Part shown: positions 1-64,000 of the stretch, piece by piece
Numbering within the stretch: the stretch's first letter is position 1
Layout of the letters: every line of letters starts with the position of its first letter
DNA from: a virus
Strand: one strand, 5' to 3'
DNA length: 64,000 nucleotides
Virus record (IMG/VR): IMGVR_UViG_3300028388_001808
Coordinates: 29,734 to 93,733 of that record
Notes under the pieces: model-generated
What the model was told of the DNA's origin: nothing
Database searches by the model: none
What the model saw: only the letters and a program-made list of their open reading frames with translations
Program-made: the position numbers and the translations under genes

Positions 1-565
1 TGAGAATATTTCGATTAGAGTCAAACGCCAAGTCCAGTGTTACTGTAGTGGTGTCACCACCAGGAAAGATAAGAAATATAGTGTCTCCATTAGCATAAGC
101 CGTATCTAAGGCGAAGTTATAAATTAGACTGTCTAGCATCAGCCAGTTATCAGTCATCATCTGGCTTTCTTGTTGTTCTGTTATGTAGTTGCTTCCGTTA
201 GGTGGTATGATGTTAAGTTTCAGGTTTTCAGAAGGCGCGTACAGCGCACCTCTACCTTCGAATGGTTTTGCAGTTCCTCCGATATTAGATACGTCTACAC
301 GCACGATAAAACCAGAAACTACTATAGAGTCATCTTCTATACGATACTTGTTTCCATAAGAATCGAATAATATGTATCCAACCTGTATACTGTCGATTGA
401 ATAAGTAGAAGACCCGACCAATGCCAAATTACCCTGCCAGTCTGCTGTGCCTGTAGCAGTAAATGTGCCTATAGCAACATTAAGATTATACTGTGTTTTC
501 GTAGAATCTTGCGAGAAAACTGACAGTGGAAGTAACAGGGCGATGATCCAAATTAGAGTACGCAT
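1..565 (-). CDS. Secreted or virion-associated protein, 3' end cut by window edge
   Basis: The frame is open from an ATG at 565 to the window edge, giving at least 188 residues with no stop. It begins MRTLIWIIALLLPLSVFSQD, a typical Bacteroidetes signal peptide with a predicted cut before Gln. The rest is rich in Ser, Thr, Gly and beta-prone stretches and contains a segment PFEGRGALYAP, as in extracellular or appendage proteins. It lies downstream of the virion genes on the same strand, 10 bases after the previous gene. A secreted tail-associated or host-surface protein is possible; the function is not recognised. The partial frame is certain, the role is not. Confidence 0.75.
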   Translation of the reverse strand, partial: MRTLIWIIALLLPLSVFSQDSTKTQYNLNVAIGTFTATGTADWQGNLALVGSSTYSIDSIQVGYILFDSYGNKYRIEDDSIVVSGFIVRVDVSNIGGTAKPFEGRGALYAPSENLKLNIIPPNGSNYITEQQESQMMTDNWLMLDSLIYNFALDTAYANGDTIFLIFPGGDTTTVTLDLAFDSNRNIL

Positions 566-575
566 ATTTATTCTT

Positions 576-1781
576 TTAAAGAAACGCCAAATTAACAGTT
601 CCTTGAATATCGGCATTAGCTGACAGCGGAGTAGCACATAGTACAATCTCGTCAGGTACTCCTGCTACAGTACTTCCTGGATAGAGCAAGTTACTGTAAG
701 TGCTTTTACTTCCAGCACCTCCACCAGCACCTCCGCTTGGAACCAGATCACCTATGATCGGATATCCTCCTGTAACAGTATTTGCGGTTGCTCCATAGGC
801 AGCCTGTATAGGAGCATTCGCTACATCTGAGTAAGTAAACGTATCCGCTACTGTAGGATTTAGCAGTAACGCCCAACGAAAAGCACCTGATTGTTCATTG
901 ATTACAGAGAGAGAAAGCACCTTAACTACGTTATCAAGGTGAGTAGATTTCAATTTATAACCAACTACAGCGTAAGTCGTATTAGCATCGTTAGCGTCTA
1001 CGTGAGTAGGAACAGTAGTAAGTTCTCTTGTATGACCGACGAGTTCTATACCACCCTCAGAAGACACAGATGAACAGATACATTCCAAGTCTGCTGCTGG
1101 ACCTGTTCCGTCATTCTCTATTTCATAACGAATAGGAAGGTTTGGTGTAGTCATATAAACACCAGCAGCACTGTTAGCATGGTTCCATTGTAGTACATAA
1201 GTAGGCTGTCCGTTATTGATGAAGCCTACACGAATAGAACCTACTCCTAACCATTCGAAATCAATTTCTATGATTAAAGAGTTTTCAGGATTCAAGTATA
1301 AATCTCTAAAAAGATTCCACTCTGCTTGCTGCTTCACCTCATCTACGGCAGAACCTGTAGTGTAACTTCTACGTTTGATGCTGATATCTGTATCCGTAAT
1401 GTCTACAAAAATGCCATTTTTGTCATCAAAGTAGCCTACTTTTCGTGAAATGCCAGCAACAGGCGTACCAAACGTTGTTGTAGCAAATACCTGATGCGAC
1501 TTTGCCGACTGATAGTCAAACCGCTGCTTGCTTTGACGTACTCTACGACCAGCCGTAGCATCGGAAACAGAAAGCGTAACGCTGGATTTGTTAATATTAT
1601 AGGTAGAATCTGTACCTCCGCCACTAACTTCTACATCATCCCACAAAATAGCGCGATTGTCTCCAAGTAGTTTTGATCCCCATTGTGTATAAGGTTGAGA
1701 AACGCGCTCTCTGCCAAATGCGTCTTTAGTGAAGTCTCCAAAATAAGGCGGAACATACGAAGCAGTCGACTGTGTAGACAT
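576..1781 (-). CDS. Virion structural protein with FGRxRVSxPYT-type N-terminus
   Basis: A 401-residue protein. Residues about 20-45 read DAFGRERVSQPYTQWGSKL followed by GDN and WDD. This matches the FGRLRVSEPxTLFDSK-type segment seen near the N-terminus of many phage virion proteins. The rest alternates beta-rich segments (for example IIEIDFEWLGVGSIRVGF and YVLQWNHAN), consistent with a beta-sandwich appendage or capsid-decorating protein. A Gly-rich hinge (PSGGAGGGAGS) precedes the last ~45 residues, which could be a receptor-facing or attachment tip. It sits at the distal end of the structural block, 4 bases from the preceding gene. The virion role is well supported by family resemblance and context; the exact position in the particle is inferred. 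Confidence 0.7.
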   Translation of the reverse strand: MSTQSTASYVPPYFGDFTKDAFGRERVSQPYTQWGSKLLGDNRAILWDDVEVSGGGTDSTYNINKSSVTLSVSDATAGRRVRQSKQRFDYQSAKSHQVFATTTFGTPVAGISRKVGYFDDKNGIFVDITDTDISIKRRSYTTGSAVDEVKQQAEWNLFRDLYLNPENSLIIEIDFEWLGVGSIRVGFINNGQPTYVLQWNHANSAAGVYMTTPNLPIRYEIENDGTGPAADLECICSSVSSEGGIELVGHTRELTTVPTHVDANDANTTYAVVGYKLKSTHLDNVVKVLSLSVINEQSGAFRWALLLNPTVADTFTYSDVANAPIQAAYGATANTVTGGYPIIGDLVPSGGAGGGAGSKSTYSNLLYPGSTVAGVPDEIVLCATPLSANADIQGTVNLAFL

Positions 1782-1785
1782 AATA

Positions 1786-2298
1786 TTAAAGTTGGCCCAT
1801 AATCTCCCAATTACCTGACAAACCTGTTACCAGACTTACACAAGTACCGGGAGTGGTGATTTGATAATGATAAACATCAAAAATTCCAGCATCGTGAGGA
1901 CGCTGCATAAAAGGATCGGAGCCTATAACGTTTCTACTGACAGGGGTTAAAAACGGATGAAAGCTATCCGTATTATCGTTCTGGAAATCTTTAACCGTTG
2001 CTGTCGCTCCTTTACCGCCTACTATTGTAATCGTTAGTTCGTTTCCATTCAGATAACTTGAGTCGCCTCTTAAACGAAAAGAGATCAGATTGATTGTAGC
2101 TGGTACATCAATCTGAACTCCTCCGCTAACCTTTGTGCATTCTATTCCTTCGCCGTCTGCAAATACGATACATCCGTTTCCGGCATCATACCTCCGTAAA
2201 GCGGTATCATCCAGTCTGTCATCAAGTTTATCCAACTCACAAACGAGTATGTTTCCTGTGACGACTGGTATATCACGTAAAGGCATTCCTTTAAACAT
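1786..2298 (-). CDS. Hypothetical virion-block protein
   Basis: A 170-residue protein in the late cluster, between a small Ala/Gly-rich protein and the FGRERV virion protein. It is beta-rich and Gly/Thr-rich, with no signal peptide, membrane segment or catalytic motif that I recognise. The segment VPATINLISFRLRGDSSY followed by LNGNELTITIVGGKG suggests a beta-sandwich fold. By position it is probably a minor capsid, fibre or tail-tip component. The start at 2298 is the first ATG after the upstream gap; MPLRDIP, five residues in, is an alternative. Confidence 0.6.
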   Translation of the reverse strand: MFKGMPLRDIPVVTGNILVCELDKLDDRLDDTALRRYDAGNGCIVFADGEGIECTKVSGGVQIDVPATINLISFRLRGDSSYLNGNELTITIVGGKGATATVKDFQNDNTDSFHPFLTPVSRNVIGSDPFMQRPHDAGIFDVYHYQITTPGTCVSLVTGLSGNWEIMGQL

Positions 2299-2368
2299 AG
2301 CAGAACTTTAAGGAATAAAGAAAGTAGTGAGGAGACTGTACAAAGGCAACCAGTCTCCTCATGAATCT

Positions 2369-2758
2369 TCAAAGCTTTATCATCAACTCGCCCGTAGCTT
2401 GCTTGTATACCATTCCTGCTGTAAGTCCGCCTGCACCAGCAGCAGCGTCGTCTGCATAGGTAGGAATGGCAGCAAGAGTGAGTACCAAGTTATCTGTAGG
2501 AGTGAGTGTGATATTCGTAGGAGACGTAACGACTATCTCACCAGTACCACCAGCATCGATAGTAACATCATCACCAGCATTGATGTCAACAGCTCCAGCA
2601 GTTGCTGTGATGTCAACTTCACCCGTAGCTGCTGTAATTCCAAAAGAGTCTACAGCAAAAACAGGATTTACCGATGTATTGTCAATGTCTCCGAAGTAAC
2701 GTTCAATGAAGTTTTGAATCTTTTTGATCCAGGACTTCATTCTATAAAGTGACCACAT
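2369..2758 (-). CDS. Small Ala/Gly/Thr-rich virion protein, head-fibre-like
   Basis: A 129-residue protein. Residues ~45-80 are an imperfect short repeat (DITATAGAVDINAGDDVTID), typical of stacked beta-strand or beta-helix fibres. The C-terminus (ADDAAAGAGGLTAGMVYKQA then TGELMIKL) resembles the tail of small phage head-fibre and decoration proteins, where a D-D-A-A-A-G stretch precedes G-x-x-Y-x-x-T-G. Two starts are possible, 2758 or MKSW at 2740; neither has a strong ribosome site. The fibre assignment rests on composition and position only. Confidence 0.6.
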   Translation of the reverse strand: MWSLYRMKSWIKKIQNFIERYFGDIDNTSVNPVFAVDSFGITAATGEVDITATAGAVDINAGDDVTIDAGGTGEIVVTSPTNITLTPTDNLVLTLAAIPTYADDAAAGAGGLTAGMVYKQATGELMIKL

Positions 2759-2795
2759 ATTTCAAATTTTAAAAGGTTAAGAAATAAGGTTCACT

Positions 2796-3893
2796 TTAAT
2801 CACCACAGCAAGAAGCTACATCATTAGCTACAGCAGGCATGCCACTTGCAGCAGCAAGCGCATCTACTACAGCAGCAAACGAAACGTCTCCACCACATTC
2901 TGCAAGAATAGTCGTATTCAATGTATCCGTGAAGGTCTGGAAACCAGATGCGTGGACATCATCGTACGTCAGGTGGAACGTGTTGTAGTTCTTGGTTTTG
3001 TCGATAAGATTTGAAACCGGAGAAGGTCCAAAAATAGGACCGCTTTCGTACTGACGATACGGACCGGGACGACCATTCCAGCCACCTGCGGTATATTCGT
3101 CAAAAGCAGCATCGTAGCCCGAAGTTTCTTCGAAGATCAATTCCTGGAAAGTGCTGGTAGTCAGCGGACAAGTCCAACCGATAGTACTTACCGAGAAGTT
3201 CAAACCGTTCGGTTCGATATAATCTTCGTTGATCTGGCAATACGAAGTCTGTGCTTCGAAAGAACCCGTCAGGTGCAGATCAGGACATACGTCCGGATTC
3301 GCAGCTACCCATACAGCCAGATCATCGATCAGAGCGTCATTAGACGGATCGTGAAGCGTAGCCGTTACCAGAGCATCCGGGTCTGCGTTAATGTCGTCAC
3401 GAAGCTGATCAAGCAGCGTGTAGCAAGGAGCTTCGGTACAACCGTCACAGCAGTCACCACAACAGTCGGTTTTTGTGATGTAGGTTTTCACCAGATCGTT
3501 AAAACCAAAGTTGGTTCCGATACGAGTGTTGTAAAGGTGAACCTTGATACCATAGTCGTTGGTGCAACAGCCGTTTTTGAAACCAGTGACTTTGACGATT
3601 TTCTCTTGACGAGTTACCCCACAGGAACCTTCCCATGCAATGACTTTCGTCTTTGCGATGTGGTCGCCCGCACTTTTCAGATAATCATCAACAGTACCAT
3701 CTCCATCATAGTCTACAGCTACGGCAAGGTAGAACCGGGATACGGTAGCTACTTGAGTTGCGTCAATCGACGTATTGGTATCCGCGTTGAAAATACCAAG
3801 TTGCCCTACAGCAAGATCAGCAAGGTTTTTATCCTTTGCCAGAACTGCCGTATCAGCAATTGGAAGAACGGAAAATACATGATTGTTGCGCAT
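2796..3893 (-). CDS. Cys-rich virion-associated protein
   Basis: A 365-residue protein. The N-terminal third (LAVGQLGIFNADTN then RFYLAVAVDYDGDG) resembles capsid-accessory proteins of Bacteroidetes phages. A Cys-dense patch at about residues 107-155 contains GCCTN and TDCCGDCCDGC followed by EAPCY. Further Cys residues follow at CPDLH, SYCQ, WTCP and AECGG, and the protein ends SCCGD. In total there are about 17 Cys, very unusual for a cytoplasmically assembled virion protein, suggesting metal binding or disulphide locking after release. It lies between the connector-like gene and the small fibre-like gene. Role in the particle is inferred from context. Confidence 0.6.
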   Translation of the reverse strand: MRNNHVFSVLPIADTAVLAKDKNLADLAVGQLGIFNADTNTSIDATQVATVSRFYLAVAVDYDGDGTVDDYLKSAGDHIAKTKVIAWEGSCGVTRQEKIVKVTGFKNGCCTNDYGIKVHLYNTRIGTNFGFNDLVKTYITKTDCCGDCCDGCTEAPCYTLLDQLRDDINADPDALVTATLHDPSNDALIDDLAVWVAANPDVCPDLHLTGSFEAQTSYCQINEDYIEPNGLNFSVSTIGWTCPLTTSTFQELIFEETSGYDAAFDEYTAGGWNGRPGPYRQYESGPIFGPSPVSNLIDKTKNYNTFHLTYDDVHASGFQTFTDTLNTTILAECGGDVSFAAVVDALAAASGMPAVANDVASCCGD

Positions 3894-3906
3894 AGCAATT
3901 CAAATT

Positions 3907-4614
3907 TTATTGAATAGATAATTGATAGTTAGCTTGTTTTACTTGGTAATCAGGCATTTGCAAATCACCAGATAACAATAACGCTGCCAGTCTTACGATC
4001 TCTATATGCGTATGATCAGGCAAATCGCAATCTTGACTTCCAGTTAAAACAACTCCGCCTCCCGTTGTATACGTACCATCGCCATAGTCTTGAGCGTTGT
4101 GTATGTATGCAGGTTGTTTGAGATATGTCAATCTGGTAGTACTCACGATGAATGATCCATTGTGTAAAAAACTCAACCCTTTATCAGTAAGTCTTACATT
4201 CAGGACCTGCCAGTTAAAGTTAGATACACTAAGTTCATCATTTTCATCGTCGTCAAGATCAACATACGTACAAAGTACATTCTTTGTACACTCTCCTTTC
4301 TTTATGTCTGACCTGCATTTTGCGTAAAATAAAAAATCTTCAGGCAGCGTCAGCGTAGAAGAAAGACCGTCAGAATCAGGAATGGGAGTACTATTGTACT
4401 CCCTTACCAGTGTTCGTATATCGTGGATACTTCTTCCAGAAGATTCGTAACCAAGTTGCCTAGCTATTCTAGGCTGCGTTACGAATTTCACAAAAGTAAT
4501 GACCGCATCATTCAAGGCAGAATCCAGTGCAGGAATCCTAAGATTCTCATACTTTCTGGAATCAACTTTGTTCAGTACAGAACGTAAACGAACGATCATT
4601 TCTCGTGCTGTCAT
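3907..4614 (-). CDS. Putative head-tail connector / tail-ring protein
   Basis: A 235-residue protein. It begins with a helical segment (MTAREMIVRLRSVLNKVDS and IPALDSALNDAVITFVKFV) and has a central beta region with TLTLPEDFLFYAK. It ends LPDHTHIEIVRLAALLLSGD, a helix pattern common in head-completion, connector and tail-tubular proteins of podoviruses. It overlaps the preceding gene by 4 bases (ATGA) two genes after the major capsid gene, where crAss-like phages also encode ring proteins. No enzyme motif. Connector or ring is the best guess; a minor capsid protein is the alternative. Confidence 0.55.
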   Translation of the reverse strand: MTAREMIVRLRSVLNKVDSRKYENLRIPALDSALNDAVITFVKFVTQPRIARQLGYESSGRSIHDIRTLVREYNSTPIPDSDGLSSTLTLPEDFLFYAKCRSDIKKGECTKNVLCTYVDLDDDENDELSVSNFNWQVLNVRLTDKGLSFLHNGSFIVSTTRLTYLKQPAYIHNAQDYGDGTYTTGGGVVLTGSQDCDLPDHTHIEIVRLAALLLSGDLQMPDYQVKQANYQLSIQ

Positions 4615-5564
4615 TCTTCAGAAGTTTTCCTTGTTTTCCTCGTTTTTTTTGGAGGTGTGTCCTCTTCAACATCTTCTACTACCTCTTTCAAAGATACAGT
4701 TTTTGCAGCTTCTATAGGAGTAGCGTCTGCTGGTTTTGAGGAACCCTCTTCAATTTTTTCCATGATCGCCAACTTGATCTGCTGATTGGTCGGATTTAGG
4801 AAGTAAGTTACAGCGTCTTCAAAGTCATATCCGATCATACTGTCGAGATACATGATCGCAGGACCATCGTGACGAAGTACAAACTTCTCAAGACCTCTAA
4901 CAATCATAGATCGAGTAGTCTTTTCTTTATCACTCATGTTTAGATAACGCAGAAGTTTTGCAATGTTTGGTTCTTCTACATCACCTTCTATGATCTTGGC
5001 AAATTCCAGATCAAGAGAATCTGCGTTATGACCTTTACCAGACCTGCTTGTAACCGCTTCAAAAAGCGTACGTTTCTGTTCTGTACTCAGAGGAGACAGT
5101 GCGACATAGGCTTTCTGCTTCAATTGTACTTTGCTTGCCTTCAGTGCAGCATTTTGACGCTCGTCGTAAATAACGTGAGTAGCGTCTGGCCACAAACCTT
5201 TTTCCCATTCTTCAATGGAGTTTGCCACATAGCGACTGGCAAGCATATTTTTCCACTTGACAAAATCACGTGGATTGTTCGGATTCAGAAGTGTCGTTCT
5301 GTTAGGAAGACGTAACCAGGAAGCCGGACTGCTCCAATAAGGATGAGGCTTCTCCGGATCAAACTTTCTGGAAAGGTCTACTCCCAAAAGATTTGAATAC
5401 TTTTCTTCCTCTTCAGGAGTCAATCCAGTTGCGTATCCTCCAATATCCGGATCGTAAAGAACTTCATATTTCTTTTCAGAACCGAAGTCACGGTCTTCCG
5501 GACCCCACCATTCAGGACGTTTACCGTTAAACGGTACAGGTCTAATCTCAATGAACTCTTGCAT
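4611..5564 (-). CDS. Hypothetical virion-morphogenesis protein
   Basis: A 317-residue protein directly after the major capsid gene. The N-terminal half is rich in Trp, Pro and Tyr (RPEWWGPEDRD, HPYWSSPASWLRLP), the central part is helical, and the C-terminus is acidic then strongly basic (EDTPPKKTRKTRKTSEE). That basic tail could touch packaged DNA or the capsid interior. A helical segment near residue 245 reads AIMYLDSMIGYDFEDAVTYF. No known family recognised. Four-base overlap with the next gene implies translational coupling. A head-completion or internal capsid role is inferred from position. Confidence 0.55.
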   Translation of the reverse strand: MQEFIEIRPVPFNGKRPEWWGPEDRDFGSEKKYEVLYDPDIGGYATGLTPEEEEKYSNLLGVDLSRKFDPEKPHPYWSSPASWLRLPNRTTLLNPNNPRDFVKWKNMLASRYVANSIEEWEKGLWPDATHVIYDERQNAALKASKVQLKQKAYVALSPLSTEQKRTLFEAVTSRSGKGHNADSLDLEFAKIIEGDVEEPNIAKLLRYLNMSDKEKTTRSMIVRGLEKFVLRHDGPAIMYLDSMIGYDFEDAVTYFLNPTNQQIKLAIMEKIEEGSSKPADATPIEAAKTVSLKEVVEDVEEDTPPKKTRKTRKTSEE

Positions 5565-5612
5565 GTGCTGTTATTTGTTGTGTATTGTTTATAAAATGCT
5601 GACTGTTTTTTT

Positions 5613-5666
5613 GTTCTGAAGAAGACTTATGGGGGACAAGCCCCCACAAGTTTCTTACAACAGAAC
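5613..5666 (-). promoter_or_regulatory. Strong hairpin downstream of the major capsid gene
   Basis: A long imperfect hairpin lies in the 123-base gap after the capsid gene. The outer arms are GTTCTG/CAGAAC, the middle arms include ACTT/AAGT, and the core is TGGGGG/CCCCCA with a five-base loop. In the minus-strand sense it is followed by A residues rather than T residues, so it is not a classical intrinsic terminator. An mRNA-stabilising or processing structure that raises capsid message relative to downstream genes is likely; that role is inferred. Confidence 0.5.
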
Positions 5667-5687
5667 ACAACAGTAGAACAGTACAGC

Positions 5688-7142
5688 TTACGAATTACGT
5701 TGCAGAATCAATTCACCACAACGGCTCGTATCTTCGATATGTACACCACAGCGATCAACTACGTGCATTTCGTAGTAGTCACCACTATGCGACATGCCTT
5801 TGTTGTTTACAGGTCCATAAGGAGTCTGCAAACCATGTACGTAACCGAGTTTGAATTCATTCTTTTTCTTCATGAGTTTCACGTTGCTCGAAACACCCTC
5901 ACCAGAGAAGTCGAGGAACGTATAACGCATGGATTCAGTCGGATAACCCGTAACCGGATCAATTTCAAAGTTGATTTCCCGATCATCATACAGAGGCAGG
6001 TGAATCAGTCGCAGAGACGAACCATTAGCCATTTTGTATTTGATGAACTGGAAGCCGTAACTCTTGGCATTGGTGTGGTACGGAGACTTATCATCCTGGA
6101 TGAAGTAGCTGTCTACGGTGATGAAACCTTTCTTCGAGAGTTCATCAGTGATGGCACGATGGAATTGAATCATACCGTATTCACCCGTAAAGGCTACCAT
6201 TTCACGCTTCGAACCGGGAGATACGCGATTGTAGAATACATCCATGAGGTATTCTTCGATCAGACGAGCCGTCAGGTGGCTGTAGCGGTGGATGTGTGAT
6301 TTTTCAAGAAGTTCCTGAACACCAGGACCGGAGTAGATCGGACGACCGTTTGCACCAAGTACAGTAGACGTACTGCGGCTGTACCAGTAACCCCTTTCGA
6401 GTTCACGATACCATTGTTCCCAGTATTCTACTTCAGCATACTTGACCCACGTATCGTGCATCTTTCCTTTGCTGTCAGGAATCTTCACAGCGAGTACTTC
6501 GTTTGCAGCATCACCAGTTACCTGATACTCCTTACGATAGCGCGACATGCGGCTACCAAGAGTCATCGGCAGACTGTACTGAGTGCTACCAGACTGTTGA
6601 CCAGCTTCTTCATACTGGCTGAACAGTTTAGCCCACTGCGTACCTGCTTTGAAGTACTTGAGAGGAATGTAAAAGTCGATTGCATCGTTCATCGGACGGA
6701 CTTTGTAAATCCAGCCGTTTCCATGACGACGCGGATGGTCCTGAATACGGACCTGATACTTTTTGTCGGAAGTACCTGGGTGCATGATATCACCTGGCTT
6801 GTACCAGTTGGTATCCCACTTCATTTCGATAACGGTACGACCCACACCGGGTTGCGTTACTCCAGCAGGAGTAATATCTTCCAGAATCACTGCGGGACGA
6901 GTGTTTGCTGTACGCAAATCCCACTCCCAATGACTCTTACCGATAGTCTCCATTTTGCCTGTCATGCCCAATACAGCAGATAGCGGATTGTCGCTATAAC
7001 GGTACGCAGTGAAAAGCTTCATCATCGTACCCTGCAATCGTTCAGGCTTGGCAATCAGAGCCGCCCCAAGGTGGTTCATTTCCGTCATGTTAGCGTGCCA
7101 AGGCATCTTACGAATGACGAGATTTGATTGAACAGCAGCCAT
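5688..7142 (-). CDS. Major capsid protein
   Basis: A 484-residue protein located after the portal and scaffold genes, the usual place for the major capsid protein. The length fits crAss-like and related podovirus capsid proteins (about 480-500 residues). The N-terminus (PWHANMTEMNHLGAALIA) and an aromatic, charged middle (HWEWDLRT, RHGNGWIYKVRPM) show no membrane segment or enzyme motif. A Tyr-rich segment with WEQWYRELERGYWYSRSTST and an HK97-like central helix region follow. The gene is isolated from its neighbours by short gaps, 19 bases upstream and 123 downstream with a strong hairpin, consistent with high expression. Assignment rests mainly on order and size. Confidence 0.75.
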   Translation of the reverse strand: MAAVQSNLVIRKMPWHANMTEMNHLGAALIAKPERLQGTMMKLFTAYRYSDNPLSAVLGMTGKMETIGKSHWEWDLRTANTRPAVILEDITPAGVTQPGVGRTVIEMKWDTNWYKPGDIMHPGTSDKKYQVRIQDHPRRHGNGWIYKVRPMNDAIDFYIPLKYFKAGTQWAKLFSQYEEAGQQSGSTQYSLPMTLGSRMSRYRKEYQVTGDAANEVLAVKIPDSKGKMHDTWVKYAEVEYWEQWYRELERGYWYSRSTSTVLGANGRPIYSGPGVQELLEKSHIHRYSHLTARLIEEYLMDVFYNRVSPGSKREMVAFTGEYGMIQFHRAITDELSKKGFITVDSYFIQDDKSPYHTNAKSYGFQFIKYKMANGSSLRLIHLPLYDDREINFEIDPVTGYPTESMRYTFLDFSGEGVSSNVKLMKKKNEFKLGYVHGLQTPYGPVNNKGMSHSGDYYEMHVVDRCGVHIEDTSRCGELILQRNS

Positions 7143-7161
7143 TTTTGATTTATGTTAAAAG

Positions 7162-8307
7162 TTAAAAGAAATCAGCCAGTCGCTTCTTTTCACCAGTATC
7201 TGTTTCAGACCTTCTGGTTGTCAAGCTTTTACGTGCTTTTCTTGTCTTTGAAGTAATCACTGCGTTTTTCAGGTTACTCAACTCCAGGTCTTCACGTACG
7301 AGCTTTGCAAGAAGCATCAATTTTTCAGGATCGCGGTAAACCTCTTGTAAATCTTTAGCGAACTGACTGACTTTTTCACCCTTACTGGCAGGGGCTAAAA
7401 CATAGTCAGGCAAGCTGGTATCGGATTTACCCAGTTTAACATTCGAAGCTTTACCACTACGTACAATGTCTTGTAGTGCCTTGTACGTATTCTTTCTATT
7501 TTCTGCGGCAGTGCGCCTCAGTTCTTCTTGACGTTCTAGCAGAGCAGCCTTTTCAGCCTTCTCTTTCTCTACGAGCTTGTTGTGATATTTCTTGGCTCTG
7601 CTTTCCAGCTTACCAAGCTCTATCAGCGTTTCAATCTCATCTTCAGCTTCATCCTCTGTGAATCCTTCCTCTTTAAGCTTTGCACGAAGCACAGCTTTCT
7701 GAGCAGATTCCTTCGTGATGTCCATGCTTTCGTAGTCTCCAGACTTACTATAGGTCTGTATGAAATCGGAGGTCTTGCCTCCATTTCGTTTGAACATCAA
7801 GAACTGACGAGCGTCATCATCCAGTTCATCCTGAAAGAATGTGGATAGTGCTTCATCGACACGTTTTTCAATTTTCGACTCTACTCTTTCGTAGAAGTCA
7901 TCTACATCTTTGATTGGTTCTTCGTCTTCTTCTTTATCGAAGATACCTTCTTCGAGAAGGTTGTCATAAAGGTTCGAGTAGACGTCTTTTTCTGATCCAC
8001 CTGTTTCCTTTTCAGGTTCATCATCTTCGTCTTCGTCACCTTCGTCTTCATCGTCACTAGTTTCAGTCTCTTTTGAATCGTCTTTGCTGTCTTCGGTATC
8101 CTCAGAACCATCACTAAAATCATCTTCAGAACCTTCGTCAGAGCCGTCATCTTCAGAACCCTCTTCAAAAAACTTGAAGTTGTCGTCTTCTTCAGGCTCT
8201 TCTTTTTCTCGTTTGTCAGCAAGAACGTCAATCTCATCCAGTGACGATCCAGGAACTTCAGAACTAGCATCCCATTCAAAACCTAGTGTTCCGCTATTGT
8301 CTTCCAT
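7162..8307 (-). CDS. Capsid scaffolding protein
   Basis: A 381-residue, highly charged protein between portal and major capsid genes. Residues ~30-105 are almost entirely Asp, Glu and Ser. Residues ~115-290 are long charged helices with coiled-coil character (KLESRAKKYHNKLVEKEKAE). The C-terminus is basic (SKTRKARKSLTTRRSETD) with a terminal RLADFF, as in scaffolds that bind capsid subunits by a basic C-terminal helix. No protease motif is visible, so a separate maturation protease, if any, lies elsewhere. The role follows from composition and order, not from a specific motif. Confidence 0.7.
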   Translation of the reverse strand: MEDNSGTLGFEWDASSEVPGSSLDEIDVLADKREKEEPEEDDNFKFFEEGSEDDGSDEGSEDDFSDGSEDTEDSKDDSKETETSDDEDEGDEDEDDEPEKETGGSEKDVYSNLYDNLLEEGIFDKEEDEEPIKDVDDFYERVESKIEKRVDEALSTFFQDELDDDARQFLMFKRNGGKTSDFIQTYSKSGDYESMDITKESAQKAVLRAKLKEEGFTEDEAEDEIETLIELGKLESRAKKYHNKLVEKEKAEKAALLERQEELRRTAAENRKNTYKALQDIVRSGKASNVKLGKSDTSLPDYVLAPASKGEKVSQFAKDLQEVYRDPEKLMLLAKLVREDLELSNLKNAVITSKTRKARKSLTTRRSETDTGEKKRLADFF

Positions 8308-8380
8308 ACAAAGTTAAATTTAAAAGTGTACAAATGTAAATTAAGCTGCTGTATTCTGTATTAGAAAGTCCTACATAGCA

Positions 8381-10759
8381 TTATTCTTTTTTCTTTGCAT
8401 CTTGCTTGACTTTCTGTCGCTCTATATCAACCTTTTGCTGCTCTATATCAAGCTTCCTGTTCTCTATCTGTGCATCTTTTCCGCTTCGATAAAGCTCAAG
8501 AACGTCAGGAATACCATCATTGTCCATGTCTTTATCCTGATTAAATCCAGCAGATAGCATTGCTTGCTTTTGTAGTTCAGTCTTTCTTCGTTCCTCTTCT
8601 TTGACTCTAATCTCATCTAATCTGTTCTTGTGTTGCTTATCTTCAGTTTCCTGACGCATAGCTTCTATCTCCTTAGCCTGTGCAGCAGCTTGCTTCTGAG
8701 TTTCTACATCTTTAGTACGTTTGCGCTCTTCTGCATCAGCCAGTTCTTCTTCAGCCTCAGCTATATTCGTACTGCGGTACAGCTTGATAATATCAGAAAG
8801 TTCTACGCTCTGAGTCTGCATTGCAGCATGTCCAAGCTGCTGGATCAGATTCATCACTTCAGAGTCTTTTGCTGCATTCGACACAAACACACCAAATGAA
8901 GCATTATCCAGAAGTGCTACATTAGAAGAAAGGTTCAACATTTCCAGAGAAAGATCGTCTAATGTATAGACCAGATAATCAGGAGGATCGAGTGCATAAG
9001 AAGCTTTAGCCACCTCAAGTAATTGAGACAGTACATGCTTCTTTACATTATTGTGCAGATCAAAGTAAGGCTCAAGTAGATTCGAAGATTGGATAATCTG
9101 TTGCTGTACATTAGTAACAGCCTCCGTAGGACTTATCTGCGCCTCTATCTGTTTTGGAATACCAACAGACTCACCACAACGTCGTTCAATATATTCAGCC
9201 AGCTCTATGTATTGTCGAATCTGATCTGTATTTGAGAGATCAAGTTCTTTGAACAGATTCGTCACATTCATATCTCCCCTGTTCCCTTCTTCCGATGGAT
9301 TGACCCAGGTGACTCTGTTAGCTGCTGCATAGTACATGAATTTACTAATATCCATCCCCATAGATCGGGCAACCTTAGTAACATCACCAACAGCAATCTT
9401 ACCAAGATCAGTAGCCATCAGCACCTCTATCCGATACATGATGATATTATAGTAGTACTGATAGGCTTTCATCCTATCCATCAGAGCTACAGAAGTAGAG
9501 TTCGTATCGGAATAAACAGCACCAATGAAAGGAAGAGGAGCGTAAGTAAGATCATTCAAGTCTTTGTGCTGGTAAGGAACAGGACGCATCCTTACATACT
9601 TGTCTCTGCCTATCTTTATTCCTTCATGTACTTCAGGAATCCAGGTCCACTCGATCTTTAGGTCTCCGGCTGGTTTGTTTACCTTATACGACTCAGATAC
9701 AATTCTTTCCTGTTCATTACCATCCGGATCAACATAGGTCAGAAAACCTATTTTCTTCAGACTTCTCCATGCTCTATGAACGCAACGTATCTTACCTGCT
9801 GTTTCATCATAGGTAGAGTCATCAAAACTAAAATCACTATCAGATACAGAAGTCCCGCCAGTAAAGAAACCGGAATACAGATCATCTATATCTTCATCAT
9901 TTAGCTCGTCTCCCCATCTGGCTATTACTTCTTCAGGAGATAACCAATACTCCACACCTGCCCATTGACGCTCATGTACATAAGGAGTTTCCGTATTTCG
10001 ATCACAGTCAAAATACTTCGAGTTGATCGTTTTTACAATCGGTCCGTTTCCTTCGTCTGTGACGTAATAGATTTCTTCCCCTGACAGTAGAGCATGTTTC
10101 CACCCTTCATTAAACTTCCTGTTCAACTCTTGCTTCTCGAACAGATAATTCAATATGCGCTGTCCCAGAATCTCTACCATATCCTGATGTTCGCGTTTCA
10201 TGTACTTGCGAACTTCAGGCGGCGTTCTGGCGTCCAGTTCTTCTTGTATCTCTTGTCGTATTTTTTGAATCTCTTCTTGTGACGGCTGTCTTCCTTCCAG
10301 TTCCTGAATCTTCCTTTGCTGGATTTCCATCCTTACAGGTTCCAGAATCTGAGCTACGACAAACCGTTTGATTCTTTCAGCCTCTTCCTGTTCTCTTCTG
10401 GACAAGGCTTCCGGATTAGTCGCCACGACACGCCAGGTAAACGGACGCTTCATTTCCCAGCCAAGTAAAGCGTTGATCTTACCAGATACAATATCACGAT
10501 TTGTCATTTCAGCAGGTAACTCACCAGCTTGTGCGCCATAAGGAGCGCATACGTACTCAAAGTCGTTGATGTTGATGATATTGTTCATCAAGTTGTAGTT
10601 GACGGACTTTCTTCTTTTGTCATCAACTCCCTGAAAGGTAAAGCTGAATCTCCCAGAGATAAGATCAAGTCTATCTATATTGTCTTTGTACCACTGCTTG
10701 TCGTCAGCATCCTTCTGAGACTGGGTAAGCTTTTGGGTAAACATATTGTCGGTTGTCAT
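8381..10759 (-). CDS. Portal protein
   Basis: A 792-residue protein immediately after the large terminase gene, with the size expected for crAss-like portals. The N-terminal ~330 residues contain the typical mix of helices and GEEIYYV / WAGVEYWLSPEEVIARWGDE segments. Residues ~520-560 (IELAEYIERRCGESVGIPKQ, then EAVTNVQQQIIQSSNLLEPY) form the long stem-like helix pattern common to portals of this group. The C-terminal 150 residues are a Lys/Glu/Gln coiled coil, interrupted by a calcium-binding-like loop DKDMDNDGIPD. This coil could line the internal barrel. The next gene starts 73 bases away. Confidence 0.8.
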   Translation of the reverse strand: MTTDNMFTQKLTQSQKDADDKQWYKDNIDRLDLISGRFSFTFQGVDDKRRKSVNYNLMNNIININDFEYVCAPYGAQAGELPAEMTNRDIVSGKINALLGWEMKRPFTWRVVATNPEALSRREQEEAERIKRFVVAQILEPVRMEIQQRKIQELEGRQPSQEEIQKIRQEIQEELDARTPPEVRKYMKREHQDMVEILGQRILNYLFEKQELNRKFNEGWKHALLSGEEIYYVTDEGNGPIVKTINSKYFDCDRNTETPYVHERQWAGVEYWLSPEEVIARWGDELNDEDIDDLYSGFFTGGTSVSDSDFSFDDSTYDETAGKIRCVHRAWRSLKKIGFLTYVDPDGNEQERIVSESYKVNKPAGDLKIEWTWIPEVHEGIKIGRDKYVRMRPVPYQHKDLNDLTYAPLPFIGAVYSDTNSTSVALMDRMKAYQYYYNIIMYRIEVLMATDLGKIAVGDVTKVARSMGMDISKFMYYAAANRVTWVNPSEEGNRGDMNVTNLFKELDLSNTDQIRQYIELAEYIERRCGESVGIPKQIEAQISPTEAVTNVQQQIIQSSNLLEPYFDLHNNVKKHVLSQLLEVAKASYALDPPDYLVYTLDDLSLEMLNLSSNVALLDNASFGVFVSNAAKDSEVMNLIQQLGHAAMQTQSVELSDIIKLYRSTNIAEAEEELADAEERKRTKDVETQKQAAAQAKEIEAMRQETEDKQHKNRLDEIRVKEEERRKTELQKQAMLSAGFNQDKDMDNDGIPDVLELYRSGKDAQIENRKLDIEQQKVDIERQKVKQDAKKKE

Positions 10760-10773
10760 GGCAATTGTTTTAA

Positions 10774-12855
10774 TTAACGTCTTGGCTGTCTTATGTTTCT
10801 AAGCTGTTCCAGTTCTTCTGCTACTTTCTGATTAAAATCACTTGATTTGCTTTGACGTTCCAAAGTCTTCTCTTGCATTTGAAACTGTATCATAAAGAAA
10901 GCAGATAATCTATCATAGTTACCTACTCTCTTACCATTTCGTTTCTTATAGGCTATAACCTCTTCAAGAAAACCTGGAATATTTACAGTATGTATGTTCA
11001 GAATAATCTTATCAGTCTCATCTATAGACCGTTCTTCGATCATCCACTTCTTACTGTATTTCTCCCCAGCCTCTATAAGGTTATCGGTCATGTGTATACC
11101 ATAAACACGTTTAACCGAACTTTCTTTTATACTGGCCCTGATTACATTATCAGGCTGTTCTGCCAACAAATGTAACTTATTTTTATTTCTAAAGTAAGTC
11201 TTTACATCAGGAACCATGTTCTCATACATGATTTCTGCACTATAATACTCAGCAAGATATTCTGCTATCCTGTGCGTACCATCTGGATTTTCCAATCTAC
11301 CATAATAATCAGCTACTATCGTACCTGATGTATATGAAAGATCAGACCATTTATAAACGATTATAGACGCAAGAGAAGTACCCTGATCTTGTTGAATAGG
11401 GTCGTATCCTATCAAATAAGTACCAGGCATAGCACCTGGTCTTGGAGGTTCGAATATGACAACAGCACCAGATAAATCCAAATCACCATTCTTTTTTGGT
11501 TTGGGTTTCCACTCCCATATTGGATTTAATTCATTATTCAAATCAGGTACAGCTTTAACCTTACCGTCTTCTCTGGTTAAATGTACAGGCTGCCCAAGCT
11601 TTAAGTGAAGCTTGTTTGACATTACTCTGGCTAGCTGCGCTCTTGCTTCTTGTACTGGAAAGACGTTCCCTGTAGATTGCAGGAAGGCTTCTTCAGGAGA
11701 GAAACAGAATTCTTGCGTATGCGTGGTAATCGTAGATGGAGAAGACGCAGTAGAACGTATCTCTTCTCGCTTTTTTTCTTCATATTCTTTTGCTGCTTGT
11801 CTATCTGAATTACCGTGTTCGTCAATAAAACCCGGTTTGTTTTGATAATCAGGAAAGAAAAAAGAGCATTGAGCATCTACGGCATGTTCGTCCCACACAT
11901 TTTCATAACTTATCGCACCATAAGCTTCAGGACTGTAGAACATCTTAGCAAAGTCATACATATCGTCACCACCAGACGTTCCAAAGACTACCATTTGCCC
12001 AGTCACATATTTACCATCTTCTAAAGAAGGCTTAGTTACCAAATAAGAAGTCTCAAGATTTGGAAAGGAGCCAGCCTCTTCAAACAGTATCAGTGTACCG
12101 TCTTTACCACGAGCCGCACTAGGATTGTCTTTGAATGAAATAGCAAGTACAGAAGAGACATAGCCACGCTTACTCAATACTCCATTAACCTCACCTCTAA
12201 AAGAGGCTTCTTTTGCATCTGACCTGTCTACGTATTCTCTTTTCTTAGCCCACCCTGTGTGAGCATTCAGGAAATCCATATAATCAGATGCCATAGCCAT
12301 CGTACCTCTTGGGTAGAGATACTTTTTATCGAAAGCACCTATAATAGATACGCTACCACGTATAGAATTGTACCTGTTTACAACTATGGCTGCATTCTTG
12401 TAAGAAAAGCCTTTACGTCTGGCCTTACCTACAATCATGTGCCTACCACCATCTATCTGCTTAGGTTCATTTATAAGGTGTAACTCTTTAAGCTTCTCAG
12501 GAGTAGTACCGTAACGCGCTATGTTCATATTGTGATAGTAATCATAGTCACCATCCCAAAAGAACGGAAATGTCTTTTTCTTGTCAGTAGCTTTACCTTT
12601 TATCTGCTTTGTTACATCAGTAAGTTGTATCTGACAGAAATTCAGGTAAAAATAATGATCGCCTGTAACATACGCACCTCCTGAGCTATGTCCTTCCTTA
12701 CACCTTCTTAGTTGCTCCTGCCAATATTCTACCCAAGGTTGGGAACCCCAAGGATCAGGACAATAGTAGCCGTACTTGCTAAAATGCAAGGCTTCTTCTC
12801 GAAAACCTTGCGTATTAACCCATAATCCTTCGGAGTTCCTAACACTTAGAGACAT
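10774..12855 (-). CDS. Terminase large subunit
   Basis: A 693-residue packaging motor. The N-terminal ATPase has a terminase-type Walker A variant GKARRKGFSYK at residues ~143-153. Walker B LILFEEAG lies at ~255-262 with the catalytic Glu, and a coupling motif FGTSGG at ~291. The C-terminal nuclease is RNase H-like: GYDP (Asp ~485), an acidic residue in EIMYEN (~545) and a late Asp in DRLSAFF (~659). The protein cuts and pumps phage DNA through the portal encoded next, 14 bases downstream. Size and motif layout match large terminases of Bacteroidetes podoviruses. Confidence 0.93.
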   Translation of the reverse strand: MSLSVRNSEGLWVNTQGFREEALHFSKYGYYCPDPWGSQPWVEYWQEQLRRCKEGHSSGGAYVTGDHYFYLNFCQIQLTDVTKQIKGKATDKKKTFPFFWDGDYDYYHNMNIARYGTTPEKLKELHLINEPKQIDGGRHMIVGKARRKGFSYKNAAIVVNRYNSIRGSVSIIGAFDKKYLYPRGTMAMASDYMDFLNAHTGWAKKREYVDRSDAKEASFRGEVNGVLSKRGYVSSVLAISFKDNPSAARGKDGTLILFEEAGSFPNLETSYLVTKPSLEDGKYVTGQMVVFGTSGGDDMYDFAKMFYSPEAYGAISYENVWDEHAVDAQCSFFFPDYQNKPGFIDEHGNSDRQAAKEYEEKKREEIRSTASSPSTITTHTQEFCFSPEEAFLQSTGNVFPVQEARAQLARVMSNKLHLKLGQPVHLTREDGKVKAVPDLNNELNPIWEWKPKPKKNGDLDLSGAVVIFEPPRPGAMPGTYLIGYDPIQQDQGTSLASIIVYKWSDLSYTSGTIVADYYGRLENPDGTHRIAEYLAEYYSAEIMYENMVPDVKTYFRNKNKLHLLAEQPDNVIRASIKESSVKRVYGIHMTDNLIEAGEKYSKKWMIEERSIDETDKIILNIHTVNIPGFLEEVIAYKKRNGKRVGNYDRLSAFFMIQFQMQEKTLERQSKSSDFNQKVAEELEQLRNIRQPRR

Positions 12856-12865
12856 TCGATGCTGT

Positions 12866-13231
12866 TTAAACTGTTCGACCGGCCTTCAACGGAATACGTT
12901 TAGCTGCGCTAATCGCTTCGGTGATCTTCACCTCTGCCTGATCAGAAGGCAGCGTATTCCGATTTTTCCACTCTTCAAGGGTATTTGCGAACTCCTGAAT
13001 CGTGTCGATCAGTACCTTCATAGTTGCAAATCCCATGAGAATGAATCGGAACCATCCAAGCAGTTTCTGAGGAACGAATTCCTCCAACTGAACGGCAAAG
13101 TCACGAATCTTCCCGATAATGTCTTCAAAGCCTTGAAGCTTTTCAAGAAGTCCGTTGTTCTCTGTTTCCAGTTGCTGTGCGTACTTGACCAGTTCATCTT
13201 TGGTCAGTTTCGACAATTTCTGATTACTCAT
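12866..13231 (-). CDS. Small coiled-coil protein with one hydrophobic segment, holin-like
   Basis: A 121-residue protein. Residues 1-45 form a predicted coiled coil (SKLTKDELVKYAQQLETENN). Residues ~58-80 are a hydrophobic helix (LLGWFRFILMGFATMKVLI), and the tail is basic. It lies just upstream of the large terminase and overlaps the preceding membrane-protein gene by 4 bases. A holin or other membrane-active lysis protein is plausible given the M15 peptidase nearby. A small terminase subunit is the alternative because of position, though the hydrophobic helix argues against it. Confidence 0.55.
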   Translation of the reverse strand: MSNQKLSKLTKDELVKYAQQLETENNGLLEKLQGFEDIIGKIRDFAVQLEEFVPQKLLGWFRFILMGFATMKVLIDTIQEFANTLEEWKNRNTLPSDQAEVKITEAISAAKRIPLKAGRTV

Positions 13232-13677
13232 AATATAGCTATATTAAAGATGAAAAATAAAGTAAGCCCTACTACAAAATACAATAAGCGCAGCCAGGGA
13301 TTCTTATCCGGAAAGTTTGAAGAGTCTGCATGCGCATACCCAAAGAATCGATATGGTTTGCCTCTAGCATCCAATACAGGTTTCAGTTCTTTGTACCACT
13401 TAGTCAACCAGTAATGACCTTCAAAATAAAATCCAGTCTGTATGAAAGGCAACATCAGCCAGAGAAATACAGTATTCAAAGCAATGCCCAGAAGATTCAG
13501 ATGACTGACAGTGAGAAAAAGAACGACTATGCGCTGCAATAGCGCAAATAGATGAGGCACGTGTATGCTTTTCGAATTGAATCTGTATCGTATTGGAAGA
13601 AATCGATAAAGATAGCTATCGTAAAGACCTTCGATAGCAAGATAAGTAATCCATAGTAGTAGAGATATATATATCAT
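13228..13677 (-). CDS. Integral membrane protein, about four transmembrane helices
   Basis: A 149-residue protein with hydrophobic segments at about residues 2-16, 42-62, 63-80 and 130-149 and aromatic, basic loops. It sits in the group of membrane and lysis genes between the M15 peptidase and the terminase, overlapping both neighbours by 4 bases. A holin or superinfection-exclusion protein is possible. No family recognised. Confidence 0.55.
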   Translation of the reverse strand: MIYISLLLWITYLAIEGLYDSYLYRFLPIRYRFNSKSIHVPHLFALLQRIVVLFLTVSHLNLLGIALNTVFLWLMLPFIQTGFYFEGHYWLTKWYKELKPVLDARGKPYRFFGYAHADSSNFPDKNPWLRLLYFVVGLTLFFIFNIAIL

Positions 13678-14222
13678 TCTTCAAAAGGGTTTATTTGTCG
13701 ATTACCTCTGGTTTTCATCTTTGTGTAAACTTCCTCTTCTACTTTTTTCTCTAAAGTCTGGAGCGCAGCCAAAACCTTGTCTGACTCTGCAAGTGCTTTC
13801 ATTAAGTCAGCAGGTTTATAAACTGCTGCTCCTCCTTTTGTTCTTTCAGTTACGTCTATGTTCTGTATGTCAAGTATAAATTTTTCAGCACCTGCTTTAG
13901 CTGCCTCAAGTAATCTTACAGGTAACTGATTCATTAAAAGCTCTTTGTAGGCATCTAAACACTTTTTTACCAACTCATCAGGACAATAGTCAGCGTCTTT
14001 AAATACAGCTCTTCCTACAGCAGCTGGTCTGTCCTCTTCAGCATACCCTTTGTAAGGATTTGTCTTTTTAAGAGAACACATATACTCCACATACAATAAC
14101 TCAGCTAATGCTGTGTCTTTTCTTTCTGAGTTGTCTCTTTGCCAGAGTTCGCTAAACGGACTTAACGCTATAAGATGAGCGTTAGGTACGACTCTAGCAC
14201 CTTCCATTGTGATTAGGTCCAT
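13674..14222 (-). CDS. Hypothetical helical protein, possible packaging factor
   Basis: A 182-residue soluble, mostly helical protein. The segment LIALSPFSELWQRDNSERKD followed by ALAELLYVEYMCSLKKTNPY resembles a conserved Bacteroidetes phage protein of unknown role that lies near packaging genes. The C-terminal third is a charged helix ending KMKTRGNRQINPFEE. It overlaps both neighbours and is three genes upstream of the large terminase. A small terminase subunit is conceivable but no helix-turn-helix is evident. Confidence 0.5.
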   Translation of the reverse strand: MDLITMEGARVVPNAHLIALSPFSELWQRDNSERKDTALAELLYVEYMCSLKKTNPYKGYAEEDRPAAVGRAVFKDADYCPDELVKKCLDAYKELLMNQLPVRLLEAAKAGAEKFILDIQNIDVTERTKGGAAVYKPADLMKALAESDKVLAALQTLEKKVEEEVYTKMKTRGNRQINPFEE

Positions 14223-14866
14223 TACTTAAAGATTGGGACAAAGAAATGAGCCTGTATTCTTTTGTCAGTTCCTACATCAATAGAATACATTCTACGTTTT
14301 TTGTCCTGATAAAATAAACCAACATTCACTGCAAATCCCTGCAATGGATCGTCCCATACCGTTCCTGTACCTAGTTTAGCACCAAAAGCAGATCTTTCTA
14401 CAGGAATCTCTACAGTCTTTTCTGTAGTATGTTCAATAATTATCGGATCGGTATAAACAGGTACAGTATCAGTAATATATACATTTTGAATGATGTAAGG
14501 AGTGTCTAGGGTTATCTCGTGTTCTACAGCAACTAACTCTCCTGTATGCAGTATTTTAGTTTCCAGATCAATATGCTTGTCTGTATAAGATACTACAGAC
14601 TCCACAGTATCTGCCGACACAATAACCTCATTTACTTTTTTAGTCTTGACTTTCTTCATTAGCCCTTTGCGTACAGTCCGATAGATTTCCATGCTGTCAA
14701 TCTGTACAGGAAAACAAGTGTCTTTGTATTGAGTAATGTAAATCAGGCTATCTCTGGTTACAGGAACCTCACGTTTACCAGAAGCCTTACCTGCGAAGAA
14801 AGCACCCACTACAGCAGACAGAAACAAAAGAACAAGAATGATAATAGAGGTAATTGGATTTTTCAT
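14222..14866 (-). CDS. Membrane-anchored periplasmic protein, spanin-like
   Basis: A 214-residue protein with one N-terminal membrane helix (residues ~5-26, SIIILVLLFLSAVVGAFFAG) and a long extracytoplasmic part rich in Thr, Val and Glu. A repeat-like stretch of T-V-x-V pairs (DTVPVYTDPIIIEHTTEKTV) suggests an extended periplasmic rod. It directly follows the M15 peptidase gene, so an inner-membrane spanin or other lysis accessory is a reasonable guess. Similar single-helix proteins of unknown role are common in Bacteroidetes phages. Confidence 0.5.
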   Translation of the reverse strand: MKNPITSIIILVLLFLSAVVGAFFAGKASGKREVPVTRDSLIYITQYKDTCFPVQIDSMEIYRTVRKGLMKKVKTKKVNEVIVSADTVESVVSYTDKHIDLETKILHTGELVAVEHEITLDTPYIIQNVYITDTVPVYTDPIIIEHTTEKTVEIPVERSAFGAKLGTGTVWDDPLQGFAVNVGLFYQDKKRRMYSIDVGTDKRIQAHFFVPIFK

Positions 14867-14869
14867 GTT

Positions 14870-15262
14870 TTAATAGTAATGCCATACTAGATATGGCGGT
14901 TTAGTAGGATCGCAATCGGCATGAATAAACGTTCTTCCGATACCGATACGGTTTATTCCAGCTTGTATTAAAGCCCTGATAATCGTATAACGATGAGACG
15001 AAGTAAGTACCTTGATATCGGCAGCCCAGCCCTTCAAATGTGGAGAGTTTTTAGCTGTCTTATATCCTCTGTTTCTAAGATCGTCATGGTGTCTTTGCGT
15101 CCTGTATCCAGATGTGACAATAAAGGGTATCTGTGCTATCCTTCTTGCCTCATCAAGCTTCAGAAGAAAAGACCTTTCCATAAGCTCTCCTGATCCCGGA
15201 GCGTCAGGAGAATCAAACTCCCAGGAAGTAAAATATTTTATACCTTCAAACTTACTTGCCAT
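14870..15262 (-). CDS. M15-family peptidase, endolysin
   Basis: A 130-residue zinc peptidase of the D-Ala-D-Ala carboxypeptidase / L-Ala-D-Glu endopeptidase type. It has SGYRT at residues 51-55, the zinc motif SPHLKGWAAD with His75 and Asp82, and a second motif FIHAD with His114. The length equals the bare catalytic domain, without a cell-wall-binding module. It would cut peptide cross-links of peptidoglycan at lysis. No signal peptide, so a holin is needed for export. A GH24 lysozyme encoded in the other module attacks the glycan strands. Confidence 0.85.
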   Translation of the reverse strand: MASKFEGIKYFTSWEFDSPDAPGSGELMERSFLLKLDEARRIAQIPFIVTSGYRTQRHHDDLRNRGYKTAKNSPHLKGWAADIKVLTSSHRYTIIRALIQAGINRIGIGRTFIHADCDPTKPPYLVWHYY

Positions 15263-15572
15263 GACGAACAGCTTTTATAGTCAATATTTGGGTTCTTTGG
15301 TTTTCTCCATCTGTCAGCGTCACTGCGATTGTTTTAACAGTAGGCTGAATTGTAGAATTCACCAAAGGTGACAATTGTGGTATCTTGTAGATAACTGTTA
15401 CCACATTGTTCTTAACAGAGGCGACAGTACAAGAGCATCCAGGCACTACATTAAGGATAGTATCCTTCCCCATATACGTAAACGTGACTGGATACTTCTT
15501 ACCTACTTCAACGTCTCCAAGATTAACTACTGTAGCATCCCATTCCAATTGACTTCTTACTACGTCAGCCAT
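15252..15572 (-). CDS. DUF1573-like Ig-fold protein
   Basis: A 106-residue all-beta protein. The sequence VVNLGDVEVGKKYPVTFTY, then a Cys-x-Cys pair in PGCSCTVAS, follows the DUF1573 pattern common in Bacteroidetes, where an Ig-like domain carries a conserved C-x-C. No signal peptide is visible, which is unusual for DUF1573 and fits a virion-associated use. It overlaps the M15 peptidase gene by 11 bases. Confidence 0.6.
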   Translation of the reverse strand: MADVVRSQLEWDATVVNLGDVEVGKKYPVTFTYMGKDTILNVVPGCSCTVASVKNNVVTVIYKIPQLSPLVNSTIQPTVKTIAVTLTDGENQRTQILTIKAVRHGK

Positions 15573-15578
15573 ATTTAT

Positions 15579-16022
15579 TTATTTAATGTGAAGTTCTTCA
15601 TAGTTTTCGTAGATATAAACTAAAAGTTCTTTTGTGCGGATATTCATTGCCTTATAATCCCTTTTACTTATCATCTTGGGATAGCATCCTCCTTTGTCTG
15701 CCTTATTTGCAAAAAACAGATCAGGAGTAACGCATCCACAGACTACACAATGTCCGTTCTCTATACACTCCAAAGATTTCTGTCTTACTTTCTCCACCCT
15801 GTATTCATAAGTAAATCTTACCCTTTCCGACAACCACAGAGGATCGACTCCATAGTAAATAAAAAATCTCCACTCGCCTGTCAAAAAATGAAAAATGTCG
15901 GGCAGCTTATACTGTCCCGACATCATCATTTTGATTCCCTTCCCTGACAGCTTCAAGAAGCGTATCATAAGCTTCAATACTTTCAGGTAGGATTTGTCTG
16001 ATGTGTTCTGAAGTTCTGGCAT
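15579..16022 (-). CDS. Conserved Bacteroidetes phage protein with Cys cluster
   Basis: A protein of up to 147 residues with a central MSGQYKLPDIFHFLTGEWRF and a C-terminal cluster CVVCGC ... FANKADKGGCYP that could bind zinc. The same combination occurs in small proteins of unknown function in Bacteroidetes phages. The first ATG overlaps the upstream gene by 116 bases, so a later start (15968 or 15929) is more likely. Function unknown. Confidence 0.55.
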   Translation of the reverse strand: MPELQNTSDKSYLKVLKLMIRFLKLSGKGIKMMMSGQYKLPDIFHFLTGEWRFFIYYGVDPLWLSERVRFTYEYRVEKVRQKSLECIENGHCVVCGCVTPDLFFANKADKGGCYPKMISKRDYKAMNIRTKELLVYIYENYEELHIK

Positions 16023-16326
16023 AGTTCAAAAGTAGTTCGTAATACTCCCTGTGAAAAAAATTAACCTTTCCTTTCTTGATACCTTTCCGTAGAATGAAGG
16101 CTGATTTGATCAGTTCGTTTTTTACGAATCTGTCCTGTGGGACGAAAGAGCCGAAATACTTTAATCGAAGCACAGGAAACAAGCCCTTTCTTATATGCCC
16201 GACAAAGCATTGAAATAAAGACATCACAGCGTGTCTGAACTCTTCAAATGAAACATCTTCCTCTTCTTCTTCAATAAACAGTTCATACGCTCTTTTTATC
16301 ACTCTTTCCCATCCTACTACCGTCAT
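15907..16326 (-). CDS. Hypothetical protein
   Basis: A 139-residue helical protein with an acidic stretch (EEEEEDVSFEEF) near residue 20 and a basic middle (RLKYFGSFVPQDRFVKNELI). The latter resembles small DNA-associated or assembly proteins. It is coupled to the winged-helix gene upstream by a 4-base overlap. No family recognised. Confidence 0.5.
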   Translation of the reverse strand: MTVVGWERVIKRAYELFIEEEEEDVSFEEFRHAVMSLFQCFVGHIRKGLFPVLRLKYFGSFVPQDRFVKNELIKSAFILRKGIKKGKVNFFHREYYELLLNYARTSEHIRQILPESIEAYDTLLEAVREGNQNDDVGTV

Positions 16327-16709
16327 GAGTTGTCAAGTTCCAGATTTATATCATATTGAAGATAATCAGCTACAGGCTCTACCGCAGGGTTCACAGCATA
16401 CTTCATTCTGGTATTAACAGAGACGAGATAACCTTTACGTAGTAACTGTGTAAGATAATTAGAAACTCCTGCTCTTGAAAGAGTAAGCGCGTCCATAACC
16501 TTCTTTCTGGCTTCTGTACTAAACCTGTAATCTACAGGTTCGCACATAAACAAAGAAAGAACTTCAACTTCTTTCTCTGTAAGCTGCTTTTCCTTGTTCG
16601 GTATAAGCGCATTCAATATGTTCAAATGTCTCTTGTAAAACTCAGGCTTACCTGAAACAGGTATACTCTTGCTTAGCTTTTGTTTATTCTTGTCAGACCC
16701 GTCGATCAT
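16323..16709 (-). CDS. Winged-helix DNA-binding protein
   Basis: A 128-residue protein. Residues ~40-110 have the winged helix-turn-helix pattern: KQLTEKEVEVLSLFM, then ALTLSRAGVSNYLTQLLRKG as the recognition helix region, then a beta wing. It is the first gene of the late minus-strand cluster and has its own promoter-like box upstream. It may be a late regulator acting on its own cluster or a host-directed factor. MarR-like by fold only; no effector site visible. Confidence 0.65.
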   Translation of the reverse strand: MIDGSDKNKQKLSKSIPVSGKPEFYKRHLNILNALIPNKEKQLTEKEVEVLSLFMCEPVDYRFSTEARKKVMDALTLSRAGVSNYLTQLLRKGYLVSVNTRMKYAVNPAVEPVADYLQYDINLELDNS

Positions 16710-16725
16710 TATTCTACTGTTTGTA

Positions 16726-16733
16726 CAAAGTTA
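16726..16733 (-). promoter_or_regulatory. Candidate Bacteroidales -7 promoter box for the late cluster
   Basis: On the minus strand this reads TAACTTTG, an exact match to the Bacteroidales TAnnTTTG -7 element. It lies 16 bases before the ATG of the winged-helix gene. A clean -33 TTTG at the usual 19-20 base spacing is not present, so the site is only a candidate. Confidence 0.35.
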
Positions 16734-16767
16734 ACGATAAATATTTACAACATGCAAGTACAAACAT

Positions 16768-16800
16768 AAAAAAAGAGGACACCGTTTCCAGTATCCTCTT
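16768..16800 (-). terminator. Intrinsic terminator ending the 17.1-18.4 kb genes
   Basis: In the minus-strand sense a 10-bp stem with one mismatch (AAGAGGA/TCCTCTT core) is followed by a run of seven T residues. It would stop transcripts of the three small genes upstream and separate them from the late cluster. Confidence 0.7.
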
Positions 16801-17094
16801 AAAGACCCTTTTCCTCAGACAAGAAGATCTTTATGGCATGAACAAGATAGGCAAAATAAGTCGTTTTATTCAGGCGTTCACAAAATGATAGAGTTCGCCC
16901 AGTTCGCCCAGTATTATATAATAGATATACAATACTAAGTTATTTATTATTAACTATATAATAATTATATAGTATTATAAGGTTCCTCCCCACCCTCCCT
17001 CCACAATTTTTTCATTTTTTTTTGATAAAACCAACTTTTTTCACCTAAAAAAACTCATCCCACTCATAACTAATTGACTGACAGGGGGAAAAAA
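16801..17094. other. AT-rich non-coding gap with short direct repeat
   Basis: No gene is seen here. The gap holds a tandem GTTCGCCCA repeat at 16893-16911. It is followed by about 65 bases almost free of G and C, with near-palindromic ACTATATAAT/ATTATATAGT arms, and then oligo-T and oligo-A tracts. Such easily melted DNA beside short repeats is typical of replication origins or strong promoters, but nothing decides between them. Confidence 0.4.
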
Positions 17095-17433
17095 TCAGAG
17101 GGGTCTGGACTCTTCAGCAGGTAGACTGGCCACTTTTTGCAGTTCGTCAGAGTGAAGTACCATGTTCGATCTGAGTTTCTCAGAACATGATACAATCTCA
17201 ATCCACTCTCCGCTTCTTGAAAGATTGATATCTCTGATCAACTCATTCTGTACAATAACAGAAATAAGATCATTCATAAGACGATCATCTTTCTGCACAC
17301 CAAAACTATCAGGTAATGCCTGATCGAATGCAAATGTGCGTAAACTAATAGAGCTTACAGCTCTTAAATTTTGTCCTCTGTAATAAGCGTAGCCTACTAC
17401 TACAGACCTTGCAGGAAATGATTGTGTGTTCAT
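17095..17433 (-). CDS. Hypothetical protein
   Basis: A 112-residue protein with no recognised domain. The N-terminus (SVVVGYAYYRGQNLRAVSS) is beta-prone and there is a short hydrophobic segment LMNDLISVIVQNELI. It is the last gene of a three-gene minus-strand group between the late cluster and the strand switch, the place where early or middle regulators often sit. Confidence 0.5.
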   Translation of the reverse strand: MNTQSFPARSVVVGYAYYRGQNLRAVSSISLRTFAFDQALPDSFGVQKDDRLMNDLISVIVQNELIRDINLSRSGEWIEIVSCSEKLRSNMVLHSDELQKVASLPAEESRPL

Positions 17434-17444
17434 AACAAAAATTA

Positions 17445-18101
17445 TTAAGAATGACTAGATTTAATCTTATGCACGTACTCTCCTATAAAGTTCTCTTTCT
17501 TAGTAATAAAGCCAATAGTATCAAACGTAGTCAGCATCTTGCAAACTATCTGTTTTCCTGCGATCTTCACCAACTCTAAAGCCTTACCGTTCACAGATAC
17601 AAAATCCCCACTCTGTGCATCAATACGCTCACTGAAGTTACGATCCAAGGTAAGTACAATAATAGAAAAAGGCGCATAAGTCGTACTATCTATAGAACAG
17701 TCAATGATTCTCAAAAGGACTGACTGGTTTGCACCTTTCGCCTCTATACCCATAAGATCACAAATAGTGTTAAAATCCGTCTTGTCCCAATCATAACTAA
17801 CACCATTATAAGACAACGTATCATACCTTCCACCAGAGTCAAAATACTCTTTCAACCCACCTTTACCCGTCATAATCATTTTATCAGGAGTCTTTATTAC
17901 AGCAGAGAAAAACTCCGATCTATCAACCCTGTCAGTCTTATGGACTACACTAATCGTCGTTTTGCCTTTAACTGAAGTGTTCTCTATTCTATCATAGAAC
18001 ACCTCTAAAAGATACCTTTCTACATCTTCAACTACGAGATTCTTGATCTCCAGGAATTTTTTCATCTTGTCCATGCTATACATTTTTAATAAGTCAACCA
18101 A
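17445..18101 (-). CDS. Hypothetical protein
   Basis: A 218-residue mixed alpha/beta protein with no recognised domain or catalytic motif. It starts inside the end of the zinc-ribbon-like gene upstream (16-base overlap), and MDKMKKF at residue 10 is an alternative start. The stretch TYAPFSIIVLTLDRNFSE and a following beta region (GDFVSVNGKALELVKIAGK) could form a small barrel. Confidence 0.5.
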   Translation of the reverse strand: MVDLLKMYSMDKMKKFLEIKNLVVEDVERYLLEVFYDRIENTSVKGKTTISVVHKTDRVDRSEFFSAVIKTPDKMIMTGKGGLKEYFDSGGRYDTLSYNGVSYDWDKTDFNTICDLMGIEAKGANQSVLLRIIDCSIDSTTYAPFSIIVLTLDRNFSERIDAQSGDFVSVNGKALELVKIAGKQIVCKMLTTFDTIGFITKKENFIGEYVHKIKSSHS

Positions 18102-18385
18102 TCTTTAAACTCTCTGAGACGCTCAACTACAATCACCTTTATCTTCTGCATCCTGGAAAGGGAGTCATACCAAATCTTACTTTTTTTGAACTCCTTATCT
18201 ATAAAACCTTCCCACAGCTCTATAGTAGAGGCTCCTCCTACAGTAACATACTCATAATGAAGTTTCCCGCATCTACTACAATAGCTAGAAACATAAGAAC
18301 CGTAATTCCTAGATACCTTCATATCATGTCCTTTGAACAGACATACGGTCTTCCTAACAAGTCTTCTTGGTCTTTTTCTCATCAT
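18086..18385 (-). CDS. DUF1660-like small zinc protein
   Basis: A 99-residue protein with a basic N-terminus (MMRKRPRRLVRKTV). A putative zinc site follows, made of Cys-x3-Gly-His (CLFKGH) and a second Cys-x2-Cys (YCSRCGK) about 20 residues later. This is the layout of the DUF1660 prophage family. The C-terminal half is a charged helix. It is the first gene leftward from the strand switch, so it may be made early. Confidence 0.6.
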   Translation of the reverse strand: MMRKRPRRLVRKTVCLFKGHDMKVSRNYGSYVSSYCSRCGKLHYEYVTVGGASTIELWEGFIDKEFKKSKIWYDSLSRMQKIKVIVVERLREFKDWLTY

Positions 18386-18693
18386 CTACAATTTAAGCCA
18401 TTTTGTACATAAAGATACTGAACATTTTAAAGAAAACCCAGAAAAACTGACAGGGTAGAAAAATCCAGTACTCCAAAAATTTTTAGAGGTGGGGGTACTA
18501 TACCCTAAAAATCAAAGGATTTAATACCCCCCCCCCTACAATACCTTACCTATTTCTGAAACCCGAAAAAAATTAGGGGGTAGGGGTGAAATGGTGAACC
18601 CCCTCTATTCTTTAGCCCCCACTAATGATTGCAGGGGATACCCCCCTGCATATTTCTAGGAAGGATTTCTATCACCTTGTAAATATATTTACT
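18386..18693. promoter_or_regulatory. Divergent control region with G/C tracts
   Basis: This gap separates leftward and rightward genes. It contains a GGGTACTATACCC palindrome near 18492-18505, a run of ten C at ~18527-18536, a GGGGGTAGGGG stretch, and a hairpin TGCAGGGG/CCCCTGCA near 18630-18651. The hairpin falls in the 5' leader of the rightward gene. Paired and runs-of-G elements here could be operators or a leader structure. A TATATTT box lies right before the rightward ATG. No gene is seen. Confidence 0.45.
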
Positions 18694-19263
18694 ATGCGTA
18701 CCGAACATTCCAAAGTCACTTGTACTCAAGTAGTTTCTTCTCAGTATGATCAGCTTCAAGCAGAGCTGCGTCAGACTGTGACTACGTACTATCCTAACGA
18801 GGCTGTCAATGCTGGACACGACGAGTTGTTCTCCTTTGAAGGAGAAGAAACGCCGTACAGCAGTGAACGCGTCGTGTGGATCAATGTACCTGAAGGAACT
18901 ACCAAAGAACAGGTTGACCAGCGTCTGGCTTCCATGCCGAATTGCTGCATCACCAGGACTCTTTCGTTCGTTCCGATCCTTGAAGAGGGCGATATCGCCA
19001 ACGGAGTTTCCGTTGAAGAGAAGTCCAGATCTCAGATCGTATGCGACGAATCCGGTGAAGTGGTCTACCGCAATGGAAAGCCTATGTTCCGCCGTTACTA
19101 CTTCCGCACCACCAAGTCGGAAGATGTTGACCTGCGGGAACAAACGGCTGAGAAGGCTTACATGCCGCTGTGGCTGCAAGGAGAGTCTGAAATCTCCAGC
19201 AACGCCGCCGCATCCTATGCGGAGCAGTCTGAAGACCTGGCTGCTGAAGAGCAGACCTTCTGA
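18694..19263 (+). CDS. First rightward gene, hypothetical
   Basis: A 189-residue protein; the ATG at 18694 (MRTEHSKVTC) is preferred because upstream codons overlap the leader hairpin. The middle (ERVVWINVPEGTTKEQVDQR then ASMPNCCITRTLSF) and a C-terminal acidic tail ending EEQTF resemble conserved, abundant Bacteroidetes phage proteins of unknown role. Its own strong terminator follows at once, so it is a single-gene transcript. GC content looks higher than in the small genes that follow, consistent with high expression. Confidence 0.65.
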   Translation: MRTEHSKVTCTQVVSSQYDQLQAELRQTVTTYYPNEAVNAGHDELFSFEGEETPYSSERVVWINVPEGTTKEQVDQRLASMPNCCITRTLSFVPILEEGDIANGVSVEEKSRSQIVCDESGEVVYRNGKPMFRRYYFRTTKSEDVDLREQTAEKAYMPLWLQGESEISSNAAASYAEQSEDLAAEEQTF

Positions 19264-19274
19264 CCGCCGGAGAT

Positions 19275-19316
19275 ATTGTCCGAGTCCTGTAGAAATGCAG
19301 GATTCGGACAATTTTT
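19275..19316 (+). terminator. Strong intrinsic terminator
   Basis: A 15-bp stem with one mismatch (ATTGTCCGA/TCGGACAAT outer arms, TCCTG/CAGGA inner arms) is followed by T5. It ends the single-gene transcript of the first rightward gene. The 200 bases after it hold only a GTCAGG/CCTGAC hairpin and no gene. Confidence 0.9.
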
Positions 19317-19532
19317 CACAATCAAAGGGCGGTGAATTGACAATTGGAAGAAAATTCGGTACATAGTATGGTGATTATGAGGTGATTAGAGGAGTGAAGA
19401 GACGAGTCAGGAACCTGACGCCCTCTCAAACCTTTTTCACAAATCCTCATTTTTATGAATCTAACTGTGATTTTACATAGCAGTTTCAGATAGACAGGTA
19501 AACAAATGTATCGTTAACCTAAATCTATCACC

Positions 19533-19730
19533 ATGAAACTGTACGTAATAACTATAGAGACAGCACAAGAATTTACTCCCTGGAGTGAATGGCGTATTTA
19601 CGCTGTGTTCGTCTCTAAAGATAAAGCAGTAGCTTGCTTAACTCAGTTAAGACAAGACATCCAGAACAGCAATTGCTGGTACTCTGATGTCGAACTGTCT
19701 GAACAAGAGGAAGGCGAGTTAGCTGTTTAG
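19533..19730 (+). CDS. Small hypothetical protein
   Basis: A 65-residue protein (MKLYVITIETAQEFTPWSEW ...) with a beta start and a charged helix (SKDKAVACLTQLRQDIQ), a fold pattern common in small phage proteins. It stands alone between non-coding structured stretches. Confidence 0.5.
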   Translation: MKLYVITIETAQEFTPWSEWRIYAVFVSKDKAVACLTQLRQDIQNSNCWYSDVELSEQEEGELAV

Positions 19731-20149
19731 GGATATTCAGGATTCACCCTTAAAAGAATCCGATTCATGCCAAGGATGATAATCTCGTAGTCCTTGGACA
19801 TCTGCCTCTCTACAGAACGCTGAGATAAGAGAAGGCATGTGAGGCCCGTTTGACCCTCACTGGTTAGAGACTCAGTAGAAGATCAGATAATACCTTCAGT
19901 AATGTTGGTATTAGCCGCCTGATTAGCAATGTGCAGGTTTGAGGTACTGTACATAAAAAAAATCCACAACCTATCGCCTAAACAACGAAGGTGGACTAAG
20001 TGTCGGATTGTTATCGGCATGTCCATGTGGAATACTACCGTAGGCTGACTGGGATGCTGCATCGTGTGTGTAGCAATACTCCAGTGTAATGAGTATGACT
20101 CGTGCGAATGCCTACGGTAGTTACTTTGTAATCAACTCAATCCAATGAT
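19731..20149 (+). ncRNA. Structured non-coding stretch, candidate RNA
   Basis: No gene is seen. Successive stems include GGATTC/GAATCC, CCAAGGA/TCCTTGG at 19770-19797, GTGAGG/CCTCAC, TAATACC/GGTATTA nested in ATCAG/CTGAT, TCCAC/GTGGA, and a perfect 12-bp helix ACTACCGTAGGC/GCCTACGGTAGT. The last spans 20033-20121 and encloses smaller hairpins (ATACTC/GAGTAT). This density of perfect stems without codons points to one or more stable RNAs rather than a decayed gene. Strand is assumed to be plus, like the flanking genes. Confidence 0.6.
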
Positions 20150-20497
20150 ATGAAAAAGCAACTGACACGCCGCGAAGTAGAGATTCTCACTCTTATCAAG
20201 ACTGTATATAAGTCTTATAAGCACATTAGCGAGATGCATACTCTTACGTACTTACTGGAAAAGCTTGATGATTACACAGAGATCATGGAAGCTAAAGGTA
20301 CTAGCTACGGCTATACCTACATCAACAACATGGAATCTCTGGTCAAAGTGGTCGCCATGACCACTATCAACGCACAATACGGATATACGAGGTTCCTGAG
20401 AAAGGAATACCAGAATCCAGCTTATCACGTCGACAACTTTGTGTCTGATGACATGAAGTGGATTGGCGATGAGCGAGAGTTTGAATTCTCCGTATAA
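20150..20497 (+). CDS. Hypothetical protein
   Basis: A 115-residue protein beginning MKKQLTRREVEILTLIKTVY. The TRREVEILTLI segment echoes the start of LuxR-type helix-turn-helix domains, but the recognition helix is not clear. The rest is helical and ends in an acidic DEREFEFSV. It lies between two structured non-coding stretches. Confidence 0.55.
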   Translation: MKKQLTRREVEILTLIKTVYKSYKHISEMHTLTYLLEKLDDYTEIMEAKGTSYGYTYINNMESLVKVVAMTTINAQYGYTRFLRKEYQNPAYHVDNFVSDDMKWIGDEREFEFSV

Positions 20498-21391
20498 CAA
20501 ATAACAGACCTACTAGGTGGGTCTGTTACTCTCTCATAGATGCCCTGACAGACGGCTTCTATACTGTGAGAGAGTATCCGAACCAAATAGTCTGTTAAAA
20601 GATAGCAGTAACAAGGATCATAACCTTGAGGCTTTGTTATGTGCCTTAGCCGACCGGAGAGCTAAACATAACCATCACAAGTGATGTCTTGGTCTAAACC
20701 TTGCTGCTGTCTTTTACAAGTCACCAATACCTCTATATCATGAGATTACGATACTAGCATATTACTTAGCGAAAAAAAAGATCGGACAGCGGACAACAGA
20801 GGAGTCTTTAAGATGGGCTTCTCTGTTGTTGTCTTTAATGTTCCATTACTTCATGCTATTGGAGGTGTGAGTCTTTTGACGACATACGACCTCCAGTAGT
20901 AGAGAAGTGAAAGCCCTTAAATGGGATAACTACAGGTATAAGCAACCTGTAGGATGGCAGCAATCCAGCTTTAGGATTGCCTTACTGTAGCGAATAAAGT
21001 TACAGTAAGTAGCTACCACATATCGGAAATGTTATGGTAGCATTGTGCGGGAAATCTCTATGAAGAACTAGCTTAATGGCAGAGCTGCCATAGTAATTTT
21101 GCTATGGTGTAACATTCTTTTTGAAGCATCCCTACAGATGTGGATATAGAATGACTGGTGTGTAGGCACTTGGTTTTGGTTCGAATCCAAAGTTCTTCAC
21201 TACTAAGCGTACAATCTGGATAAAACCGGATGTTAGCCAGTACGCTTCCTACCTCATTAGGTAGGTATATCAAGTACTTGCGCATTGCCCGTTTAATACG
21301 GCCACAGTGCAAGGCTAAAAGGAGTAAAGGGAAACTCCAGTTATGGCTGTTTTTACCCAACACCACTATGGGTTGATGTTAGTGGTAATAA
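20498..21391 (+). ncRNA. Large structured non-coding region, candidate ornate RNA
   Basis: Almost 900 bases with no convincing gene. Stems include AACAGACC/GGTCTGTT (20503) and a ~20-bp hairpin ACTCTCTCA.../...TGAGAGAGT (20528-20576). A cloverleaf-like unit at 20597-20715 has an AAAAGATAGCAG-type outer stem, an inner GTTATG/CATAAC arm, TTAGC/GCTAA and ATCA/TGAT. GGACAACAGAG/CTCTGTTGTTGTC and TGGAGGT/ACCTCCA follow, then a run of four 7-8 bp hairpins from 20930 to 21041, a tRNA-like unit, and AAGCGTAC/GTACGCTT. The size and tRNA-like insert recall GOLLD or ROOL RNAs of phages; that link is inferred. Confidence 0.6.
21062..21199 (+). tRNA. tRNA-like RNA with long insert before the T arm
   Basis: The acceptor stem GAAGAAC/GTTCTTC is perfect. 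The D arm GCTT-AATGGCA-GAGC is canonical with GG in the loop, and the T arm is TTTGG-TTCGAAT-CCAAA. Between D and T arms lie about 85 bases instead of about 22. They form GCCATAG/CTATGGT and CATTCT/AGAATG hairpins. No ordinary 5-bp, 7-base anticodon arm can be assigned. It may be a tRNA with an insertion or a tRNA-like domain of a larger RNA. Confidence 0.55.
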
Positions 21392-21580
21392 TTGAGCATT
21401 CTAAATCCTAAAAGAGTGAAGGGATATGTAGTGTGGATGCACTGGGACGACAACTCCGTAACTACGGATGTTGTACGTGACCTACGTGCAGCCATGCGGA
21501 TTGTCCGTAATGTAAAGAAGGACATTCGCCTTTATGAGGTGGAAGTTCGTTCTAACAGAACGGGCAAAAGAGTATATTAG
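21392..21580 (+). CDS. Possible small protein, TTG start
   Basis: A 62-residue frame (SILNPKRVKGYVVWMHWDD ...) starting at TTG. A small beta-sheet plus a helix (VVRDLRAAMRIVRNVKKD) and a basic tail look protein-like, and codon choice resembles that of neighbours. There is no ATG start, and it lies between structured non-coding stretches. Right after it an AAGAGTA/TACTCTT hairpin appears. Moderate to low certainty. Confidence 0.4.
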   Translation: MSILNPKRVKGYVVWMHWDDNSVTTDVVRDLRAAMRIVRNVKKDIRLYEVEVRSNRTGKRVY

Positions 21581-21954
21581 TACTCTTATCCGATGATCTC
21601 AATGTAAAGCGAGTCATAGCTTTACACGCAGGACTACATGCGATAATGGTAGTATATGCTGGTATGGGCTAAAGGATAACCATACTACCTTGGCAGAGTA
21701 GATAAAGGATGCGAAACTCTGCGTGTCACCACTGACACCGTTAAAGAAGGGCGTTTCTCCATGTGGAGGCTGCTGTACGATAACAGTAATATTTAAAACT
21801 CGTGCCAGCGAGTATAATGCTGGGAGCTTACTTTTACCCTAAGTCTCGAAAGAGATATGGGATGCTTACAAGACTGTAGAAATACAGAGCAAGCCAAGCA
21901 GGGCAAGCAATACTGCAAAAAAACCAAACCCCGGAGCGCCAACCGGATTAAAAA
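21581..21954 (+). ncRNA. Structured non-coding stretch, candidate RNA
   Basis: No gene is seen. In order there are stems TGTAAAGC/GCTTTACA (21603), GGTAGTAT/ATACTACC (21647), GCAGAGT/ACTCTGC, GTGTCA/TGACAC, CTCCA/TGGAG and ACTCG/CGAGT. These are followed by TCTC-GAAA-GAGA inside CCC/GGG, and CTGTA-GAAA-TACAG. The two GAAA loops are GNRA tetraloops, which often dock in folded RNAs. This looks like one compact RNA of about 350 bases. Confidence 0.55.
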
Positions 21955-22254
21955 ATGGCGGGAAATATGTTAGAGATTAAAAAAGGCGACTTGACCATAC
22001 TTATTAGTATGGTTAAGCTCCAATCCGTCGAAAATTGGGTTGGAGAGATTCAGGCACCACACGGAACATTCCGTTCGAAGATATCGGCGGACTGGCTTCC
22101 ACCTAATACTTATGCTAGCCATGTAAAAGATGACCCAAGCCTCATTGGGGTTTGGGAGGTAGACACAGAAAAGATGGAAGTCGTATGTGAGGGGTACCAC
22201 TACCCCAAAACGTCAAGTAATAATGTCCAGCTAGTGGTTAGCTGGGAACATTAA
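21955..22254 (+). CDS. Small hypothetical protein
   Basis: A 99-residue protein (or 95 from the second ATG, MLEIKKGDL). It is beta-rich with Trp residues (ENWVGEIQAPHGTFRS, LIGVWEVDTEKMEVV) and has no recognised domain. It interrupts the structured non-coding region and is probably translated, but its short length leaves some doubt. Confidence 0.45.
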   Translation: MAGNMLEIKKGDLTILISMVKLQSVENWVGEIQAPHGTFRSKISADWLPPNTYASHVKDDPSLIGVWEVDTEKMEVVCEGYHYPKTSSNNVQLVVSWEH

Positions 22255-22802
22255 GACATTCCCCGTCACAGCGTTTGGGGGAGAATGCACGTTGATTTTT
22301 TTTAATAGCCTACAGCTATTGTTGCAGCAATAGAGACAACTGTAGAGTAGAATATGAGGATGAAAGCGCCTCACCATAGTTGTAGTCTTGTCAACTGCTT
22401 ATCCGAAACACTACACACTCCTAAAAAGCTGGAGTGTTAAATGCAAGATTAGTTGGTGTGAAGGATAATAAACTATGGTTATGTTTTGACAGTCCACCGA
22501 GAGGGAGGACGTTACTCTGATCTCGGTTAATCTTTGTGGAGGCTAGTAAACACGCCGAAGAAACTAGATTGCCGAACGCCTAACCAGCGGAGACAGAGTA
22601 GGCAGCTACTTGGCTGTACCTTTGAAAAATCAACCACTGTCGGTTGGTCAGATCATCGGTACTTCTCACAGACAAGTAGCGTTCTTTACACCAGACGTGA
22701 GAAGAAGGTGTAAAGTCCTAGCACTCGTGGGAGTGCAGTGTGCGATTAGTGATGTGCTACAGGTTTGAAACAGCATCACTGAAGACAACAAAACTCAATA
22801 CC
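22255..22802 (+). ncRNA. Structured non-coding stretch with pseudoknot
   Basis: No gene is seen over 548 bases. A multi-branched unit is closed by ACCATAGTT/AACTATGGT and TTATCC/GGATAA around an ACACTCC/GGAGTGT hairpin (22370-22476). Before it are AATAGC/GCTATT, CTATTG/CAATAG and CTACAG/CTGTAG. After it come CCGAGA/TCTCGG, CTAGT/ACTAG, CAACC/GGTTG, a pseudoknot, and GCACTC/GAGTGC. Such a complex fold without codons suggests a functional RNA. Confidence 0.6.
22662..22715 (+). ncRNA. H-type RNA pseudoknot
   Basis: Two perfect helices interlock: CTTCTCAC (22662-22669) pairs with GTGAGAAG (22697-22704). CTTTACACC (22684-22692) pairs with GGTGTAAAG (22707-22715). The order A-B-A'-B' makes a classical pseudoknot with 8-bp and 9-bp stems, very unlikely by chance. 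Confidence 0.7.
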
Positions 22803-23105
22803 ATGAAAGACATTGGAGGATTTATTGCTATTTCTATCTTTGTAGTCCTGATTTTAGGATTACCTTTACTGCTCTGGTACTACGACCAAGGCGGTAAGGA
22901 GGTAGAAAAACAAGAAATATTGACTCAGATCACCGAAGATTTTACCGTTGCACAGATCACTGCAATGGTAGAAGAACGCATGAGCGGAGTCAGCGACACC
23001 AGTGAAGCCTATGAGGCTTACTGGATAGTGCTACACGCACTGTCGGAGAAAGAATACAAAGAATTTTCAGTTGAGGTTAACGTACAAAGTTACCTCAGCA
23101 GATAA
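22803..23105 (+). CDS. Small membrane-anchored protein
   Basis: A 100-residue protein from the ATG at 22803. Residues 5-27 are a membrane helix (GFIAISIFVVLILGLPLLLW). The remainder is a charged, soluble domain (EEILTQ-like helix, then SEAYEAYWIVLHALSEKEYK). The upstream in-frame codons lie in the structured leader and are not used. Function unknown; single-helix proteins like this often act at the envelope. Confidence 0.55.
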   Translation: MKDIGGFIAISIFVVLILGLPLLLWYYDQGGKEVEKQEILTQITEDFTVAQITAMVEERMSGVSDTSEAYEAYWIVLHALSEKEYKEFSVEVNVQSYLSR

Positions 23106-23106
23106 A

Positions 23107-23163
23107 GAAACGCCGGGGTCCCCTCGAATCCCTCTAACCCACCACACAGAGGGGACTTCCGGC
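23107..23163 (+). promoter_or_regulatory. GC-rich leader or terminator-like hairpin
   Basis: Arms GCCGG/CCGGC and TCCCCTC/GAGGGGA pair across a 20-base loop, immediately after one gene and 15 bases before the next ATG. There is no T-run, so a leader structure or processing site is more likely than a terminator. Confidence 0.45.
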
Positions 23164-23177
23164 ACAAAACAACTGAC

Positions 23178-23342
23178 ATGAATGTAGAACTGTTTGAAAA
23201 GGGAGACAGTGTGCTGAAAGGATTTGGAATCCTGACAGTCCACACTGGACTAAAAAGCAGGTCACTGTTGGCTTGCTTTTACAACAGAGAAACCAAAGAA
23301 TTCTGGGTGGACATTATGTTCATCCAAATAGTACTACGATAA
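23178..23342 (+). CDS. Very small hypothetical protein
   Basis: A 54-residue protein beginning MNVELFEKGDSVLKGFGILT and ending FIQIVLR. The first half looks like a small beta barrel (GDSVLKGFGILTVHTGLKS), the second contains Trp and Cys. It lies between two hairpins in the small-gene region. It is short, but has a clear ATG, good codon usage and no competing frame. Confidence 0.5.
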   Translation: MNVELFEKGDSVLKGFGILTVHTGLKSRSLLACFYNRETKEFWVDIMFIQIVLR

Positions 23343-23634
23343 GATACGAGGGCGGCACTAGTTTTCTCACATAGCGTAATCCTCTTACGCATCTGTTTTA
23401 TGGGGTAATTGTTTAGCCGCCTTCTTTTAAGGATTGGTTTTTTGGGGTTTTCAGGCTGCCTGTCTTCGGATGGGCAGCCTATCTTTAAGACAAGTCACAG
23501 ACCGAACTCTGGAGAGTGCAAAGTCAGGACTTGTCTTTTTTTTGATCCAAGGTAGGCCAGCGATCTCCCTTTTTTGGGTAACTGGTTGCGGTGAAAACCC
23601 GCTTAAATGCGCTTATAATCAAAAAAAAGACGCC
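23343..23634 (+). ncRNA. Structured gap: nested stem, UUCG hairpin and terminator
   Basis: GGGCGGC and GCCGCC (23350/23422) enclose a GCGTAA/TTACGC hairpin. A 12-bp hairpin closed by C-UUCG-G (AGGCTGCC/GGCAGCCT arms, 23453-23480) follows. A perfect 10-bp stem AAGACAAGTC/GACTTGTCTT with T8 (23487-23543) is an intrinsic terminator. No gene is seen; the long open frame over this stretch is broken up by these structures and lacks a good start. Confidence 0.65.
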
Positions 23635-23946
23635 ATGACAAAGGAACAGATCAAACATCTGACGCAAAATGTGTTGAACGAATTGGGATTACAGCAGGTA
23701 GAAACGGTAGAAATACCTGAACCTGTACTACAGCATCTTCTTGAAAAAAGAGGCAAAAGAATGGGTATACCCAGTAGCCTCATAAACAAATTAGACATAA
23801 TACTGTACAGGGCTAACAAAAATAAGACATCAAGTAACGATGTCTTTATAAAGGCGTTGACAGAGATGAAAAGAGAGATATTCGTCCATACCTTCTTTGA
23901 ACACCTGGACGAAATTTTAGTGGATCAGGCAGAACAGCTACTATGA
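23635..23946 (+). CDS. Small helical hypothetical protein
   Basis: A 103-residue protein. The ATG at 23635 (MTKEQIKHLTQNVLNELGLQ) is chosen because everything upstream lies in the terminator and UUCG hairpin. It is nearly all helical and amphipathic, with a basic middle (LLEKRGKRMG). It overlaps the Cys-rich gene downstream by 4 bases. Function unknown. Confidence 0.6.
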   Translation: MTKEQIKHLTQNVLNELGLQQVETVEIPEPVLQHLLEKRGKRMGIPSSLINKLDIILYRANKNKTSSNDVFIKALTEMKREIFVHTFFEHLDEILVDQAEQLL

Positions 23947-24518
23947 AGAAAAGAGAAGACATAGACTACGAAATGCTAGACAAGCGTCATAGCTACAGCA
24001 AACCCACTTGTGGGGTAGAAGAACTGTTTGAAAAGTGGGACTTTTTGTGGTCCTCTTTCTTAAAAAGCTTCAACCCCTGTCAGTGGGAGAATGGAACCTG
24101 TGCGCTAATGAGAGACGACCAGTTCAAAGGTCATCCTTATTACAACAGCCCGTTTGCTTGCTGTAGCGGATGTAGTCACGCTTCGTCAGATGGATGCACT
24201 ACGTCCAACCTGGAATGTAAATCCTGGCTATGCAGTAAGGCGAAAGCCAACCTGCAAGATCAGGGGAACTATGATGCGTACGTTCTACTAGATCGTGCAT
24301 ATCATAGAGAGGTACTGCACAGAAAATTCTACATTAGCAAGGAGCAATACATAGAAGATGTGTACCTTGCGAAAAATAACGGTACTCAAGTCCAGAAGTT
24401 AGACTTTGGCTGGAGTAACAAAGAGGATATAAGAAAAAAACTGTCGCAGCATGGAGCAGGGATTATTTACAAAGAAAGATTTGGAGAAAGAATACCAGAA
24501 GTGGTGTTTAACATTTGA
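23943..24518 (+). CDS. Cys-rich protein, copy 1 of a tandem pair
   Basis: A 191-residue protein with a Cys cluster: NPCQWENGTC, then FACCSGCSHASSDGC, then LECKSWLCSK. The spacing suggests a zinc or iron-sulphur site. The next gene repeats the same plan (C-C-x-x-C, NGCPTQNLSC, FLCQ), so the two arose by duplication. The cluster recalls YkgJ-like C-rich domains, but the match is weak. The C-terminal third is helical and basic. Confidence 0.6.
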   Translation: MKKREDIDYEMLDKRHSYSKPTCGVEELFEKWDFLWSSFLKSFNPCQWENGTCALMRDDQFKGHPYYNSPFACCSGCSHASSDGCTTSNLECKSWLCSKAKANLQDQGNYDAYVLLDRAYHREVLHRKFYISKEQYIEDVYLAKNNGTQVQKLDFGWSNKEDIRKKLSQHGAGIIYKERFGERIPEVVFNI

Positions 24519-24867
24519 CGGCTTTTTCAAAGCCTTCAACGTCTGTGGTTGGAGAACTGACCAAGACGGAAATACCACTTGTCACGGTATGAGGAGAGGA
24601 GTCTTCAAGAACAGCCCTACGGGTTGTTGCGGAGACTGCAAGCTGTTCAACAACGGCTGCCCTACTCAAAATCTTTCGTGCAAAATATTCCTTTGCCAAG
24701 AGGCAGCAGATAATCTGCCAGAAAGGGCGAAGGAAGACTACAAGAAGCTACTGTTTGGTTTCAACCAAGAGTTTAAAGGTTGGAACCATACCGAGACATA
24801 CAAGGTTGAAAAAGAGGACTGTCTGAAATCGATCAGACGTCATCTTGAAAACAAGGAAGTAGAGTGA
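24451..24867 (+). CDS. Cys-rich protein, copy 2 of a tandem pair
   Basis: A 138-residue paralogue of the preceding gene. Aligned blocks are FFKAFNVCGW with FLKSFNPCQW, then TGCCGDCKLFNNGCPT with FACCSGCSHASSDGCT, then LSCKIFLCQ with LECKSWLCS. It starts 68 bases inside copy 1 in another frame. Diverged paralogues kept side by side suggest that both work, perhaps as a heterodimer. Metal binding is inferred from the Cys pattern. Confidence 0.6.
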   Translation: MEQGLFTKKDLEKEYQKWCLTFDGFFKAFNVCGWRTDQDGNTTCHGMRRGVFKNSPTGCCGDCKLFNNGCPTQNLSCKIFLCQEAADNLPERAKEDYKKLLFGFNQEFKGWNHTETYKVEKEDCLKSIRRHLENKEVE

Positions 24868-24916
24868 AGAACACACTATGAGATAACTATTATTTCTTCA
24901 CTTTAAAAGCCAAAAT

Positions 24917-39163: not shown

Positions 39164-39803
39164 GATCGTACACCCTTCCTGGGAACCGATCTTCTCTGAA
39201 CTTGAACCACAGTTAGAACACATCCGAAGAACGCTACCTAAGTTAAGACCCTACTATCCTACACCTGACAAAATCTTTGCAGCATTTAAAGTGCCATTAG
39301 ATAGTGTCAGCGTAGTCATAGTAGGTCAAGACCCTTATCCAAGAAAAGGGTACAGCACAGGTATAGCTTTTGCAGTACCTGAAGCTATTGGTACTTCCCC
39401 AACACTAGAGATTATCTTTGACACTGTCGCAATCGACACTTACAATATTGCCTACGAAGGTGATTGTACGCTGACGAACTGGACAAATCAAGGAATCCTG
39501 CTACTGAATTCTGCCCTGACAGTCAAGCCGAATAACCCGGATCATAAATCGCATGTCACTCTATGGCATGGATTTATGTACAAGTTGTTTGAGTTGATAA
39601 CTGATCAGAGAAGGGATTTATTGTGGCTACTGTGGGGAGACAGAGCTAAAAAGCTGGGTACGGCAATAAAAGGAGACAAACTGACTGCGGTGCATCCTGT
39701 GTACGATCATTACCAGATCGTACCCAGATTCAGAGAAGAGCATCATTTCAGGAAAACAAACGAGTGGCTAGATGCAAAGGGCAAGCCACAAATTCAATGG
39801 TAA
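39153..39803 (+). CDS. ung: Uracil-DNA glycosylase, family 1-like
   Basis: A 216-residue enzyme with the water-activating loop VGQDPYP (Asp60), the strand NQGILLLNSALT, and a C-terminal HPVYDHY segment replacing the usual HPSPLS Leu-loop. It removes uracil from DNA; crAss-like phages often carry one. It lies between the primase and the ubiquitin-like cluster and overlaps the primase gene. Confidence 0.88.
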   Translation: MLPKIVHPSWEPIFSELEPQLEHIRRTLPKLRPYYPTPDKIFAAFKVPLDSVSVVIVGQDPYPRKGYSTGIAFAVPEAIGTSPTLEIIFDTVAIDTYNIAYEGDCTLTNWTNQGILLLNSALTVKPNNPDHKSHVTLWHGFMYKLFELITDQRRDLLWLLWGDRAKKLGTAIKGDKLTAVHPVYDHYQIVPRFREEHHFRKTNEWLDAKGKPQIQW

Positions 39804-39838
39804 AAAAACCTTTTTCTAACTTCTAATAAACGTTTATT

Positions 39839-40738
39839 ATGTCTGAACAAGTAACAGCAGGGTTGATCACCCTCATGGCTGTCTATTCCGGTGCAAAGGT
39901 CTACAAGATCGAATTGGGAGACGGCGAACAAATCAAAAAGCGGTCGGATATCGAACCGTATCTCATTGAGCATGGAATCAATTTTTCCAATGCTGACATG
40001 ATCATCCAGCCGGGAGAAATGGGACTCCCTTCTCCTGATTCAGCCGTTGTTCTGCCGGAAGCAAAGCAAATGACCTATGACGGTCAGGTGCGTATGGTAA
40101 GAGCAATCGGATTGTTCCTTACTCCCACAAAGAATGACTCAGGCGCACGTGTCAACATTGACGGTGCAGAAAATTCCTGGATTCGCTCAGAAGCAAAACG
40201 CCTCTACAAATCCGGAGATGCCGGAAAGGCCCATTTTACCAAAGATGGAAAACCGTACAATTCCGTTTCGACCGATGACCTTCGTGGGCTTCTGAAATCC
40301 TGGTATGCCAAAGAGGAAGCAGGAGAAGCTACAACAGTCGTTGAAGAAGAACAGACTACCAATCTGACCTACAGCAACGAAGCTGAAATCCTGGAGGCCG
40401 TTTCCAAAACGGTTGAGGATAGTTTTCAAATCCTCACACTGACCTGCAACACGCTGAATGATCTGAACGAAGTCCGGGTAGAGACGATCTGCGATACGCA
40501 GTCGAAGGCCGATCTTCCTGATCTCATCGGAGGCATTTCTACTGTTCTGGATAGCCTGAAAGGCTACAAACAACAGGTAGACACCGATGCCGCTGCGTGT
40601 AGGGAAGAAATCGCCCGCCGGGAGGCTGCCGCAAAAGCAGCCAAGGAGAATGTACAGGAAACGACAACTCCTGTAGGTTCACTTGGAGACGTATTTGGAG
40701 CATTCCAGAAACGTTACGACAGCCGCTACCGTAAGTAG
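39839..40738 (+). CDS. Abundant replication-module protein, possible beta-grasp N-terminus
   Basis: A 299-residue protein. Residues ~8-100 follow a strand-strand-helix-strand order (LITLMAVYSGAKVYKIELGD, DIEPYLIEHG, ADMIIQPG, VRAIGLFLTPT). This would fit a beta-grasp (ubiquitin-like) fold. The middle has a SAP-like basic helix pair (WIRSEAKRLYKSG). The rest is a long coiled coil ending RYDSRYRK, with no Gly-Gly end. High-GC codon use and its own terminator suggest strong expression. The ubiquitin-like idea is speculative. Confidence 0.5.
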   Translation: MSEQVTAGLITLMAVYSGAKVYKIELGDGEQIKKRSDIEPYLIEHGINFSNADMIIQPGEMGLPSPDSAVVLPEAKQMTYDGQVRMVRAIGLFLTPTKNDSGARVNIDGAENSWIRSEAKRLYKSGDAGKAHFTKDGKPYNSVSTDDLRGLLKSWYAKEEAGEATTVVEEEQTTNLTYSNEAEILEAVSKTVEDSFQILTLTCNTLNDLNEVRVETICDTQSKADLPDLIGGISTVLDSLKGYKQQVDTDAAACREEIARREAAAKAAKENVQETTTPVGSLGDVFGAFQKRYDSRYRK

Positions 40739-40764
40739 GACCAGGTAGACATTTTCTAATGCTT

Positions 40765-40800
40765 AGAAAGGGGTGGTGTAAAAGCTACCCCTTTCTTTTT
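40765..40800 (+). terminator. Intrinsic terminator
   Basis: Perfect 10-bp stem AGAAAGGGGT/ACCCCTTTCT followed by T residues, between the previous gene and the E2-like gene. Partial read-through would link the two. Confidence 0.85.
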
Positions 40801-40811
40801 AATCAAAAACT

Positions 40812-42026
40812 ATGGACAGAAAGGCATACGTTGAAGCACAGACAAAGATGCTGAACAAGAGACACAAAATCGTACAGCAAGACGATGATATCTTTAACAT
40901 TTGCGTGCATCTTGGAGACGTGAAGTACAGGTCTACTAACGAAGAAATGCAATGGGAGCATACCCTTAAAGGGACGTACGTTATGTTTTCCATAACATTT
41001 ACTACTGGAGAGGAAGGAGAAGAACGTATACAGGCAATAGTTCCAAATCTAGCAAGAACGGATTTCTACAGAGATGAGTACGAACAAGGATGGACTCACG
41101 GACACGTAGGAAGTAGAAGAATAGGCAGTTTTGCTGCTTTCTGTATAGGAGCTAATAGTGATGTAGACAAGATAACGAAACTAATCACTTCGGAAACTAT
41201 CACAGAAAGTAATGACGTGCTATACTACTATATGACTTCGTTTATAAACGGATGCGTTCCTTGGGAATACAAGTCTGGAGTCTATATATCATATCTTAGC
41301 ATGTTGGAAAACCAATCATCTAGTACTAGAAGCTACTTTCCTCCGAATAACCAGTACTACAATACCAGAAGAACGCAAGAAGTCAGCAACAAAAACCTAC
41401 TAAAGTTGCTATCCGAGACTTCTATAGTTTTGGATGAAGATGACGTTGGATTGATAGTAAACGACAAAGTCGTAGAAATAAAACCCACAAAAAAGCTAGT
41501 AGAGAAGCTGTCTTTTCTTCTCATCAGCAAGCTAAATCAAAGCACACAGGAGGATACTACTAGACTGAAAGACTTAGCAGACACGTTACTCTACGTACAG
41601 TGTGAAGACGGTTACAAATACAAATTTAGTTATTACTACACAGTCATAATAAAGAGTAATCCGATACCGTCGATAAGGGAACAGATAAGACAACTGGAAG
41701 AAGGACAGGAAAGAGAACTAGAGGTAGAAGATGCTAACATGACTCTTGCTATCTTCGACAAAGAAGTTCCTATAAAGATACATGAAAGAAATGACAGTAA
41801 CGTTAATGAAATCGAGTATCTAAAGTCTAAATTATTACATTACCAAACACTCCAATCAGGAGAAATTAAACCAACATTTAATGGAATCTTTCAAATTACA
41901 CCAGTTTACGTCACGTATGCTACAAGGAAGTACTTCGACGCATACGTACAACAAGCAGGGAATGCTGATCCAGAGTCAGGAGAAAGTGAAGGTGATATTG
42001 AACAAGCAGTTTCAGAAACATCTTGA
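40812..42026 (+). CDS. Possible E2-like (RWD-fold) protein
   Basis: A 404-residue protein. Strands at ~55-80 (TYVMFSITFTTGEEGEERIQ) are followed by GWTHGHVGSRRIGSFAAFCI with His96, His98 and Cys111. This recalls the H-P-H-[VI] ... C-[LI]-G arrangement of prokaryotic E2-like proteins, in which the Cys accepts the modifier. The remaining 290 residues have no known fold. It precedes and overlaps a JAMM peptidase and an E1-like gene, which supports the idea. A purely structural protein remains possible. Confidence 0.4.
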   Translation: MDRKAYVEAQTKMLNKRHKIVQQDDDIFNICVHLGDVKYRSTNEEMQWEHTLKGTYVMFSITFTTGEEGEERIQAIVPNLARTDFYRDEYEQGWTHGHVGSRRIGSFAAFCIGANSDVDKITKLITSETITESNDVLYYYMTSFINGCVPWEYKSGVYISYLSMLENQSSSTRSYFPPNNQYYNTRRTQEVSNKNLLKLLSETSIVLDEDDVGLIVNDKVVEIKPTKKLVEKLSFLLISKLNQSTQEDTTRLKDLADTLLYVQCEDGYKYKFSYYYTVIIKSNPIPSIREQIRQLEEGQERELEVEDANMTLAIFDKEVPIKIHERNDSNVNEIEYLKSKLLHYQTLQSGEIKPTFNGIFQITPVYVTYATRKYFDAYVQQAGNADPESGESEGDIEQAVSETS

Positions 42027-43053
42027 AGATGTTCTGGACTTCTACAAAAGTAAGATACCTTACAACGAATGGAGTGGAGCAGTCATCTACAAGGTAGAAG
42101 GGAATTTCAACGATGAATCCTTTACTATCATTCCGACTGAAATCTACCCCATATCTGACGGAAGCCCTGGATACACGGACTACATGCTGGCAGAAGATGC
42201 GCCGGAGGTAACATCTTATATGTTCGAATCCGGACTGCTACCGCCTGATTATGCATGGGGACACATACACAGCCACCATAACATGCAAGCTTACTTCTCG
42301 CAGACAGACGATGCCGAACTGGCAAAGAATACAGATATGTATGGTCTGTATTTTTCCATGATCGTAAACAACAGATATGATGTTGTAGCGAGATTATCAA
42401 GAGAAGTGATACTAGACTGCAAAGTTTTACTGAATGGCGAAAATGCTCCTACAGAGCCTTTTGATAGAACACATCTTCCAAAGGTGTCTGTGGTATATGA
42501 TGCCATCGTAGAACGCGAAGTCTCTCAATTACCTCTGAGTAAACGATTGACGAAAGCCCTGGAGAAGTCTCTCGGTATTTCGAAAAAACGCAGCAATGTT
42601 GAATTTCCGGGACTTCAGGGAAAACTGTTCAACGCACCATCCAAAATCCAGAACGATTACCAGCAAATTCAACCTAACTGGACTAACGGAAAAGGTAAAG
42701 TTTCATCTACAGTAGATGGGCTTTTGAACGCTCCAAAAGCGAATTCAGAACTGGTAAGAAAGGACAGCCTGTATTACAGACAAACAGTAGAGGACTATAT
42801 CTACGACTGTCTCGTACAGACACTGGTGGAACCCGTACCTGAAGAGTCTTTGTACTTTGTGCTGGACAAGCTGGATCAAATAGAAAGTCAGACTTTTGTA
42901 GATTTTCTTGACAGTAACTACGGTATGGAGTTGCTGGAAGTTAACGGAGGATTCGAGTCTTTAAGTGAAGACATCAAAATCCTTCTGAAGAAACACAAAG
43001 TTAAAAATCCTCACCTCACAAAATTACTACTAAAATGGAAACAAGATTTGTAG
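41962..43053 (+). CDS. JAB/MPN (JAMM) metallopeptidase
   Basis: A 363-residue protein if started at the ATG at 41962; longer starts run deep into the upstream gene. The full JAMM site is present: Glu36 in NEWSGAV, then HSHHNMQAYFSQTD with His103, His105, Ser113 and Asp116. JAMM enzymes remove ubiquitin-like modifiers or mature their C-termini. The C-terminal 200 residues are unknown. It overlaps the E2-like gene by 65 bases and the E1-like gene by 19, a tight operon. Confidence 0.85.
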   Translation: MLIQSQEKVKVILNKQFQKHLEDVLDFYKSKIPYNEWSGAVIYKVEGNFNDESFTIIPTEIYPISDGSPGYTDYMLAEDAPEVTSYMFESGLLPPDYAWGHIHSHHNMQAYFSQTDDAELAKNTDMYGLYFSMIVNNRYDVVARLSREVILDCKVLLNGENAPTEPFDRTHLPKVSVVYDAIVEREVSQLPLSKRLTKALEKSLGISKKRSNVEFPGLQGKLFNAPSKIQNDYQQIQPNWTNGKGKVSSTVDGLLNAPKANSELVRKDSLYYRQTVEDYIYDCLVQTLVEPVPEESLYFVLDKLDQIESQTFVDFLDSNYGMELLEVNGGFESLSEDIKILLKKHKVKNPHLTKLLLKWKQDL

Positions 43054-43856
43054 ATGCTCAATGGTTCAAAAAAGCTACTGAACAGAAAGTAGTAATAGTT
43101 GGACTTGGTGGAATCGGTTCTTGGGCAGCGTTGGCATTAGCCAGATTAGAAGTCGATAAGCTTATTTTACTTGACTTTGATGTTCTTGAGGAACATAACA
43201 CAGGAAGTCAACTTTGCTCTTTCTCTCAAATGGGCGACATAAAATCGTATGCGCTAAGTACGTTAATTTCCAGACTCACGAGACAAACAAACACATCCAT
43301 AATAGCCAAAAACGCTAAGGTGAACGAAAGTTCAACATTAGGTTACTGCCTTGGCTATAGCAGAGATGTGGATGTGGTTCTTGCTGCTACAGACAACATA
43401 GAATCAAGAAGTTTGATTTTTAGTCATTTTTTGGACATTGTAGGGATAAATGAGTCGATGTTTCACCTTTTACCAGACAGTAGGATACAGCATAAAAAAA
43501 AGATTTACCTGGATGCAAGAATGACCGCAGAGTTTTTCGAGTTATATGCTGTTCCTTTCAACAGAATCTCTATCGCCGCGTACAAAAGTACGCTGTTTCA
43601 ACCAGAGGAGTCAGAACAGTTACCATGTGGATACCAACAGACTAGCCACACAGGTATGATCCTCGGAGGCCTGATTGCTTCTGTTTTGGTTAATTTTTGT
43701 ACAACGCTAGATGAAGAGCAATTTCTCAATTTCAGAGAAATTCCTTTCAAGACTACAATGAACTTGCAGACATTATCAATCACAAAACAATCAGCTTATG
43801 AGGTTCTTGACAGAAATAGAGAAGACGGCACCTACGGATGGGAAGAGGATCAATAA
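43035..43856 (+). CDS. E1-like (ThiF/MoeB) adenylating enzyme
   Basis: A 273-residue protein with nucleotide loop GLGGIGS (23-29), DFDVLEEHN (Asp47, Asp49, Asn55), Lys70, and ATDNIESR (118-125) as in ThiF/E1 enzymes. Cys198 in LPCGYQQT is a good candidate for the thioester cysteine. It would adenylate the C-terminus of a ubiquitin-like protein. It overlaps both the JAMM gene and the next gene. Confidence 0.87.
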   Translation: METRFVDAQWFKKATEQKVVIVGLGGIGSWAALALARLEVDKLILLDFDVLEEHNTGSQLCSFSQMGDIKSYALSTLISRLTRQTNTSIIAKNAKVNESSTLGYCLGYSRDVDVVLAATDNIESRSLIFSHFLDIVGINESMFHLLPDSRIQHKKKIYLDARMTAEFFELYAVPFNRISIAAYKSTLFQPEESEQLPCGYQQTSHTGMILGGLIASVLVNFCTTLDEEQFLNFREIPFKTTMNLQTLSITKQSAYEVLDRNREDGTYGWEEDQ

Positions 43857-44610
43857 GATAGTAGACGGGGCATTAAACAAACTGTTACCAAGAGTCCTCC
43901 AACCTCGTGAAGGTGTAACTGCCATAGGAAGTTCGAAGAAGGATTTCCTTCCACTTACTGCGATCCACAGAAGTAAAAAAACAGCACTCGACAAGAAAGT
44001 AAACGGAGTTGCAGCTACAAGTGATTTTTTTGTTTCTCCTTTTCACTATCTGTCCGGTTACAGATTTGAAGGTATAGATGAAATGCTTTATAGTCCTGGT
44101 ATGTCTGGTTCTGGTTATGCGAAGAATTTCTACTTTTTTAAAGTTAATTCCTCTTCGGATATTGACTTGATAACAAACAGAAATTCAATTTGCAAATTCA
44201 GAAATGGGAGTACACTGGTATCCGAGAATTTGGTTTTCTATAACGTTGATTTTAGAAACGAAGAGATTATCATACTTTGTATGTTTGTAGTCGAGAAATC
44301 TTATCTAACAGATAAGTTCTTTTCAGATTATAACAACACAGTAATCGACTCCACTAAATGTAAACTTCTAATGGACGCTTCTGTAAAAGGAAAAAGCCTA
44401 CAAAGCAGAGCATTGCAGGAAGTTGCAGAGCAAATGAAGCAAATGAACATAGATGTCAGAATAGTAGAGAATCTTACGACAGAGTACTATGATATCAATA
44501 TGTTTCAAATTACCAGAAACACACTATCTGTACTACAAAACATTGAAAAGCAGGACACGATAGGTGTGATAAACAAATTCATGTATGATCATCGAACAGA
44601 TAATAGCTAG
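43798..44610 (+). CDS. Unknown protein of the E1/JAMM cluster
   Basis: A 270-residue protein with a beta-rich middle (FYFFKVNSSSDIDLITNRNS and ENLVFYNVDFRNEEII) and a helical C-terminus. It starts 59 bases inside the E1-like gene and overlaps the next gene by 26, so it is co-translated. PRTRC clusters of conjugative elements have an extra protein in a similar position, but sequence similarity is not visible to me. Confidence 0.6.
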   Translation: MRFLTEIEKTAPTDGKRINKIVDGALNKLLPRVLQPREGVTAIGSSKKDFLPLTAIHRSKKTALDKKVNGVAATSDFFVSPFHYLSGYRFEGIDEMLYSPGMSGSGYAKNFYFFKVNSSSDIDLITNRNSICKFRNGSTLVSENLVFYNVDFRNEEIIILCMFVVEKSYLTDKFFSDYNNTVIDSTKCKLLMDASVKGKSLQSRALQEVAEQMKQMNIDVRIVENLTTEYYDINMFQITRNTLSVLQNIEKQDTIGVINKFMYDHRTDNS

Positions 44611-45253
44611 TGAGATCGAAAGGATCAAAGAAGGAATACCTGTAAAGCTGGGAAAAGTGTATCTTAACAAAAGTTACAGATACCTTTATCCCATGCTAAA
44701 ACTTTGTAAGGGAGAACTTTACGACAAAGTAAAGCTGCTTCCTAAACTTGGAGTAGGTATAGGGGATGTCGTATACATCGAAAAAAATAACATAATTCTA
44801 ACATCAGAATTATTTATTCTTGTAGATACAAAGGGAAGCTACGAGAATGGGAGGCACAAAAACGCAACCCAATCTCAGTTGAGATTTGCAGAGTTTCTGA
44901 ATTGGTTTAGAAATTCTGAGTATCTTCGAGACGATTACATATATGACAGCCTTGAAGGACACATGCACATGCTGGTATTGAAGATACCGGAGGACGTACC
45001 TCATGCGATAAGAGCATTCGTATTAGGTAAATACGACATGATTTACACAGATAGCCAAGCTAGAACTATTTTTGATACTAAAAGTGTCGAGTTCAAAGTA
45101 GTCACGAATGATAAAGCACTGAGGAAATCTATAACCAATAAGATAAAAGAACTTGTTGGTTTAGAGACACTTGAAGACATACCAGGAATGACAAGTAAGC
45201 CCAAATTCGAATGGGAGATTTTCAAAACAAGAAAAGCAATAACTGATGGCTAA
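44585..45253 (+). CDS. Unknown protein of the E1/JAMM cluster
   Basis: A 222-residue protein with strands at VKLGKVYLNKSY, DVVYIEKNNIIL and a His-rich HMHMLVLKIPED near 131. It has no recognised domain. It overlaps its neighbours by 26 and 8 bases and closes the putative modifier cluster before the Holliday-junction resolvase gene. Confidence 0.6.
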   Translation: MIIEQIIASEIERIKEGIPVKLGKVYLNKSYRYLYPMLKLCKGELYDKVKLLPKLGVGIGDVVYIEKNNIILTSELFILVDTKGSYENGRHKNATQSQLRFAEFLNWFRNSEYLRDDYIYDSLEGHMHMLVLKIPEDVPHAIRAFVLGKYDMIYTDSQARTIFDTKSVEFKVVTNDKALRKSITNKIKELVGLETLEDIPGMTSKPKFEWEIFKTRKAITDG

Positions 45254-45668
45254 TAGAAACAGGACAGCCGGACATAATTGGGAAAGAGAAGTAGCTAAGA
45301 TGTTAAGGGATTTATTTCCGGACATTGCAACATCCAGATACTCCTCTAGGGAAATAGATGACAGTGGGGTAGATTTTGTAAGAACAGGAGATTTCAAGTT
45401 TCAGGCAAAAAGTACGATGAAGGCTCCAAGTTATCACAATCTTCTCACTGAAATGGGTTCCGGCTTTCCTGTCATTCTACATAAACTGACAGGGAAAGGA
45501 ACAGGAAAAAAGTCCAAAGGGAAGATACTAATCCCAAAAGGGAATTACGCCATTATGAAAATGGAACATTTTGTAGAACTCTTAAAACAGCTAAAAGAAC
45601 ATGGAATTGAACTTGAAAGACCTATTCTCCCAGAACATTCCGGTAAGGGACAGGATAGAGGAGTATAG
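45246..45668 (+). CDS. Holliday-junction-resolvase-like nuclease (Hjc type)
   Basis: A 140-residue protein with the restriction-endonuclease fold signature: GHNWEREVAK (Glu13), a TSRYSS segment, GVDFV (Asp43), and FQAKST (Gln53, Lys55). These match archaeal Hjc-type resolvases used by phages to cut branched DNA before packaging. It overlaps the next nuclease gene by 68 bases. Confidence 0.78.
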   Translation: MANRNRTAGHNWEREVAKMLRDLFPDIATSRYSSREIDDSGVDFVRTGDFKFQAKSTMKAPSYHNLLTEMGSGFPVILHKLTGKGTGKKSKGKILIPKGNYAIMKMEHFVELLKQLKEHGIELERPILPEHSGKGQDRGV

Positions 45669-46782
45669 AAACAATGAAGCAATTAACAGGTCGGAACTCA
45701 AAGCAGCCTTGGAAGGTCCGGCAAGTCTCGCACCGGCAAAATCTGACGAACTGTACTACGAGGACGAAGAAGCTATGTTGCTTGGAAGTATAGTCGATGC
45801 TATGCTTACTTCTCCAGAGCTGATCGATGACTACTTTGTAGGAAAGTGTAACACAAAGCCTTCGGATAACCTACAAAGCATCTTACATGAAGCCTATGAC
45901 AGGTGTGTACAGGAAACTGGTCTGCTATGGCACGAATTGGAAAACATCTCTACGATAAGCGTGATCCATAGCATCATGAACAAAGTCGGCTACAACATGC
46001 AGTGGGCTAAAGAAGACCCTATGGATGATGCAAGAATCTGGCAGTTCGACAAAAAGAGAGTCAACCAAGGATGCAAGTTACCGCAAGACTACTGGAAAGA
46101 CCTGCAAAAATCAAAAGGGGCAGGAAAGAAACTGGTTTCAAAAGAACAGATGAGTATTGCAGAAACGACTTGCCAGCAAATGCAAGCTTCTCCTGTAACT
46201 CAAAGCTACTGTGAATGCAACGAGAACACATTCGAACAAGTTCCGATCTACTTTGAACATAATGGAGAGTCTTACAAAGTGTTGGTAGATAAGATCATCT
46301 TCCATGAAGAAGACTTTTCCCTGGAACCTTTAGACTTTAAAGTTATGGGTGGTCCTACCTCCGTATTTCCCTCCAGAGCAAAGAAGTACCGTCTTGATTT
46401 GCAGGGTGTTCTTTACACGCTTGGGATGAGAGAAGTCATCCGCTTCATAAATAATCTTATGGAGTCGAGCGGCAGTTCTCAACGTTTCAAGTTAAGACCA
46501 TTCAAGTTCGTGGTGAATAGCCACACACATCCCTATGAGCCAAGAATTTACGAATTCGAAAAATTCCATTTTGATATAGGCTATCACGGTGCTTATTTCA
46601 GAAACGGAAGTGTCGTATTGAATGAGTCTTACAGAGGCGATGATGCCATACATGAAAGGAACTATGAAATACTTGGATTTCTTGACGCTTTACACCGACT
46701 AAAATGGTACAGAAACAACGGTGATTCGGTTCACTACGATTACGCAAAAAATTCTACTTCACCTCTAAAACTTTGGTTCTGA
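45601..46782 (+). CDS. PD-(D/E)xK exonuclease, RecE/YqaJ-like
   Basis: A 393-residue protein. INRSELKAALEGPASL and LLGSIVDAMLTSPE resemble the N-terminal G-x2-(V)-H/D region of RecE-type nucleases. VLVDKIIF then LEPLDFKVM give the Asp ... D-x-K core, and YRLDLQGVLYTLG supplies the conserved Gln. With Sak4 and the SSB-like protein it would form a recombination system. A Cas4/PDDEXK_1 assignment is the alternative. Confidence 0.68.
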   Translation: MELNLKDLFSQNIPVRDRIEEYRNNEAINRSELKAALEGPASLAPAKSDELYYEDEEAMLLGSIVDAMLTSPELIDDYFVGKCNTKPSDNLQSILHEAYDRCVQETGLLWHELENISTISVIHSIMNKVGYNMQWAKEDPMDDARIWQFDKKRVNQGCKLPQDYWKDLQKSKGAGKKLVSKEQMSIAETTCQQMQASPVTQSYCECNENTFEQVPIYFEHNGESYKVLVDKIIFHEEDFSLEPLDFKVMGGPTSVFPSRAKKYRLDLQGVLYTLGMREVIRFINNLMESSGSSQRFKLRPFKFVVNSHTHPYEPRIYEFEKFHFDIGYHGAYFRNGSVVLNESYRGDDAIHERNYEILGFLDALHRLKWYRNNGDSVHYDYAKNSTSPLKLWF

Positions 46783-46979
46783 TGGATGATCCTAACAAAA
46801 GAAACGAACAAGAAGATAACCCTGTAGAAATCTACAGGGATCATCAAATCTACGAAACTCCGGATGGTGAGTTTAAAGTAGACCTTACAGATCATGCTAC
46901 CTTTCCGACAGAAGAATCTGCGGAAGAGTACATTGACGAAGTACTTGACGGAGAAGACTATTACTCTGAAGACGGCTGA
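46782..46979 (+). CDS. Small acidic protein
   Basis: A 65-residue, strongly acidic protein (MDDPNKRNEQEDNPVEIYRD ... EDYYSEDG). The ATG at 46782 overlaps the end of the nuclease gene, so it is coupled. A DNA mimic or anti-host peptide is imaginable; nothing decides it. Confidence 0.5.
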   Translation: MDDPNKRNEQEDNPVEIYRDHQIYETPDGEFKVDLTDHATFPTEESAEEYIDEVLDGEDYYSEDG

Positions 46980-47194
46980 TGAAACTGGTAAAGAAGTATA
47001 GGGTAAGTATTTACCTGTCAAGCGGAAAAGTAATTCGCATTCTGTGTTCAGAGTTTACGATCACCAAACTTTCTTCGTCGAAGACCAGAGAGCTGCACTG
47101 GAAAATAGTCAGAGGAGAAGAACTACTTACTATAGACGTAGATACTATAGTAGCAGTGACCAGAAAATTTGCAGGATTTTACATTCAAATATAG
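46979..47194 (+). CDS. Small basic beta-rich protein
   Basis: A 71-residue protein with SKY-like beta strands (YRVSIYLSSGKVIRILCSEF) and basic residues, coupled by ATGA to the acidic gene before it. Its complementary charge suggests the two could pair. Function unknown. Confidence 0.5.
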   Translation: MKLVKKYRVSIYLSSGKVIRILCSEFTITKLSSSKTRELHWKIVRGEELLTIDVDTIVAVTRKFAGFYIQI

Positions 47195-47198
47195 TATT

Positions 47199-47450
47199 AT
47201 GTTCAAGACACTTGCAAAGATAATGGGAGTAAACTTAAAGGCTAGACTATCTATGCCGCCAGACTTTAAAAAGAAGTCAAACGAAAGACACAGAGAAGAA
47301 TTGAATTACGAACTACAGCAGCAGCGACTAGAACTCGCAGAAGAATGGAGGCATTTGATATCGAAAGAAGTCGAAAATGAAATTAGAAAAGATGCAGAAA
47401 ACTACCAACCTCCGACTAAAGCAGAGCGTCGTAGAAAAGCTGGGAAGTGA
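47199..47450 (+). CDS. Small charged helical protein
   Basis: An 83-residue protein from the ATG at 47199 (MFKTLAKIMGVNLKARLSMP), with a long charged helix and a basic end (KAERRRKAGK). It overlaps the next frame by 74 bases. Function unknown. Confidence 0.45.
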   Translation: MFKTLAKIMGVNLKARLSMPPDFKKKSNERHREELNYELQQQRLELAEEWRHLISKEVENEIRKDAENYQPPTKAERRRKAGK

Positions 47451-47631
47451 TACAGCTTATCATTTTGCCAAACGCGAAATGGTAAAAAACATCATAGCCA
47501 GTATGACAGACCAGAAACTTGAGGAACTTGGATTTAGTTTCAGGGTTCTGTCCCCTGACAGTCTAAGTGAAACTCAACGAAATTCTCTTGAAAAAGAGAA
47601 AGAAGTCATGTATGAAGCGCGACTAAGATAA
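47377..47631 (+). CDS. Small helical protein
   Basis: An 84-residue protein (MKLEKMQKTTNLRLKQSVVE ...). The helix pattern VEKLGSDTAYHFAKREMVKN resembles small regulators, but no motif is sure. A terminator follows 22 bases later. A later internal start is possible given the 74-base overlap. Confidence 0.45.
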   Translation: MKLEKMQKTTNLRLKQSVVEKLGSDTAYHFAKREMVKNIIASMTDQKLEELGFSFRVLSPDSLSETQRNSLEKEKEVMYEARLR

Positions 47632-47652
47632 ACTTATTTGTCATCACTATTG

Positions 47653-47687
47653 GACTGTCTGTGTTTTTTATACAGGCAGTCTTTTTT
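47653..47687 (+). terminator. Intrinsic terminator
   Basis: GACTG-x-CTGT/ACAG-x-CAGTC stem with a G-T pair, followed by T6. Confidence 0.82.
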
Positions 47688-47699
47688 AACTCAAAGAAA

Positions 47700-47834
47700 A
47701 TGGGAAAAAGTAAAAAGGAGGAAACCAAAAAAGAAGAAACAAAAAAGAAAGAAGTAATCATTTTTAAGTCTGGAGAGAAAACTTACGTTAAGCAAGGAGC
47801 TATTCTCATAGACATCACTTCAAAACCCATGTGA
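47700..47834 (+). CDS. Very small Lys-rich protein
   Basis: A 44-residue protein (MGKSKKEETKKEETKKKEVI ...) with a K-K-E-E-T repeat, then a small beta segment (FKSGEKTYVKQGAILIDI). It is coupled to the following membrane gene by ATGA. A real small gene is likely because the frame is bounded by a terminator and an overlap. Confidence 0.5.
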   Translation: MGKSKKEETKKEETKKKEVIIFKSGEKTYVKQGAILIDITSKPM

Positions 47835-48019
47835 TGATACTGGACTTGATTATGCTTTTGATGGCTGCTCTTTTGAACAGAGTAGTGTCCGTAAGACTAA
47901 GAATGATAGCAGAAGAGGAAGAAATTGGAAACGAGCAGTTGCTTCAATTCATAATTCTTATTACTGCTATCTACATCCCCATAAAAACGATAGTCATTTT
48001 AGTAACTTATTTTAATTAG
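47834..48019 (+). CDS. Small membrane protein, two helices
   Basis: A 61-residue protein with membrane segments at residues ~2-16 and ~40-58 separated by a charged loop (RMIAEEEEIGNEQ). Size and topology fit holins or envelope-modifying phage peptides. The GTG three bases upstream is not preferred. Confidence 0.5.
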   Translation: MILDLIMLLMAALLNRVVSVRLRMIAEEEEIGNEQLLQFIILITAIYIPIKTIVILVTYFN

Positions 48020-48025
48020 TAACGT

Positions 48026-48421
48026 ATGAAAAACAGATTTATCCTTTTACTGCTGTTTTTGTCGGCAGCTCTGTACTCGCAAGAGTACACTCCCAACTAC
48101 TGCGTACTGGAGAAAGAAAGCTTACTGGTCTATGATTCAGTATTTTTCTTCCATCCGGAAGATTTGAAGCACACACAAGACATAGGACAGTTTATGAAAA
48201 CGCACTACATCTTCTCTTGTGCAGAAGCTGTGCGGTGTTTCAACTGTCCGGTACTTGATAGAAGCGAAGAAAATTTCGAATTAAAGCGTGTTGCTTTAGT
48301 GTGGTTTGAAATGGATGGTGTCTATATAGCAAGGAATCTTTCAGATCGAGACATTGTACTAAACCTTTTAAATTTCACATTCAGAAAAAACAACACGCCA
48401 TGTCAACCGCAATCGCCTTAA
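48026..48421 (+). CDS. Small secreted protein
   Basis: A 131-residue protein with a Bacteroidetes signal peptide (ILLLLFLSAALYSQ) and a Cys pair (CFNC) in the mature part. It probably acts in the periplasm or on the cell surface, for example in superinfection exclusion. No family recognised. Confidence 0.6.
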   Translation: MKNRFILLLLFLSAALYSQEYTPNYCVLEKESLLVYDSVFFFHPEDLKHTQDIGQFMKTHYIFSCAEAVRCFNCPVLDRSEENFELKRVALVWFEMDGVYIARNLSDRDIVLNLLNFTFRKNNTPCQPQSP

Positions 48422-48513
48422 TTGCAGCAGTCTTCACCGCTGCTTTTTTCAATGACTACATCAAAACCAATCGTAATGAGAAAAAACGTCAGAAATACAG
48501 GAAGTATCAGTAA
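48400..48513 (+). CDS. Very small membrane peptide
   Basis: A 37-residue frame MSTAIALIAAVFTAAFFNDY, then basic residues to the end. One membrane helix with a positive tail, overlapping genes on both sides. Plausible as a small membrane peptide; confidence limited by length. Confidence 0.4.
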   Translation: MSTAIALIAAVFTAAFFNDYIKTNRNEKKRQKYRKYQ

Positions 48514-48781
48514 CTCTGATGCAGAGAAAAGAAGGCAAAACTGGCAAGAAGCGAATAAAAACACTGTACTTAATGTCGGGGATTACGTAAAAATCGGAAG
48601 ACCTTGCAAAGACTGTAGTGTAAAAGAGCATTTTTGGCTGGTTATCACCCAAACAAACCCATTTAAAGGAACGGTGGATAACGATCTGATCCACAATCTT
48701 GGGTTTAATGATGGACAGGAAATCGAATTTGAAAGATCAGAAATTCAAAGAAGAATAGAAAATGAAGAACTATTTAATTAA
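48476..48781 (+). CDS. DUF2314-like small protein
   Basis: A 101-residue protein from the ATG at 48476. VGDYVKIG, EHFWLVIT and GTVDNDLIHNL then GQEIEFERSEI follow the strand order of DUF2314/YegJ-type proteins. Function of that family is unknown. It overlaps the next gene by 20 bases. Confidence 0.5.
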   Translation: MRKNVRNTGSISNSDAEKRRQNWQEANKNTVLNVGDYVKIGRPCKDCSVKEHFWLVITQTNPFKGTVDNDLIHNLGFNDGQEIEFERSEIQRRIENEELFN

Positions 48782-48923
48782 ATACTACGAAAAAGACGAT
48801 AGTGATAAGTTCCGAAAGTCTGTTTTACGTTCATCTTATGATGAGCGTCGAGTAGAGCAGAACTACAAAAAAGAAAACCCAAAAGCTATCATCGAATACG
48901 TGGTTATAAATCAAACACAATGA
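48762..48923 (+). CDS. Very small hypothetical protein
   Basis: A 53-residue protein (MKNYLIKYYEKDDSDKFRKS ...), charged with a C-terminal strand (IIEYVVIN). It overlaps both neighbours by a few bases, as expected for real coupled small genes. Confidence 0.5.
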   Translation: MKNYLIKYYEKDDSDKFRKSVLRSSYDERRVEQNYKKENPKAIIEYVVINQTQ

Positions 48924-49075
48924 CAGCAGCAGACATTACCTGTATCCAAGACAGGATAAGACAGCTTTCCATTGAAGTAGCCTTACTTAAAAAAGAAGGC
49001 AAGAAAAACAACGACATCGTATATCAGAAATACGGTGTGATTAACAGACTGAAGTCCTGGCTTTCTAAAAAGTAA
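48920..49075 (+). CDS. Very small helical protein
   Basis: A 51-residue protein (MTAADITCIQDRIRQLSIEV ...) that looks like one long helical hairpin. It is coupled by ATGA to the gene before and lies 4 bases from the next. Function unknown. Confidence 0.5.
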   Translation: MTAADITCIQDRIRQLSIEVALLKKEGKKNNDIVYQKYGVINRLKSWLSKK

Positions 49076-49079
49076 AAAC

Positions 49080-49430
49080 ATGACAAGAACAAGAGAATCG
49101 ACACAACGTAAAATTTTCAACCTCCAGAATATTCTTGAAAGAGGATATACGGAGGTGAGAATGTTCTCCAAACAATTCCAGATACCGCTGACACACAGTA
49201 AGAAAAAGCTTCTGGAGGACAAGATCGAAACTTTATCGAAGCTTGGAATGAGATATCGCTATATCTCATCACCTCCTTATTCGAAAGTTGCGATGCAGCA
49301 GCAATTTCCAGATGCGGGAAAGCCGTACATCAATCCGTACAGGCAGAGAAAGAAGACACAGAAAAATCCAAACCATGTACCTAAATGCGACATCAGTGAT
49401 GAAGCTCTTGGGATTGTGGAGCAGGATTAA
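49080..49430 (+). CDS. Hypothetical protein
   Basis: A 116-residue protein with a basic N-terminal half (MTRTRESTQRKIFNLQNILE) and a Pro/Lys-rich C-terminus (NPYRQRKKTQKNPNHVPK). Nucleic-acid binding is suggested by charge only. Confidence 0.5.
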   Translation: MTRTRESTQRKIFNLQNILERGYTEVRMFSKQFQIPLTHSKKKLLEDKIETLSKLGMRYRYISSPPYSKVAMQQQFPDAGKPYINPYRQRKKTQKNPNHVPKCDISDEALGIVEQD

Positions 49431-49863
49431 GCCTAAAAGATACTGGTTAGATATAGTAGTAACTCAACAGTTCTTCAATGCTTACGCGTTGTGTGATGTT
49501 TCGCTGTACGACCAGTCTTCAGGCATGTATGCCTTTTACTACTCTGGAGTAATCGTAGATTTGCAAGTAGGTTATTTCGTATTAGATGACGATAAAGTAT
49601 ATTACGAAGACTTTGAAGATACGACAATAGCTGATATACGATACGAATGCGCTCCTTTGGATTCAGATAAATTTTTTGATAGTTTGGCATCAAAGTATTT
49701 TTTAGGTGTCGATCCTTGTGATTATAGCCTGGAAAGTGTAGCTTTGATGAAAAGTAAAGGAATCATAGAGGTTATAGGATCGAAGGATGCGAAAAACGCC
49801 TACTCCACTTGGAGTGCTACTATAGCTTCTCCTTTTGTAAAGGACGTAACTAAACCATACTAA
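49375..49863 (+). CDS. Hypothetical protein
   Basis: A 162-residue protein if started at the ATG at 49375; MKLLGLW at 49399 is also possible, and earlier starts would run through the previous gene. It has an acidic loop (FVLDDDKVYYEDFED) and aromatic strands. No domain recognised. Confidence 0.5.
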   Translation: MYLNATSVMKLLGLWSRIKPKRYWLDIVVTQQFFNAYALCDVSLYDQSSGMYAFYYSGVIVDLQVGYFVLDDDKVYYEDFEDTTIADIRYECAPLDSDKFFDSLASKYFLGVDPCDYSLESVALMKSKGIIEVIGSKDAKNAYSTWSATIASPFVKDVTKPY

Positions 49864-49864
49864 A

Positions 49865-50092
49865 ATGAGCGAATCTGCAAAATCTTTCGGAGTGATACCT
49901 GTAACGATAGCATCTACAATTGTAGTACTGGGTATTCCGCTGTGGTTGCTCCAACCGACACTTGAAAAGTTTCTTGACGGCTCTACATGGAAAATGATCG
50001 TAGTTGTAGTAGCCTGTGCTGTAGTAGGTTTCACAGCTATGTTCGGATCGGCTGGTCTGTATCATAGACTCGTCTATAGAAAAAAACGCTAA
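49865..50092 (+). CDS. Small membrane protein, two helices
   Basis: A 75-residue protein with membrane segments at ~9-28 and ~44-62 and a basic cytoplasmic end (YHRLVYRKKR). A terminator follows. Holin-like size and topology, but many other roles are possible. Confidence 0.55.
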   Translation: MSESAKSFGVIPVTIASTIVVLGIPLWLLQPTLEKFLDGSTWKMIVVVVACAVVGFTAMFGSAGLYHRLVYRKKR

Positions 50093-50121
50093 CGTGTAGT
50101 TTTTTTTCATACGATTGTTTA

Positions 50122-50154
50122 CAGGGAAGTCAGACATCTGGCTTCCCTTTTTTT
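50122..50154 (+). terminator. Intrinsic terminator
   Basis: GGGAAG-x-CAG/CTG-x-CTTCCC stem with a short loop, then T7. Confidence 0.88.
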
Positions 50155-50178
50155 ATTCACTAAACAACATAACACAAC

Positions 50179-50442
50179 ATGACAAACAAACACTATACTA
50201 GCTGGTCAAAAGAAGATGATAACACTCTTCGTGACTACATGAATACCTACGATATGTCAAAAGAAGAATGTGTCGTAGAAGCTGCTAACGAACTTGGCAG
50301 AACTACAAATGCGATAAGGTCACGTATCAGCGCATTGAGGAACCAGCACCATAAGGTCGAAGAACAACCCGTAAGTAAAACTCAGACAGTAAGACTTGAG
50401 CTTGATGATCTGAATATCACTATTCAAATTAAAAGAAAATGA
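50179..50442 (+). CDS. SANT/Myb-like DNA-binding protein
   Basis: An 87-residue protein. Residues 7-55 (TSWSKEDDNTLRDYMNT, then TTNAIRSRISAL) show the Trp-spaced three-helix pattern of SANT/Myb domains used by several phage regulators. The C-terminus is a beta tail (TVRLELDDLNITIQI). First gene of a short operon after a terminator, a likely early or middle regulator. Confidence 0.65.
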   Translation: MTNKHYTSWSKEDDNTLRDYMNTYDMSKEECVVEAANELGRTTNAIRSRISALRNQHHKVEEQPVSKTQTVRLELDDLNITIQIKRK

Positions 50443-50675
50443 CATTCAGTATCAGAGAATCCGACCAGGGACTGACTGCAAGTTGCAATGGAAAGGAGTA
50501 CAATAACAAACAGCTTATGGAAAAACTTTCCGAGACGACAGTACCTGTTTCTTTCATAAGAAATGGAAGAGTCCTTACCTTTTCTGAATGTGTAGAGTTG
50601 TATCTTCGTGTACAGAAAAGAATTTTTACACCGACTAAAACAGAAGAAAATGACATTCCAACAGAAACTGAGTAA
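50439..50675 (+). CDS. Small hypothetical protein
   Basis: A 78-residue protein, coupled by ATGA to the SANT gene and overlapping the MazG-like gene. Beta start (TFSIRESDQGLTASCNGKEY) and helical end. No family recognised. Confidence 0.5.
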   Translation: MTFSIRESDQGLTASCNGKEYNNKQLMEKLSETTVPVSFIRNGRVLTFSECVELYLRVQKRIFTPTKTEENDIPTETE

Positions 50676-51234
50676 GTTCTATGAATCTTGCCGGAAAAAC
50701 TGTAAACCTCTTCCATTTGATGAGCATCTTATGCACATGGAGCTTGGTGTTTCTTCAGAATTAGGGGAAGTCTCTGACCTATTCAAGAAAAAACTGGCAG
50801 GGAATAAACCTATTGATCCGGAAAGGCTGGAAGATGAATGGGCTGACGTCTTGTGGTATACCATACAGACGCATCCTAATGAAGATGACAGCTTTCTTCG
50901 ACGTGTAGCTGAAAACGTTGACATTGAATTAAACTTGAGGAAGAGTCAAATAGCCTCATCTCTTGTAGATGCAGACTATTATCTTAAGTACAAGCATATA
51001 TTCGATACATCGTACGAAAGACTTTGCTACACATTACGGTCGCCAGTAGACCTGAAAAATGGAGCTTACAACATTGATCTTATTTCATCCTGTGTGTCAT
51101 GGATCATGCTTGGATTCGCATTGAAGATCAATGTAGTCGGAGCTATGCGACGTAACATTGACAAACTCGCCAAGCGTTACAAGGACGGTTTTACCGACGA
51201 AGAGGCACTCAAAAAAAGAGATAAACATGAATAA
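50650..51234 (+). CDS. MazG-like nucleotide pyrophosphohydrolase
   Basis: A 194-residue protein from the ATG at 50650. VSSELGEVSDLFKKKL and LEDEWADVLWYTIQ give the E-x2-E ... E-x2-D metal site of the MazG/all-alpha NTP pyrophosphohydrolase fold. A second, weaker unit (DLISSCVSWIMLGFAL) may be the dimerisation half. Phage members clean nucleotides or lower alarmones. Confidence 0.72.
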   Translation: MTFQQKLSKFYESCRKNCKPLPFDEHLMHMELGVSSELGEVSDLFKKKLAGNKPIDPERLEDEWADVLWYTIQTHPNEDDSFLRRVAENVDIELNLRKSQIASSLVDADYYLKYKHIFDTSYERLCYTLRSPVDLKNGAYNIDLISSCVSWIMLGFALKINVVGAMRRNIDKLAKRYKDGFTDEEALKKRDKHE

Positions 51235-51299
51235 ATTCAGAGAAGCTGTTAGACAGGCGACTAGAAAGTAATTGACGAACTAGAAAAAATGGAAGGCAA

Positions 51300-51455
51300 A
51301 TGAAATGGACAATCGAATACAGACATGTAAACGGATACAAGATAAAGAGAAGAGTAGAAAAGGCCGCTTCGGCAGAAGAAGCAAAAGCCAAGTTTTTCGA
51401 GCTGCACAGTCCGGAATGGTACGTTATTACAGCAGTGTATCCGACAAATCTTTAA
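51300..51455 (+). CDS. Very small hypothetical protein
   Basis: A 51-residue protein (MKWTIEYRHVNGYKIKRRVE ...) with a strand-helix-strand pattern typical of small DUF proteins. It is the last plus-strand gene; the shared terminator follows after 23 bases. Just before it, a 14-codon frame at 51228 is too short to call. Confidence 0.5.
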   Translation: MKWTIEYRHVNGYKIKRRVEKAASAEEAKAKFFELHSPEWYVITAVYPTNL

Positions 51456-51478
51456 CACCAGGTGTTAAGAAAAAAAAT

Positions 51479-51516
51479 AAAAAAGGGGTAAGTCTTGCGG
51501 CTATACCCCTTTTTTT
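51479..51516. terminator. Bidirectional intrinsic terminator
   Basis: AAAAAAGGGGTA/TACCCCTTTTTT is a perfect stem with A-run and T-run on both sides. It terminates the plus-strand operon and the giant minus-strand genes that converge here. Confidence 0.9.
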
Positions 51517-51525
51517 CCTAACCGT

Positions 51526-54500
51526 TTATTCGCCAGCTTTCCACCAGGGTTGATTTTCAGCTTCTCTTTTCTCCTTTCTCTTCTTTGCGTTTTCTCTCTG
51601 TCTCTGGTTCTTCTGTTTTCTTTCCTCAGAGTAGAACATCTTATCCCATCTTGTAGTCTTAAACTGACGCTTGGTTATCTTATCATAACCTAAAGTAGGA
51701 TCAAGTTCCATTATACCTACAAATGCGTTAGGTATAAACGCATCTTCTACTGCATTTATAAATCCGTTCTCGCCAGCATTGTATCCTGTAGGTATGATAT
51801 GTTCCCCGTTCAGCATTTTCATGAAGTAATCCATGACTCTTGCTGTTCTTCCTATCATACTTGCTATTGGAAGTATATTAGATTGAAGTTCATTAAATCC
51901 CATAGGAGACGTGAACATCATAACATCTCCCATCATTCTCATAGTGTAGTTGGCCAGCAGGTTATGCGCTTTTCTTTTAGGATCGTCTCTCTCATCATCA
52001 TCATCCCAAAGAAACATTTTAGTCATAAGATAAGCAGTAAACATACTCATCAACATGACAAGCTCAGTAAGATTCGCTCTTAGATTAGCCGCATCTACCT
52101 CAGAAAATTTATCATCGAATTGGGTACTTTTCCCTGCCAGTTTACGAAGTAATTGTTTTGTCGTGAACATCAAATCCTCTCCAAAAGTACCTGCTTTTAC
52201 TCCGGTAAAAGCAGCAGCACCATAACCTAAAGCACCACCTACCACAGTACCTATTCCAGGTACAAGAATAGTACCCATAGAAGCTCCTGCTATAAGGCCG
52301 GATGCGGGAGTGTAGCTTCTGTATCTTCCTTTGGTAATGTGACCAAGTTCTATATCTTCCTGCTCTCCTCCAAACCTGGTATAGTATGCTCTGGGAAGCC
52401 AAGTTCTGAACATCGTAGCCATTCTACCTAATATAGAACGTTTAGCTTTCATACCACGTAGTGTATCATAGTCACCATGAGTAACTACGATAGCTTTATT
52501 GAGCTTTACTTTAAAGTTGTTGTAGTTTTCTCCGCGCATCAACACCCAATCTTCGTTGTGCTGCGTGGTGTTGAAATTGTCTTTCAATGTACCGTCTTCC
52601 TTCAAAGCATCCCACACAGACGATACTGTGCCATCTATGCCAGTTATTTTGGTGTCCATCAAAAGACCCATCATAATAGTAGACTGGTTAATAAATTCAC
52701 CTCTTGTTACAGGTTCATAAGGATTAAGAGGATCAAACTTTGAAGTGATTTTGGAAGACTGTCCAGCTTTTTGAAATTCATTTGTAGCGTCTTGAAGGAC
52801 TTTATACTTATCCATCAAGATTGTATTTTTTCTAGCTTCTTCTGTAGAAACCTTGCCAAAAGTCAAAGCTTTCATCATATTACCCAAGACAATTCTATAG
52901 GCTCTCCATATAGATTGCCAGGATACTACTCTACCATCAGAAGCTAATCCAAGATTAGCAACCGTACCAGCCATAATGTTCATTGGTACGGCAGGTAGAT
53001 TCCAACCCATACCTTTAAGACGAAGAGCGTGCAGAAGCAAGTCGATAGTACCAGAACCTGTTACATTCGACATTTGATCCTCTAGCATCGTCTCTAATTC
53101 TTCAACCTTATTTGGATCAGATTCATTATCAATAAGTTCCTGAATTTCTTTTGCCTTTTGCTTAGCTTCCTTCGACTTATAGATTCTCTTCTTTGTTTTA
53201 CCTTCATCAAAATTTGTATAATCTCCCAGAACAGCACGTTTGAACCAATCCTCAATCTGGAGGTTTGCCTGAGTCCTACGCATGGATTCTACGTTATCTA
53301 CAGTATTCTTACCTCTTCTTAGTACTGTAAATATTCCTGTTTGCTGATATGGTTTTTGTATATCCTTATAATGATCCTTCAGAATCTTCATTACTGGAAG
53401 TATCCTTTCTCTGTGCGCGTACTGTAACCCAAGAACAGCATACATTTGAAGTATCTTGGTTACGTCGAATGAATACTTCTTAGCTACTTGATCCTGTGCT
53501 AGTCTTTCATGTATCTGCCTTTGACTTAATGGTATTTTTTGTCCTCCATTTTGCTGCTCCCATCGAAGGTCCATTATCTTTTTGAGTTCTTCGACTTCTC
53601 TATCTCTATTACCCAAGAAAGCAGAATTGACAGACTGCTCCATTTCTCCGGTAATAGGATTATATTCAGGTTTAGGCGTATCTGCCCTGTCTTGTGTAAC
53701 TGTGTTACGAACAAAATCCATAAACTTCACACCAGAAGCACCTATAGTACCTAAAGCTTCCAGATAATTACCACCATCTGATATGAACCCTTCAAGAACA
53801 GATTTCTGGATAGCTATCAGCGAATTATTTCGCATATTTCTTTGTAAGTCAGGAGGAAGCGTACGGTTAACAGTCTCTATCGTGTCTATCATCGTTTTGT
53901 AGAAATCGTATAGAGGCTTGTTATTTTCTATCTTTTCAAAATTAGGATCGTACCAAATAGTTTTTTCTCCTGAAGGATGATCCTTCACTACATACATGCC
54001 ATTAACTACCCGAACATCAGCCTTAAACCTTCTAGGAATCGATACAGCGAATCTTTCATAGGCAGGTCGTATATACTCACCATTCGGCTGATATTTTCGA
54101 AGAGAGACGAAAGAATCCTGCTCTGGGATCAAAAATGGATTGTTTGCTAACTCCCAGAATTCAAGTTTCTGTCGCATTTCTACAGTCCAGTTTTGAAACG
54201 GTACTGGATTCTGTCTGGATGCAGGAGGTTGTGTAGAAATCTGCTCTATAACGATATCTCTGTGAATAAGGTATTGATTCAATTGCTTCCTTGACTTGTG
54301 AATAATATCGTCAAGTGCTTCTCTACTACCAAGATGACGAACTAATTCGTCTTCATGTGCCTGCATTTCAGCAGGCGCGTAAGACGGTCCTTTAGACAGG
54401 GACACGTACTTCCTGTCATTTACTATAGAGGCTATCCTATTAGGGTCTACCAGAATAAGATTTGACTTGTACCAACGATTTCTCTTTTTGTAGGCATCTT

Positions 54501-55809
54501 TGATAAGCTGTTTCCTTCTTGGACTTGTGGCAGCTTCTTCCATAGCCTCACGGAAGCCAGTAACAAGATATCGTTTAGCTGCTTCGAAGTTAGCTGAATA
54601 TCTGGTAATCAGATGTCCGGTTTCTCTCTCCTCTCCTTTTATTGGCCTGACGTACTTTTGCTTGAAGATGTCGAACTTTACCCCTATTCCACCTACGCCT
54701 ACTTCTCCCATCCTGCGTAGTTCGGCTTCAGCATCTTGTACCACAGTATTGATACGATCAATTAGTTCTTTTGCCTCTGACCATGCTTTTTCGTTCTCTT
54801 CGTGTATCAGTGATACCATGAGTTGAGCTAACTCAGGATTACCTGCGGTAGGATCAAGAAAGTTCGCAACCAGTGCATTTACATCAGGAGCGGCCTTTGT
54901 CAACTCTTCAAAGTTCAAAGGTTGAGCAAGAGGGTCACGTCCTCTTCTTTTTAATGTCTCTTGAATAAGTCTGTTGTTTCTAGCAACGTTAACCAAAACA
55001 TTCTGAAGCTTTGTCTTCAACTTACCATTAGATGCTAAAGCTTCCGCTGCTATGGCTTCAAAAGGCTTTCTGTAACTGTCTCTTAGACGTAACTGACCAG
55101 TTGCCCTGTTTACAATCTCGTTTTCTGTAAACAGGATGTGTCCTATTTCAGCAGCTTCTGCAAAGTTTCCAATATGACTATACAAGTCAATAAGGTCAGC
55201 AGCCTCTTTCAGATCACGTACCTCATTCGAGTTTACCAGCTTTCTAATCCTTTCCATATCTCTGGATGCGATAGAGTTGACATTACCAGAGAATATAGCT
55301 CTGAATAGAAACTCAGCAGGAGCGTTTTGTGTACCAGCATTAACAAGCTGATCTACTTCTTCCTGAGTCCTTTCTACCCTGTCAGTTAGATCGTGAATAC
55401 TTTTGTAATACGCTCTAATTTTTGGAAGATCGGCAGGATTCCCCTTTTGTTCCAATTGAGTCAGTGCGTCCTTTTGTTCAGCAATCCAACTATTCAGACG
55501 CTTTATATTGCGTTTCTTAATGCCTATGACAGCATCAAATCGCTTCTCGGTTATATCAGGACCAAAACCACCGCTATTAGTCGTAGCTGAACTGACAGGG
55601 GCAAAAAGCGAGTCCTGTGAATGAAAACTTGCTACAGATTGAATAGATGGTTCTCCATTACTATCAAGCTTGTATCTCGATTTATTCGACATAATGTCAA
55701 GATACTTACCCATAGCGTCATCGCCATAGATCACAGCAAGTTTAGCAAACAACACAGAAGGACTTCCATCAGGAGCGGTTACTTTTATCGAACATCCCAT
55801 TTTACTCAC
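51526..55809 (-). CDS. Giant virion-packaged protein (transcription module partner)
   Basis: A 1427-residue protein. Long charged helices fill the first 900 residues. Around 1010-1060 there is a hydrophobic, Gly-rich stretch (WNLPAVPMNIMAGTVANLGL), and near 1230 a second one (SGLIAGASMGTILVPGIGTV then GALGYGAAAF). Both fit segments that cross or perforate membranes during ejection. The C-terminus is basic. It overlaps the end of the DFDxD protein gene by 8 bases, as in crAss-like phages where giant proteins are packed in the capsid and ejected. No enzyme motif seen. Confidence 0.6.
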   Translation of the reverse strand: MSKMGCSIKVTAPDGSPSVLFAKLAVIYGDDAMGKYLDIMSNKSRYKLDSNGEPSIQSVASFHSQDSLFAPVSSATTNSGGFGPDITEKRFDAVIGIKKRNIKRLNSWIAEQKDALTQLEQKGNPADLPKIRAYYKSIHDLTDRVERTQEEVDQLVNAGTQNAPAEFLFRAIFSGNVNSIASRDMERIRKLVNSNEVRDLKEAADLIDLYSHIGNFAEAAEIGHILFTENEIVNRATGQLRLRDSYRKPFEAIAAEALASNGKLKTKLQNVLVNVARNNRLIQETLKRRGRDPLAQPLNFEELTKAAPDVNALVANFLDPTAGNPELAQLMVSLIHEENEKAWSEAKELIDRINTVVQDAEAELRRMGEVGVGGIGVKFDIFKQKYVRPIKGEERETGHLITRYSANFEAAKRYLVTGFREAMEEAATSPRRKQLIKDAYKKRNRWYKSNLILVDPNRIASIVNDRKYVSLSKGPSYAPAEMQAHEDELVRHLGSREALDDIIHKSRKQLNQYLIHRDIVIEQISTQPPASRQNPVPFQNWTVEMRQKLEFWELANNPFLIPEQDSFVSLRKYQPNGEYIRPAYERFAVSIPRRFKADVRVVNGMYVVKDHPSGEKTIWYDPNFEKIENNKPLYDFYKTMIDTIETVNRTLPPDLQRNMRNNSLIAIQKSVLEGFISDGGNYLEALGTIGASGVKFMDFVRNTVTQDRADTPKPEYNPITGEMEQSVNSAFLGNRDREVEELKKIMDLRWEQQNGGQKIPLSQRQIHERLAQDQVAKKYSFDVTKILQMYAVLGLQYAHRERILPVMKILKDHYKDIQKPYQQTGIFTVLRRGKNTVDNVESMRRTQANLQIEDWFKRAVLGDYTNFDEGKTKKRIYKSKEAKQKAKEIQELIDNESDPNKVEELETMLEDQMSNVTGSGTIDLLLHALRLKGMGWNLPAVPMNIMAGTVANLGLASDGRVVSWQSIWRAYRIVLGNMMKALTFGKVSTEEARKNTILMDKYKVLQDATNEFQKAGQSSKITSKFDPLNPYEPVTRGEFINQSTIMMGLLMDTKITGIDGTVSSVWDALKEDGTLKDNFNTTQHNEDWVLMRGENYNNFKVKLNKAIVVTHGDYDTLRGMKAKRSILGRMATMFRTWLPRAYYTRFGGEQEDIELGHITKGRYRSYTPASGLIAGASMGTILVPGIGTVVGGALGYGAAAFTGVKAGTFGEDLMFTTKQLLRKLAGKSTQFDDKFSEVDAANLRANLTELVMLMSMFTAYLMTKMFLWDDDDERDDPKRKAHNLLANYTMRMMGDVMMFTSPMGFNELQSNILPIASMIGRTARVMDYFMKMLNGEHIIPTGYNAGENGFINAVEDAFIPNAFVGIMELDPTLGYDKITKRQFKTTRWDKMFYSEERKQKNQRQRENAKKRKEKREAENQPWWKAGE

Positions 55810-64000: not shown

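What the first reader, a model, noticed from the sequence alone, without database searches (positions are those of the whole stretch)
39839..45253. Phage-encoded ubiquitin-like conjugation cluster within the replication module
An E1-like enzyme (GLGGIGS, DFDVLEEHN, ATDNIESR, Cys198) and a JAMM peptidase with all five active residues overlap each other. They are flanked by a protein with an H-G-H ... F-C-I-G segment reminiscent of E2 proteins and two unknown proteins. The cluster lies between uracil-DNA glycosylase and a Holliday-junction resolvase. Such E1/JAMM/E2 sets are known in CBASS, Bil and PRTRC systems of bacteria and conjugative elements. A version embedded in phage DNA replication suggests modification of replication or host defence proteins.
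Basis: partly seen in the sequence, partly recalled or inferred. Interest (0 to 1): 0.86.

Follow-up and report, generated by a model that had tools for sequence, protein, structure and literature searches.

The report
Ubiquitin-like conjugation operon in crAss-like phages
This gut- and water-phage lineage (relatives of the crAss phages) carries four neighbouring genes that look like a complete ubiquitin-type protein-tagging kit (the tag, the two enzymes that attach it and one that trims or removes it), which is unexpected for a bacterial virus and can be tested in phages already grown in the laboratory.

Summary
Window 39839-43856 encodes, on one strand, a beta-grasp (ubiquitin-like, Ubl) protein, an E2/RWD-type protein with a conserved Cys, a JAMM peptidase and an E1. 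The window belongs to a 93.7 kb crAss-like virus record near Flavobacterium phage FpV4. The same order occurs in 119 distinct cassettes; in contig-interior loci, 71 of 72 fetched by E1 and 63 of 64 fetched by JAMM have all four. Catalytic residues are kept almost throughout (E1 Cys 121/121; JAMM motif 116/123; E2 Cys 97%). The Ubl domain ends in Ser-Gly (Gly 99%); the ORF then stops one residue later (7 cases) or runs on for 59-213 residues, as expected of a precursor trimmed by the JAMM. AlphaFold models give a ubiquitin fold (Z about 6) and, more weakly, an E2/RWD fold. Neither protein matches a known family by sequence; the E1 is distantly related to PRTRC and UBA5. It is not Bil, CBASS or PRTRC, although its gene content equals BilABCD. 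Phage crAss001 gp79-gp76 is the same cassette, annotated 'hypothetical', 'metalloprotease' and 'ThiF'. The two downstream unknown genes are not a constant part. Targets are unknown.

The parts
39839..40738 (+). Ubl precursor (299 aa): beta-grasp domain at about residues 6-98 ending in Ser101-Gly102, then a C-terminal extension
   Evidence: Leave-one-out profile E 5.6e-18; AF2 model, top structural rows nearly all ubiquitin-like folds, Z 6.6-5.9; G102 99% and S101 94% conserved in 121 homologues
40139..40144 (+). Ser-Gly codons: predicted C-terminus of the mature Ubl; predicted JAMM cleavage after nt 40144
   Evidence: Ser-Gly invariant in the first alignment and 94%/99% in 121; seven relatives stop exactly one residue after the Gly; codons checked
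40145..40735 (+). C-terminal extension of the Ubl precursor, predicted to be removed from the mature Ubl; HeH-like segment seen in relatives (weak)
   Evidence: Extension 59-213 aa or absent in relatives; HeH hit only E 0.044 in 2 members; in cr106_1 an HNH ORF separates it from the Ubl
40812..42026 (+). E2-like (UBC/RWD-type) protein, 404 aa; HxH (96-98) and Cys111-x-Gly113
   Evidence: Leave-one-out 50.6 bits, E 7.4e-15; AF2 pLDDT about 90 over most of residues 31-150; VIA rows for residues 21-168 mostly UBC/RWD, Z 2.5-4.7; Cys111 97% conserved
41142..41144 (+). Predicted E2 catalytic Cys111
41881..43053 (+). JAMM/JAB metallopeptidase, 390 aa (E63, H130, H132, S140, D143)
   Evidence: full motif in 116 of 123 homologues
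43035..43856 (+). E1/ThiF-type adenylating enzyme, 273 aa, single domain, Cys198
   Evidence: Pfam ThiF E 1.4e-21; leave-one-out E 4.3e-60; Cys 121/121; best solved relatives UBA5 E 1.7e-14
43798..44610 (+). Unknown protein after E1; same position as gene C of Steigviridae but homology not shown
   Evidence: The C profile does not recover it; alignment identity 10-18%
44585..45253 (+). Unknown protein (phrog_14962), not a constant part of the cassette
   Evidence: phrog_14962 E 8.7e-17; its FpV4 homologue lies after the exonuclease, away from the cassette

Best explanation
The four genes are a phage-encoded ubiquitin-like conjugation pathway. The Ubl is made as a precursor (Ubl...Ser-Gly plus one residue, or plus a long extension). 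The JAMM peptidase cuts after the Gly. The E1 adenylates the Gly carboxylate with ATP and takes it up on Cys198. The E2-like protein accepts it on Cys111 and hands it to a target, and the JAMM can later remove it. Shown here: the gene set, its strict linkage and order, conserved catalytic residues, the predicted Ubl fold of gene A, and the precursor-like Gly boundary. Supported but not proven: the E2/RWD fold of gene B. Inferred: cleavage, thioester relay and conjugation. Guess from position in the replication module: targets are phage replication or recombination proteins, or host factors acting on them.
For: Order Ubl-E2-JAMM-E1, one strand, 119 distinct cassettes, E2/JAMM ORFs overlapping in 113 of 119; interior loci with all four: 71/72 (E1-fetched) and 63/64 (JAMM-fetched) (the two sets share some contigs). 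The block stays intact although UDG lies before it in the window and FpV4 and after it in Steigviridae. Conserved sites: Ubl Gly102 99%, E2 Cys111 97% and H98 95%, E1 Cys 121/121, JAMM motif 116/123. Ubl ORFs ending one residue after the Gly in 7 of 121. HNH insertion between Ubl and extension in cr106_1. Ubl fold: VIA Z about 6 to ubiquitin, UBX, ISG15 and NEDD8, 70-80 residues aligned; Foldseek SUMO-2 and others, prob about 0.9. E2: UBC/RWD proteins make up 20 of the 26 rows covering residues 21-168 (my count). A divergent cassette (L058) has in the Ubl slot a Pfam ThiS-like protein (E 1.8e-4) ending in Ala-Gly and in the E2 slot a classical H-P-H-V...P-C-W-G motif. E1 best solved relatives: UBA5, the UFM1 E1; JAMM best: CSN5.
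Against: The E2 fold match is weak (all Z under 5; no Foldseek hit below E 0.001 in the PDB) and no sequence profile links it to a known E2 family. The H-x-H to Cys spacing is longer and more variable than in classical E2s. No E3 or target was found. E1, Ubl and JAMM sets also occur in sulfur-carrier pathways. Ubl extensions may be functional rather than removed. No biochemistry exists.
Confidence: 0.76

Rival explanations
1. Sulfur-carrier pathway: the E1 activates the Ubl for thiocarboxylation, and the Ubl donates sulfur for a modified nucleotide, tRNA or DNA base; gene B is a thiol enzyme rather than an E2.
For: The E1 scores best against ThiF family models (thiF_fam2 E 1.4e-19); JAB plus ThiS plus E1 sets exist in sulfur metabolism operons (PMC1779556); the window has tRNA genes.
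Against: No sulfurtransferase, rhodanese or cysteine desulfurase is annotated beside the cassette in the relatives; gene B's best structural matches over its core are UBC/RWD; the Ubl-E2-JAMM-E1 set matches conjugation operons.
Confidence: 0.12
2. Anti-defence device (a different purpose for the same chemistry, so not exclusive of the main explanation): the phage conjugates its Ubl to host defence proteins, or jams host CBASS or Bil Ubl pathways, rather than modifying its own replication proteins.
For: Bacterial E1/E2/JAMM systems are antiviral (CBASS, PMC10097602; Bil by my own knowledge, its parts in PMC11354881), so a counter-measure is plausible.
Against: The cassette sits in the replication module and is retained with fixed order in very diverged phages, unlike typical variable counter-defence genes; no link to a particular defence was found.
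Confidence: 0.2
3. The Ubl protein is not conjugated: it is a scaffold or DNA-binding protein with an N-terminal Ubl domain, and the E1 and JAMM only process it.
For: Most Ubl genes carry a long C-terminal part with a weak HeH-like segment and a recurrent acidic tail.
Against: Seven Ubl genes are just the domain plus one residue; E1 Cys and E2 Cys are conserved throughout.
Confidence: 0.1

Closest known systems
BilABCD (bacterial ISG15-like) operon
   Same: Four separate genes for Ubl, E2, JAMM and E1; a Ubl precursor trimmed by the JAMM to a C-terminal Gly (PMC11354881).
   Different: BilA has two Ubl domains, and BilD an inactive plus an active adenylation domain and a Cys domain; the phage Ubl has one domain and the E1 is a short single-ThiF-domain enzyme (228-273 aa in FpV4 and the window; relatives add only N-terminal extensions). 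The BilB C-E-H-H motif is absent. Encoded by phages, in a replication module.
PRTRC system (type 6d of Iyer et al. 2006)
   Same: Same protein set and an E1 clearly related by profile (hhalign 98.3%, E 2.5e-14).
   Different: Ubl and E2 show no significant match to the PRTRC Ubl (Prok_Ub) and E2 (Prok-E2_D) (hhalign E 0.39-0.73, probability below 1%); the phage E1s form their own clade (98/92); plasmid/ICE versus phage.
Type II CBASS Cap2/Cap3 and 6A/6B E2-E1-JAB systems
   Same: E1 related (6A-MBL cap2_3 E 7.4e-10, Cap2 structures E 7e-7).
   Different: In those systems E2 and E1 are fused; here they are separate genes; no nucleotidyltransferase or effector gene.
Lambda tail assembly TAPI (Ubl) and TAPK (JAB)
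   Same: Phage-encoded Ubl with a C-terminal extension and a JAB peptidase (PMC1779556).
   Different: No E1 or E2 there; a tail module, not replication.
crAss001 gp79-gp76 (and FpV4 homologues)
   Same: Same cassette, same order.
   Different: Deposited only as hypothetical, hypothetical, metalloprotease, ThiF; not recognised as a Ubl system in the records and papers read.

Membership tests
Ubl conjugation systems in general (Ubl, E1, E2, deconjugase) | beta-grasp modifier with C-terminal Gly | tested here: met
   AF2 plus VIA Z about 6 to ubiquitin-like folds; Gly102 99% of 121; ORFs ending one residue after it
Ubl conjugation systems in general (Ubl, E1, E2, deconjugase) | E1 with adenylation motifs and catalytic Cys | tested here: met
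   Pfam ThiF; Cys198 121/121
Ubl conjugation systems in general (Ubl, E1, E2, deconjugase) | E2 with UBC fold and catalytic Cys | tested here: inconclusive
   Cys 97% conserved; UBC/RWD rows dominate but Z under 5
Ubl conjugation systems in general (Ubl, E1, E2, deconjugase) | JAMM active site | tested here: met
   Full motif in 116/123
Ubl conjugation systems in general (Ubl, E1, E2, deconjugase) | covalent Ubl-target adducts | not testable with these tools
   needs biochemistry or mass spectrometry
BilABCD | Ubl with two tandem beta-grasp domains | tested here: not met
   one beta-grasp domain in the model, rest helical; standalone relatives hold a single domain
BilABCD | E1 with inactive and active adenylation domains plus Cys domain | tested here: not met
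   273 aa, one ThiF domain
BilABCD | E2 C-E-H-H motif (Cys138, Glu144, His146, His151, i.e. +6, +8, +13) | tested here: not met
   window sequence after Cys111 is IGANSDVDKITKLI; motif from PMC11354881
PRTRC (6d) | Ubl of family Prok_Ub / PRTRC_C | tested here: not met
   no such hit; hhalign E 0.54-0.58
PRTRC (6d) | E2 of family Prok-E2_D / PRTRC_B with His after the Cys | tested here: not met
   no such hit; hhalign E 0.39-0.73, although the best local match lies on the Cys motif
PRTRC (6d) | ThiF over the PRTRC_ThiF cut-off | tested here: not met
   27.6 bits against 144.75
Type II CBASS | E2-E1 fusion (Cap2) beside a CD-NTase | tested here: not met
   separate genes; no CD-NTase among the genes from primase to exonuclease
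crAss-like phages | crAss-like capsid, portal and terminase proteins | tested here: met
   head, portal and terminase phrogs E 4.9e-162, 6.8e-158, 1.5e-127; capsid protein 58% identical to FpV4 and matching many crAss-like records

The most novel reading that the evidence does not exclude
A complete, self-contained Ubl pathway (precursor Ubl, E1, E2, JAMM) is a conserved part of the replication module of a large group of crAss-like phages, and covalently marks replisome or recombination proteins during infection, a SUMO/PCNA-like regulation in bacterial viruses.
Probability: 0.35. Interest if true: 0.96.

Novelty: new variant of a known kind. Interest (0 to 1): 0.87.

Why it matters
Bacterial ubiquitin-like conjugation is known from host defence and from plasmids or ICEs. 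A complete set in phages, kept in the replication block, would mean a virus uses this chemistry as part of its own cycle. The group includes gut phages (Steigviridae) and a phage genus of Flavobacterium psychrophilum with cultured members (crAss001, DAC15, FpV4), so the question can be tested at once, and four poorly annotated genes of a model gut phage would gain a function. The Ubl gene, with its natural one-residue or long extensions, also gives a ready precursor-processing assay.

Tried and rejected
A single-protein scan of viral contigs with the window E1 found nothing; alignments were needed. tblastn with gene B against phages found nothing, which shows how fast it diverges. NCBIfam, Pfam and PDB sequence searches with the Ubl and E2 alignments gave only scattered, apparently chance hits. 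PHROG 15560 covers 80 of 91 Ubl relatives but has no function, and the window Ubl itself is not among its matches. Foldseek of the E2 model against the PDB gave no match below 0.001, and against viral models its top five were uncharacterised proteins, some named as crAss-like. I considered whether gene B is a degenerate JAMM (it has an HSH motif): set aside because its structural rows are UBC/RWD and no MPN protein is listed (absence there is not proof). I considered genes C and D as cassette parts: the C profile does not recover window 43798-44610, and D lies elsewhere in FpV4, so they were left out. L058 and L117, the two non-edge exceptions, were examined: L058 has a different Ubl and E2; no Ubl was found in L117. 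A dN/dS comparison of crAss001 with PhiCrAssBcn2 gave values under 0.5 where computable, but too few changes for more. The genome scan for cellular versions found only one 3.7 kb E1+C contig, L171. Literature searches found no description of the cassette; preprints and most subscription papers are not held, so prior publication cannot be excluded.
Full report
What the window is. The window is bases 29734-93733 of a 93,733-base virus record. Its head, portal and terminase proteins match phage families strongly (phrog_11589 E 4.9e-162, phrog_6547 E 6.8e-158, phrog_6681 E 1.5e-127), and its capsid protein is 58% identical to that of Flavobacterium phage FpV4 and matches many crAss-like records. 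A Flavobacteriia host is therefore likely (inference).

The observation. The E1 (43035-43856) matches ThiF with E 1.4e-21, the JAMM (41881-43053) matches Prok-JAB with E 4.5e-5, just under the cut-off, and the five JAMM residues and E1 Cys198 are in place.

Relatives. tblastn with the window E1 finds 82 phage records and the JAMM 74; the latter are Bacteroides and Flavobacterium phages, uncultured gut phages and a few others. In FpV4, DAC15, crAss001, cr128_1, cr106_1, cr126_1, cr85_1, cr111_1, PhiCrAssBcn2, Dulem virus 41 and bajarodcaudo virus 1 the same genes lie in the same order near primase and UDG. There they are called hypothetical protein, metalloprotease domain protein, and thiamine biosynthesis protein, ThiF or (once) E1 enzyme family protein. 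UDG lies before the block in the window and FpV4 and after it in Steigviridae, so the four genes stay together while a neighbour moves.

Linkage. Alignment-based scans of IMG/VR reported 190 contig stretches with an E1 relative and 331 with a JAMM relative, of which the best 80 each were fetched. Profiles of the five proteins give Ubl-E2-JAMM-E1 on one strand in nearly all loci. Among contig-interior loci all four are found in 71 of 72 E1-fetched and 63 of 64 JAMM-fetched (some contigs are in both sets). There are 119 distinct cassettes by E1 sequence; E2 and JAMM ORFs overlap in 113. One exception, L058, has a ThiS-like protein ending in Ala-Gly and a protein with a classical H-P-H-V...P-C-W-G E2 motif in the two slots, which speaks for the slot assignment; in the other, L117, no Ubl was found.

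Homology of the window genes was checked without circularity. Profiles built without the window recover it at E 5.6e-18 (Ubl), 5.5e-49 (JAMM) and 4.3e-60 (E1). The E2-like gene is missed with default filters and is recovered with filters off and a more careful alignment (50.6 bits, E 7.4e-15; best of 500 shuffles 4.4 bits). The profile of gene C does not recover window 43798-44610.

The Ubl. Gene 39839-40738 has a beta-grasp domain at about residues 6-98: the best VIA rows are ubiquitin-like folds with Z 6.6-5.9 over 70-80 residues, and Foldseek lists SUMO-2 and similar at probability about 0.9. Z near 6 is moderate, but the list is nearly uniform in fold. The domain ends in Ser-Gly, conserved in 94% and 99% of 121 homologues. 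In seven the ORF ends exactly one residue after the Gly; in most others it continues for 59-213 residues. In cr106_1 an HNH endonuclease ORF lies between the Ubl, which ends two residues after the Gly, and the rest. This is what a Ubl precursor matured after the Gly would look like; cleavage itself is inferred.

The E2-like protein. AF2 gives pLDDT around 90 for most of residues 31-150, with a three-stranded sheet, the H-x-H and Cys loop, and three helices. Of the VIA rows that cover this part, 20 of 26 by my count are E2 (Ubc2b, Ubc9, UbcH5c and others) or RWD proteins, Z 2.5-4.7. The Z values are low and sequence profiles do not connect it to Prok-E2_D, so the fold is supported, not proven. 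Cys111 is conserved in 97% and the second His in 95% of 131 homologues; every one of 122 long homologues examined has a C-x-G site.

The E1 and JAMM. The catalytic Cys is kept in 121 of 121 E1s with a residue at that column, and the full JAMM motif in 116 of 123. Best solved relatives are UBA5, the E1 of UFM1 (E 1.7e-14), and CSN5 (E 4.7e-4). The E1 profile is related to PRTRC ThiF (98.3% probability). In a tree with PRTRC and other bacterial ThiF proteins the phage E1s form one clade (98/92); the window sequence has a long branch there.

Distribution. tblastn with the crAss001 E1 finds 74 phage records, while the window capsid protein finds 143, including cr10_1, cr60_1 and crAssphage LMMB. 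So the cassette is not universal among crAss-like phages. In 84,980 bacterial and archaeal species genomes the only relative of this kind found was a 3.7 kb contig with E1 and gene C in a Spirochaetia bin, probably a stray phage contig; that scan uses fixed peptide patterns and can miss relatives.

Comparison with known systems. Gene content equals BilABCD, whose Ubl is also trimmed by its JAMM (PMC11354881), but the tested features of Bil are not met: tandem Ubl, two-domain E1, C-E-H-H motif. The Ubl and E2 do not match those of PRTRC. Lambda-type phages have a Ubl and JAB in tail assembly (PMC1779556) but no E1 or E2. I therefore file it as a new, phage-borne variant of prokaryotic Ubl conjugation operons.

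Mechanism and limits. Most likely: JAMM trimming, E1 activation, E2 transfer, JAMM removal. The target is unknown. The position suggests replication or recombination proteins; counter-defence and sulfur transfer remain open. Searches of the open-access library found no description of the cassette in crAss-like phages, but preprints and most subscription papers could not be searched.

Noticed in passing
L013 4752-5054, L041 4136-4348, L042 3540-3799, L065 3471-3717: Group I introns (Rfam RF00028, 66-87 bits) interrupt the JAMM gene at or beside the H-S-H active-site codons; L077 is broken at nearly the same place without an Rfam hit. Introns at such sites usually mark strongly conserved genes.
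   Followed up: partly
L005 4725-5928: In cr106_1 an HNH endonuclease ORF lies between the Ubl ORF (ending ...KKIKSGKF) and an ORF holding the C-terminal extension, i.e. at the predicted JAMM cut.
   Followed up: partly
L058 2995-5755: A divergent cassette with a ThiS-like Ubl ending in Ala-Gly and an unrelated E2-like protein with H-P-H-V...P-C-W-G; no relatives of this protein were found in IMG/VR or phages.
   Followed up: yes
L097 4088-6161: Two tandem E2-like ORFs in one cassette: the first with H-S-H-P-N...C-T-G, the second with C-M-G and an altered His region; possibly an active/inactive pair.
   Followed up: no
window 55802-63958: A 2718-aa protein combines matches to a virion structural protein (phrog_16227) and a Dda-like helicase (phrog_325).
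   Followed up: no
L171 1-1635: E1 and gene C of this cassette on a 3.7 kb contig binned in a Spirochaetia genome, probably a misplaced phage contig.
   Followed up: partly
window 28705-29376: Three tRNA genes (Met, Arg, Leu) just before the replication module.
   Followed up: no
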